Position numbers and translations under genes: made by a program. Source: Bacillota bacterium (GTDB lineage: Bacteria; Bacillota; UBA994). Taken from it: a stretch of 44,442 nucleotides of DNA. The notes beneath the pieces were generated by a model that made no database searches, was not told where the DNA came from, and was given only the letters and a program-made list of their open reading frames with translations. This document shows positions 1 to 44,442 of this stretch, one piece after another (positions within the stretch are counted from its first letter, which is position 1; every line of letters begins with the position of its first letter). The DNA is taken from contig JAGXTJ010000005.1 of NCBI GenBank assembly GCA_018333655.1, positions 1 through 44,442 on the forward strand, written 5' to 3'.

Positions 1-79
1 TCTTTTCTGTGCGCTTCTTGGCTTTCCGGTATCTCTCAACCATCGTGGGAAAATACTCTTTTCGACTGCTTAGTGACAT
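1..79 (-). CDS. Probable DDE transposase/integrase, N-terminus only (runs off window)
   Basis: The complement of the first 79 bases reads from an ATG (77-79) as about 26 residues beginning MSLSSRKEYFPTMVERYRKA and rich in Lys/Arg. This resembles the opening of integrase-core transposases of the kind that start with a Ser/Lys/Arg stretch and an ERYRKA-type helix. No catalytic residue is inside the window, so family assignment is tentative. The GAGG just upstream of the ATG is a possible ribosome site. The iterated repeats directly upstream (91-183) support an insertion-sequence end. Confidence 0.5.
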   Translation of the reverse strand, partial: MSLSSRKEYFPTMVERYRKAKKRTEK

Positions 80-90
80 CCTCACACACA

Positions 91-183
91 TCCCCTCGGT
101 AAGATTTCTATGTGAGTGAGCCAATACCCCTTCGGTAAGATTATAGATGAGTGATTGCGAACTCTTCCGGCAAGACTATTTTT
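91..183. repeat. 36-bp tandem repeat upstream of transposase
   Basis: Two 36-bp units (91-126, 127-162) share a core TCGGTAAGATT followed by a GAGTGA box. A third, decayed unit starts at 163 (core CCGGCAAGACT). The array lies between the transposase start and the next gene, so it may be subterminal transposase-binding repeats of an IS end. This is inference from position. Confidence 0.6.
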
Positions 184-229
184 TTGATAATATGTATATG
201 TACAGCGAGAACCGCGAGGGGGTGGGCAC

Positions 230-454
230 TTGAGACACTTCAAGATTGTGGTTGAAAAACACACTGATGGTTACGTGGCTTACCCATTGGGGGTTAGGGG
301 AGTTATAGTCGGGCAGGGAGATTCTTACGAGGAAGCGCTGACAGATGTAAGATCAGCAATCCGATTCCATATTGAGACTTTTGGGATCGATGCCCTGAAT
401 GCGGAGTCGTCTATTCTTGAGGCTTTTGTTGCCGAAGCTGGAGTCGAAGTCTGA
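230..454 (+). CDS. HicB-like antitoxin-family protein (solitary)
   Basis: A 74-residue protein with the HicB-family layout: an N-terminal strand pair (KIVVEKHTDGYVAYPLG), a GQGDSYEEAL turn and helix, then a helix and acidic tail. It has the short HicB_lk fold without a C-terminal DNA-binding domain. The start is TTG at 230, preceded by GAGGGGGTG. No HicA-type toxin gene is adjacent, since the next gene lies on the opposite strand. It may be an orphan antitoxin or a remnant of a pair. In such proteins the fold normally binds and blocks the HicA RNase, but no partner is visible here. Confidence 0.7.
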   Translation: MRHFKIVVEKHTDGYVAYPLGVRGVIVGQGDSYEEALTDVRSAIRFHIETFGIDALNAESSILEAFVAEAGVEV

Positions 455-511
455 TGCCCATAGCGCTAGGGCGGAGCCTAGCGCTTTTGCGTCTCTGCTA
501 ATTGATTGGGC

Positions 512-2014
512 TCAGCAACCCACCACATGGATAGTCCCTTGGGTTGTAGCGATAGTTTTCCAGTATAACTTGTTCTCCCAAGGCGTATCTATGCTCCGGT
601 CAAATATTACTAACCAGCCTTCGCGCTCCCCCATGGTGTCCATGTATGCTCCGAGCTGTTCAAGCCCTTCGGGCTCGGTTTTGGCGCTATGCTTAAGCTT
701 GAGCTCGAGGGGGTATTTCTTTCCGGCATACAGGACGCATAAATCGAACCGCCGTCTGCCGCTGGCGTACTCGCGCAGTATGTCGCCTCCGCCGTTTATA
801 ACCCGTTGCAGAAATGCCTGCAGCACAAGATGAGGCGCAGCCTCCTTGTACTCATACTTCTCTATCCAGATTTCGCTGTTTTCTCGCCAAAACTGCTGGA
901 ATGCCTTAAGCAGGCCAGTCATGTCGATCCTGTCGGGTAATGCCCACACTGGCTTTATACTGCTTTGCAGGGCGAACTGGGTGCTGAAGGACAAGGTGCG
1001 GATAAACACCTCGCCATAGGTGCGATTCCCGGCGACAACCTGCCCGTCTTCTATTGCTATGAGTCCAAGATTTAAGCAATACATAAAGTCATCTGACATG
1101 TAATCGATTCTTTCGGCAAACCCAAGGATAACGGGCTCGATGACTTTTCGCACACGTGGTTCGTTAAGTCGCTCAAGTAGGCTATCAATATGTACATCTC
1201 GGCGAAGAACTATAGCCTGCACCGCATCTTCTACCATGTCAGCCGTTACTAGCTTGGCATAGTCGTAGCTCAGTTCATTCTCGATCGCTTCCAAGGCAAT
1301 GGCATTTACCAGCCAGGGTTGCCCATTTGTCCACCAATGTACTTTGTCAATTGCCCCGGGCTCAAATATCTGCCCTGTTGTTTCTGTGTGCTGGCTATAG
1401 AGTTGGGCAATTTCCGCGCGGGTAAAATTGTGTAGGGTTAATGCGGTTCTGACTATGTTAAACGGACTGGCAGAGCGCATGCCGACTAAGGCCAAAGAGT
1501 GAATAAACGAGGCTTGTTTTCTGTTAATATAGCCATCCCGTAACTGCCGCAGGAAGGTGACAAGCGTACCTTCGCTCAAACAGTCTGCCTCATCAAAGAA
1601 AACGACAAGCGGTTTGTTAAGCTTCGCGCACAGGGCATGAAAAAGCTCTTTTATCGCCACAGCGCTGTCGTTCTTGTCGACGCTGGCTGCAATTTCACCG
1701 AGGCTACCCTTTAGGGGCAGACCCGATATTTTTATAGCTGAAGTTATGCAGTTAAAAATCTGAGGTATTCCGCGCTCTGGTTCAGGGAAGGACTGCACTG
1801 CTTCGAGCGAGCAATAGAGTGCGTAGTAGAGCTGACTAGTGTTTATGGATTGTTCAAGACTCTTAAGTAGGGTGGTCTTGCCGCTTTGACGTGCGGCATA
1901 AATGACAAAGTATTGCCCTTGCTCTATCAACCCACGCACATCAAGCCGGTCCTCGGCGTTAAGCATGTAGTGCTCGTCAGGAAAGCACGGGCCCGTTGTG
2001 TTAAACCGCCTCAC
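512..2014 (-). CDS. AAA ATPase with C-terminal PD-(D/E)XK-like domain
   Basis: A 500-residue protein. Walker A is AARQSGKTT at residues 40-48 and Walker B is LVVFFDEADCLS with the Asp-Glu pair near 141-142. The C-terminus (about 420-480) has GRRRFDLCVLYAGKKYPLELKLK, cut by its predicted strands like the nuclease-like tails of the AAA-ATPase_like/DUF1703 group. Such proteins are widespread in accessory DNA and their role is mostly unknown. The start is GTG at 2014, with GGGAGG eight bases upstream. It is divergent from a second, unrelated AAA gene at 2213. A long middle region (about 220-330) resembles the winged-helix-like lid found in STAND-type ATPases, an inference only. Confidence 0.75.
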   Translation of the reverse strand: MRRFNTTGPCFPDEHYMLNAEDRLDVRGLIEQGQYFVIYAARQSGKTTLLKSLEQSINTSQLYYALYCSLEAVQSFPEPERGIPQIFNCITSAIKISGLPLKGSLGEIAASVDKNDSAVAIKELFHALCAKLNKPLVVFFDEADCLSEGTLVTFLRQLRDGYINRKQASFIHSLALVGMRSASPFNIVRTALTLHNFTRAEIAQLYSQHTETTGQIFEPGAIDKVHWWTNGQPWLVNAIALEAIENELSYDYAKLVTADMVEDAVQAIVLRRDVHIDSLLERLNEPRVRKVIEPVILGFAERIDYMSDDFMYCLNLGLIAIEDGQVVAGNRTYGEVFIRTLSFSTQFALQSSIKPVWALPDRIDMTGLLKAFQQFWRENSEIWIEKYEYKEAAPHLVLQAFLQRVINGGGDILREYASGRRRFDLCVLYAGKKYPLELKLKHSAKTEPEGLEQLGAYMDTMGEREGWLVIFDRSIDTPWENKLYWKTIATTQGTIHVVGC

Positions 2015-2095
2015 ATCATACGCCTCCCTAATCTCTTGCGCCTTTGCCTTATCATATGCAATCTAAGTGGCAAAATCAAGCAAGTGGGGGGGACG

Positions 2096-2120
2096 AGCGG
2101 TAGGGACGGAGCCTTTTGCT
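2096..2120 (+). repeat. REP hairpin copy 1
   Basis: A 25-bp unit: left arm AGCGGTAGG, loop GACGGAG, right arm CCTTTTGCT. The arms pair imperfectly. It lies between the two divergent AAA genes. Confidence 0.75.
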
Positions 2121-2212
2121 TGTCGCGCCCGCTTGCCAGCGCTCGAGTTTCTGGCTATACTAAAGTATAAGTTTAGTTTAGACGCAAATCGCTTAACCTA
2201 GGGGTGAGGGTA

Positions 2213-3466
2213 TTGTACATTAAGCGCGCTGTAGAAGATGCGGTGAATAGGGTGGCTAGAAGTTTCCCTGTGCTGCTCGTAACCGGGCCGCGTCAGGTGG
2301 GTAAATCTACATTGCTGGAGCACCTGTCTATGCCAGGGCGTCAAGTGGTCAGCCTAGACGACCCCGAGATAAGATTTTTGGCCAAGACTGATCCGGCCCT
2401 ATTTATGCAGCGCTACAAACCACCAGTACTGATTGACGAAATTCAGTATGCGACTGAACTATTGTCGCACATCAAAATGGCTGTAGATAGGTCGAAGCGT
2501 AGCGGTGACTTCTGGCTCACCGGTTCCCAATCATTTGTGATGATGCGTGATGTTAGCGAAACCTTAGCTGGCCGAGTAGGTATTATTAATCTCTTGGGGC
2601 TTTCAAACAGTGAGATTCAGGGCCGTCCTTCGCGCGTTTTTACTACCAACCCCGAAATGTTGATGTCTCGTCTTGGTGAAGTGCAAAAGATGGGGCTTAC
2701 TGACTTGTATGAGCGCATCTTCAAAGGGTCTATGCCGCAGCTTTACGCCTCTGATGACGTTCCTTGGGAGATGTTTTATCGTTCCTACGTCGAGACCTAT
2801 CTCAAGCGCGATATCAAAGATCTAACGCAAGTGGCGGATGAAATGGACTTCTATAAGTTCATGGTTGCCGTGGCGGCCCGGACTGCCAAGCCAGTTGTCT
2901 ACGAGGAGATTGCCTGTGAATGCGGTGTCTCTGCCCCCACCGTAAAGAAATGGATTTCAATCCTAGTATCATCTGGCGTGGTGGCCCTTGTGCAACCCTA
3001 CCACAACAATGTGCTTAAGCGCATCACCAAGATGCCCCTGCTGCATTTTCTAGATACGGGGCTATGTGCCTATCTTTTGCGTTGGAGCAGCCCGGAGGTG
3101 CTTGAGAAGGGTGCTATGTCAGGGGCGTTCTTCGAGAGCTATGTTTTTTCGGAGATCTATAAGAGCTTTTTGAACGTTGGGCGGGAGCCACCCATTTACT
3201 ACTACCGAGACAAAGACAAGAAAGAGATTGACCTTCTCATCCACGAAAATGGAACCCTCTACCCGATTGAGATAAAGAAATCAGCGTCACCAGGGCGGGA
3301 TTCTATTAAACACTTTGGCGTCTTGAAGCCGGTGCAGGACCCAGAAAAACATGGCGGCCTAGCGCAGGCAAAAACCATCATCGGAAATGGAGTGGTCATC
3401 TGCATGAGCAATGATTTGCTGCCCATAGATGCCACCAATTGGCGTGTGCCGGTGTGGATGATTTAG
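2213..3466 (+). CDS. AAA_14/DUF4143-type ATP-binding protein
   Basis: About 417 residues. Walker A is GPRQVGKST near residue 25-33 and Walker B is PPVLIDEIQY near 70-80. A winged-helix-like segment (CECGVSAPTVKKWISIL) follows, then the C-terminal DUF4143 signature FFESYVFSEI with YYYRDKDKKEIDLLI and LYPIEIKKS, a PD-(D/E)XK-like core. The family is common in accessory regions and has no settled function. Start: AGGGGTGAGG sits at a good distance from TTG 2213, giving the family-typical MYIKRA opening. A GTG at 2204 lies inside that ribosome site and is less likely. Confidence 0.8.
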   Translation: MYIKRAVEDAVNRVARSFPVLLVTGPRQVGKSTLLEHLSMPGRQVVSLDDPEIRFLAKTDPALFMQRYKPPVLIDEIQYATELLSHIKMAVDRSKRSGDFWLTGSQSFVMMRDVSETLAGRVGIINLLGLSNSEIQGRPSRVFTTNPEMLMSRLGEVQKMGLTDLYERIFKGSMPQLYASDDVPWEMFYRSYVETYLKRDIKDLTQVADEMDFYKFMVAVAARTAKPVVYEEIACECGVSAPTVKKWISILVSSGVVALVQPYHNNVLKRITKMPLLHFLDTGLCAYLLRWSSPEVLEKGAMSGAFFESYVFSEIYKSFLNVGREPPIYYYRDKDKKEIDLLIHENGTLYPIEIKKSASPGRDSIKHFGVLKPVQDPEKHGGLAQAKTIIGNGVVICMSNDLLPIDATNWRVPVWMI

Positions 3467-3481
3467 CAACAAGCAACAGCA

Positions 3482-3506
3482 AGCAACAGGGACGGAGCCT
3501 TTTGCT
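3482..3506 (+). repeat. REP hairpin copy 2
   Basis: Left arm AGCAACAGG, loop GACGGAG, right arm CCTTTTGCT, just after the DUF4143 gene stop. It is preceded by degenerate AGCAACA steps (3468-3481). Together with 15 bases downstream it forms a direct repeat with copy 3 at 3616. Confidence 0.8.
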
Positions 3507-3530
3507 AGAAGCAAGTTGCAGGCGTCTCAC

Positions 3531-3599
3531 TTGCCAAACTCGGAAGTGAAACGTTGCCAAACTCGGAAGTGAAATGTTGACGAACTCGGAAGTTCCGCA
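3531..3599 (+). repeat. Three 23-bp tandem repeats
   Basis: Units at 3531-3553, 3554-3576 and 3577-3599 share TTGCCAAACTCGGAAGTGAA (third unit TTGACGAACTCGGAAGT). The block is bracketed by REP copies 2 and 3. No ORF is present. It could be a solo IS end or an operator array. Nothing else is seen in the 3467-3713 gap. Confidence 0.7.
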
Positions 3600-3615
3600 T
3601 ACAATGTCATCAATT

Positions 3616-3640
3616 AGCGTTAGGGACGGAGCCTATTGCT
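3616..3640 (+). repeat. REP hairpin copy 3
   Basis: Left arm AGCGTTAGG, loop GACGGAG, right arm CCTATTGCT. The downstream bases AGAAGCAAGTTGCAG are the same as after copy 2, so copies 2 and 3 form a longer direct repeat around the 23-bp array. Confidence 0.75.
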
Positions 3641-3713
3641 AGAAGCAAGTTGCAGCCGTCCAGAACGGATGAGGGGTAGCGTGTTGATAAACTTTGCTCG
3701 AGAGGTGATGAAT

Positions 3714-4817
3714 GTGTTAAAGAAAATACGGATCTCTGGCTACAAAAGTCTGCGGGAGCAGACCATCGATCTTCAACCCATAAATATTCTTATTGGGGGC
3801 AATGGGGTCGGTAAGTCCAATTTTTTATCGTTTTTTCGCATGCTAAACTACATTACTAGCAAAGCACTGCAATTGTACGTTGCCAGAGTAGGTGGGGCGA
3901 ACACTCTTTTGTACTACGGGGCAAAGAGTTCACCCCAATTGGAGTGTAGCCTAACTTTTGATACGAAGGCAGGCTCGAACGTTTACGAGGCGAAATTTGC
4001 GTGTGCCGCGGGAGACACGCTTATTTTCCTGGATGAGCTAGTCTCTTTCACAAGGACAAACTCCTCGGCAAAAACGCCAAAATCTTTGGGTTCGGCAGGA
4101 CATAAAGAGACAATGCTTGATGACGCAAAGGTACCAGAGCTAGCGAAGACGGCACAAGTTATAAAGTCGATTATGAGTATGTGGCGAGTGTATCATTTTC
4201 ATGATACATCACCAGACGCACGAGTTAAGAAGAAGTGCAGCATCGCCGACAACGAATACCTGCGTGACGATGCCGGCAACCTAGCGCCTTTCCTATATCG
4301 CTTACGCTCGGAGCATCCAGCCTACTACGGCAGAATTGTTGAATATGTCCGTTTGTTCGCTCCGTGGTTTGGAGACTTTGTTCTAAAACCGGATGTAGAA
4401 AACACAGGCACCATTTCTTTGTCATGGCGAGAGAAGGACTCAGACTACCCATTCGGTGTAGACCAGTTATCTGATGGCACTCTTAGGATGATGGCTCTGA
4501 TATCTATGCTTCTGCAGCCCTCTCTGCCATCATGCATCATTCTAGATGAACCAGAATTAGGATTGCATCCATTCGCGCTGAGGCTACTTGCCGACATTAT
4601 CAAAGCAACATCCCGTAAGTCCCAGGTTGTGGTGGCTACCCAGTCGGCCTACTTTGTGGATCAATTTACGGCCAATGACATCTTGGTGGCCGAACGGAGC
4701 AACAAACAGTCAGTTTTCAAGAGACTGGATGAAAGCGCGCTGGAGTTATGGTTAAAGGAATACTCGTTGGGTGAACTATGGGAGATGAATGTTTTTGGCG
4801 GCAGGCCGGCGTTATGA
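3714..4817 (+). CDS. OLD/AAA_21-type ABC-like ATPase
   Basis: About 367 residues. It opens with the RecF/OLD-like KKIRISGYKSLREQTIDLQ and INILIGGNGVGKSNF (Walker A near 28-35). An ABC-signature-like DQLSDGTLRMMAL follows, then Walker B CIILDEPELGLHP near 274-286 and a H-loop-like VVVATQSAYF. It therefore has the SMC-like head typical of defence-associated ATPases such as OLD and AriA. GTG 3714 has GAGGTG at seven bases. ATG 3708 is too close to that site, and the reading frame open from 3636 has no better signal. Its stop overlaps the next start (ATGA at 4814-4817), so the two are translationally coupled. A two-gene nucleotide-sensing or defence unit is likely, by analogy with ATPase+TOPRIM pairs. 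Confidence 0.8.
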   Translation: MLKKIRISGYKSLREQTIDLQPINILIGGNGVGKSNFLSFFRMLNYITSKALQLYVARVGGANTLLYYGAKSSPQLECSLTFDTKAGSNVYEAKFACAAGDTLIFLDELVSFTRTNSSAKTPKSLGSAGHKETMLDDAKVPELAKTAQVIKSIMSMWRVYHFHDTSPDARVKKKCSIADNEYLRDDAGNLAPFLYRLRSEHPAYYGRIVEYVRLFAPWFGDFVLKPDVENTGTISLSWREKDSDYPFGVDQLSDGTLRMMALISMLLQPSLPSCIILDEPELGLHPFALRLLADIIKATSRKSQVVVATQSAYFVDQFTANDILVAERSNKQSVFKRLDESALELWLKEYSLGELWEMNVFGGRPAL

Positions 4818-5491
4818 CGCGCGTGAATATCATTGTTGAGGGGCAAACGGAGGAGACATTTGTAAGAGATGTTTTAGCACCTTATCTTGGAACATCAGAG
4901 GTATATGTTGCCGCTAGGCGAGTCTTAACTAGCAAGCGTGGAGACAAGTATTTTCGAGGCGGCTTAGCTAACTACTCTTTGCCTAAAAGAGACATCGAGA
5001 TGTGGCTCTCACATGACAGGACAGCTTGGTTAACCACGATGTTTGATTTTTACCGCCTGCCGAGCGATTTTCCAGGCTACGAGGCTGCCCTGCAATGTGA
5101 CGATCCCTACGAGGCTGTTTCCATATTGGAGAAATCTATGAAGAGTGATTTAGGCAGTCAGAGAGTACTACCATAGATACAGCTACACGAGTTTGAAGCA
5201 TATTTGTTTTCCGATGTCGCCTCGATTTCCGATCACTTTTTCGATGTTTGTGGTCTCAAGGAAAAGCTAGAGGTAGTTAGGAGTAGTTTCCTGAGCCCAG
5301 AACACATTAACTCTGATCCTGACCTAGCACCGTCTAAGAGATTAATTGACTGTGTGCCCGGGTATGGGTATCTCAAAGCAAGTTCTGGACCCATTATCGC
5401 TGGGCGGATCGGGATAGACACAATTCGAAGGGAGTGCCCCCACTTTGACTCATGGATCAAGCAGCTTCTGGCTGTCGGCGGGAGAATCTAG
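4814..5491 (+). pseudogene. DUF4276 TOPRIM-like partner, interrupted by an in-frame TAG
   Basis: Translation from ATG 4814 gives VNIIVEGQTEETFVRDVLAP, the acidic opening motif of DUF4276 proteins, then MFDFYRLPSDFPG. A TAG at 5174-5176 (codon 121) interrupts the same frame, which continues at once as IQLHEFEAYLFSD and on to 5491. Family members, as I recall them, usually carry Tyr before IQLHEFEA, so one base change from TAC/TAT to TAG explains it. Both halves are otherwise intact, about 225 codons in all. Other genes in the window stop normally at TAG, so code reassignment is unlikely. The final stop lies inside REP copy 4. The coupled ATPase upstream is intact, so loss of this partner may be recent. 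Confidence 0.8.
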
Positions 5492-5508
5492 GGACGGAGC
5501 CTGTTGCT
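5484..5508 (+). repeat. REP hairpin copy 4 (contains a stop codon)
   Basis: Loop GACGGAG at 5493-5499 and right arm CCTGTTGCT at 5500-5508. The left arm ends in TAGG, whose TAG (5489-5491) is the stop codon of the DUF4276 frame. Confidence 0.75.
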
Positions 5509-5593
5509 TGTGTTGGCAAGAGGCAACAACACTATTCGCCACGGCGAAGCGAAAGAGGGCAGGGATGAGGAGTAGCCTAAAGGAGGCAAGAGA

Positions 5594-7366
5594 GTGAACC
5601 TGAATAATTTTATGCTTCACATTGATCCTGTGATTGTGGATCGAGGTGAAGGTTACTACGCTGAGGGGAGTGTCAGCGGCGTGATTTGTGTCGATGTGGG
5701 GCGCTATCGCGCTTTTGTGCGAGGTAGCGATATTTACGACGTTAACGTTGCTGTCGGGCCGCGTGGAGACATTACCTACTCAGAATGTAGCTGTCCTTAC
5801 GAGGGTGGACCCTTCTGCAAGCACGAAGTCGCGGTGTTTTATTCCCTTGCGGCGGAGGTGAAGAAAGCGGCTGCTGGGGGAAAAAGTAGCGGGGCAAGCG
5901 TGTCTTTGCTGGCCGAGCTGGCAACCGCGCTTACGGCACTCAGCCCCGATGAGCTACAAAGCATTATCCTAGAGTTGGCCACCGAGGATGCGCACTTAAC
6001 TAGGGCGCTCCTGTGCCAGCATGTGTCCAAGGATGCAGAGCTGCGCGTGGCACGTGAGATAATTTGGTCGACAATTGACGATACCGTCAACAGAGCCAGT
6101 GTGTCGGGCCGAGTGGTTGCTATGCGCGGCTGCGATGTCGTGCTAGACAAGGCGAAGGCGCACATTGTAGCCGGACGGATTGAACGTGCCATTGAGTTGT
6201 GCATGGCGGTGCTTGATGCTGCGGTTAAGGTGCTACCTGTGCATTATGAAGAATGTGAAGACGATGAAGACGATGAAGACGATGAAGACGCTGAAGACGA
6301 TGAAGAGGATGCCGATGATGACGAGGACGAGTGTTTTGAAGGTGAAGTAATCGGCGTCTCTAACCCTGAAGACGAGCCGGAAACTGTTGAGGAATGTCTT
6401 AGTGAAGTGGAGGCGGCGCTTGTTGCCGCAACCCATATGCGGAGCGCGCCTGAACAGGTAGAGCTGTTCGATCGAATGCACGCGGCGATGCGGGAGTACG
6501 TCGGCAGCAAGAGATATGATGTAGCTATCGGCCTGCTCGGCGCCTGTGGGCCGCTGGCGACTAACCTAGTTGTGGGGCGCAAACTTCGCGAGGTTTATCA
6601 GGAGTACTGGAAGCATCTTAAGTCGACGTATCGGGGGTATGATGAGCGCTTAGAAGCCCTCCTCGGGCACCAACACGCAATGCTTACGCAGCATGGCAGC
6701 GGCGCGGAGTTGGACGAGTTTCTGCTGGCAAATCTAGCGCACGGTGACTTTCGGAAGGAAGCGGTCACTCGGGCCCTAGAGCGTGGGGATGCTGCGCTAG
6801 CCTTAGAATTAGCTGAAGTGGGTCTGAAAAGTGCGAGTCCATGGATGGGCATCACATGGAAGAAGTACATGGTCGAAGCGTATGCGCAGATGGGTAACGT
6901 TGGCAGGCAACGAGAGTTAACCGAGGATTTGCTGTTTGCGGACGGCTTTGTGTGGCATGCGCAGCTCAAAGCCTTGTATGCGGCAGAGGAATGGCCCATG
7001 GTGCGGGCGAAACTGGTGGGCCGGTACGAGGGAAAAGAACAGCGTGAGCATGACTTTATGGAATTTCTGGCTGCAGAAGGCCTAGTGGATAAAATATTGG
7101 AACGCTGCCGAAAAAGCGGGCATCTGCTGGAGACATGGTACCCGTACTTGACAGAACACTATGGGGCAGAAGTTAAGCACCTGTTTATACAGCACATTAT
7201 GCGCTTGGCCATCCAAGCCAGTTCACGCAGTGCATATGCTGGGATTAGAAGGGTAGCACGCCTGTACCGCGAGGCCTGTGGCGATGCGGCAGAAGCTGAG
7301 ATCATAGCTGCACTCAGGCAGACATATGCGCGCAAGCATGCCTTTATGGACGAGCTCTCGCGCTAG
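5594..7366 (+). CDS. SWIM zinc-finger protein with acidic spacer
   Basis: 590 residues. The SWIM motif CxCx7CxH is seen at C65, C67, C75 and H77 (CSCPYEGGPFCKH). An alanine/leucine-rich helical domain follows, then an extremely acidic stretch (about residues 217-250, encoded in part by GAAGACGAT repeats), then a long helical repeat region resembling TPR-like solenoids to the end. SWIM domains bind DNA or proteins and often sit beside SNF2 helicases, but none is adjacent here. Start GTG 5594 has AAAGGAGG at eight bases. Exact role unknown. Confidence 0.8.
   Translation: MNLNNFMLHIDPVIVDRGEGYYAEGSVSGVICVDVGRYRAFVRGSDIYDVNVAVGPRGDITYSECSCPYEGGPFCKHEVAVFYSLAAEVKKAAAGGKSSGASVSLLAELATALTALSPDELQSIILELATEDAHLTRALLCQHVSKDAELRVAREIIWSTIDDTVNRASVSGRVVAMRGCDVVLDKAKAHIVAGRIERAIELCMAVLDAAVKVLPVHYEECEDDEDDEDDEDAEDDEEDADDDEDECFEGEVIGVSNPEDEPETVEECLSEVEAALVAATHMRSAPEQVELFDRMHAAMREYVGSKRYDVAIGLLGACGPLATNLVVGRKLREVYQEYWKHLKSTYRGYDERLEALLGHQHAMLTQHGSGAELDEFLLANLAHGDFRKEAVTRALERGDAALALELAEVGLKSASPWMGITWKKYMVEAYAQMGNVGRQRELTEDLLFADGFVWHAQLKALYAAEEWPMVRAKLVGRYEGKEQREHDFMEFLAAEGLVDKILERCRKSGHLLETWYPYLTEHYGAEVKHLFIQHIMRLAIQASSRSAYAGIRRVARLYREACGDAAEAEIIAALRQTYARKHAFMDELSR
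6257..6301 (+). repeat. 9-bp in-frame microsatellite (five units)
   Basis: Five consecutive 9-bp units GAAGACGAT (fourth is GAAGACGCT) encode repeated Glu-Asp-Asp in the SWIM protein. Units are in frame, so length change by slippage would vary the acidic tract without frameshift. Confidence 0.8.
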
Positions 7367-7388
7367 CGCCACCAGCAGCAGGGACGCC

Positions 7389-7413
7389 AGCAGCGGGGAC
7401 GGAGCCTTTTGCT
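7389..7413 (+). repeat. REP hairpin copy 5
   Basis: Left arm AGCAGCGGG, loop GACGGAG, right arm CCTTTTGCT. A partial copy (AGCAGCAGGGACG) precedes it at about 7372-7386. It lies between the convergent SWIM gene and the AlbA_2 pseudogene. Confidence 0.75.
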
Positions 7414-7415
7414 TG

Positions 7416-8449
7416 TTACTTGCTACGACGGTACCTAGTTGCCCTAGCGGCTCCGAAGCGAACAATCTTCCCTTGGCGTAGTAGATCGTTAAGCACATTG
7501 GTGGCTGGAAAGGATGAGCATTGGAGGAGGTTTTCAACATCGCGGCGAGTCACCGTACCTTGGTGAGCTAAGAGCTGAAGTACCTTGTCCGCATCTGCTA
7601 GGGCGGAGTCAATGACGGGGTTTTCATTAATGTTGGGTAGTTGCACCAAGAAGGATGATGGGGCGGGCGAAAACTTAGGTTGGCGAGAGTGCCCAGCATA
7701 GCTCTCAATAATTCTTTGAATTCCTGTTCCATAGCTTTCTACCAACTCTAGCCGGTAAAATACGGCGGCTAACACGGCATTTCGTGATTGAGAAACGCCG
7801 CTCATGATATCAGCAAGTGTTAGGCCCTTGACTAGACCACCAAGGGACAAAAACTCCATGCGGTCTGCGAATATGTTTATAAGGATACTACCGGAGTAAT
7901 CGTAATCACGGTGCACGATGCAGTTTAGCAGAGCTTCCCTGAGCGCATGTCCTCGAACTTCACTTGGCGCTCCGCATAGAACTTGCTTGCGTACGCAAAG
8001 GTAAGCTCTTGGTTGGGGGAGCGTGCCTTGTCAAAGGTTGTGCCGTCACTATCGCGGATCATTTGTCGGATTGCTTCTTCGCTCGCGGGTGCCGCGATGA
8101 CGCCATGGCGCACGGACACCCCGCTGGGTTTAAGGCCTTTGTCAGATAAATGATAAGGTCGTTTTGCGCCGCGCGATACGCAGATGCGAATGATGCTCTT
8201 GCCTTGTTCTAGCAGTCGCTCAACTGTGGTATAGGAAGAAAGATCTGGCCTGATGCCATTAAGGATCATATTGCTGATGCGTTCCATTTCTGCTTCGGTA
8301 TTAGGTACGCCGACAACTTGGCCATCGCGAGCAATTCCTATGAAGATTTCGCCACCGTTTGAATTAGCAAATGCCACAATTTCCTTCTTGATGTCAGCCG
8401 TTACTGCTTCCTTCAGCTCAACAAGCGCGCTTTCACTGTATCGCATCAT
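7416..8449 (-). pseudogene. AlbA_2 / RecG-like regulator with internal deletion and frameshift
   Basis: The 5' part (8449 to about 7925) encodes the AlbA_2 domain (VELKEAVTADIKKEIVAFAN, GGEIFIGI) and breaks off after FYAERQVKFED. The 3' part is in another frame and reads RGHALREALLNCIVHRDYDYSG, the HATPase_c_4 motif, then the conserved LINIFADRMEF and GVSQSRNAVLAAVFYRL. It ends with a winged-helix-like tail. In intact relatives over 100 residues normally separate these two motifs, so a deletion that was not a multiple of three has joined them near 7950-7962. Family members are predicted transcription or stress regulators. The 5' ORF could still make a free AlbA_2 domain. Confidence 0.8.
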
Positions 8450-8473
8450 AATCCCTCCTAATCGACATTTTCA

Positions 8474-8491
8474 ATATTATATACATAATAT
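8474..8491. promoter_or_regulatory. AT-rich inverted repeat upstream of AlbA_2 gene
   Basis: ATATTAT, four bases, ATAATAT: a perfect 7-bp inverted repeat 25 bases upstream of the AlbA_2 start and between divergent genes. It is a possible operator, by position only. Confidence 0.35.
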
Positions 8492-8510
8492 CGCGATTTT
8501 ATATCTATTT

Positions 8511-8533
8511 CAACTAGGACGGAGCCTTTTGCT
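8511..8533 (+). repeat. REP hairpin copy 6 (upstream of RAYT)
   Basis: Loop GACGGAG at 8518-8524 and right arm CCTTTTGCT at 8525-8533, with a decayed left arm (CAACTAG). It lies 27 bases upstream of the REP-associated transposase start. Confidence 0.7.
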
Positions 8534-8560
8534 AGTCGACTTGGAAAGGAGTTATGCGAA

Positions 8561-9337
8561 ATGCCAAGACAAGCACGCGAAAAAAGCCCCACAGGGTATT
8601 ACCACATCATGATGCGGGGCATCGACAGGGATTTTATCTATCAGTCTAGTAAAGACAAGACCTACTTTGTTGATCTGCTGAAGGAAGCTGAGCAGCTGGA
8701 CATAGTAGCGTATTGCCTAATGGATAACCATGTGCACTTGGTGGTGCAGGGGGATATCGTGGCCCTCTCCTTAGCCCTGCGGAAGTTAAATATCAAGTAT
8801 GCTATGCATTATAATTTTGTGAACAAGAGGGTAGGGCATGTATTTCAAAATCGCTATCGGAGCGAAATTGTCGAAGACGACAAGTACCTAGCACACCTGA
8901 TAAGGTACGTGCATAATAACCCTGTGAAGGCCGGCCTCGTGGCCGAGGCGCGACAGTACAGGTGGAGCAGTTATGGCGAGTATCTAGGCAACCTCAACAT
9001 AGTATCTCCTATACAAAAGCGGGTGGTCCTTGGACTCTTTCCTAAGGGAACCGAGAGCTTTAAGATATTTCACCTTGAGCCGGATGAGAACGAGTACCTA
9101 GACACCGCCGAGGATATAGAGCGCGACAGGCTAAAGCGTGCGCAAACCATAGTGGCTGCCTTTTGCAGCACACGGGAGATCAAAGACCATAGTTTTCTCA
9201 AGAGTAACCCAAAACAAACGGAGGAACTCGTGGCAGAACTGCTGCGCCACACCAAGCTAAGCCACCGCAAGATTGCCAGCCTGTTAGACATCAACGCGTA
9301 CTACGTGCACCAAGTCAGTAGAGGCGGGAGCAGCTAG
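8561..9337 (+). CDS. REP-associated tyrosine transposase (RAYT, IS200-like Y1_Tnp)
   Basis: 258 residues of the HUH/Y1 transposase family. The opening GYYHIMMRGIDRDFIYQ, the metal-binding DNHVHLVV (H57, H59) and the nucleophile region LIRYVHNNPVKAGLV (Tyr116) are all present. A C-terminal helix-turn-helix-like segment (SHRKIASLLDINAYYVHQV, about 233-252) probably adds DNA recognition. Start ATG 8561 has AAGGAG upstream. In known RAYTs the gene is single copy and acts on hairpin REPs in trans. Here it is flanked by REP copies 6 and 7, and the same hairpin is scattered through the first 10.65 kb. It appears intact and potentially active. Confidence 0.9.
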   Translation: MPRQAREKSPTGYYHIMMRGIDRDFIYQSSKDKTYFVDLLKEAEQLDIVAYCLMDNHVHLVVQGDIVALSLALRKLNIKYAMHYNFVNKRVGHVFQNRYRSEIVEDDKYLAHLIRYVHNNPVKAGLVAEARQYRWSSYGEYLGNLNIVSPIQKRVVLGLFPKGTESFKIFHLEPDENEYLDTAEDIERDRLKRAQTIVAAFCSTREIKDHSFLKSNPKQTEELVAELLRHTKLSHRKIASLLDINAYYVHQVSRGGSS

Positions 9338-9356
9338 CACCAGGGGCCGAGCGCCA

Positions 9357-9381
9357 AGCACCAGGGACGGTGCCTGTTGCT
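9357..9381 (+). repeat. REP hairpin copy 7 (downstream of RAYT)
   Basis: Left arm AGCACCAGG, loop GACGGTG, right arm CCTGTTGCT, 19 bases after the RAYT stop. A partial unit (AGCACCAGGGGCCGAG) comes just before it at about 9337-9352. Confidence 0.75.
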
Positions 9382-9409
9382 TGGAATGCATAGCATTAGT
9401 TAAGGCCGC

Positions 9410-9438
9410 TTGAAGGTGCTTTAGATTTAGCATATAAT
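9410..9438 (+). promoter_or_regulatory. Sigma-A-type promoter of hicBA
   Basis: TTGAAG (9410-9415), 17-bp spacer, TATAAT (9433-9438), 33 bases ahead of the hicB start. Confidence 0.6.
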
Positions 9439-9471
9439 CATGTTAGAAATTGGTTTAGGAGGAGCGCTGCA

Positions 9472-9687
9472 ATGAGACTGACCGCTATTATCGAGCGTGA
9501 AGGCGATGGCTATGTCGCTCTGTGTCCGGAACTTGATATTGCGAGCCAAGGAAATACAGTGGAGCAATCGCGGAGAAATTTACTGGAAGCAGTGGAACTA
9601 TTCTTTGAAGCAGCGTCTTCCGAAGAAATAGGGACCCGGCTACGCGGAGAGGTTTTTGTCACCCACATTGAGGTAGCGCGTGGGTAG
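9472..9687 (+). CDS. hicB: HicB-family antitoxin
   Basis: 71 residues: RLTAIIEREGDGYVALCPELDIASQG, a typical HicB N-terminus (strand, turn, CPELD), then the SRRNLLEAVELFFE helix. It is the short form lacking a C-terminal RHH or HTH domain. AGGAGG lies before ATG 9472. It overlaps hicA by eight bases (GTG 9680 inside the hicB end), so the pair is coupled, with antitoxin first. The protein should bind and neutralise the HicA RNase. Confidence 0.85.
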   Translation: MRLTAIIEREGDGYVALCPELDIASQGNTVEQSRRNLLEAVELFFEAASSEEIGTRLRGEVFVTHIEVARG

Positions 9688-9940
9688 GTTGCGGGTACTT
9701 AGCGGCAAAGAGCTGTGCGTGATTTTGTCTGCGCACGGCTTTATTGAGGTGCGGAGGCGAGGTAGCCATATTATTATGCAGAAGATGATCCTCCAGAGCA
9801 CGATAACCGTCCCGATCCCAGATCACAGCGAAATTCGAATTGGGACGCTTCAATCGCAAGCACCAGGGACGGAGCCTGTTGCTAGGAAGAAGGCGCCATG
9901 CGTTGCATTTCTGTGTGCTCTTTTGTATACTAATATGTAG
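9680..9940 (+). CDS. hicA: HicA-like mRNA interferase with replaced C-terminus
   Basis: Residues 1-59 match the HicA (YcfA) dsRBD-like fold: LRVLSGKELCVILSAHGF, then RRRGSHIIMQ with the catalytic His at 30, then ITVPIPDH and IRIGTLQS. After residue 59 the frame enters REP copy 8 (9859-9883) and continues as 27 unrelated residues, reading even through the promoter of the next operon. Normal HicA proteins end with a short helix (GTL.SI..QAGL type), which is missing. The toxin may be inactive or destabilised. Start GTG 9680 overlaps hicB. The catalytic core is intact, so residual activity is possible. Confidence 0.75.
   Translation: MGRLRVLSGKELCVILSAHGFIEVRRRGSHIIMQKMILQSTITVPIPDHSEIRIGTLQSQAPGTEPVARKKAPCVAFLCALLYTNM
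9859..9883 (+). repeat. REP hairpin copy 8 (inside hicA)
   Basis: Left arm AGCACCAGG, loop GACGGAG, right arm CCTGTTGCT. It occupies codons 60-68 of the hicA frame and replaces the native 3' end. Confidence 0.8.
9903..9931 (+). promoter_or_regulatory. Sigma-A-type promoter of the RHH-MazF pair
   Basis: TTGCAT (9903-9908), 17-bp spacer, TATACT (9926-9931). The 5' leader would be only about 15-20 bases before the antitoxin start. Confidence 0.6.
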
Positions 9941-9954
9941 AGGAGGTGAGCTAC

Positions 9955-10206
9955 ATGGCGAGTACTACGGTAAGGTTAGCCGAGGAACATGTTCGTATGT
10001 TGAGGGAGTTAGCAAAGCAGTCAAATGAGTCTATGCAGATTGTGCTGGGCAAGGCGATTGAATCTTATAGGAGACAACTTCTCCTTCAGGCGACTAATGA
10101 TGCCTATGCCTGTCTAAAGGCTGACGCCGTCTTGTGGGCAGAAGAAGTGGCCGAACGGCAGATCTGGGAATTTACGCTCGGTGACGGCTTGGAGGACAGA
10201 AAGTGA
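9955..10206 (+). CDS. Ribbon-helix-helix antitoxin of a MazF pair
   Basis: 83 residues. The N-terminus MASTTVRLAEEHVRMLRELAKQSNESM has the RHH pattern (TTVRL strand, two helices), probably DNA-binding and autoregulatory. The remainder is helical with an acidic end that likely wraps the toxin. ATG 9955 has AGGAGGTG at six bases. A GTG at 9946 lies inside that site and is rejected. The stop overlaps the toxin start (GTGA), showing coupling. Type II antitoxin by context; the exact family is not certain. Confidence 0.8.
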   Translation: MASTTVRLAEEHVRMLRELAKQSNESMQIVLGKAIESYRRQLLLQATNDAYACLKADAVLWAEEVAERQIWEFTLGDGLEDRK

Positions 10207-10541
10207 GGCCTTCGCGAGGTGAAATCTGGCTGGTGTCGCTCGACCCTGTCGTGGGGCGCGAGCAAGCAGGCATGCGCCCAGCACTAATTGTGTCGGTTAA
10301 TCAGTTTAATCATGGGCCCGCCGAACTGGTCGTTCTAGTGCCTATAACTACAACACGCAGGAATGTACCTCTACATGTCACGCTAAGCCCGATCGAAACA
10401 GGGCTTAGTTACGTGAGCTCTGCGAAGTGCGAGGACGTAAGGTCGGTATCTTTGAAGCGACTAGATCGCTGTCTAGGAGCTGTTGCTCCTAGCACGCTGG
10501 AGTTAGTCGAAGATCGAATGCGCATCCTGTTGGGTTTATAG
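10203..10541 (+). CDS. mazF: MazF/PemK-family mRNA interferase toxin
   Basis: 112 residues with the CcdB/PemK fold pattern: RGEIWLVSLDPVVGREQAGMRPALIVS, then ELVVLVPITTTRRNVPLHV, then SYVSSAKCEDVRSVSLKRL. The RGEIW start, G.EQ.G.RPALIVS and the CEDVRSVS motif are family hallmarks. GTG start at 10203 overlaps the antitoxin stop, with GGAGG upstream. It should cleave single-stranded mRNA, being held inactive by the RHH antitoxin. Confidence 0.9.
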   Translation: MRPSRGEIWLVSLDPVVGREQAGMRPALIVSVNQFNHGPAELVVLVPITTTRRNVPLHVTLSPIETGLSYVSSAKCEDVRSVSLKRLDRCLGAVAPSTLELVEDRMRILLGL

Positions 10542-10629
10542 TAGCATCGGATACGGCTAGCTAAGCATGCGATAGCAGCGTACTTCTGATCGGTTAATGC
10601 GAGATAGAAATGAAAGGGGAAGGGGTGCA

Positions 10630-10654
10630 AGCAGCAGGCTCCGTCCCTACTGCT
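10630..10654 (-). repeat. REP hairpin copy 9 (inverted; contains a stop codon)
   Basis: On the minus strand: arm AGCAGTAGG, loop GACGGAG, arm CCTGCTGCT, pairing throughout with one G-U. The TAG of the first arm is the nitroreductase stop codon. It is the only copy in this orientation and the last of the run. Confidence 0.8.
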
Positions 10655-11204
10655 TGAGGAACAGGCTTTCAAGGTTCGCGCGCTCGCCGGGGTGTTCGCG
10701 CGCTTGCAGGGGCTCGGGCAGGTTATCGCGCTGGCCTAATTTGCCGATGGCGATGACGGCCATAGGCGCGAGGTCGCTCGGTAGTTGGTAGAGCTCTTGC
10801 GCTTTCTTTTTGCTAAAACCGCCCATGCCGTGGGTAATGAGCCCGCGGCTTTGTGCTTCGAGCGAGAGGTAGCCCCAGGCGGTGCCGGCATCGAACATGT
10901 GCCAGTAGTTGTCTTGGCCGGTTTCTGAGAAGGTCTTTTTGGCGAGAATAAGGAGTAGGGCCGGGGCATGCTGGGCCCATTCTAGGTTGCTTTCGGCGAG
11001 GATGCTTTGCATTTTCGCCAGTTCGTCGGGGGTCGTGGCGAGGATAAAGCGCCAGGGCTGCTCGTTAAAGCACGACGGTGCATAGCGTGCGGCTTCGCAG
11101 AGTGCTAAGAGTTCGGGCATGGCGACTGGTTCAGCACTAAAGGCACGTGGGGACCAGCGGGCCTTGATAAGGTCTAAAATGTCGTGGTTAAAGTCTCTTG
11201 GCAT
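10647..11204 (-). CDS. Nitroreductase-family protein
   Basis: 185 residues. RWSPRAFSAEPV, ARYAPSCFNEQPWRFI and a late GMGGFSKKKAQELYQLP region are characteristic of FMN-dependent nitroreductases (R-S-x-R-x-F and P-S-x-x-N-x-Q-P-W-R). It probably reduces nitro compounds or quinones using NAD(P)H. ATG 11204 has GGGAGG upstream. The last codons and stop lie in a REP hairpin, so its native C-terminus may be slightly altered. Tandem with the PhzF-like gene. Confidence 0.9.
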   Translation of the reverse strand: MPRDFNHDILDLIKARWSPRAFSAEPVAMPELLALCEAARYAPSCFNEQPWRFILATTPDELAKMQSILAESNLEWAQHAPALLLILAKKTFSETGQDNYWHMFDAGTAWGYLSLEAQSRGLITHGMGGFSKKKAQELYQLPSDLAPMAVIAIGKLGQRDNLPEPLQAREHPGERANLESLFLKQ

Positions 11205-11228
11205 TAGTAACGTCCTCCCATGTTGTAG

Positions 11229-12113
11229 TTATAGTAGTGTGCCGTGCGCCACAAGTACGACTTGACCGCCGACATGGACTGCAATGCTACCCTTTTGTTC
11301 CTCGGCTTTGAGCAGGAGCAAAGACGGGCGGCCGATTTCGTAACCTTGCTCGACGCGCGCGGTGAGCGAGGTGGTGCCGTTGTAACGGTACTTGACTAGG
11401 TAGGCGGCCAGGCAGCCATTGGCGCTACCTGTGGCAGGGTCTTCGGGTATGCCGAGGTAGTCGGTAAAGACGCGGGCGTTGTAGTCGTTTTCGCGGTTAT
11501 AGGTCTCGGGGGCAAAAACGAGGATGTTCTTCGCGGTAAGGGCGGCGACATAGTCAAGTAGACGGCGGGTCTCGGGGCGGCACTTTTTTACCGCGGCGAG
11601 ATTTTTAAGGGGAACAATTATAAAGGGCAGCCCTGTGCTTACCTCTTGGATGGGGAAGCGGGAGTCGATGTCCTCTAGGGTTAGGCCGAGCAAGTCTGCC
11701 ATGCCCTGAGGGTCAAGTGTGCTTAAGAACGAGGGCTGTACTTGCCTCATCCAGAGGGTGTGGGGCAGGCCAGCATCGTAGGTAAAGGTGACGGGGATTT
11801 TACCGACGGCAAGGTTTAAGACCAACTCGGCGACTTCGTGCTGCAAAATGGTCTGCTGAATGACATAGGCTGTGCCTAGGGTGGGGTGCCCGGCAAAAGG
11901 GACCTCTTCGCCTGGGGTAAAAATGCGCACGTCAAAACCCCCCTCGCGCGGGGAATCAGAGTAAATAAAGGTCGTCTCGCTGTAGTTCATCTCTTTGGCG
12001 ATGGCTAGCATTTCGGCGCTGGTCAGTTTGGCGCTGTGCCTGACAACTGCCAGCTGATTGCCCGCGTACTTATGGGGGGCAAAGACGTCGAGGATGTAAA
12101 AGGGGTAGCTCAC
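11229..12113 (-). CDS. PhzF-family isomerase-like protein
   Basis: 294 residues. YPFYILDVFAPHKYAGNQLAVV, the Ser-Glu of YSETTFI, VPFAGHPTLGTAYV and EDPATGSANGCLAAYL are PhzF hallmarks, with the catalytic Glu in the YSE motif. The family resembles diaminopimelate epimerase. Phenazine genes are absent, so the substrate is unknown. GTG 12113 follows AAAGGAGG. It probably shares a transcript with the nitroreductase gene 25 bp downstream. Confidence 0.9.
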   Translation of the reverse strand: MSYPFYILDVFAPHKYAGNQLAVVRHSAKLTSAEMLAIAKEMNYSETTFIYSDSPREGGFDVRIFTPGEEVPFAGHPTLGTAYVIQQTILQHEVAELVLNLAVGKIPVTFTYDAGLPHTLWMRQVQPSFLSTLDPQGMADLLGLTLEDIDSRFPIQEVSTGLPFIIVPLKNLAAVKKCRPETRRLLDYVAALTAKNILVFAPETYNRENDYNARVFTDYLGIPEDPATGSANGCLAAYLVKYRYNGTTSLTARVEQGYEIGRPSLLLLKAEEQKGSIAVHVGGQVVLVAHGTLL

Positions 12114-12226
12114 CTACAGACCTCCTTTAGTTAATGCTTGTCTGATGGCAGGAAGAAAAGCGTGCGGTGAAGAATTAGAGAAATCGTTAGGGACAAATTT
12201 TAATAGGTTACGAGGAGGCGCAATTA

Positions 12227-13450
12227 ATGACGCGATTAGTTGAAAGGTTTTTAAGGTATGTCCAAGTGGATACGGCTTCTGATGCCAATTCTCCGACACA
12301 GCCCAGCACAGCAAAGCAGCTCGACCTAGGCAAGATACTGGTAGCAGACTTGCTCGAACTAGGCCTTGCAGACGCTCATCTTGATGAGTATGGCTACGTG
12401 TACGCCACTTTGCCTGGCAATGTGGAACATAGTGTGCCCACGATTGGCCTAGTAGCCCATGTTGACGTGGTGGCCGATGTGCCGAGCGCGGGCATTAAGG
12501 CGCGTATTGTCAAGGACTACGACGGAGGCGACATCGTGCTAAACGAGGAGCAAAGTATTGTGCTTTCGCCTGCGGAGTACCCCGAGCTTAAGCTCTGCAC
12601 GGGGGACGACCTTATTGTTACCGATGGTACGACCTTGCTCGGAGCAGATAACAAGGCCGGCATTGCTGAGATTATGGCGGCCGTGGAGTATCTTTTGCAG
12701 CACCCCGAGATTAAGCGAGGCACGGTGCGCATTGCCTTTACCCCGGATGAAGAGATTGCGCGCGGTACGGCTAAGTTTGACCTGGCGAAGTTTGGGGCGG
12801 ACTACGCCTACACACTTGACGGCGGTGCCCTAGGCGGCATTGAGTACGAGACCTTTAACGCGGCGTCGGCCAAGGTTACTGTTAAGGGGCGCAATATTCA
12901 CCCCGGTGCGTCGAAGAACAAAATGAAGAATGCCCTGCTCCTTGGGGTTGATTTTAACAGTATGCTGCCACCCGCCGAGCGCCCAGTGCATACCGAAGGG
13001 TACGAAGGTTTTTATCATTTGACGGAAGTGCAGGGGACTCCGGAGCAGGCTGTGCTAAAGTATATAGTTCGCGACCATGATAAAGAGAAGTTTGCCGCGC
13101 GAAAAGAACGTTTAGGTGAAATCGGCCGCTACCTTAACGGCGTCTACGGAGAGGGCACCTTCACGGTAGAAGTAGCGGACTCTTACTACAACATGGCCGA
13201 GAAGATCTTGCCGGCCATGCACATCGTGGATTTGGCCAAGCAAGCCATGCGCGAGATTGGCGTTACGCCTATCACTACCCCGGTAAGGGGTGGTACGGAC
13301 GGTGCTAGGCTCTCTTTTATGGGCTTGCCCTGCCCTAATATCTTTACCGGCGGGCATAATTACCACAGCACGCATGAGTACGCTTCTATCCAGACCATGG
13401 AGAAAGCTGTGGAGCTAGTAGTGAAGATAGTGGAGATGAACGCCCGCTAA
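12227..13450 (+). CDS. pepT: Peptidase T (tripeptidase)
   Basis: 407 residues of the M20B family. LVERFLRYVQVDTASD is the typical opening. Zinc ligands are visible as H78/D80 (VAHVDVV), D140 (LLGADNKAG), E174/E175 (PDEEIARG) and a late H (GGHNYHSTHEYASI). It removes the N-terminal residue from tripeptides in the cytoplasm. ATG 12227 follows GAGGAGG. Its last four bases overlap the convergent acetyltransferase gene. Confidence 0.95.
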   Translation: MTRLVERFLRYVQVDTASDANSPTQPSTAKQLDLGKILVADLLELGLADAHLDEYGYVYATLPGNVEHSVPTIGLVAHVDVVADVPSAGIKARIVKDYDGGDIVLNEEQSIVLSPAEYPELKLCTGDDLIVTDGTTLLGADNKAGIAEIMAAVEYLLQHPEIKRGTVRIAFTPDEEIARGTAKFDLAKFGADYAYTLDGGALGGIEYETFNAASAKVTVKGRNIHPGASKNKMKNALLLGVDFNSMLPPAERPVHTEGYEGFYHLTEVQGTPEQAVLKYIVRDHDKEKFAARKERLGEIGRYLNGVYGEGTFTVEVADSYYNMAEKILPAMHIVDLAKQAMREIGVTPITTPVRGGTDGARLSFMGLPCPNIFTGGHNYHSTHEYASIQTMEKAVELVVKIVEMNAR

Positions 13451-14322
13451 ATTTTATCCGTACCCTCTGTTAAGAGCTTGTACTCCCAGATGGTGTAGCC
13501 GTCGTCTCCGCTAAAGCCGTTCATCTGCGGCAGGTCTCCCAGGGCGTTTTGCGGCGGCTGCCATAGCTCGAGGTAGAGTTCTTTTTCGTCGGGCAGCCAC
13601 TGTAGCAAGTCTAAGAAGGCGGCCTGTACTGCGTCTTCTTCGCCGCACAGGGGGAAGAGGGCGCGGTACTCATCGTGTATGGCAAAGCCAGACCAGACTA
13701 AAATTTCGGGCGTTCCCCATACCCAGAGGTCCTCCTCGGCGATGAATTTCTCTAGCGCCGCGCGGGATACAGGCTGCCACTTCCAGCTGGCAAAAATAGC
13801 GCTACTTGGGGCATAGGACTGTCCTAGTTCCCACATGCGCTCTAAGTCATCGGCTTGGGCTTTGCGCCAGAGGGTGCTCTCTTTAGGCAGGCCAGATTCG
13901 CGCGCGGGGATTTTTTTGCCCACTCTCGAGTAATCGCATGCTTTGCGAAAGCCGGCTCTCTCCGTCATAGTGAGCGAGGGGGTGTTGTCGGCGTCGATAC
14001 CTAGGTAGGCATGGGTGCAATGTGCTGCCCTGGCCACCGCGAGACTGGCGGCTGTGAGTGCGCTGCCGACGCCGGCGCGGCGGACCTTGGTGTCAACGCG
14101 CATGCCCTGTAGCCAGCAGCTGCTATCTGGTAGAAAGTGCGTGTAGCAGGTGCCGATGATTGCGCCGGATTCGTCTCCCTCTTCGGCCACGAGTACCACG
14201 CCGCGGTCAGTTTCCTCTACCCAGCTAATCCAAGTATGTGGCAGGTAGTCGTCTTCCCAAATGCTGGCGAGCATGGCCATGACTTTAGGGGTGTCGGTAA
14301 TTGCGGCTCTTCTGATGTTCAA
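13447..14322 (-). CDS. GNAT-family N-acetyltransferase
   Basis: 291 residues. The N-terminal GNAT domain has MRVDTKVRRAGVGSALTAAS, an acetyl-CoA loop (RRAGVGSA), and THAYLGIDADNTPSLTMTERAGF, the typical C-terminal motif B. The second half (about 150-291) looks like a further, more divergent GNAT-like unit ending in NGFSGDDGYTIWEYK. Substrate unknown. TTG 14322 follows AGGGGAG. Its upstream region is shared with trmK and carries the 23-bp repeat array. Confidence 0.8.
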   Translation of the reverse strand: MNIRRAAITDTPKVMAMLASIWEDDYLPHTWISWVEETDRGVVLVAEEGDESGAIIGTCYTHFLPDSSCWLQGMRVDTKVRRAGVGSALTAASLAVARAAHCTHAYLGIDADNTPSLTMTERAGFRKACDYSRVGKKIPARESGLPKESTLWRKAQADDLERMWELGQSYAPSSAIFASWKWQPVSRAALEKFIAEEDLWVWGTPEILVWSGFAIHDEYRALFPLCGEEDAVQAAFLDLLQWLPDEKELYLELWQPPQNALGDLPQMNGFSGDDGYTIWEYKLLTEGTDKI

Positions 14323-14346
14323 GTTCTTCTCCCCTTTGCGCTTGCT

Positions 14347-14438
14347 AGGTATATCCTTGCGATATACTTAGGTATATCCTTGCGATATACCTAGGTATAT
14401 CCTTGCGATATATATAGGAATATCGTTACGATAGTAGT
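14347..14438. repeat. Four 23-bp palindromic tandem repeats (operator-like array)
   Basis: Units at 14347, 14370, 14393 and 14416. Each of the first three contains ATATCCTTGCGATAT (5-bp inverted repeat ATATC/GATAT). The fourth has ATATCGTTACGATA, nearly a perfect ATATCG/CGATAT palindrome. Spacing is exactly 23 bp. It sits between divergent genes (GNAT, trmK), suggesting cooperative binding of a dimeric regulator. No regulator gene is adjacent. Confidence 0.75.
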
Positions 14439-14491
14439 ATGACTAGATTATACATGTTTTCGGACAAGATTTCGCATAGGGGAGGGTATTT

Positions 14492-15190
14492 ATGACATCT
14501 CTTTCACCCCGACTTACGGCCTTGCTAGAGCTGCTCACCCCCTGTCGCTGCCTGGCGGAGATCGGTAGTGACCATGGTTTGCTCATTACGACTGCGGTGG
14601 CATGTGGAGTTGCCGAGCGCGGCGTGGCGGTAGAGATAAACCGTTCGCCGTACCTAGAGAGCCAAAAGGCAGTCTTGACGGCAGGACTCGAGGACAGGAT
14701 CGAAGTGTGCCTTGGCGATGGCCTTAAGCCCTTGGCCGTAGGAGAAGTAGATGCCCTCTGCATCGCTGGCATGGGCGGCGGAACAGTGGCGCGCATACTG
14801 GCTAGGGGCGAAACAAAACTTACCGCGGTTCGGCAGTTAGTGCTGCAGCCGAATGTCGACGCGGCGGAACTTAGGCAGTACTTGCTTACTAGCGGCTATG
14901 CAATCGTGGACGAACGCTTAGTTTTAGATGGCGACTACCTGTACCAAGTGCTGCGCGCCGAACCAGGCGAGGGCGGCTCGTACTCGCCGCTTGAACTTGA
15001 ATATGGCCGCCAGAACCTTGCCCGGCATGACCCATTGCTGCTACAGCTGTTGTCGCGCGACTTGGCGCATTGGCTCAGGGTGCGCGATGAGTTGACTAAG
15101 GGCAGGGGCGAGAGTATCGCTAGGCGGCAGAGTGAGGTAGAGGAGAGGATTACCCTGCTAAAAGAGGCCGTAAGCCATGCCTCGCTCTAG
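14492..15190 (+). CDS. trmK: tRNA (adenine(22)-N1)-methyltransferase TrmK
   Basis: 232 residues. LSPRLTALLELLTPCRCLAEIGSDHG is the TrmK opening, with the SAM-binding EIGSDHGLL. IAGMGGGTVARIL is a family signature and VLQPN follows. It methylates A22 of bacterial tRNAs using SAM. ATG 14492 follows GGGGAGG. A strong terminator follows at 15204. Homologues usually sit by a DUF/Nif3-like gene, which is not the case here. Confidence 0.92.
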   Translation: MTSLSPRLTALLELLTPCRCLAEIGSDHGLLITTAVACGVAERGVAVEINRSPYLESQKAVLTAGLEDRIEVCLGDGLKPLAVGEVDALCIAGMGGGTVARILARGETKLTAVRQLVLQPNVDAAELRQYLLTSGYAIVDERLVLDGDYLYQVLRAEPGEGGSYSPLELEYGRQNLARHDPLLLQLLSRDLAHWLRVRDELTKGRGESIARRQSEVEERITLLKEAVSHASL

Positions 15191-15203
15191 GCGTAGGTAG
15201 ACG

Positions 15204-15239
15204 AAAGAGGGGCTCTGCTTAAAGCATGCCCCTCTTTTT
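15204..15239 (+). terminator. Intrinsic terminator after trmK
   Basis: Stem AAAGAGGGGC / GCCCCTCTTT with inner TGCTT/AAGCA and a following T-run. It may also serve the opposite strand. Confidence 0.85.
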
Positions 15240-15295
15240 CTTAATGTCGATTGCTACCTGGGCGGCTATTCTTCCTGCACTTGCTCCCTGGTCTA

Positions 15296-15913
15296 CTATT
15301 CTTTTCCGTATTGTTCGTAAACTTTGCCGACCATCTTGATGGAAGGTGTGAGTGTTTGGTCGCCCTCTTCTGCCCACTGCGCCGGGCACGCCTCACTGTC
15401 GTGGTTGGCGAGGTAGCGGTTGGCTTTGAACTTGCGCATCAACTCATCGATATTGCGGCCGATGTTGAAGTAGTTGATCTCAGAGTTCATAAGCTTGCCG
15501 TCGGGGCTGATAATGAAGGTGCCGCGTAGGGCGAGGCCTGAACTTTCATCGTAGACGCCGAACAAGCGCGAGATATTGCCGGTGGGGTCGGCACCCATGG
15601 GGTATTTAACGTCCTCCAGCATTTTTTCTACGCGTTGCCAAACCAAGTGGGCGTACTTGGTGTCCTTGCTCACCGTGATGACTTCAGCGCCTAAACGCTT
15701 AAATTCTTCGTACTTGGCGGATATGGCGGCAAACTCTGTGGCGCAGACGAAAGTGAAGTCGCCGGGATAGAAGAAGAGGATGGTCCATTTGCGCTCAGCC
15801 TTGAGCCTTTCTAAACTGATTTCGCTGAACTCAACGGCAGCTGTGTCTAGCACATCGAGCCTGAAATTTGGAACATCTTGGCCTACTTTAACTGTGAAAT
15901 TTTCGAACATCAT
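15296..15913 (-). CDS. 2-Cys peroxiredoxin (AhpC/Prx1 type)
   Basis: 205 residues. The peroxidatic Cys57 is in FYPGDFTFVCATE and the resolving Cys176 in SEACPAQW, so this is a typical 2-Cys enzyme that reduces hydroperoxides with thioredoxin-like donors. GADPTGNISRLFGVYDE and RGTFIISPDG fit the Prx1/AhpC group. ATG 15913 follows AGGGGG. Oxidative-stress defence in an otherwise likely anaerobe. No ahpF gene is adjacent. Confidence 0.93.
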   Translation of the reverse strand: MMFENFTVKVGQDVPNFRLDVLDTAAVEFSEISLERLKAERKWTILFFYPGDFTFVCATEFAAISAKYEEFKRLGAEVITVSKDTKYAHLVWQRVEKMLEDVKYPMGADPTGNISRLFGVYDESSGLALRGTFIISPDGKLMNSEINYFNIGRNIDELMRKFKANRYLANHDSEACPAQWAEEGDQTLTPSIKMVGKVYEQYGKE

Positions 15914-15933
15914 GCATTCCCCCTAAATTTGGT

Positions 15934-16010
15934 ACAAGAAACAAGAGACAAGAGACAAGAAGCAAGAGGCAGGAAATAAGAAGCAGGAAGTGGGAGACGG
16001 GCAGGCGGGA
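15934..16010. repeat. 7-bp degenerate purine-rich tandem array
   Basis: Eleven consecutive 7-mers starting ACAAGAA, ACAAGAG, ACAAGAG and degrading to GCAGGAA and GTGGGAG in the 260-bp gap upstream of the peroxiredoxin gene. The strand is almost entirely purine. No ORF is present. The rest of this gap, up to the rnpB promoter, shows nothing recognisable. Confidence 0.75.
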
Positions 16011-16143
16011 GAAGGATATTGTTGGTCGCAAACAGTAATCATTAGCTGTTGAGTAAGTTTATCATGTGCGCTTTGAAGCTGTCAAGAGTAAGATGCCACG
16101 AGCGCAGAAAAATTATAATCAAGAAAATGGAAGCTTGTTTCTA

Positions 16144-16172
16144 TTGCAAAATGCGCTAAAAAAGCATAGAAT
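16144..16172 (+). promoter_or_regulatory. rnpB promoter
   Basis: TTGCAA, 17-bp spacer, TAGAAT. The start point would fall at about 16178, where the RNA begins. Confidence 0.75.
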
Positions 16173-16177
16173 ATAGT

Positions 16178-16541
16178 GTCGAGTGAATTGAGCAGTCGCG
16201 CCGTCAAATCGGCGAGGAAAGTCCGGGCTCCGCAGGGCAGAGTGCTGGTTAATGGCCAGTCGGGGTAACCTGAAGGAAAGTGCCACAGAGATATACCGCC
16301 CCTCGGGGTAAGGGTGAAAAGGTGAGGTAAGAGCTCACCAGCGACCTGGTGACAGGTACGGCTAGGTAAACCCCACTTGGAGCAAGACCTAATAGGGGAG
16401 AGTTAAGAGCTGCCCGCTCGTTCTCCCGGGTTGGTCGCTATGCGCACCTTGGTGCGAAGGAGGTCTACGGCAACGTAGATCCTAGATAGATGACTGCTGC
16501 CGCGCGAGCGGTACAGAACCCGGCTTATAGATTCACTCGAC
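16178..16541 (+). ncRNA. rnpB: RNase P RNA (class A)
   Basis: P1 arms GTCGAGTGAATT (16178-) and GATTCACTCGAC (to 16541) pair perfectly. The universal GAGGAAAGTCCGGGCTC (CR I) is at about 16213 and ACAG..ATA follows. The GGTAAACCCC segment and the closing AGAACCCGGCTTATAG (CR V region) near 16515 are all present in order. It is the ribozyme that matures tRNA 5' ends. No separate terminator is visible, and the glyS promoter begins ten bases downstream. Confidence 0.95.
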
Positions 16542-16550
16542 AGCTGTTAA

Positions 16551-16579
16551 TTGCGCCAATGCCTTTACTCTGCTATAAT
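16551..16579 (+). promoter_or_regulatory. glyS promoter
   Basis: TTGCGC, 17-bp spacer, TATAAT. The predicted start (about 16586) gives a leader of roughly 118 bases. Confidence 0.7.
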
Positions 16580-16643
16580 CCTAGCAAGTGCATACACGTT
16601 GATTCAGGGGGCTATGCAACACGCCTGTGCAGCGTGGAAAGAG

Positions 16644-16686
16644 GACCTTTCGTCCCTTGTGGGACGGGGTCTTTTTGTTTTTTTTG
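16644..16686 (+). terminator. Leader attenuator upstream of glyS (possible minimal T-box)
   Basis: GACC (16644-16647) and CGTCCC pair with GGGACG and GGTC, followed by a long T-run (16672-16685). It lies inside the transcript before the glyS ribosome site. CGTGGAAAG just before it contains UGGA, the bases that a T-box uses to pair with the UCCA end of tRNA-Gly. No standard stem I is visible in the short leader, so T-box status is unproven. Confidence 0.55.
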
Positions 16687-16703
16687 AGAAAGGGGAGTTC
16701 TTG

Positions 16704-18074
16704 ATGACGGTTACCATGGACAAGATTGTGGCACTCTGCAAAAGCCGTGGCTATGTTTTCGCTGGCTCTGAGATTTACGGTGGGCTGGCCAACACCTGGG
16801 ATTATGGACCGCTAGGGGCCGAGCTAAAACGGAATATTAAGAAGTTGTGGTGGCAGAAATTTGTGCAAGAATCACCCTACAATGTGGGCCTAGACTCCGC
16901 CATTCTTATGAACCCAGAGGTATGGGTGGCCAGTGGCCATGTGGGTGGTTTCTCAGACCCGCTTATTGACTGTCGGGCCTGCAAGAGCCGCTTTCGGGCT
17001 GACCACCTGGTAGAGGAAGCGGCCAAAGTGAATGTGGACGGCTGGGCGCAGGCACAGCTTAAGAGTTACATAGATAGTGAAAAGCTCAAATGTCTAAAAT
17101 GCGGGGCGCATGACTTTACGGAGATTAGACAGTTTAACCTAATGTTTAAGACCTACCAGGGTGTCACCGAAGACTCAAGGGCCGAGATTCACCTGCGGCC
17201 GGAGACGGCACAGGGTATTTTTGTTAACTTTCGTAATATAGCGCGCACTACCCGGCGCAAGCTGCCCTTTGGAGTAGGGCAAATCGGCAAGGCTTTTCGC
17301 AACGAAATTACACCGGGCAACTTTGTCTTTCGCACGCGCGAGTTTGAGCAGATGGAGCTGGAGTTTTTCTGCCAGCCCGGCACGGACTTAGAGTGGTTTG
17401 CCTACTGGCGCAAGTTCTGCCACGAGTGGCTGCTGGCCATTGGTCTTCGCCCAGAGAGTGTACGCCTGCGTGACCATGCTAAAGAAGAGCTCAGCCACTA
17501 CAGTGCCGCGACGACAGATATTGAGTTTAAGTTCCCCTTCGGCTGGGGCGAGCTGTGGGGCATTGCCGACCGTACAGATTTTGACCTTAAGGCCCACATG
17601 GCGAAGTCAGGCGAGGATATGCGCTTTCTTGACGCCGAAAGCAACGAAAAGTTCGTACCCTATGTTATTGAGCCCTCCCTAGGTGTGGAGCGCTTAGCCC
17701 TAGCATTACTGGCAGATGCTTACTGTGAAGAGCAGCTCGCCCCAGACGATTCGCGGGTCGTGCTGCGGCTACACCCAGCAGTCGCCCCCCTTAAGGCGGC
17801 CATCTTGCCGCTTAGCAAAAAACTAGGCTCAGAGGCAGAAGTGCTTTATCGCGAGCTCGCCAAGCATTTTATGGTGGAGTATGACGAGGCGGGAAGTATC
17901 GGCAAGCGCTACAGGCGTCAAGATGAAGTAGGCACACCGTTCTGCATTACTTTCGATTTTGAGTCGCTAGAAGACCGCGCCGTCACTGTGCGCGAGCGCG
18001 ACTCTATGGCCCAGGTGCGCATACCGATCGATACCCTGAAAGAGTATATTCGGAGTCGCATCACCATCGACTAG
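16704..18074 (+). CDS. glyS: Glycyl-tRNA synthetase (single-chain, alpha2 type)
   Basis: 456 residues. Opening [35 protein letters not shown] is typical. Class II motifs follow: [37 protein letters not shown] and the late [12 protein letters not shown]. Cys pairs (CRAC near 92-95, CLKC near 130) may bind zinc. The last part holds the anticodon-binding domain. ATG 16704 follows AGGGGAG; longer upstream starts run into the attenuator. It is followed by trpS in 23 bases, so the two synthetases likely form an operon. Confidence 0.93.
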
Positions 18075-18097
18075 AAGTGGGAAGTGGGGATAGAGCT

Positions 18098-19075
18098 ATG
18101 GCGAGAGTTTTTTCGGGCATTCAGCCCTCGGGGATTTTAACCCTCGGTAACTACTTAGGTGCGCTTAAGCATTTTGTGGAGCGGCAAGCTCTGCACGAAG
18201 CCTTTTACTGCATTGTAGATTTGCACGCCTTAACACTGCCCCAAGACCCCGCCGCGCTGCGCGAGCAAGTGAGGACTCTGGCCGCGGTTTACTTGGCGGC
18301 CGGTCTAGACCCCGAGCGGGCCACGCTCTTTGTGCAGTCACAGGTGCCAGAGCACAGCGAACTGGCTTGGCTTTTGCAGTGCCTGAGTTACCTCGGTGAG
18401 CTTAGCCGCATGACGCAGTTTAAAGAAAAGGGAGAGGGCCGCGAGTCTGTCTCAGTCGGCCTCTATACCTACCCTGTTTTACAGGCTGCCGATATTTTGC
18501 TCTACGATACGGAGCTTGTACCCGTAGGGGAAGACCAGAAGCAGCATATTGAGCTTTGTCGCGATATCGCCCTGCGCTTTAACCAGCGCTTCGGCGATGT
18601 TTTCGTCGTGCCCGAGCATCAAATCGCGAAGCTCGGGGCACGTATAATGAGCCTTGATGACCCAGCAAAGAAAATGAGCAAATCTAGCCCTACCCCGGCG
18701 AGCTATATTAGCCTGCTCGATACGCCAGAGACGATGCAGAAGAAGATTATGCGCGCTGTTACAGACACAGGCAGCGAAGTAAAGTACGACCCCGAGCAAA
18801 AGCCCGGGGTGTCAAATCTCTTGGTTATAAACGCCTTGCTCAGCGAGCGCAGTATCGCTAGTCTCGAGGAGTTGTTTGTGGGCAAGGGCTATGGGGCGCT
18901 TAAAAAGGACACCGCCGAAGTAGTGGTTGCCGTGCTAGACCCCCTGCGGCGGCGCATCCTCGAGTATCTAGAGTCGCCTGACCTTGATATGACTATGCGA
19001 GCGGGGGCCGAAAAGGCCAGGGCTGTGGCTAGCGTGACGTTAAGCCGTGTGCAGAAGGCCATGGGCTTACGCTAG
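18098..19075 (+). CDS. trpS: Tryptophanyl-tRNA synthetase
   Basis: 325 residues. IQPSGILTLGNYLGAL holds the class I HIGH-equivalent (GNYLG). IVDLHALT, the late LVPVGEDQKQHIELCRDIA and KKMSKSSP (KMSKS loop) are diagnostic. It charges tRNA-Trp. ATG 18098 is preferred over the GTG/ATG-like starts at 18077 because the family opens with ARVFSGIQPSG. It lies downstream of glyS in the same direction with no terminator between. Confidence 0.95.
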   Translation: MARVFSGIQPSGILTLGNYLGALKHFVERQALHEAFYCIVDLHALTLPQDPAALREQVRTLAAVYLAAGLDPERATLFVQSQVPEHSELAWLLQCLSYLGELSRMTQFKEKGEGRESVSVGLYTYPVLQAADILLYDTELVPVGEDQKQHIELCRDIALRFNQRFGDVFVVPEHQIAKLGARIMSLDDPAKKMSKSSPTPASYISLLDTPETMQKKIMRAVTDTGSEVKYDPEQKPGVSNLLVINALLSERSIASLEELFVGKGYGALKKDTAEVVVAVLDPLRRRILEYLESPDLDMTMRAGAEKARAVASVTLSRVQKAMGLR

Positions 19076-19080
19076 AGGCC

Positions 19081-19851
19081 TTACCACCTGCCGCCTGCGC
19101 CACCGCCGCCGGAGCGTCCGCCACCGAAACCGCCACCACCGAAGCCGCCGCCAAAGCCGCCACCCCGGCCACCGCGGCCACCCCGATTCATGCTGCCTAG
19201 GCCATGTCCGAGGAGAAACCAGAGCATGCTACGTCCGCCCCTAGTCATAAGAAGGGCCAGGATGATGACCAAGAATACTCCGGAGCCCAGCATGTCGGCC
19301 CACGAGGCAGTGTTCTCCCCCGGTATGGCTACTGCGGTGGTGTCGATGGTTACATTGTGCTCGCGTTCGAGGCGGGGAACGATGCCGTCTGTGCTGAGCA
19401 GGGCTAAAGCCAGCCCGTCGTAGAAGCGGCCTTCGCCAAAGGCAGGGGTAATGTACTGCCGCATAAGAGCGCCGAGGTAGCTATCGGGCAGCACGCCTTC
19501 AAGGCCGTAGCCGGTGTGAAAGCGAAACTCGCGCTCCTCTATGCTCACCAGAATTAGCATGCCGTTATTTTTTTCGCGCTTGCCAATGCCCCACTCGGAA
19601 AAGAGCCGTTGCGAAAAGGTAAGGGCCGTCTCTCCACCGAGATTAGGCATGGTGACGATTACTAATTCTGCGGTGGTGGCTTGCTCTATACCCTGTAGTA
19701 CCTGGGTGAGGGTGTCACTTTGCGAAGGAGAGAGTATCTTGGCAAAGTCATTGACAAAGGTGAGCTCTGCCGGACGCGCCGGCACTGCCGCGAAGGAGAT
19801 GGCGGGCACGAAAAGTAGTAGTATGAAGATTAAAGCGCAGGCTCTTCTCAC
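19081..19851 (-). CDS. TPM-domain membrane protein (YgcG-like)
   Basis: 256 residues. An N-terminal signal peptide (CALIFILLLFVPAISFA) precedes a TPM domain (LTFVNDFAKILSPSQSDTLTQVLQ and IEEREFRFHTGYGLEGVLPD). A membrane segment (GVFLVIILALLMT) and a Gly-rich tail of GGFGG repeats follow. Such proteins face outside, and TPM domains may bind metals or membranes. GTG 19851 follows GGGGGG. It is directly downstream of lemA, the usual partner, in one operon. Confidence 0.88.
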   Translation of the reverse strand: MRRACALIFILLLFVPAISFAAVPARPAELTFVNDFAKILSPSQSDTLTQVLQGIEQATTAELVIVTMPNLGGETALTFSQRLFSEWGIGKREKNNGMLILVSIEEREFRFHTGYGLEGVLPDSYLGALMRQYITPAFGEGRFYDGLALALLSTDGIVPRLEREHNVTIDTTAVAIPGENTASWADMLGSGVFLVIILALLMTRGGRSMLWFLLGHGLGSMNRGGRGGRGGGFGGGFGGGGFGGGRSGGGGAGGRW

Positions 19852-19873
19852 AGAGCATCCCCCCTCTAACTAG

Positions 19874-20452
19874 TTAATTGCCTAAGTTGACGCGTGGCGC
19901 CTGTTGTGCAGCGGGGTCAGCCTGAAAGTAGGGACGGCTGCTGTAGCCAAACATACGGGCCATGATGACCGCAGGGAAAGAGAGTATGCGCGTATTGTAC
20001 TGCCTGACCACGGCATTGTAGTTGTCGCGCTCGACGCTGATGCGGTTTTCGGCGCCGGCGAGCTCATCCATAAGGCGGGCGACTGACTCTTGCGCTTTTA
20101 GTTGCGGGTAGTTTTCCATGACGACTAAGAGCCGGCTGAACGCGCTCTCGAGTTCGTTGCTGGCCGCCACCCTTTCGTCGACCGTGCGTGCCCCGGCCAT
20201 TCTGGCTCTAGCGTCAGCGATGTTGCCAAAGACCTCGGCCTCGTGTGCCATATGCCCCTTGACCGTCTCCACTAAGTTGGGTATAAGGTCAAAGCGGCGC
20301 TGCAGCTTGCTTTCAATTACGGCGTACTGGGCGTCAACTTCTTGGGATAAGCTCACGAAACTATTGTAGGAGCTACCCAAAAACATGCCTACTACAGCAA
20401 TGAGACCTACGACGATCAGTAGTGCGCCGAGAATACGTCCTTGTTGGTTCAC
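19874..20452 (-). CDS. LemA-family protein
   Basis: About 192 residues. N-terminal anchor ILGALLIVVGLIAVVGMFLG, then the LemA core NSFVSLSQEVDAQYAVIESKLQRRFDLIPN and VMENYPQLKAQESVARLMDELAGAENRI, ending with RMFGYSSRPYF. LemA is a helical membrane-anchored protein usually encoded with TPM proteins; its role is not settled. GTG 20452 has AAGGAG at eight bases; GTG 20461 overlaps that site. Divergent from the methyltransferase at 20543. Confidence 0.9.
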   Translation of the reverse strand: MNQQGRILGALLIVVGLIAVVGMFLGSSYNSFVSLSQEVDAQYAVIESKLQRRFDLIPNLVETVKGHMAHEAEVFGNIADARARMAGARTVDERVAASNELESAFSRLLVVMENYPQLKAQESVARLMDELAGAENRISVERDNYNAVVRQYNTRILSFPAVIMARMFGYSSRPYFQADPAAQQAPRVNLGN

Positions 20453-20542
20453 AGTAATCACTCCTTGCTCTGCTCTAAAGTTTTGTCACGCTTATACTAC
20501 GTGTGAGGAGCAGCTAAGTTTCAGCGAATTTGAGGTGCAGTA

Positions 20543-21688
20543 ATGGATAAGAGGCTCTTGGCACCCCTAGGGGTTGTCGGTGAAAAGATGCAAGGCCGCG
20601 ACTTTCAGTTCTTGCAGGTTGAGACGGACGGGCGTCGGGTAGAAATTAGCCCGCTGTGGGGGCGTGCGGGCTTTGTGGTACAAACAAAGGGCGAGAGCAC
20701 CTACGAGGTACCACTAGAGGATATCACAATGTGGCTGGAGCAGCATATTGGTGCGGCGAAAAAAGTTCTTCTGCGGTGCGTCCTGCGCAGCACAGAAACT
20801 CTCGTGACTCTCGAGTCTGGTAAAATTAAGGTGCATACTAAGGCCGCGGAGCATCTTAGGAGTGACGCCGGAGCGCCGCCATCCGCGCACAGCCAGGCAG
20901 TAATCACGGGAACGCGGCAAGATTTTATTAAGGCCGAGCCAGCGCGTAAAATGCTTACGGCGCTAGGCATTATGAGCCCTACAGGCGAAATTAAGGGCGA
21001 CAAGAGACGCAAATTTTACCAGGTGGACCGCTTTATAGAGCTCCTATCGCACATGGTGGCGGACTGGCCGCGCGGCGAGGAACTAGTGGTGCTAGACTGT
21101 GGTTGTGGCAAGTCTTACCTGTCTTTTGCCTTAAACTACTACTTGCACGAAGTGCTCGGCATTAAGTGCTTTTTCATAGGCATTGATCAAAACCAAGATG
21201 TAGTGGACGCCTCGCGCAGAATTCAAGAGGAATTGATTTATCGCAACATGGAGTTTGTCCGAGCAGAGGTAAGCAATTACGTACCCAGCAAAAAACCGCA
21301 CTTAGTCCTGAGTCTGCATGCCTGCGACACAGCCACCGACGAAGCGTTAGCACTCGGTCTCGCCATGCAGGCCAAGTACATTATTGCCGTGCCCTGCTGC
21401 CAAGCCGCGCTCACTGAAAGCATCGACTATGGCGCGCTGCAGAGTTTGGCTCGTCATGCCCTGCTAAAACAGCGACTCGCCGATGTCTTGACCGATGGCC
21501 TGCGGGTGTTGGCGTTAGAGGCGGCGGGCTACAAAGTGAGTGTTGTAGAGTATGTCTCGCCGCTCGATACACCTAAGAACTTGATGATTCGCGCCGAGCG
21601 CAGTCAGACCACGCCTAGTGCTAGAGCCTATGACGAGCTCAAGCGCGTGCTCAAGGTCGAGCCGTGGATTGACCGCCTCAGTAGGTGA
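20543..21688 (+). CDS. SAM-dependent methyltransferase (Methyltransf_32-like)
   Basis: 381 residues. The C-terminal half has the SAM-binding VLDCGCGKSYLSFAL (about 187-200), IGIDQNQDVV, LVLSLHACDTATDEAL and a Cys-Cys motif in AVPCCQAAL. This matches the group of methyltransferases related to GSTCD and to Methyltransf_32. The N-terminal part (about 1-140) is variable. The substrate is not identified, though RNA is possible. ATG 20543 follows GAGGTG. It may be transcribed with the S9 peptidase gene downstream. Confidence 0.8.
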   Translation: MDKRLLAPLGVVGEKMQGRDFQFLQVETDGRRVEISPLWGRAGFVVQTKGESTYEVPLEDITMWLEQHIGAAKKVLLRCVLRSTETLVTLESGKIKVHTKAAEHLRSDAGAPPSAHSQAVITGTRQDFIKAEPARKMLTALGIMSPTGEIKGDKRRKFYQVDRFIELLSHMVADWPRGEELVVLDCGCGKSYLSFALNYYLHEVLGIKCFFIGIDQNQDVVDASRRIQEELIYRNMEFVRAEVSNYVPSKKPHLVLSLHACDTATDEALALGLAMQAKYIIAVPCCQAALTESIDYGALQSLARHALLKQRLADVLTDGLRVLALEAAGYKVSVVEYVSPLDTPKNLMIRAERSQTTPSARAYDELKRVLKVEPWIDRLSR

Positions 21689-21767
21689 ATATTTTTCGTC
21701 CGGCGAAGGAATTTGCCCCTGCATGGCAAATATGGTCTGGTGGAAGATAGCAAGGAGGAATCATTTT

Positions 21768-23780
21768 ATGAAAAGGCCTTTGTCAGAAACGGACTTGCTA
21801 AGGATGCAGTTTATCTCCTCCCCCGAGATGTCCCCCTGCGGCAAGACGATTGCCTTCGTTAAGACCCACATCGAGGGCGAGACGATGGAGTATCGCTCGC
21901 ATATTTTTGCCGTACCTACCGGCGGTGGCGATTTGCACCAACTAACAGCTGGCGGCAAGGCTGAGACTGCGCCGCGCTTTTCACCCTGCGGCACAAAATT
22001 AGTTTTTGTCTCCGACCGCGGTGTAGATAAGCAGCTTTGGCTGCTAGACCTAAGTCTAGGGGGCGAAGCACGGCCCTTGACTACCATGCGCTATGGCGCG
22101 ACTAACCCCGTGTGGTCGCCCGACGGACAACAGCTCGTCTTTTTATCGCGTGCTAGTGGTAGTGACGATGTCGCTAGGCTGCTTACGCCCCGTACCCAGC
22201 AGGAAAAAGAAGCGGAAGAAAAAAACCGCCGTGAGGAAGCCAAGGTAGTTGATAAGATTAAGTACAAAGCCGATGAAGCTATGGGCCTTCTTGATGGCAA
22301 GCATAGCCATGTATGGGTGGTAGGCTTAGAGGGTGGTACACCGCGCCGGCTGACCGAGGGAGATTTTGACCATCATAGCCCGAGCTTCTCGCCCTGCGGA
22401 AGCTACCTGGCTATTAGCAGCAACCGCGACAGCGACACGGAGTTTGCTCCCTACGACAGCGACATATATTCGGTAACTCTAGCCACTGGTGAAATTAAAC
22501 GCCTAACTGCGACCCCTGGGCCGGCCGCTGACCCAGTATGGTCGCCTGATGGAAAGCACGTGGCCTATGTAGGGCACACGTTAGAGTACCGTTTCGCGAC
22601 TTTAAATCGCATCTACCTGGTGTCGTCCTGTGGTGGCGAGCCGGTATGCGTGACTTCCGGCTTTGACCGCAGCATTGGTGACCACACTAATTCGGATTGT
22701 CGCTACGGCGATGGCGGGCGCTCCTTGACTTTTTCGGCCGACGGGCAACGCTTGTACTTCATGGCCAGCGACCGCGGCGACACCCATGTCTACGTGGTCA
22801 GGCTAGACACACGCACCGTAGATCAAGTCACCCGCGGGCGTCGCCATGTGCAGGGCTTATCATTCGATAAGAATACGAGCGTGGCCGCCATGTGCGAAGC
22901 AACTTTCTTGCAGCCTGCCGAAATTTACGTTCTCGAGGCGGATGGCAGCGAAAGGCAGCTAACCCATGTTAACGCCGCTCTGTTAGCCGAGATCTCACTC
23001 AGTGAGCCCGAGGAATTCTGGTACGAGGGCGTGGATGGCTGGGATATTCAGGGGTGGCTGATGAAGCCTGTGAACTTTGCAGAGGGGAAGAAGTACCCCG
23101 TTGTTTTAGAAATACATGGCGGGCCACACACGCAGTACGGGTGTTCCTTTTTCTATGAGTTTCAGCTGCTCGCCAGTAATGGCTTTGGCGTGCTCTTTAC
23201 CAACCCACGCGGCAGCCATGGGTACGGGCAGACCTTTGTCGACGCTGTGCGCGGCGACTATGGCGGCAATGACTATGGCGACTTGATGCTCGCCGTAGAC
23301 CACGTTGTGGCTCTGCCATGGGTAGACAAAGCGCGCCTCGGAGTTACGGGGGGAAGCTATGGCGGCTTTATGACCAACTGGATAGTGGGGCATACGGATC
23401 GCTTCAAGGGCGCAGTAACACACCGTAGCATCTCAAATTGGCTGAGCTTCTACGGCGTGAGCGACATTGGCTATACTTTTACCGAGTTTGAGATAAATGG
23501 AAATCCATGGGATGACCAAGCGCTGCTGCTCAAGCGCTCTCCCATTAGCTATGTCAAAAACGTCAAGACCCCTACCTTGGTCTTGCACTGCGAGCAAGAC
23601 ATGCGCTGTCCCATTGAGCAGGGCGAGCAATTCTATGTCTACCTCAAAAAGCTCGGGGTTAAGACGCGCCTAGTGCGCTTTCCGGCGTCTAACCATGAGC
23701 TGACGCGAAGTGGCAAGCCGAAACTGCGCCTCGAGAATATGCGCCATGTGGTGGGCTGGTTCTTAGAAACAGTCATGTAG
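21768..23780 (+). CDS. S9-family prolyl oligopeptidase / acylaminoacyl peptidase
   Basis: 670 residues. An N-terminal beta-propeller with repeated SPCG/SPDG..LVF..D blades (PRFSPCGTKLVFVSD, PVWSPDGQQLVFLSR) precedes an alpha/beta-hydrolase domain. The nucleophile is Ser530 in GGSYGGFMTNW. The Asp is in HCEQDMRCPIEQ and the His in ASNHEL. EIHGGPHTQYG is the oxyanion-hole motif. No signal peptide is seen, so it is likely cytoplasmic. ATG 21768 follows AAGGAGG; the frame is open further upstream (to 21618) but without a ribosome site. Confidence 0.93.
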   Translation: MKRPLSETDLLRMQFISSPEMSPCGKTIAFVKTHIEGETMEYRSHIFAVPTGGGDLHQLTAGGKAETAPRFSPCGTKLVFVSDRGVDKQLWLLDLSLGGEARPLTTMRYGATNPVWSPDGQQLVFLSRASGSDDVARLLTPRTQQEKEAEEKNRREEAKVVDKIKYKADEAMGLLDGKHSHVWVVGLEGGTPRRLTEGDFDHHSPSFSPCGSYLAISSNRDSDTEFAPYDSDIYSVTLATGEIKRLTATPGPAADPVWSPDGKHVAYVGHTLEYRFATLNRIYLVSSCGGEPVCVTSGFDRSIGDHTNSDCRYGDGGRSLTFSADGQRLYFMASDRGDTHVYVVRLDTRTVDQVTRGRRHVQGLSFDKNTSVAAMCEATFLQPAEIYVLEADGSERQLTHVNAALLAEISLSEPEEFWYEGVDGWDIQGWLMKPVNFAEGKKYPVVLEIHGGPHTQYGCSFFYEFQLLASNGFGVLFTNPRGSHGYGQTFVDAVRGDYGGNDYGDLMLAVDHVVALPWVDKARLGVTGGSYGGFMTNWIVGHTDRFKGAVTHRSISNWLSFYGVSDIGYTFTEFEINGNPWDDQALLLKRSPISYVKNVKTPTLVLHCEQDMRCPIEQGEQFYVYLKKLGVKTRLVRFPASNHELTRSGKPKLRLENMRHVVGWFLETVM

Positions 23781-23795
23781 TTCTAATGTCTTTCT

Positions 23796-24797
23796 TTACC
23801 CTTGCGTTACGCTCCAGACAAAGTCTCGGATCTCTGTCAGGTTTTCGCCCAGCCAAACCATGGTGTGGTGTCGACCTTGGGCTGCTTCGTCCTGCCTAGG
23901 GTCGGCCGCGCCGCTGTAGTGCTCGCTTAAACCAAAGAGACCGCGCAGTAGCTGGCAGTACCAGAGGCGGGGCATCTCTAGATAATCTGCTGGGGTGAGA
24001 TTGCCACCGACCGCCTGGTAGCCCTGTAAAATGGCCTTGGCCCAAGCGTAATTGAAGTCTTGGCCGTCAAAGCAGGTGAAGCTAATAGCGCGCATGAGCT
24101 CAAGTGAGGGGAAGGCATAGCAAGTCTGGTCGAAGTCAAGCACGCCGCTAACCTCGCCCCTCTCACCGAAGATGATGTTGTCGAGATGGTAGTCGCCATG
24201 TATGGCTTGGCGCGCTAAGTGAAAGAATTGCTCGGGGGCAACATCGAGGCTCTGCATGGCTTGGATACGATAGGTCAGGGAGTCTAGGGCGAAAATGTCG
24301 AAGGCGTCGCGATACTCCTTAGCCTGTACAACTTTGAGCAAGTCAAAAACGCGCGGTAGCGAGGCCTGGCTTCCCTTCCATAAGGTGCTGTACAGCTTGT
24401 CTGCCGTGGGGAAGTTACGCAGACTCTGGTGGATACTGCCTAGCATTTTGCCCATGCTAAGGCATTCAGCGAGGCCAAGCAGGCGGCGTGATATATTTCG
24501 GCCAGGGATAAATTTGAGCAGTAAGTAGCGTCGCTTGTCGAGGCTTAGCAAGGGCTGGTGGCCTCTCGCTGTCACCACCTGAGGAACGGGAAATCCTAAA
24601 GGGGCGAGGTAGCTGGTCACCTCTAAACCGTCCTGAATACGCTTGTCCTCTACCGCATCACTATAGACCTTCAGACAGTAGAGCAGGCCATCGACTGTGG
24701 TTATTTTATAGGTACGGTTTATACGCCCTGTGGTCAGAAGCTCTGCACAGGCGACATCGATGTGGTAGTGGTCGTGAAGCAGCTGCCGCATCTTCAT
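23796..24797 (-). CDS. APH/CotS-like phosphotransferase
   Basis: 333 residues. The kinase-like core shows AIHGDYHLDNIIFGERG (Brenner HxDxxxxN) and VLDFDQTCYAF (metal-binding Asp). The N-terminal LKVYSDAV and LLLKFIPG fit the aminoglycoside/homoserine kinase fold. In spore-formers close relatives (CotS, CotI) are coat proteins or small-molecule kinases. Substrate unknown. ATG 24797 follows AGGAGG. It lies downstream of the SpoVB gene with a 62-base gap, so the two may be co-transcribed. Confidence 0.8.
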   Translation of the reverse strand: MKMRQLLHDHYHIDVACAELLTTGRINRTYKITTVDGLLYCLKVYSDAVEDKRIQDGLEVTSYLAPLGFPVPQVVTARGHQPLLSLDKRRYLLLKFIPGRNISRRLLGLAECLSMGKMLGSIHQSLRNFPTADKLYSTLWKGSQASLPRVFDLLKVVQAKEYRDAFDIFALDSLTYRIQAMQSLDVAPEQFFHLARQAIHGDYHLDNIIFGERGEVSGVLDFDQTCYAFPSLELMRAISFTCFDGQDFNYAWAKAILQGYQAVGGNLTPADYLEMPRLWYCQLLRGLFGLSEHYSGAADPRQDEAAQGRHHTMVWLGENLTEIRDFVWSVTQG

Positions 24798-24859
24798 TCT
24801 TGGCCCTCCTGTCCTAAGTATTAAACTAGTATCTTCGCCAAATTCGTTGTAACTCCTTG

Positions 24860-26347
24860 TCAGGCGCGGTGGAGCTTGAAAATTAGGGCGAGAGGATAGA
24901 AAGAAAGCGCGATTACTACACCAGCAAGCAGGATGCGGGGCAGGCCGGCTAGCGCCAAGACATCTAGGGCGTAGAGCGTCATAAACAGAGAGACCGCCGC
25001 GGCAGTTGCCCCGCGCAGTATGATGCTCGTGGTAGCTTTTGTTCCCCCGGTCTCTTTTAGTACGGCCACCAAGCCGAGCACCGCGCCACAGGATGTACCG
25101 ACCATGATGGCAAAGACGGCCGCGGTGATGCCTAAAGAGCCATAAAAACGTGACAGTATAATGATGGTAAGGCTACTAAGTAAGGTAGATATGACTGCGT
25201 TTCGCGTTGGTAGAGCAGGCTTGCCTAGGCCTTGTAAAGTCGCGGTGGTAATGTGCTGCAGGTAGATGAGCCAGGCCACCCAGCCTAGCAGTGCGAGTAG
25301 TTGCCCTGCGGCAGGTACACCAAAGAGCAGCTGACAAAGCTCTGGGCCGACGGTGATAAAGAGGACGCTGCTTGGCATGCCAAGTAGGAGAGCATAACTT
25401 AGCCCGCGCTGAAAGCGGTGCTGTTTTTGCTTGGGGCTGGTAGAGTGGGTGCTTTCGGCCATCGCCGGCAAGAGATTGCTGGCCAGGGGGAAAGTTAGTA
25501 CCGCGGGCAGAAAGAGCACGCTTAGAGCCATGCCCGTTAGTTGCCCATATAAAACGGCCGCTTCGGTTGCAGAATAGCCCATGAAGCGGAGCGAGCGGGG
25601 GAGCAGAACATTATTAAGTGTGGAGCTAAGGGCGAGAAAGATGCGCCCAGTTGCCACCGGCAGAACCATGGCGATTAGGGGTGCCATCTGACCTGGGGCA
25701 GGGGCCTTGTGGTGCCTAGTAGCGAGTAGTGCCGAGAGCCCGATGCTGATAAGGCCCAAGAGCTCGCCGCCGGTGTAGCCGAGCGCGAGTCCCATGGCCA
25801 GGGTCTCCGGGGGTGACGACCCTAACCGGGCGATGATGGCGAGCGCAAACACGGTGTGCGCCACTTGCTCAATGAGGAGCCCTAGTGCCACAAGCGACAT
25901 AAACCGCATACCCTGGCAGAAACCGCGCAGTGCACCTGCCATAGCGATGATGGGCAAGGCAGGGATAAGGGCTAGCAGGGGTAGCAGTGTTCGTTCATCT
26001 TTGAGCAGGTCTACGGCAATGATGTGTCGACCGAAGAAGAGTATGAGCATGCTAAGAAAAGACGTGATGAGGGCCAGTAGGCACCCCGCCTTGAGAGTAG
26101 AGGTAGCACCGCTCATGCTGCCTTTTTGGCGGTGGTCGGTGACAATTTTGGCTACGCCAATGGAGATGCCGGCGGTAGCCACGGAGGCGATGCCTGTATA
26201 GAGCGGAAAGGCCATTTGGTACAGCCCTAGTGCTTCCTCTCCCACTGCTCGCACGACATAGGCGCGAAAGGCGATGCCGATGATGCGGTTACAGATTGCG
26301 GCGAGGCCGAGCACCACAGTGCCACCGATGAGCGAGTTTTGGCGCAT
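24860..26347 (-). CDS. SpoVB-type lipid/polysaccharide flippase (MATE/MVF superfamily)
   Basis: 495 residues with 12-14 hydrophobic segments. The opening NSLIGGTVVLGLAAICNRIIGIAFRAYVVRAVGEEALGLYQ and FPLYTGIASVATAGI are characteristic of SpoVB/PST flippases. In Bacillus SpoVB acts in cortex assembly in the forespore outer membrane; other paralogues serve cell wall or spore functions. ATG 26347 is preceded by AGGGGGAAG within a hairpin (26346-26373). It is divergent from the aminotransferase gene. Confidence 0.85.
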   Translation of the reverse strand: MRQNSLIGGTVVLGLAAICNRIIGIAFRAYVVRAVGEEALGLYQMAFPLYTGIASVATAGISIGVAKIVTDHRQKGSMSGATSTLKAGCLLALITSFLSMLILFFGRHIIAVDLLKDERTLLPLLALIPALPIIAMAGALRGFCQGMRFMSLVALGLLIEQVAHTVFALAIIARLGSSPPETLAMGLALGYTGGELLGLISIGLSALLATRHHKAPAPGQMAPLIAMVLPVATGRIFLALSSTLNNVLLPRSLRFMGYSATEAAVLYGQLTGMALSVLFLPAVLTFPLASNLLPAMAESTHSTSPKQKQHRFQRGLSYALLLGMPSSVLFITVGPELCQLLFGVPAAGQLLALLGWVAWLIYLQHITTATLQGLGKPALPTRNAVISTLLSSLTIIILSRFYGSLGITAAVFAIMVGTSCGAVLGLVAVLKETGGTKATTSIILRGATAAAVSLFMTLYALDVLALAGLPRILLAGVVIALSFYPLALIFKLHRA

Positions 26348-26373
26348 GTATCTTCCCCCTTGGGATGATACAT
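26346..26373 (-). promoter_or_regulatory. Hairpin that covers the SpoVB ribosome site and start codon
   Basis: ATGTATC (26346-26352) and GATACAT (26367-26373) form 7-bp arms with an inner CCC/GGG. In the mRNA this would pair the GGGGGAAG ribosome site and the ATG. It could instead be a DNA operator of dyad type. Confidence 0.4.
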
Positions 26374-26492
26374 ATGTCGCAAATTTAGGCGCATGCCTTA
26401 TCGTCAGAAATTAGCGACTAGTTTGGGTGGTAGGAGAAAGCTGTGGCCATGACGAACAAACTAGTGAGAGCATAATTAGGGGGAGTAGGCAA

Positions 26493-27668
26493 TTGAGCGA
26501 AGTCAGGTATGCTGAGAGGCTAAAGAACATGCAAGGCAATGTCATCCGTGAGATTCTTAAACTAACTCAACAGCCCGATATCATCTCGTTTGCGGGGGGC
26601 CTGCCGTCACCGGATTCGTTTCCGACAGAGATTTTGGCGGATATTGCCCGTGAGGTGATTTTAGAGCAGCGCGACGTTCTGCAGTATGGTACCACCGAGG
26701 GGTATCCTCCTCTGCGGGAGTTTATTGCGGAATGGGTCAAAGACATTGGTATTAACGCTACCGTCGATGAAGTGATTATTACTTCGGGTTCGCAACAGGG
26801 TATTGATCTTATCTCTAAGGCGATGATAGATGCAGGGGATACAGCAGTTATGGAAAGCCCCACCTACTTAGCGGCCATTCAGATTCTAAAAACGTACCAG
26901 GCGAACTTCTCTGTCGCTCATGGCGACCATGAGGGGGTTTGGGTCGACGAATTAGAACATATTATTGCCCGGGAAAACCCCAAGCTAGCCTACCTCGTGC
27001 CTACCTTTCAAAACCCTACGGGCATAACTCTGAACAAGCCGCGTCGGCAAGCTATTGGCGCCATGCTGGCGCGCCATAATACCCTGCTCGTTGAGGATGA
27101 CCCCTATGGGCGCCTGTCCTTTACCGGAGAAATTATGCCGGCCATTAAGTCCTTCGACGTAAGTGACCGCGTGATCTACTTGGGGAGCTTCTCGAAGATT
27201 ATCTCGCCAGGCTTACGCCTTGGTTTTGCCGTGGGAGAAAAGTCGATTCTGCGCAAAATGGTCATTGGCAAGCAGGGGACAGATGTGCACACCAACAATT
27301 TAGCGCAGGCCATGGTCTATGAGTTCTGTCGTCGCGGACATCTAGTGCCACATATAGAGAGTATTCGACAACGGTACAGTGAGAAACTGAGGGTGATGCA
27401 GGATTGTTTAAGACTGCTACCCGCGGAAATTAAGTGGACCAAGCCTACAGGGGGACTCTTTATCTGGGGTGAGCTGCCGCAGGGCATGGACGCGGCCAAG
27501 CTCTTGGTGGCGGCTGTGAAAGAGAAAGTGGCCTTTATTCCGGGCGAAAGCTTCTATGTTGAGGGTGGCCACAAGAGCACCCTGCGCGTTAACTTTAGCA
27601 ACGCCACTCCGGACAATATACGAGAAGGTTTTAAGCGCCTGGCGCGGGCCCTAGAGAATTATGAGTAG
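26493..27668 (+). CDS. PLP-dependent aminotransferase (2-aminoadipate/AspC-like, fold I)
   Basis: 391 residues. ISFAGGLPSPDSFP and LQYGTTEGYPPLREFIAEW are typical of the LysN/MocR-related class I/II aminotransferases. The PLP lysine is in YLGSFSKIISPGLRLGF, with YLVPTFQNPTGI and EDDPYG before it. RVNFSNATPDNI binds the substrate carboxylate by its Arg. It transfers amino groups between an amino acid and a 2-oxo acid; substrate not known. The start is TTG 26493 with AGGGGGAG at eight bases. Positions upstream lack a ribosome site. Confidence 0.88.
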   Translation: MSEVRYAERLKNMQGNVIREILKLTQQPDIISFAGGLPSPDSFPTEILADIAREVILEQRDVLQYGTTEGYPPLREFIAEWVKDIGINATVDEVIITSGSQQGIDLISKAMIDAGDTAVMESPTYLAAIQILKTYQANFSVAHGDHEGVWVDELEHIIARENPKLAYLVPTFQNPTGITLNKPRRQAIGAMLARHNTLLVEDDPYGRLSFTGEIMPAIKSFDVSDRVIYLGSFSKIISPGLRLGFAVGEKSILRKMVIGKQGTDVHTNNLAQAMVYEFCRRGHLVPHIESIRQRYSEKLRVMQDCLRLLPAEIKWTKPTGGLFIWGELPQGMDAAKLLVAAVKEKVAFIPGESFYVEGGHKSTLRVNFSNATPDNIREGFKRLARALENYE

Positions 27669-27698
27669 TATGAATAGCCGGCAGGGGAAAGAAAGACC

Positions 27699-29363
27699 AT
27701 GAAGGCAGTGCTACTCGCGGTTAATGCGAGTTTTTCGCACACTAGTTTGGCTGCTCGCTACCTTGCTGCCGCCTGTGTGGAGCAAGGGCTGCCGCTTAGC
27801 CTTGTGGAAAGCAACATAAACGAGCGGGCGGAAGTAATTACCGCCCGTCTCGTGAAGGAAGAGCCCGCTATCTTGCTGTGCTCGGTCTACATTTGGAACC
27901 GCCGGCTAGTAGAGGATATCTGCACACGCCTCTGCACCATGTATCCGCAAATAACGATCGTCTGGGGTGGCCCGGAAGTTAACGGCAGTTTAGAGGACAT
28001 GTTCTCTAGGCTGCCCTTTCTCACTTACCTGTGTCAGGGTGAAGGCGAAGAGGTCTTGCCTGCGCTACTAGCGGCGCTATGGGCGGGAAGGGAGCCTAGT
28101 GGCGTGGGTATCAGCAGTAGGCAGAGTCACAGGGGGGCTAGCGCTAAAGTCGCCAGTCTTGATACTCTGCCTGACCCCTACGAAAATGAGGCGATTCTCT
28201 CGCCCGTAAAGATACACTATTTTGAGAGCAGCCGTGGCTGCCCCTATAGTTGTGCGTACTGCCTTTCGGCGCGAGAAGAAGGGGTGCGCTATATGTCGCT
28301 AGGCCTTGCCAAGGCTAGACTAGCTGCCTTGAGTACTAAGGTGAAACTTATTAAGTTCGTCGATCGCACCTTTAACGCCGACCCCGCACGTGCGCGCGAA
28401 TTATGGCAGTACCTGCTCAACTTGCCGGGGGACTGCCGCTTTCACTTTGAGATTTGTGCCCATCTCTTGACAGAGCAGGATTTTGCCCTCTTGGACGACC
28501 CTAGGGCTACCCGCTTTCAGTTTGAGGTGGGCTTGCAGTCCACCTTGCCGTCAGCCTTGACCGCGATAAATCGGCCCATGAGGCCTGACCTCGTACTGGC
28601 CAAGGTAGAGAGGCTCGTGGCACAGGTGAAAGTCGAGGTGCATCTAGACCTTATCGCGGGGCTGCCTAGCGAGGGCAAGAGCGAATTTTTGGGGTCGCTA
28701 AACGCTGCTATGGCGGCACGACCACACCGTTTGCATCTTGGTTTTTTAAAGATACTTCCCGGTACGACCCTATCTGCTCTTAAGGATAACCATGGCTACG
28801 GGATTTTGCCGTATGCGCCATACGAGGTATTGCGAACCCCCGTCATGTCCCCGCGTGATTTTGCCGAACTTAAGGAGCTAGAGAGAGCACTCGAGCGTTT
28901 TTACAATGGGCGAGGCTCGACTGCTGCCTTGAGCTACGCTTTACAGTTTTTGCCGCCGAGTGCGCTCTTGGCGAAGTTAGCCTTGTCCGGCGAGGGGTTA
29001 GTGGAAGAAAAGCTGTACTTGGCCCTCTGTGGCGACGTACCGGAGCCCGAGCTTCTGCGCGAGTTATGCCGGTTTGATTTCTTAGCCTTAGAGCCGCATC
29101 GACAATTGCCGCCCTCCCTCGCCTCTGGGGGGGGCGAAGAAGGGCGACTATTGCGCGAGATTATATATGGGGACATAGAGCAATTATGGCGCCTTTTGCC
29201 TAAGTCGAGGGGAGAGAAACCAGGGTCCATACTGCGTAGTCTCCGCCTTGGCCTATTTGGCCAGCAAACCATGGAGCATCTCGGCTTTGCAGCGAGTAAT
29301 GCCTTTATTTTTGACCACTCGAGGCCGGTTTCAGAGCGAACGACCCCGCTTACCGTGACGTAG
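27699..29363 (+). CDS. B12-binding radical SAM protein (DUF4080 type)
   Basis: 554 residues. The N-terminal cobalamin-binding-like domain (KAVLLAVNASFSHTSLAARYL, LLCSVYIWN, IVWGGPEVN) is followed by a radical SAM core with the iron-sulfur motif SRGCPYSCAYCLSAREEG (CxxxCxxC near 181-188), RFHFEICAHLL and FEVGLQST. The last third matches the DUF4080 C-terminal region. Relatives act in methylation or ring chemistry; the substrate is unknown. ATG 27699 follows GGGGA, and the gene is 30 bases after the aminotransferase gene. Confidence 0.88.
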   Translation: MKAVLLAVNASFSHTSLAARYLAAACVEQGLPLSLVESNINERAEVITARLVKEEPAILLCSVYIWNRRLVEDICTRLCTMYPQITIVWGGPEVNGSLEDMFSRLPFLTYLCQGEGEEVLPALLAALWAGREPSGVGISSRQSHRGASAKVASLDTLPDPYENEAILSPVKIHYFESSRGCPYSCAYCLSAREEGVRYMSLGLAKARLAALSTKVKLIKFVDRTFNADPARARELWQYLLNLPGDCRFHFEICAHLLTEQDFALLDDPRATRFQFEVGLQSTLPSALTAINRPMRPDLVLAKVERLVAQVKVEVHLDLIAGLPSEGKSEFLGSLNAAMAARPHRLHLGFLKILPGTTLSALKDNHGYGILPYAPYEVLRTPVMSPRDFAELKELERALERFYNGRGSTAALSYALQFLPPSALLAKLALSGEGLVEEKLYLALCGDVPEPELLRELCRFDFLALEPHRQLPPSLASGGGEEGRLLREIIYGDIEQLWRLLPKSRGEKPGSILRSLRLGLFGQQTMEHLGFAASNAFIFDHSRPVSERTTPLTVT

Positions 29364-29375
29364 GCTTGACTGCCC

Positions 29376-31847
29376 TTACTCCGGTTTTATATTGACCCGG
29401 CGCAGCAGGTTGGCGTTGATAACGACAGTGAGAGAGCTCATGGCCATGGCTACTTCGGCGATGACGGGATGCAGCAGGCCGAGAACGGCGAGCGGAATGG
29501 CGACTAAGTTGTAAATAAAGGCCCAGAAGAGATTTTGGCGGATTTTGCGGAAGGTAGCGCGCGAAAGCTTGATGGCGCTGATCACGGCCCCGAGGTTGCC
29601 CCGCACTATGGTCACGTCCGAGGCCTCAATGGCGATATCCGTACCGGTACCAATAGCGATGCCAACATCAGCTTGCGTGAGGGCAGGGGCGTCGTTAATG
29701 CCATCGCCCACCATGGCCACAGTCTTGCCCGCGCTTTGCAGTGACTTGATGGCTTGTACTTTACCCTCAGGGAGCACCTCGGCGAGGATGTCCTCTATAC
29801 CTACGGCGCGCCCAATAGTTAAGGCTGTACGGCGGTTGTCTCCGGTTATCATGACTGGGGTCAACCCCATTTTTTTGAGTTCTTTAATGGCCGCGATGGA
29901 GTCTTCTTTTAGTGTGTCGGCCACGGCGATGGCACCGAGTAGCTTACTTTCCCAGGCGACTAGCATTACGGTTTTGCCCTGTGATTCGAGGCTCGCGACT
30001 GTGTCTTCTAGTTGTGCGGGGTCGATGCCGTGTTCGAGCATCAACTTGCGGCTGCCTACCAAGGCCAACTTGCCTTCTACTTGGGCCACTACGCCGCGAC
30101 CTGTCAGTGAGGAGAACTGCTCGGTAGGTCTAAGTCGTAGGCCCTCGGCCTGGCCTCGCTTGACGATGGCCTTGCCTAGGGGGTGCTCAGAGCCTGCTTC
30201 CACGCTGGCAGCTACTTCGAGCAGCTCGACTTCGGTGCCGTGTAAGGCGTGTAAGTCGGTAACATCTGGCTTGCCCTTCGTTATGGTGCCGGTTTTGTCA
30301 AAGACGATGGTCTTTACATACTGCAGTGTTTGTATGGCGTCACCACGCCTAATGAGGATGCCATTTTCGGCGCCGATACCGCTGCCCACCATTAGGGCGG
30401 TGGGGGTGGCTAAGCCCATAGCGCATGGGCAGGCGATGACCAGCACAGCCACGGTAGCCACCATGGCCAAGGTGAGGGGGGTGAGGTGGGGGTTGACCCA
30501 GGGGATGAAGGGTTTAGCCATTTCAAGCACTACTCCGAGTTCCTGGGGCCAGATTAGCCAGATAGCGGCGGTAAAGACGGCTAGACCCACGACGATAGGC
30601 ACAAAGACGGCGGTTACTTTGTCGGCGAACTCTTGAATGGGTACCTTGGTGCTTTGGGCTTCTTCTACTAATTTAATGACTTGGGCGAGAAAGGTGTCTT
30701 TGCCGACGCGCGTTGCTTCGGCGTAAAGAATGCCTTCTTGATTCACCGTAGCGCCAATCAGCTCGTCGCCTACGCCCTTGCGCACGGGGAGCGACTCGCC
30801 AGTGGCCATAGATTCATCGACGCTGCTTTCGCCCCTAATGACTTTGCCGTCAGTAGGTGTTTTTTGCCCGGGGCGGACGACATAGACATCGCCCACGCGA
30901 ACCTGCTGCAGGGGGACTTCTCTTTCTTCGCCATTGACAAGGAGGGTGGCGGTCTTGGCCTCAAGCTGCAGCAGGCGCTTAATAGCTTGCGAGGCTCTGC
31001 CGCGGGCCTTGGCTTCTAGGTAGCGACCCGTAAGGTGGAAAGCCATAATCATGGCGGCCACGCCGGCGTAGTTCTCGACATGCAGAGTAAAAGTGGCAAA
31101 GCCACTGCCAAAGGCGGCCAAGGTGCCGAGCGCAATGAGGGCGTCCATGTTGGGGGAGAGTATCTTAATGGCCTTCCACGCCGACTTGTAGGTGGGCAGG
31201 CCCGCCCAAAAAAGCACGGGTGCAGCTAGGACAATCATGCCGATGTTGTATATCTCTTTGCTCGGCCACATTTTATCCATGGCGTGGCCGCCGGCGAACA
31301 TGGACGGGAGCATCCAGATAATGATGGGCAGCGTAAAAGCCCAGGAAACCCACATGCGGAGAGCAGCCGTGGCTTGACGCTTTTGGTCGTCATCCTCTGC
31401 CGGCTTGGTGTCTTCATCGAGGGTGGCTTCGTAGCCTAATTTCGTGATGCGGTCAAGCAAGTCGTGCGGAGCTAGTACGGCAGGGTCGTAAGTTACCACT
31501 GCTTTTTCTGTGGCTAGGTTGACCGCGGCAGAAAACACACCCGCCGTCTTTTTTAGGCCGTTTTCAACTCGGCTAGAGCAGGCAGCACAAGTCATGCCCG
31601 AGATAACAAGGGTTAGCGTGTCTCTCTTTTCGCTGATGCCGTAGCCCATTTTTTCGATTTTATCTTTAAAGACTTGGGGGTCGATTTTGCTGGCGTCAAA
31701 GACGATGGCCGCCGTTTCTGTCGCCAAGTTGAGCGTGACCTCGTGCACACCCTCCACTCTTTTAAGGACTTTTTCGATCTTGCTGGTGCAGGCGGCACAG
31801 GTCATGCCGGTAATTTTGAGAGAAACCTTAGACAGGGAACTTTCCAT
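29376..31847 (-). CDS. copA: Copper-exporting P-type ATPase CopA
   Basis: About 823 residues with two N-terminal heavy-metal domains ([12 protein letters not shown] near 12 and [12 protein letters not shown] near 80). Transmembrane CPC motif [15 protein letters not shown], phosphorylation site [21 protein letters not shown] and [19 protein letters not shown] complete the PIB-1 copper pump. It exports Cu(I). The GTG at 31856 is inside the GGAAGGTG ribosome site, so ATG 31847 is preferred. A CsoR-type operator and promoter lie immediately upstream. No csoR or copZ gene is in the window. Confidence 0.95.
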
Positions 31848-31874
31848 GCGGATCACCTTCCATTTGCGTAGTCT

Positions 31875-31897
31875 AGTATACCCCCACTGGGTATACT
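31875..31897 (-). promoter_or_regulatory. CsoR/Cop-type copper operator
   Basis: Perfect inverted repeat AGTATACCC, five-base spacer, GGGTATACT. It lies right after the -10 region of copA, where a bound repressor would block transcription; copper would relieve it. Assigned by resemblance to Gram-positive CsoR sites. Confidence 0.7.
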
Positions 31898-31900
31898 ACA

Positions 31901-31929
31901 ACTTTATCACTGGTCTTGCCTCGAGTCAA
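31901..31929 (-). promoter_or_regulatory. copA promoter
   Basis: On the minus strand: TTGACT (31929-31924), 17-bp spacer, TAAAGT (31906-31901). The start point falls within the operator. Confidence 0.65.
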
Positions 31930-31979
31930 CAACACGCCGTGAAATTTGTTTGCACGGCAATGGCAATAGGAAAAAAAAG

Positions 31980-31998
31980 AGAGTGCCCGAAGCACTCT
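31980..31998 (-). terminator. Second (distal) terminator of typA
   Basis: AGAGTGC/GCACTCT hairpin flanked by A- and T-runs. It is the paralogous copy of the hairpin at 32050. Confidence 0.75.
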
Positions 31999-32049
31999 TT
32001 TTTGGCCTAAGCGAGATTTGCAACATAGTTGCATGACAATAGAAAAAAA

Positions 32050-32068
32050 AGAGTGCTTGCAGCACTCT
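32050..32068 (-). terminator. Proximal terminator of typA (overlaps its stop codon)
   Basis: AGAGTGCT, three bases, AGCACTCT, followed on the minus strand by eight T. The TAG of typA (32067-32069) overlaps the first arm. Confidence 0.8.
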
Positions 32069-33890
32069 AATTTGGTGTGAGCAAGTCTTGTTGCTTTTTG
32101 ATTTGGCGCAGGCGCTCTTGGCGGCTCAATACACGCTTACGCAGGCGAATGCTCTGGGGAGTCACTTCGACTAATTCGTCGTCGGCAATGTATTCGAGGG
32201 CGCGGTCAAGCCCCATATCACGCGGGGGTGTCAAGCGAATGGCGTCGTCAGCGGCGCTTGAGCGTATATTGGTGAGTTGCTTGCGCTTGCACACATTTAC
32301 ATCGAGGTCGCTCGCGCGTGAAGATTCACCGATAACCATGCCTTCGTAGACTTTTACGCCTGCTCCAATAAAGAGTACCCCGCGCTCCTCGGCGTTCTGC
32401 AGGCCGTAGGCAGTGGCTTCGCCCTCGTCATAGGCTAGGAGTACGCCACTTGGACGCCCCGGAATATCGCCCCTGTAGGGGCCGTAGCCGTCAAATAGAG
32501 AGTTCATAACGCCGTAGCCCCGCGTGTCGGTGAGTAAGTCATTGCGAAAACCGAGCAGCGCGCGCGAGGTGATTTCGAACTCGAGGCGCACCGAGCCGGT
32601 AGCCGTATGCTCCATGTTGACCATGCGCGCCTTACGGGCACCAAGTTTCTCCATGACAACGCCTGTGTACTGCTCCGGTACATCTACAGTGAGTATTTCC
32701 ACTGGCTCCATGAGCTCGCCATCGATGCGGCGGAAGATAACCCGCGGTCGCGACACCGCGAATTCATAGCCTTGACGGCGCATAGTCTCAATGAGGATGG
32801 CCAAATGCAGCTCGCCCCGTCCGGAGACATGAAAGACATCAGGGGAGGCGCCTTCTTCTATGCGCATGCTGACATTGGTCAGCCCTTCTTTAAAGAGGCG
32901 GTCTCTAAGGTGGCGCGAGGTGACAAACTGCCCCTCACGACCAGCGAAAGGACTGTCATTAATCATAAAATCCATGGTTACAGTCGGCTCATCTACCGCC
33001 ATAAAGGGCAGAGCCTCGGGGCAGTCGAGCGCGGTTATGGTGTCGCCTAGGCCGACATCGGCGAGCCCGGCCATGGCCACAATGTCTCCGACTTCGGCTT
33101 CAGGATGCTCAGTGCGCTTTAGTCCCATGTACTGGTAGAGACGAGCGATTTTGCCCTGAACGATACTTTGGTCAGCCTTGACCACGGCTACGGTCTGCGA
33201 GGCTAAGACCTTGCCACGGGCAATGCGGCCGATGGCGATGCGACCGAGGTAGTCATCCCAATCAAGGGTAGTTACCGACATCTGAAAAGGCCCGTCGGAG
33301 TCGCCGCTTGGGGCTGGCACTTTCTCTAGGATGGTCTCGAAGAGGGGGGCGAGGTCAACCCCTGGGTCGTCGAGCTTGTACTTAGCGATACCAGCCCGCG
33401 ATGAGGCAAAGAGCACGGGAAAATCAAGCTGGTCTTCACTCGCGCCTAGCTCAATAAAGAGATCGAGGCACTTATCTAGAATTTCGAGGGGCTGGGCGTC
33501 GCCACGGTCGATTTTATTGATGACCACGATGGGCTGCAAGTTCTGGGCGAGGGCTTTGCGTAGGACATACTTGGTTTGCGCTAAGGGGCCCTCTGCGGCG
33601 TCGACTAAGAGCAGCACGCCATCGACCGTACTCAAAGTACGCTCGACTTCGCCGCCGAAATCGGCATGTCCAGGGGTATCCACTATATTAATCTTGGTCC
33701 CCTTGTAGAAAACACCCGTGTTTTTGGCCATGATGGTGATGCCTCGCTCGCGCTCTAGGTCCATCGAGTCCATGACTCTCTCCTGCACATGCTCCTTGAC
33801 ATGGAAAATATGGCTCTGCTTGAGCATGGCATCTACTAAAGTGGTCTTCCCATGGTCAACATGGGCTATAATCGCTATATTTCTTTTCAC
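32067..33890 (-). CDS. typA: Ribosome-associated GTPase TypA/BipA
   Basis: 607 residues. IAIIAHVDHGKTTLVDAML (G1), RERGITIMAKN (G2), VDTPGHADFGGEVE (G3), VVINKIDRGDAQP (G4, NKID) and the SSRAGIA G5 area are all present, then EF-G-like domains and the TypA C-terminal domain (GRGELHLAILIETMRR). It aids 50S assembly and stress or cold adaptation. GTG 33890 follows AGGAG at eight bases. Two tandem terminators follow. Confidence 0.97.
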   Translation of the reverse strand: MKRNIAIIAHVDHGKTTLVDAMLKQSHIFHVKEHVQERVMDSMDLERERGITIMAKNTGVFYKGTKINIVDTPGHADFGGEVERTLSTVDGVLLLVDAAEGPLAQTKYVLRKALAQNLQPIVVINKIDRGDAQPLEILDKCLDLFIELGASEDQLDFPVLFASSRAGIAKYKLDDPGVDLAPLFETILEKVPAPSGDSDGPFQMSVTTLDWDDYLGRIAIGRIARGKVLASQTVAVVKADQSIVQGKIARLYQYMGLKRTEHPEAEVGDIVAMAGLADVGLGDTITALDCPEALPFMAVDEPTVTMDFMINDSPFAGREGQFVTSRHLRDRLFKEGLTNVSMRIEEGASPDVFHVSGRGELHLAILIETMRRQGYEFAVSRPRVIFRRIDGELMEPVEILTVDVPEQYTGVVMEKLGARKARMVNMEHTATGSVRLEFEITSRALLGFRNDLLTDTRGYGVMNSLFDGYGPYRGDIPGRPSGVLLAYDEGEATAYGLQNAEERGVLFIGAGVKVYEGMVIGESSRASDLDVNVCKRKQLTNIRSSAADDAIRLTPPRDMGLDRALEYIADDELVEVTPQSIRLRKRVLSRQERLRQIKKQQDLLTPN

Positions 33891-33979
33891 TTCTCAGGCT
33901 CCTTTGTTGTACTTAGACAAAGAATTATAGCCTAGTTTAACATGGAGAGTCAAATTAATTTGCGGCCACAAAATGCAAA

Positions 33980-34001
33980 AGCGCAGGCGTATGCCTGCGC
34001 T
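33980..34001 (-). terminator. Terminator of the DUF1540 gene
   Basis: AGCGCAGGC, GTAT, GCCTGCGCT: nine perfect pairs, followed on the minus strand by TTTTGCATTTT. Confidence 0.75.
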
Positions 34002-34005
34002 AAGC

Positions 34006-34173
34006 CTATAGAGTTTTGTTGACAAAGGTAGAACAGTCCGTGCCTTGGATGCTGGTGGCCTTAGGCCCCTGTACTGTGATACTTGATGCTAGGCAGTGGT
34101 TGCCCTTGTTCCAGTGGCGGCAGGTCTCTACAACACATTTTACTCGGCCGATGGGACTCGTATTTGTTTCCAA
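34006..34173 (-). CDS. DUF1540-type small Cys protein
   Basis: 55 residues read from TTG 34173, which has AGGAGGTG six bases upstream. Four Cys: C13 and C18 (KCVVETCRHW), C27 (GNHC) and C47 (GTDCSTF). The CVV..C..........C..DCSTF pattern matches DUF1540 proteins, small and common in spore-forming Firmicutes; they probably bind a metal. Because it starts with TTG and is short it is easily missed. A strong hairpin terminator follows at 33980, supporting a real gene. Promoter not identified with certainty. Confidence 0.82.
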   Translation of the reverse strand: METNTSPIGRVKCVVETCRHWNKGNHCLASSITVQGPKATSIQGTDCSTFVNKTL

Positions 34174-34277
34174 AAATATCACCTCCTCTGCACTTAATGT
34201 GCCAGCTTTCTTTGTCTGACATGCGTCGAAACAAAGATTTTGTGCAATTTTTCGCGGGCTTTAGTAGGCTCTGGCAG

Positions 34278-34309
34278 TTGTAAACCATCGTAAGCAAAGA
34301 GGTTGACAT
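34278..34309 (+). promoter_or_regulatory. BirA operator upstream of bioY
   Basis: TTGTAAACC, 14 bases, GGTTGACAT: the Firmicutes biotin operator pattern (GTTAACC-type half sites in dyad). The right half overlaps the -35 box. BirA, whose HTH-containing gene is in this window, would bind when biotin-bound and block transcription. Confidence 0.8.
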
Positions 34310-34331
34310 GCTTGCTTCCGTATTCTAAAAT
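34303..34331 (+). promoter_or_regulatory. bioY promoter
   Basis: TTGACA (34303-34308), 17-bp spacer, TAAAAT (34326-34331). Confidence 0.8.
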
Positions 34332-34350
34332 AATGCGGGAGGTGATATGC

Positions 34351-34899
34351 ATGAAGTTTTCTACGCAGGAGATCGCTCGTGTGGGTATTTTTGCCGCTCT
34401 ACATGTAGCCGCAGCCCTTATGCTGCGCTATGGTGGCCCTGCGGTGGTACCCTTTAGTTTGGTGCCCTTTATGGCCTTTCTGGCGGCTTTCACTCTTGGT
34501 AGTAAGCTCGGTGCCCTGAGCTTAGCTGTCTACACGCTCCTTGGATTGATGGGTTTGCCCGTATTTGCCCGGCCACCGTTCGGTGGCGTAACCTACGTGC
34601 TGCAGCCAACTTTTGGTTTTATCCTTGGCTTTATCGCCGCCGCTTACTTCGCCGGCAAGTTTGATATCCGTACTTGGCGCGGTGCGGCTTTGGCCATGGT
34701 CGTTGGTGTTCTGGTGCTGTACTTGGTTGGCGTGCCCTACTTGGTGGCCGTCATTCGCTTTTACTTAGGCAGACCTTTTACTTGGCAAAGGGCGTTTGAA
34801 GTGGCAGTGGCGCCTTTTATAGCTCTAGACATGGTCAAAGTTTTTGTGGCAGTGCTACTGGCGCGACAACTAAAAAAGCGCCTGCCATATCTTTCGTAA
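34351..34899 (+). CDS. bioY: Biotin transporter S component BioY
   Basis: 182 residues with six hydrophobic segments. The motif LMGLPVFARPPFGGVTYVLQPTFGFILGF (residues about 68-96) is typical of the BioY substrate-binding S component of ECF transporters. It captures biotin with the shared ECF energising module, not in this window. ATG 34351 follows GGGAGG. Control by BirA is shown by the upstream operator. Confidence 0.93.
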   Translation: MKFSTQEIARVGIFAALHVAAALMLRYGGPAVVPFSLVPFMAFLAAFTLGSKLGALSLAVYTLLGLMGLPVFARPPFGGVTYVLQPTFGFILGFIAAAYFAGKFDIRTWRGAALAMVVGVLVLYLVGVPYLVAVIRFYLGRPFTWQRAFEVAVAPFIALDMVKVFVAVLLARQLKKRLPYLS

Positions 34900-34929
34900 T
34901 TGATGTCGTTGCCCCTCTGGAGGAAAAAG

Positions 34930-34967
34930 AAAGATGGCCTGCCCTGCTGGGCGAAGGCCATCTTTTT
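34930..34967. terminator. Bidirectional terminator between bioY and the asparaginase gene
   Basis: AAAGATGGCCT with GCCC/GGGC, then AGGCCATCTTT and T-run; A-run on the other side serves the opposite strand. Confidence 0.85.
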
Positions 34968-34971
34968 GTCG

Positions 34972-35961
34972 CTAGTATTTGAAGAACATCTCTTGTATTC
35001 GGGTGTGGTCTTGCGTAATAGTCAAAGCTAACATCAGGAGAATGCGTGCCTTCTGTGGCGAGAGGCTGTCGGCGGCTATGAAGTCGCGGGGGGGTTGCGG
35101 CAGTATGCGCCCGGTTCCCGTGCGACTGGCCCGGACTACAATGGTGCCGGCGTCGTAAGCTACGCGCAGGGCGTCCTCGGCCGGGGGGGAGATATGGCCT
35201 GCCCCTGCTCCCGCTAAGACTAGGCCGGTAGCGCCAATGCCGAGCAAGGCATTGACCAGTAAGGCATCGGCTCCCACATAGCCGAGGATGATATCGACGC
35301 GGGGGAGTTCTTGCACCTGGGACACATCAAATTCGGTCTGGACGGTATGCAGCCGCGTGGGGCGGTAATATATCTCGGGGTAACCGTTGTCAATTGTGCC
35401 GACCGTGCCAAAGTCATAGGCGCGAAACGTGTCTAGCCGATTGGTGTTGGCCTTGGTGACCTCGCGTGCGGCATAGATTTCATCATTCATGACTACCAAG
35501 ACGCCTAGTCCCCGGGCGGCTTCACAAGTGCAGACACGAATGGCATTTACTAAATTCATGGGACCGTCTGAACTTAGGGCTGAGGCAGGGCGCATGGCAC
35601 CGACGACGACCACGGGTTTCTCGGTCTTAACTACCAAACTAAGAAAGTAGGCTGTCTCTTCGAGGGTGTCGGTGCCGTGGGTGATGACCAGGCCGGCCAA
35701 ATCATCTTCCTCGGCAAAAAGGGCATTGATGCGCTTTGCCAAAGTCAGCCAGTGGGCTGGCGTCAAGTCTGAACTAGGCAAGTTAGCAAATTGTTCGCCC
35801 GTGACGTGGGCGAATTGGCCTACTTGTGGGATATTTGCTAGTAGTTCGCTAACTTTAAGTTGTCCCGCTTTGTAGCCCATAGTCTGCAAAGGGGAAGCTG
35901 CATGCCCGGCTATGGTGCCCCCGGTCGCCAAAACCCGCACATGGGGGAGTGTATCGCTCAT
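34972..35961 (-). CDS. L-asparaginase (type II-like)
   Basis: 329 residues. VRVLATGGTIAGHA holds the nucleophile Thr, and VITHGTDTLEETAYFL has the second catalytic Thr/Asp. VVVGAMRPASALSSDGPMNL is the usual third motif. It hydrolyses asparagine to aspartate and ammonia. There is no signal peptide, so it is likely cytoplasmic. ATG 35961 follows AGGAGG and the birA gene is ten bases upstream, so the two are in one operon. Confidence 0.92.
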   Translation of the reverse strand: MSDTLPHVRVLATGGTIAGHAASPLQTMGYKAGQLKVSELLANIPQVGQFAHVTGEQFANLPSSDLTPAHWLTLAKRINALFAEEDDLAGLVITHGTDTLEETAYFLSLVVKTEKPVVVVGAMRPASALSSDGPMNLVNAIRVCTCEAARGLGVLVVMNDEIYAAREVTKANTNRLDTFRAYDFGTVGTIDNGYPEIYYRPTRLHTVQTEFDVSQVQELPRVDIILGYVGADALLVNALLGIGATGLVLAGAGAGHISPPAEDALRVAYDAGTIVVRASRTGTGRILPQPPRDFIAADSLSPQKARILLMLALTITQDHTRIQEMFFKY

Positions 35962-35971
35962 ATCTTTCCTC

Positions 35972-36934
35972 CTAATATCTCACCGTGACGTCGCCAGCGG
36001 TTACGACTTTGTCTTCACCACTATCTAGGGTAATGAGGAGCGCGCCTTCGCTCGTAATATCGCGCGCTACCCCGCACAGCTCGCCTTGCAGCGTATGCAC
36101 GGTCACTTTGCGCCCTAGGGTATGCGAGTGAAGTCGCCACTTGTCATATATCTCTTCTACCCGCGCAGCGAGAAAAAGGGTGTAGTTCTCCTCTAGCGCA
36201 CAAAGTATTCTAGCTAGTATTTCGGCTCGCTTAGGGCGAATTCCTGCGCTATAAAGATCGGTAGACAGCGTCTCTAAGAGAGGGGGGTGTCCACTGACGT
36301 TTAGACCTATGCCCAGCACGACGTAGTTTGTGTGGTCAAGCTCGGCACTCGTTTCGGCTAGTATGCCGCATAGCTTTCGCCCCGCGAGATAGACATCGTT
36401 AGGCCATTTAAGAGTAGTGGTGACCCCTAGTTGGGCCAAGGCCTCTACCACGGCCACCCCAGCCATCAGCGTAAGACCGTGGAGGAGATTTGGGGGGAGG
36501 GGGGGATAGAGGAGCACCGAAAAGAGTAGGCCTTCGCCGGGCCCAGCCTGCCAGGTGCGACCGCGGCGCCCTCGGCCGGCACTCTGGCGATCAGTGGCCA
36601 TGGTGAGCCCCCTTAGTTGCACCGGCGCCTCATCGGCCAAGTGTTTGAGCCTGGCATTGGTAGAATCGCACTCCGCGAGGTATATGATTTGCCGGCCAAT
36701 GCTGCTCGGGGTAAAATGGGCATGAACTAGGGCCTGGTGCAGAGTGTCGGGGCAATCCTGTAGGACATATCCCTGGCCGGGCACAGCCTTAATACTGAAC
36801 CCGAGTGAACGCAGTTCCGAGATGTGCTTCCAAATGGCGGCGCGTGACAAGCCTAGTTCGCGCGCCATGTCCTCACCAGAAAAACAAGCCTCGGCGAGCA
36901 GTAGTCGCAAGATGTGATCGGTAGTGGGATGCAA
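35972..36934 (-). CDS. birA: Biotin protein ligase / repressor BirA
   Basis: 320 residues. The N-terminal HTH (ILRLLLAEACFSGEDMAREL, LSRAAIWKHISELRSLGF) is of the DNA-binding class II type, so it can repress. The ligase core has DRQSAGRGRRGRTW (GRGRRGR biotinyl-AMP loop) and LKWPNDVYLAGRKLCGI. It attaches biotin to carboxyl carriers and represses biotin genes, probably bioY here through the 34278 operator. TTG 36934 follows GAGGTG. Followed by the asparaginase gene. Confidence 0.95.
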   Translation of the reverse strand: MHPTTDHILRLLLAEACFSGEDMARELGLSRAAIWKHISELRSLGFSIKAVPGQGYVLQDCPDTLHQALVHAHFTPSSIGRQIIYLAECDSTNARLKHLADEAPVQLRGLTMATDRQSAGRGRRGRTWQAGPGEGLLFSVLLYPPLPPNLLHGLTLMAGVAVVEALAQLGVTTTLKWPNDVYLAGRKLCGILAETSAELDHTNYVVLGIGLNVSGHPPLLETLSTDLYSAGIRPKRAEILARILCALEENYTLFLAARVEEIYDKWRLHSHTLGRKVTVHTLQGELCGVARDITSEGALLITLDSGEDKVVTAGDVTVRY

Positions 36935-36943
36935 GTAATCACC

Positions 36944-37501
36944 TCATTTGTGGTTCTTGGCGAGCACTGCTCCGAGCGTGAGGGCAGCGCGAAAGGCCTC
37001 TGACTCGCTAGTCACAGGGTGTTGGTCTGTATGCGTAGCAGTTAGCGTATGGAGTAGAGGAGCACCTAGGCAGTGCAAAAACATTTTGCAGGCCGCCTCG
37101 GTAGTTGCCACCCCTTGACCTCGGTGGTCTGGCGCACCTGCGGTCAGCACGAGTACCCCGGCCCGATTACTTCTGCGGCGCGCCGGGTTAGTCCAAAAAT
37201 ACTGGCAGCGGTCGATGACGCTCTTTAGTTGCGCACTGACCCCATAAAAATAGATAGGCGAGGCCAGAATGACTAGGTCGCTCTCGGCCAAGAGTGGGTA
37301 AAGCGTATGCATGTCGTCTTCTTGTGCGCAGCGGGCCTCCCCTTGGCATTGGTAGCAAGAGAGGCAAGGCATAAGCTTACACCCGGCAACATGGAATTCA
37401 TGCACCTCGTGGTGGTCACAAAGAGGTTTTAATAGGGCACTGAGTAGGGTTTTTGTATTGCCGCTTGGGCGAGGGCTTCCCTGGAGGGCTAGAACACGCA
37501 T
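36944..37501 (-). CDS. Flavodoxin-like FMN reductase
   Basis: 185 residues. The FMN-binding loop LALQGSPRPSGNTKTLLSALL is at the start. A Cys-rich motif CKLMPCLSCYQCQGEARC (about 39-56) may bind iron-sulfur or act as a redox centre, as in iron-sulfur flavoproteins. LVILASPIYFYGVSAQLKSVIDR completes the fold. ATG 37501 is preceded by GGGAGG; the longer frame has none. Same direction as birA, ten bases away. Confidence 0.87.
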   Translation of the reverse strand: MRVLALQGSPRPSGNTKTLLSALLKPLCDHHEVHEFHVAGCKLMPCLSCYQCQGEARCAQEDDMHTLYPLLAESDLVILASPIYFYGVSAQLKSVIDRCQYFWTNPARRRSNRAGVLVLTAGAPDHRGQGVATTEAACKMFLHCLGAPLLHTLTATHTDQHPVTSESEAFRAALTLGAVLAKNHK

Positions 37502-37625
37502 GAAAGGCCTCCCTTGACTAGTCTCCTGCAAAAGCTTAGCACTTTGTTTTCTCCCGGGCAAGTGAGAATGCTTGAGAGCAGGCAGGAATAGTGATATATT
37601 TAGGCCATTGGAAGGAGGTGTTGAC

Positions 37626-37787
37626 GTGGCTAAATGGGTTTGTGTGGTTTGCGCTTATGTGTATGACCCGGCACAAGGAGACTATGATGGCGGCATAGCA
37701 CCAGGTACTACCTTTGAAGAGCTTCCTTCGGACTGGGTATGCCCTCTCTGTGGGGTGGGCAAGGATCAGTTTGAACTAGCAGAGTAA
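37626..37787 (+). CDS. Rubredoxin
   Basis: 53 residues. Two CxxC pairs are seen, [18 protein letters not shown] and [14 protein letters not shown], which bind one iron. It is an electron carrier, typical of anaerobes, and may support peroxide or oxygen reduction. GTG 37626 has AGGAGGTG at five bases. A neat terminator follows at 37832. Confidence 0.95.
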
Positions 37788-37831
37788 GGCAGGTTTAGCG
37801 TCGGCACGACGTAATGACAAACATACCAAAG

Positions 37832-37854
37832 ACCCCGCCGAGCGGGGTTTTTTC
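37832..37854 (+). terminator. Terminator after the rubredoxin gene
   Basis: ACCCCGC, CGA, GCGGGGT then TTTTT: a compact hairpin with T-run, between convergent genes. Confidence 0.85.
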
Positions 37855-37871
37855 TGGTGAAGAAACTTAAA

Positions 37872-39056
37872 TTACCTGAATACAAGTCCGATTCGCCTAA
37901 AAGAAGCGCGCACCTCGAGAGCAAGGACAAAGTGCGGAAAGGCCTCTTCCCACTTGAGAGCGGCAAATTGCTCTGGTGCATGGCGCCTTAGCTGCTCACC
38001 TATACCGATAACATCTACTTGGTAGACCTCTTGGATAGCCTTCAGGCTGGCACGAATTTCTGTCTCGATTTGTTGCACCAAAACACGTTCGAATTGCTTA
38101 AGGAGTGGGTAGGTAATACCCTGTTCGCGGAGCGGCCACTGGGTCAGGTTACCGTCCTGACTAACTACAGCTGTTAGACGTGCGCCATTAGCTGCCTTGC
38201 GCATTCTAAATTTTACGGAAGCAAAGTTGGCATGTTGCGTAATTGCTCCTTCTTCGCGCGGGATGCTGATGATGGTGTTTTTGACAGAACCCATCAGCCA
38301 GGCTAGGCCGCGACTCTCTGTCGTGTCGAGGAAGCCCACCAAACGGTCATCTCTAAAAACGGCGGAGCCCTTTAAGAGCAGCGCCTCGGGTTTTTTTTCT
38401 GCTTCTGCAGGTGGTTTTTCTTCTGGGGCTACCGCAGGGCTTTCCTCCTCTGTCTCCTCTAGAGGCTGTAGCAGGGGGAGTATAATTTGCAGGCGCGGTC
38501 TGTTGTGCCACGCTTGGCGCGTACGGAGGAACTCAGAGGGTGGGATCATGCCCGTTCTTTCTCCCTGCTTAAGAAGCTCGACCATGTAGTCCGCGGGCAT
38601 TTGCACAACTTTTGGCTCTACCAGAAGTATATCTTCTGCCTTGTCGACTGCTACTGCCAAGCGTATGGTGTCACGCACCTGCCGTTCTCTGGCGAGGAAA
38701 TCGAGCAGTTGGTGGATGCCGTCTTTGGCAAAGTCTTGCCCCATGATCACAACCTGCAAATGCCCTAGGAAGGGTTCTCTGCCAAAGAGAGCGGGCATAT
38801 TGAAGATGCCTTCTATAAGGGAGGGGGCAGTAAAGCTAGTCACCCATACCGGTCTCTCGGCCCCTTGACCTCCGCCGCCGCCCGCTCCCCCGGCCGGGAG
38901 AGCTACTTGAACTGTTAGGCGAACACCATTTTCGTCAGCATCTACACCTAGGGCCATGACGAAGGCCAAGGATTCAACTTCGCGTGAGCTCCAGCAACTG
39001 GTGTGTAAGATGAGTAGAACGGCAAGTAGGAGCATGATGGCTGCTTTACGTACCAC
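37872..39056 (-). CDS. Ger(x)C-family spore germination lipoprotein
   Basis: 394 residues. A lipobox is seen at LLILHTSCW (Cys21), followed by SSREVESLAFVMALGVD, the family opening. The rest includes GREPFLGHLQVVIMGQDFA and a variable proline/glutamate-rich insert (about 200-220) before the C-terminal domain. It is the GerC subunit of a nutrient germinant receptor on the spore inner membrane. GTG 39056 overlaps the gerB end by 11 bases, so it is coupled. Confidence 0.9.
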   Translation of the reverse strand: MVRKAAIMLLLAVLLILHTSCWSSREVESLAFVMALGVDADENGVRLTVQVALPAGGAGGGGGQGAERPVWVTSFTAPSLIEGIFNMPALFGREPFLGHLQVVIMGQDFAKDGIHQLLDFLARERQVRDTIRLAVAVDKAEDILLVEPKVVQMPADYMVELLKQGERTGMIPPSEFLRTRQAWHNRPRLQIILPLLQPLEETEEESPAVAPEEKPPAEAEKKPEALLLKGSAVFRDDRLVGFLDTTESRGLAWLMGSVKNTIISIPREEGAITQHANFASVKFRMRKAANGARLTAVVSQDGNLTQWPLREQGITYPLLKQFERVLVQQIETEIRASLKAIQEVYQVDVIGIGEQLRRHAPEQFAALKWEEAFPHFVLALEVRASFRRIGLVFR

Positions 39057-40155
39057 GCGCGATACGTCCTCGGCCGGTTTTGCCTACCCAGAGCCCCCCG
39101 AGTAAAAGTAGTAGCAAGAGACCTGCTTCATAGAAAGGCGCATAATGGTGGAACATGGCTTCAAACAGTGAGCTTTGCACAATGTTGTCGGCCTGAAAGG
39201 AGAAGTAAAAGGAAAGCGCGGCGATAGGTATGATGAAGGTTCTATAATTCTTAACCCCGGTAGTTGTAGCGAGCCCGAGGCAGGAGCCATAGAAGAGTAC
39301 GGCAATTTTGATGAAGGTGCCCATTATCCAGACGGCCAGGTAAAGGGCTTCGATGCGCTCAAGAAATGCACCTAGAGGGGTATTGCGGGCCAGCTCAAGA
39401 ATTGGGTAGAGCACCGTCTGGGCTAAATTAGGGCTCAGGCTGGTGACAACGGCAACTTGTGCCCCAGCCATGATAACTGTGGCCATGATAATTGCCCAAG
39501 TATTGTACTTGAGTACAGACCCTTGGTCTTTGACAAAACTAAAAAACAAGAGGACGATCAGTCCATCAATAATGATGCTGCCAGATACGAGCGTGGAGAG
39601 CATGAGCTGACTGGGCTCCACAGCCAGCAAGGGGCGTAGCCATCCGAAGTCAGCTCTGAGCAGTCCGGCCACTATGACGATAAGCCACGACAGCAATATT
39701 AGAGGCGCGAAGCCTTCGTTAAAACGAGCGAGGCTCTCTAAGCCTAAATAGACCCCGAAGCAGACTAAGCCCAACATAAGGGCGATGTTTGCACTGAGCG
39801 GCGTTTCGGGTAGTATGGCAGAGATGAGAAAATCCCCGAGGTCGCGTAGTACCATGGTGCCGATGAGGAGATTAAAGACGACTAAGCTTAGAGCAATGAG
39901 TGAGCCTAGCCATCTGCCGTAGATAAGTTTGGCGTACTCAAAGGGAGTATGGTCGGGGAACATTTTGGCTACGCTGACGGCCAAGTAGAGAATAAGCATG
40001 CTCAAAACCGCCCCTCCCGCTATGGCCATGATGCCCTGCGCTCCCGCTATACCTGTTACTAGGCGTATGGCGCCAAAAAACAAGACCCCGATAATACCGG
40101 TCAGTTTTAAGAACATGAGTTGCCTGGCGCTAATCTGTTTCGTTGCCTTCGTCAT
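39046..40155 (-). CDS. Spore germination permease GerB family (GerAB/ArcD/ProY)
   Basis: 369 residues with about ten hydrophobic segments. ISARQLMFLKLTGIIGVLFF and SVAKMFPDHTPFEYAKLIYGRWLGSLIAL are the usual motifs. It is the integral-membrane subunit that probably binds germinants such as amino acids. ATG 40155 follows GGGAGG at seven bases; the longer frame begins inside gerA. It overlaps the gerA gene by 26 bases. Confidence 0.9.
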   Translation of the reverse strand: MTKATKQISARQLMFLKLTGIIGVLFFGAIRLVTGIAGAQGIMAIAGGAVLSMLILYLAVSVAKMFPDHTPFEYAKLIYGRWLGSLIALSLVVFNLLIGTMVLRDLGDFLISAILPETPLSANIALMLGLVCFGVYLGLESLARFNEGFAPLILLSWLIVIVAGLLRADFGWLRPLLAVEPSQLMLSTLVSGSIIIDGLIVLLFFSFVKDQGSVLKYNTWAIIMATVIMAGAQVAVVTSLSPNLAQTVLYPILELARNTPLGAFLERIEALYLAVWIMGTFIKIAVLFYGSCLGLATTTGVKNYRTFIIPIAALSFYFSFQADNIVQSSLFEAMFHHYAPFYEAGLLLLLLLGGLWVGKTGRGRIARGT

Positions 40156-41752
40156 GGCGTCCTCCCCGCTCGTGGTCATGTTGAATGAAGGATGGTTTAT
40201 TGATGCGTCTGCCTTGACGCGGGTGAAAGATTTGTGGCCGCATGGTAAGCATCCATAGGGGTGCGCGAACGAGGGTGTCTTTCATGGAGGCTAGGTTTGA
40301 CGGCGCTATGGGCGAGAGATAGGGTATGCCAAACGACTTTAGGCTCACTGCGTGCATTAAGATGACAATAATACCCGATACCACGCCATAGAGACCAAAG
40401 GCTCCCGCTAGGAGAATGAGGGGGAATCTTAGAAGGCGTAGCGACAGGCCGACATTAAAAGAAGGCACGGCAAAGGAGCCAATGGCCGTCAGTGCCACTA
40501 CCACGACCATAATGGGGCTTACGAGCCCTGCTGTTACGGCCGCTTGGCCGATAATGATGCCGCCAACTATGCCTATGGTTGGTCCAATGGGGCCGGGAAT
40601 GCGGATACCGCCTTCGCGGAGCAGCTCGAAAGTAATCTCCATAATGAGGGCTTCGACCATGGCGGGGAAGGGTACCCCTACCCTGGCCGCGGCAATGGCT
40701 ATTACCAGGTGCCGGGGAATCATTTCGTGATGAAAAGTAGTTATGGCGACATAAAGCGCTGGTAAGAGCACCCCGATGAGCAGGCTAATGGTGCGAATCC
40801 ACCGCACCCCTGTCATTAAGGTCCACCGCTCATAATGGTCCTCGGGAGTGGGCAGAAAGTTGCTCATGATGGCGGGGACCATGAGCGCAAAGGGTGTGCC
40901 GTCGACCATAATGGCGACCCTTCCCTCGAGGAGGGCCGCGGCGACTCTATCGGGCCTTTCGGTGTACTGCACTTGCGGAAAGGGTGAATAGGGACTATCT
41001 TCTATGTATTGTTCGATGTAGCCAGAGTCAAGGATGCCGTCCACATCTATGTATTGTAGGCGGCGGTAAACCTCAGCCACTAGTGCGGGGTCAGTTAAGT
41101 TGTCTTCATAGAGTATGGCGATGTCCGTCTGCGTGCGTCTACCGATGCGCGCGTACTTGACGCGCAGGTAGGGGCTCTTTATCCTGCGCCTGACGAGCGC
41201 GATATTGCTTTTAAAGAGCTCATTAAAGCCATCTTTGGGGCCGCGCACTGTTCGTTCAGAGGTAGGCTCCATGATGCCCCGGTGTTCCCAAGTTTTTACG
41301 CCAAGGAGGATCGCTTGCTCGCTACCATGAATAAGTAGTACCGCATCGGCTGCCAGTACGGCCTCCACACATTCGCGCAAGGTGCTGGCCTCTTTTATCT
41401 CCACTAGGGTCAGCAGATGGTTCTTGAGCGCGGCAAAACCACGCCTACCCATGCCCCACTCAGCGTGGCCAGTTTGGCGGGCGAAAAGCATGAGGGGAGC
41501 GAGGAGATCTCTTTGCAGGTGGTCTTTGTTCGTCAAACCATCAATAAAGACGACTACTGCGGGCAGTTCGCTGGCATTGTCGAGCTTGAATTCGCGAAAG
41601 ACAACATCGTCGCTTCCGCCGAGCTTTTGCTTGAGTAAGGCGAGATTTTCACCGATATTTGCGCCGAGGGGCTGATCTTTCTCGTCCATGATGGGGTGGG
41701 GAGGGGGCAGTTTCAGTGCCTGGTCAGCGCCCTTTTCTCTATTTTTCTGCAC
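40130..41752 (-). CDS. Spore germination receptor GerA family
   Basis: 540 residues. A soluble N-terminal part (about 1-300) is followed by four to five membrane segments. The signatures GYIEQYIEDSPYSPFPQVQYTERPDRVAAALLEGRVAIMVDGTPFALMVPA and REGGIRIPGPIGPTIGIVGGIIIGQAAVTAGLVSPIMVVVVALTAIG are typical of GerAA-type receptors. With the following gerB and gerC it makes one receptor operon. GTG 41752 follows GAGGG. A sigma-G-like -10 (CATAATA) lies upstream. Confidence 0.92.
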   Translation of the reverse strand: MQKNREKGADQALKLPPPHPIMDEKDQPLGANIGENLALLKQKLGGSDDVVFREFKLDNASELPAVVVFIDGLTNKDHLQRDLLAPLMLFARQTGHAEWGMGRRGFAALKNHLLTLVEIKEASTLRECVEAVLAADAVLLIHGSEQAILLGVKTWEHRGIMEPTSERTVRGPKDGFNELFKSNIALVRRRIKSPYLRVKYARIGRRTQTDIAILYEDNLTDPALVAEVYRRLQYIDVDGILDSGYIEQYIEDSPYSPFPQVQYTERPDRVAAALLEGRVAIMVDGTPFALMVPAIMSNFLPTPEDHYERWTLMTGVRWIRTISLLIGVLLPALYVAITTFHHEMIPRHLVIAIAAARVGVPFPAMVEALIMEITFELLREGGIRIPGPIGPTIGIVGGIIIGQAAVTAGLVSPIMVVVVALTAIGSFAVPSFNVGLSLRLLRFPLILLAGAFGLYGVVSGIIVILMHAVSLKSFGIPYLSPIAPSNLASMKDTLVRAPLWMLTMRPQIFHPRQGRRINKPSFIQHDHERGGRHDEGNETD

Positions 41753-41783
41753 AACTCACAACCCTCAGAGAAGAATTTTTACT

Positions 41784-41790
41784 TATTATG
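41784..41790 (-). promoter_or_regulatory. Candidate forespore (sigma-G-like) -10 of gerA
   Basis: CATAATA on the minus strand, 31 bases upstream of gerA, fits the sigma-G -10 pattern (CATnnTA), but the -35 region is not convincing. Low confidence. Confidence 0.3.
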
Positions 41791-41856
41791 CCCTCTGGGG
41801 GTATTTTTTCTCCCGTCCCGCTAAAACTCTCGGTAAGAATAGTTTAGGGGGCTAAC

Positions 41857-42528
41857 ATGAATCGTGCAGCCACGTTTCTAGAACTCACCCGACCCAAGTT
41901 CCTGCCTTTGTCGGTAATACCCATGCTCATCACGGCCAGATATGCCGGGCTGCCGGGGGAGGGTAGCCTACCACTTCTCTTCTGGTGTATGGTGGGTGTA
42001 GCCATGATGCACGCTGGCGCGAATGTGGTGAATGATTGTTATGATTACTGCCTAGGGGCAGACAAAAAAGACACCGCCGGCCGCTATTCTGGCGGCAGCG
42101 GGGTCTTGCCCAAGGGGTTAGTAGCAGTAGGGGAGGCCAAAGTGCTCTTTGCGGTGCTTTTCGTCGCCGCCATAGGTATTGCCGCGGGTTTATCGCGTAA
42201 TAGCGCTTGGCCAATCGTTTTTGCTTTAGGTGGTACAGCCGCGGGCATCGCCTACACAATGCCACCCTTTAAGCTATCATATCGGGGCTATGGTGAGCTC
42301 TTGGTGGCCCTAAGTTTTGGCCCGGGCCTTATGCTTAGCACCTACTATGTCTTGACAGGGGGTTACTCTACTGCGGTCTTCCTGGTCAGTGTGGTCATAG
42401 GTGCACTAATTGGCATGGTACTCTTACTAAATGAGTTCACGGACGCGGCGTCTGACAGATTGGCGGGCAAAAGAAATTTAGCGGTGCGCATACAAGATAT
42501 TCTCCACAAGCTACCTGCTGCCGAGTAG
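41857..42528 (+). CDS. UbiA-family prenyltransferase, shortened at the C-terminus
   Basis: 223 residues. LELTRPKFLPLSVIPMLI opens the protein, NVVNDCYDYCLGADKKDTAG holds the first Asp motif and LNEFTDAASDRLAGKRNLAVRI (about 190-211) the second. Hydrophobic segments lie between. Whole enzymes of the MenA/UbiA group usually have about 290 residues, so the last third is missing. The end, QDILHKLPAAE, is unlike the family and overlaps the convergent lysO-like gene. It may be inactive. ATG 41857 follows AGGGGG. Confidence 0.8.
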   Translation: MNRAATFLELTRPKFLPLSVIPMLITARYAGLPGEGSLPLLFWCMVGVAMMHAGANVVNDCYDYCLGADKKDTAGRYSGGSGVLPKGLVAVGEAKVLFAVLFVAAIGIAAGLSRNSAWPIVFALGGTAAGIAYTMPPFKLSYRGYGELLVALSFGPGLMLSTYYVLTGGYSTAVFLVSVVIGALIGMVLLLNEFTDAASDRLAGKRNLAVRIQDILHKLPAAE

Positions 42529-43107
42529 GGTGACCAAGATGGGCGACAAAGTCGAGAGAACAACACCATGATAGAAAGCGAGTAGCGTCATCTCCTGGTC
42601 AGCGGCTCTAGAGACTACCGCGAGCGTCGTGTCCATGGTCGTGGCCCCGCCCGGTGTGATGGCGGCTGGTCCAAAGTTATGGCGAAATAGCTTGGGTATT
42701 AATGGAATAGAGATTAGTTCGCGAATGACATTGGTGAGAAAAGCAATGGCGGCAATTTCGGCACCAGCTAACTCAGCGAGGATAATGCTGCTCAAGCTGT
42801 ACCAGCCAAAGCCAGCTCCGATACCTAGCCCGAGAGGCAACCTCACCCCAAGTAGCAGTGCGGCTAAGCCAGCGCCCAGTAAAGTTCCTAAAGCAGAAGT
42901 CACCGGCAGGAGCAAGTGTTTCGGCTTGATGCCGAGGAGGCGTTTGCCAAGTGAATCGGAGCTGCCCAGTTCAATGCCAATGCCGAAAAGCACTAACAGT
43001 AGTAACCAGAAAGCATACTGAGAAAGGTTGGCGGTAACCGTGCTAGGCAGTAAGAAGCGACCTAGCAAGCCGCCGACCACAGTGGCACCAAGTAGCAGTC
43101 GGGTCAT
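42511..43107 (-). CDS. LysO-type lysine exporter, C-terminal half (split gene)
   Basis: 198 residues, hydrophobic, with the DUF340/LysO core GIGAGFGWYSLSSIILAELAGAEIAAIAFLTNVIRE and FGPAAITPGGATTMDTTLAVV. In E. coli LysO is a single polypeptide of about 300 residues; here the protein is divided after the first domain. Its ATG overlaps the N-terminal gene stop by one base (TAATG), so translation is coupled. Its 3' end overlaps the prenyltransferase gene by 18 bases. Confidence 0.82.
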   Translation of the reverse strand: MTRLLLGATVVGGLLGRFLLPSTVTANLSQYAFWLLLLVLFGIGIELGSSDSLGKRLLGIKPKHLLLPVTSALGTLLGAGLAALLLGVRLPLGLGIGAGFGWYSLSSIILAELAGAEIAAIAFLTNVIRELISIPLIPKLFRHNFGPAAITPGGATTMDTTLAVVSRAADQEMTLLAFYHGVVLSTLSPILVTLLGSR

Positions 43108-43364
43108 TAATTTCGCCCCCTCAAAGGAAGTGACAGTAGGACGCCACCAGCTATACTCAAGGTGGCAAAGACTAGTGACTTGCCCCCGAGGCGAGGCAAG
43201 GAGGCCAGTACCTCAGGATTTCCACCTATTTTGGCTCCCATGACTAAGAGCAAGCAGGCGACCGTAGCCAAGACAATTGTGGGCATATACTTTAGGGATT
43301 TATTTCTCTTGAGAATTACGCCGCAGGCCATCCCTACGAGCAGCGCCAGTATTAGTTGGCTCAT
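43107..43364 (-). CDS. LysO-type exporter, N-terminal half (split gene)
   Basis: 85 residues with membrane segments: LILALLVGMACGVILKRN, then MPTIVLATVACLLLVMGAKIGGNPEVLASLPRLG, matching the start of DUF340/LysO proteins. ATG 43364 follows AGGAGGAGA. A longer frame up to 43421 lacks a ribosome site. It overlaps the CDF gene end by 65 bases in a different frame, and probably forms one transporter with the following gene. Confidence 0.8.
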   Translation of the reverse strand: MSQLILALLVGMACGVILKRNKSLKYMPTIVLATVACLLLVMGAKIGGNPEVLASLPRLGGKSLVFATLSIAGGVLLSLPLRGRN

Positions 43365-44265
43365 CAGCAGTCTCCTCCTCAGGCATGTCGTGTGGATGAA
43401 ACTTACAGGTAGTGCAGTCAATAGATTGATCTACCACCGCCATATGATGACAGGGATTTACATGGACGAGTACGCTCTCTACGATAGGCAGCTCCTCAAG
43501 AAGCGCTCGTTTAGCTAAGGTGGCGATATGGTGTCCTTCGGCTACCGTCAGAAAAGGGTTGACGCATATCTTAAGGTCAACTAGCACGCGTGAGCTGATG
43601 AGGCGAGCCTTAATTTCAGTTACTGAAAGTACCCCGCACGTGCCCTCCGCGATGCGGGTAATGTCGTTTAGTACAGGCAGACTCGGCGCCTCATCAATTA
43701 GCTCACGGATTGACTGCGCGTAAATTTTGAGGCCGGTATAGGTGATATAAAGTGATACAGTGAGCCCTGCGAGTGGGTCAAGCGCAGGGTAGCCTAGCTG
43801 TGCTCCCAGCACGCCACAGAGCACCGCGAACGAGGCCAGTACATCACTACGATGGTTAGCTGCGTCAGCCAGCAGGACCGAACTGCGGAGTCGCTGACCT
43901 GCTCTGCCGACATAGCGGTAAGCGCACTCTTTGGCAACAATGGAGAGGACAGTAACCCAAATGGCCAGGGTGCCCGGAACTTCGATATTGCCCGTTTTAA
44001 TCAGCAAGAACGATTTGACGCCTAGACTGATGCCGGTGGCCATGATCAAGAGAGCCACAATTTTAGCGGCTACGGACTCATACTTGGCGTGGCCATAGTG
44101 ATGCGTCTCATCGGGCGGGTTGCCAGCCAGTTTAAGCCCCACATAGACCACCACAGTAGCTACAATGTCTGAAGCCGAGTTAGCCGCGTCAACAAGTACT
44201 GCGGTACTCCCTGCGAAAAAGCCCACACTTCCTCTGAGCAAGGTGAGTACAATGTTGGTGAGCAT
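43300..44265 (-). CDS. Cation diffusion facilitator (CDF) transporter
   Basis: 321 residues from ATG 44265, but the real start is likely an ATC at 44319 (see findings). Membrane segments include LVDAANSASDIVATVVVYVG (NSASD) and LLADAANHRSDVLASF (NHRSD), where most zinc-type CDFs have HxxxD. HHYGHAKYESVAAKI is the conserved loop. The cytoplasmic C-terminal domain has VHVNPCHH and a Cys-rich tail DCTTCKFHPHDM (about 279-290). The metal is uncertain. It overlaps the LysO N-half gene. Confidence 0.87.
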   Translation of the reverse strand: MLTNIVLTLLRGSVGFFAGSTAVLVDAANSASDIVATVVVYVGLKLAGNPPDETHHYGHAKYESVAAKIVALLIMATGISLGVKSFLLIKTGNIEVPGTLAIWVTVLSIVAKECAYRYVGRAGQRLRSSVLLADAANHRSDVLASFAVLCGVLGAQLGYPALDPLAGLTVSLYITYTGLKIYAQSIRELIDEAPSLPVLNDITRIAEGTCGVLSVTEIKARLISSRVLVDLKICVNPFLTVAEGHHIATLAKRALLEELPIVESVLVHVNPCHHMAVVDQSIDCTTCKFHPHDMPEEETADEPTNTGAARRDGLRRNSQEK

Positions 44266-44377
44266 GCTAAGGACAGCAACTCTTTTGGCACTTTGGTTTC
44301 TAGCTGATGGAGTAGCGATAGTGAAGTCCCTCCCTTCGCTCGACTATGATATCACAAAACATAGTTTGTTTCACCTT

Positions 44378-44442
44378 TGCGACAGAGGGGACGGTTCTTT
44401 TTGTCGCAAAGTCCGACAAAAAGAACCGTCCCCTCTGTCGCA
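44378..44442. repeat. Perfect 29-bp inverted repeat (REP/MITE-like hairpin, at window end)
   Basis: Left arm 44378-44406 starts TGCGACAGAGGGGACGGTTC and ends TTTTTGTCG; right arm 44414-44442 is its exact complement, with a 7-base loop. It shares GGGACGG with the REP family of the first 10 kb. It could form a very stable hairpin. The element may extend past the window. Confidence 0.9.

What the first reader, a model, noticed from the sequence alone, without database searches (positions are those of the whole stretch)
3714..5491. ATPase + DUF4276 two-gene system with a nonsense codon in the second gene
The OLD/AAA_21 ATPase and the DUF4276 gene overlap by ATGA, a coupled pair similar in architecture to known ATPase+TOPRIM defence systems (for example PARIS and OLD-related systems, which use different partner families). 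The DUF4276 frame is broken at codon 121 by TAG where a conserved Tyr is expected, with both halves otherwise intact. The pair may be a defence unit whose effector was recently silenced, or expression may need amber suppression.
Basis: partly seen in the sequence, partly recalled or inferred. Interest (0 to 1): 0.75.

Follow-up and report, generated by a model that had tools for sequence, protein, structure and literature searches.

The report
Phage-defence pair with broken second gene
This is one more copy of an already catalogued candidate anti-phage gene pair (an ATPase plus a Toprim-type nuclease) whose nuclease gene is cut short by a single stop codon in this genome, an ordinary case of gene decay (or a base-call error) and not a sign of an altered genetic code.

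Summary
An intact AAA_21/OLD-type ATPase (GTG 3714-4817) overlaps a DUF4276 gene (ATG 4814-5491) by ATGA, and TAG at 5174-5176 is codon 121 of the DUF4276 frame. The pair matches PADLOC's candidate defence system HEC-01 (HEC-01A E=5e-138, HEC-01B E=1e-75). In 85 related loci the ATPase always lies directly upstream of DUF4276, usually with a 4-base overlap, and several loci sit inside defence islands, on plasmids or in a viral contig. The predicted DUF4276 fold (pLDDT 96) has an OLD-family Toprim structure as its best solved match, so an ATPase sensor plus Toprim nuclease, as in PARIS, is the best model. No relative has a stop at codon 121 (Tyr in 68 of 86). Three others have a TGA stop elsewhere. 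TAG is a normal stop here: 19 of 37 window genes end in it, RF1 is present, none of 49 tRNAs reads UAG, and there is no PylRS. Suppression is therefore very unlikely. The 120-residue product loses the invariant E126/E128 and most of the C-terminal half. The effector is probably recently inactivated, or the stop is an error in a draft assembly. It lies in a repeat-rich, foreign-looking island with a second broken gene.

The parts
3714..4817 (+). HEC-01A-type AAA_21/OLD-like ABC ATPase, 367 aa, intact; Walker A GGNGVGKS, LSDGT signature, Walker B IILDEPELGLHP, TQS
   Evidence: ORF and translation; AAA_21 E=5.6e-28; PADLOC HEC-01A E=5e-138; motifs aligned with 4 relatives
4814..5491 (+). HEC-01B-type DUF4276 gene (predicted Toprim nuclease), 225 codons if read through, broken
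   Evidence: PF14103 E=5.8e-49; HEC-01B E=1e-75; predicted fold with an OLD Toprim region as best PDB match
4814..4817 (+). ATGA stop/start overlap of the two genes
   Evidence: Sequence; a 4-base overlap is the commonest arrangement in the relatives, about 61 of 85
5174..5176 (+). in-frame TAG at codon 121 of the DUF4276 gene, between two short strands just before the invariant HEFE motif
   Evidence: sense codon in all aligned relatives
5489..5508 (+). terminal TAG of the DUF4276 gene merging into a copy of the repeat GGGACGGAGCCTNTTGCT (5491-5508)
3489..3640 (+). two copies of the same repeat (3489-3506, 3623-3640) upstream of the pair

Best explanation
The pair is a HEC-01-type two-gene anti-phage module: a translationally coupled ABC-type ATPase that probably senses infection and holds or activates a DUF4276 Toprim-fold nuclease, which then cuts nucleic acid (DNA or tRNA) and stops infection or growth, as OLD/PARIS-type systems do. 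In this genome the nuclease gene carries a nonsense codon at position 121, so translation ends with a 120-residue fragment lacking the HEFE motif, the APSKR motif and the C-terminal helices; the system is very probably dead. The module sits in a probably horizontally acquired, repeat-rich island that is also decaying elsewhere. Shown: pair architecture, family membership, stop codon, normal use of TAG as a stop, absence of a second DUF4276 gene. Inferred: nuclease activity, sensor role, phage defence, and that the stop is real in the population.
For: HEC-01A/B profile matches. All 85 related loci carry the ATPase directly upstream, mostly with a 4-base overlap. Predicted fold pLDDT 96.1; best PDB match is the C-terminal (Toprim) region of a Xanthomonas OLD protein (6njv, probability 0.99, E 1.5e-3), with the PARIS complex further down (8ux9_A, E 0.12). 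Relatives lie next to PglZ (L105), a DrmD-like helicase and type III restriction (L109; helicase also L137), type I specificity (L073), on plasmids and in a viral contig between baseplate genes and an integrase (L135). A same-family genome has the pair intact with a sense codon there (G004). TAG 19, TAA 12, TGA 6 as terminators; RF1 intact; no CUA tRNA; no PylRS. Only one DUF4276 gene in the genome, so no rescue in trans. Three other relatives also carry a nonsense codon, each elsewhere. A second broken gene (SLFN_AlbA_2) lies 2 kb away. The pair and the neighbouring gene 5594-7366 are absent from the same-genus genomes.
Against: No decay beyond the stop is visible: all 18 near-invariant C-terminal columns are kept and there is no rate excess in the C half, which fits a very recent event but also a base-call error. 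No phage data for this pair. The fold match to OLD is moderate (TM about 0.4). Several relatives sit next to housekeeping genes, and near and far neighbours were not clearly different in defence content.
Confidence: 0.72

Rival explanations
1. The TAG is a base-call or assembly error (or a minority strain variant) in a draft genome and the real gene is intact; the system is then an ordinary functional HEC-01 pair.
For: Draft of 57 contigs, 96.8% complete; single substitution; no sign of relaxed constraint after the stop; the pair lies within 5.5 kb of the end of a contig that is the whole window.
Against: Other window genes, including long conserved ones, read as open frames; the unusual V118 three codons upstream hints that the stretch really changed; the other broken gene nearby argues for a decaying island.
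Confidence: 0.2
2. The gene is expressed full length by amber suppression, pyrrolysine or programmed read-through at UAG.
For: Both halves intact with conserved residues after the stop.
Against: TAG ends 19 of 37 window genes, and this gene too; RF1 present; no CUA-anticodon tRNA among 49; no PylRS above cut-off; stop not conserved in any relative.
Confidence: 0.03
3. The 120-residue N-terminal fragment is itself a useful product, for instance a dominant-negative partner that keeps the ATPase in check.
For: It keeps E9, E13, D78 and E106, which are near-invariant, and the upstream ATPase is intact.
Against: It ends inside the predicted fold and lacks E126/E128, invariant in all 86 relatives; the nonsense codons in other relatives fall at codons 35, 40 and 193, so no common truncated length.
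Confidence: 0.04
4. The pair is not a defence system but an OLD-like ATPase/nuclease unit with a housekeeping role.
For: Some OLD-family ATPases have non-defence roles (PMC12796447 abstract); several relatives are flanked by metabolic genes.
Against: Sporadic distribution: 2 of 15 class genomes and 10 of 398 in the phylum, several of these weak; next to BREX, DISARM-like and restriction genes and in plasmids and a viral contig.
Confidence: 0.1

Closest known systems
HEC-01 (Hma-embedded candidate 01, PADLOC-DB models HEC-01A and HEC-01B)
   Same: Both genes match the models strongly (E=5e-138 and 1e-75), adjacent and coupled
   Different: Here HEC-01B is interrupted at codon 121, and no Hma genes were found around the pair in the window
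PARIS (AriA ATPase + AriB Toprim tRNase)
   Same: Two-gene ABC ATPase + Toprim arrangement; the AriA profile also hits the ATPase (E=4.7e-28); the PARIS complex appears among weak fold matches
   Different: P0001 does not match AriB models; the partner is DUF4276
OLD-family nucleases (single-chain ATPase + Toprim; Gabija GajA, retron Eco8 effector)
   Same: ATPase hits Old/GajA profiles; the DUF4276 model best matches the C-terminal region of a Xanthomonas OLD protein
   Different: Two separate genes instead of one chain
MADS MAD3 ATPase
   Same: ATPase hits MAD3 (NF047739, E=1.2e-26)
   Different: 93.8 bits against a cut-off of 420, so below family level; no MADS operon seen

Membership tests
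HEC-01 | ATPase matching HEC-01A | tested here: met
   PDLC04175 E=5.1e-138 over residues 2-365
HEC-01 | Adjacent DUF4276 gene matching HEC-01B | tested here: met
   PDLC04188 E=1.3e-75, residues 1-221, read through the stop
HEC-01 | Both genes intact and expressible | tested here: not met
   TAG at codon 121, no suppressor found; the locus is a degraded member by descent, not a working one
HEC-01 | Confers phage resistance | not testable with these tools
   No experiment; the source preprint for HECs is not held
PARIS | AriB-type Toprim effector gene beside AriA | tested here: not met
   P0001 matches only HEC-01B models in PADLOC
OLD-type Toprim nuclease | Toprim fold | tested here: inconclusive
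   Best PDB match is OLD 6njv, probability 0.99 but E=1.5e-3 and TM about 0.4
OLD-type Toprim nuclease | Catalytic acidic residues conserved | tested here: inconclusive
   E9, E13, D78, E106, E126, E128 near-invariant; metal-binding geometry not checked, no coordinates available
Amber-recoded gene | UAG-decoding tRNA and synthetase | tested here: not met
Amber-recoded gene | TAG conserved at the same codon in homologues | tested here: not met
   0 of 86 relatives

The most novel reading that the evidence does not exclude
The stop at codon 121 is kept on purpose: either low-level UAG read-through limits the dose of a toxic Toprim effector, or the 120-residue fragment acts as an inhibitor of the ATPase, giving a tuned or decoy HEC-01 system.
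Probability: 0.04. Interest if true: 0.55.

Novelty: new member of a known kind. Interest (0 to 1): 0.2.

Why it matters
It settles that a DUF4276/AAA_21 pair with an amber codon is an instance of the catalogued candidate HEC-01 with a silenced effector, not a recoded gene. The by-product is more useful: 85 loci in many phyla support HEC-01 as a stable two-gene unit and suggest that DUF4276 is the Toprim effector, which can be tested directly with intact relatives. Nonsense codons in 3 of about 84 relatives suggest that effector loss in such pairs may recur.

Tried and rejected
Pyrrolysine/amber suppression: rejected. Internal restart after the stop: the only in-frame starts found in the next 220 bases are TTG 5204 (no clear ribosome site, and it already lacks the HEFE motif) and GTG 5354. 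Second copy of the effector in the genome: none. The TAA flagged in G313 is upstream of the true start, so not a broken gene. Solved structures by sequence: no match even with a 58-sequence profile. Phage records: no match. Near-versus-far defence enrichment around the pair: both sets contain defence genes and the comparison was not informative. Literature: DUF4276 in no held paper; HEC-01 as a defence system only as an item in a list for Desulfovibrio piger. Empty-site comparison: not possible, since the flanking gene 5594-7366 is absent from the family's other genomes.

Full report
Observation. The two genes are as described. The ATPase runs from GTG 3714 to TGA 4815-4817 and has no internal stop; the second gene starts at ATG 4814, giving an ATGA overlap, and ends at TAG 5489-5491. 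In its frame TAG at 5174-5176 is codon 121. Read through, the 225-residue product matches DUF4276 (PF14103, E=5.8e-49) over almost its whole length, and the ATPase matches AAA_21 (E=5.6e-28). A whole-genome search flags the same gene with one internal TAG and finds no second DUF4276 gene.

Identity. Against PADLOC the pair is HEC-01: HEC-01A E=5e-138 and HEC-01B E=1e-75. HEC stands for Hma-embedded candidate; an archaeal survey says that several HECs, including HEC-06, showed antiviral activity, citing a preprint that is not held here (PMC12988326). The weaker hits of the ATPase to AriA, MAD3, AbiLi, Old and GajA put it in the OLD-like ABC ATPase group.

Relatives. A scan of GTDB contigs gave 80 loci from many phyla, plus one good viral contig; 12 plasmid records also carry the gene and no phage record does. 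In all 85 loci examined with an ATPase call, the ATPase lies directly upstream, about 61 of them with a 4-base overlap. Contexts include a BREX PglZ gene directly downstream (L105), a DrmD-like helicase upstream and a type III restriction gene downstream (L109), a type I specificity gene (L073), an SNF2 helicase and methyltransferase gene on an Aeromonas plasmid (L137), and a viral contig with the pair between baseplate genes and an integrase (L135). Many other loci have ordinary neighbours, and a near-versus-far comparison was not informative.

The stop codon. In 86 aligned relatives column 121 is Y68, N9, H8, F1; the codons are TAT 39, TAC 28 and others, never a stop. Three relatives have an internal TGA instead, at codons 40, 193 and 35 (L066, L068, L080); the ATPases show no internal stop in 82, with one frameshift. 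These numbers are too small to say that effectors are lost more often than ATPases, and the relatives were ranked by similarity, which hides badly broken copies. The window protein keeps 37 of 38 near-invariant columns, including all 18 after the stop; by the rule of three fewer than about 17% of such sites have changed since, so the stop is recent or an error. N and C halves are about equally similar to G004 (66/120 and 56/99).

Suppression. TAG ends 19 of 37 window genes (TAA 12, TGA 6), and the DUF4276 gene itself also ends in TAG. RF1 is present and intact. The 49 tRNA genes found include none with anticodon CUA. The pyrrolysyl-tRNA synthetase model gives only two sub-threshold hits at 26 bits, and 13 of the 14 control genomes also give a hit, 12 of them below the cut-off. 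The genome is about 97% complete, so a missed suppressor is possible but unlikely.

How it would work. The alignment-based model of the read-through protein has pLDDT 96.1. Its best solved match is the C-terminal region, which holds the Toprim domain, of a Xanthomonas OLD protein (6njv, probability 0.99, E=1.5e-3); a chain of the PARIS complex is at rank 24 with E=0.12. In PARIS the AriA ATPase hexamer holds the AriB Toprim nuclease and releases it on sensing a phage protein, and AriB then cuts tRNA (PMC12409363). By analogy HEC-01 is most likely an ATPase sensor with a Toprim nuclease effector; the substrate is unknown and this step is inference. Codon 121 lies between two short strand segments (118-119 and 122-123) just before the invariant HEFE motif (126-128), so the fragment loses E126/E128, P162-E163, the APSKR motif and all C-terminal helices.

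Setting. The window is an entire contig. Its first 10 kb has lower G+C (0.48-0.52 in most kilobases) than the rest (mostly 0.53-0.58) and, with the next kilobase, holds nine copies of GGGACGGAGCCTNTTGCT between genes, of only 15 in the genome; same-genus genomes have 0-2 copies, while genomes of another genus in the family have about 36-75, including G004, which has the intact pair. This suggests, without proving, that the island came from a related genus. An IS200-like (Y1_Tnp) transposase gene at 8561-9337 lies between two copies, and a SLFN_AlbA_2/HATPase_c_4 gene at 7419-8449 (minus strand) is frameshifted and looks shortened.

Verdict. A degraded member of a catalogued candidate defence system. 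The amber-suppression reading is not supported. Real inactivation is favoured over a base-call error, but reads are needed to decide.

Noticed in passing
window 2103-10647: Nine copies of the repeat GGGACGGAGCCTNTTGCT between genes, of 15 in the whole genome; rare in the same genus, abundant in another genus of the family. Probably a REP-like element tied to the Y1_Tnp transposase at 8561-9337.
   Followed up: partly
window 7419-8449 (-): SLFN_AlbA_2 and HATPase_c_4 parts of what looks like one gene, in two frames and apparently shortened: a second broken gene in the island.
   Followed up: partly
window 3531-3599: Two near-identical 23-bp tandem copies (TTGCCAAACTCGGAAGTGAAACG) and a third degenerate one about 115 bases upstream of the ATPase, found nowhere else in this genome or in the family's other genomes; possible operator.
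   Followed up: partly
window 2204-3466: AAA_14/DUF4143 ATPase, a strong match to the PADLOC candidate PDC-S01 (E=2.5e-102), next to an AAA_35 gene on the other strand.
   Followed up: no
L098:8459-11571: Tandem duplication of the HEC-01 pair in a Rhodothermales genome.
   Followed up: no
G004:C1:63080-64869: A second, diverged HEC-01-like pair (ATPase 28% identical) in the same genome that holds the intact close relative.
   Followed up: no
L066, L068, L080: In-frame TGA codons at codons 40, 193 and 35 of otherwise full-length DUF4276 genes.
   Followed up: partly
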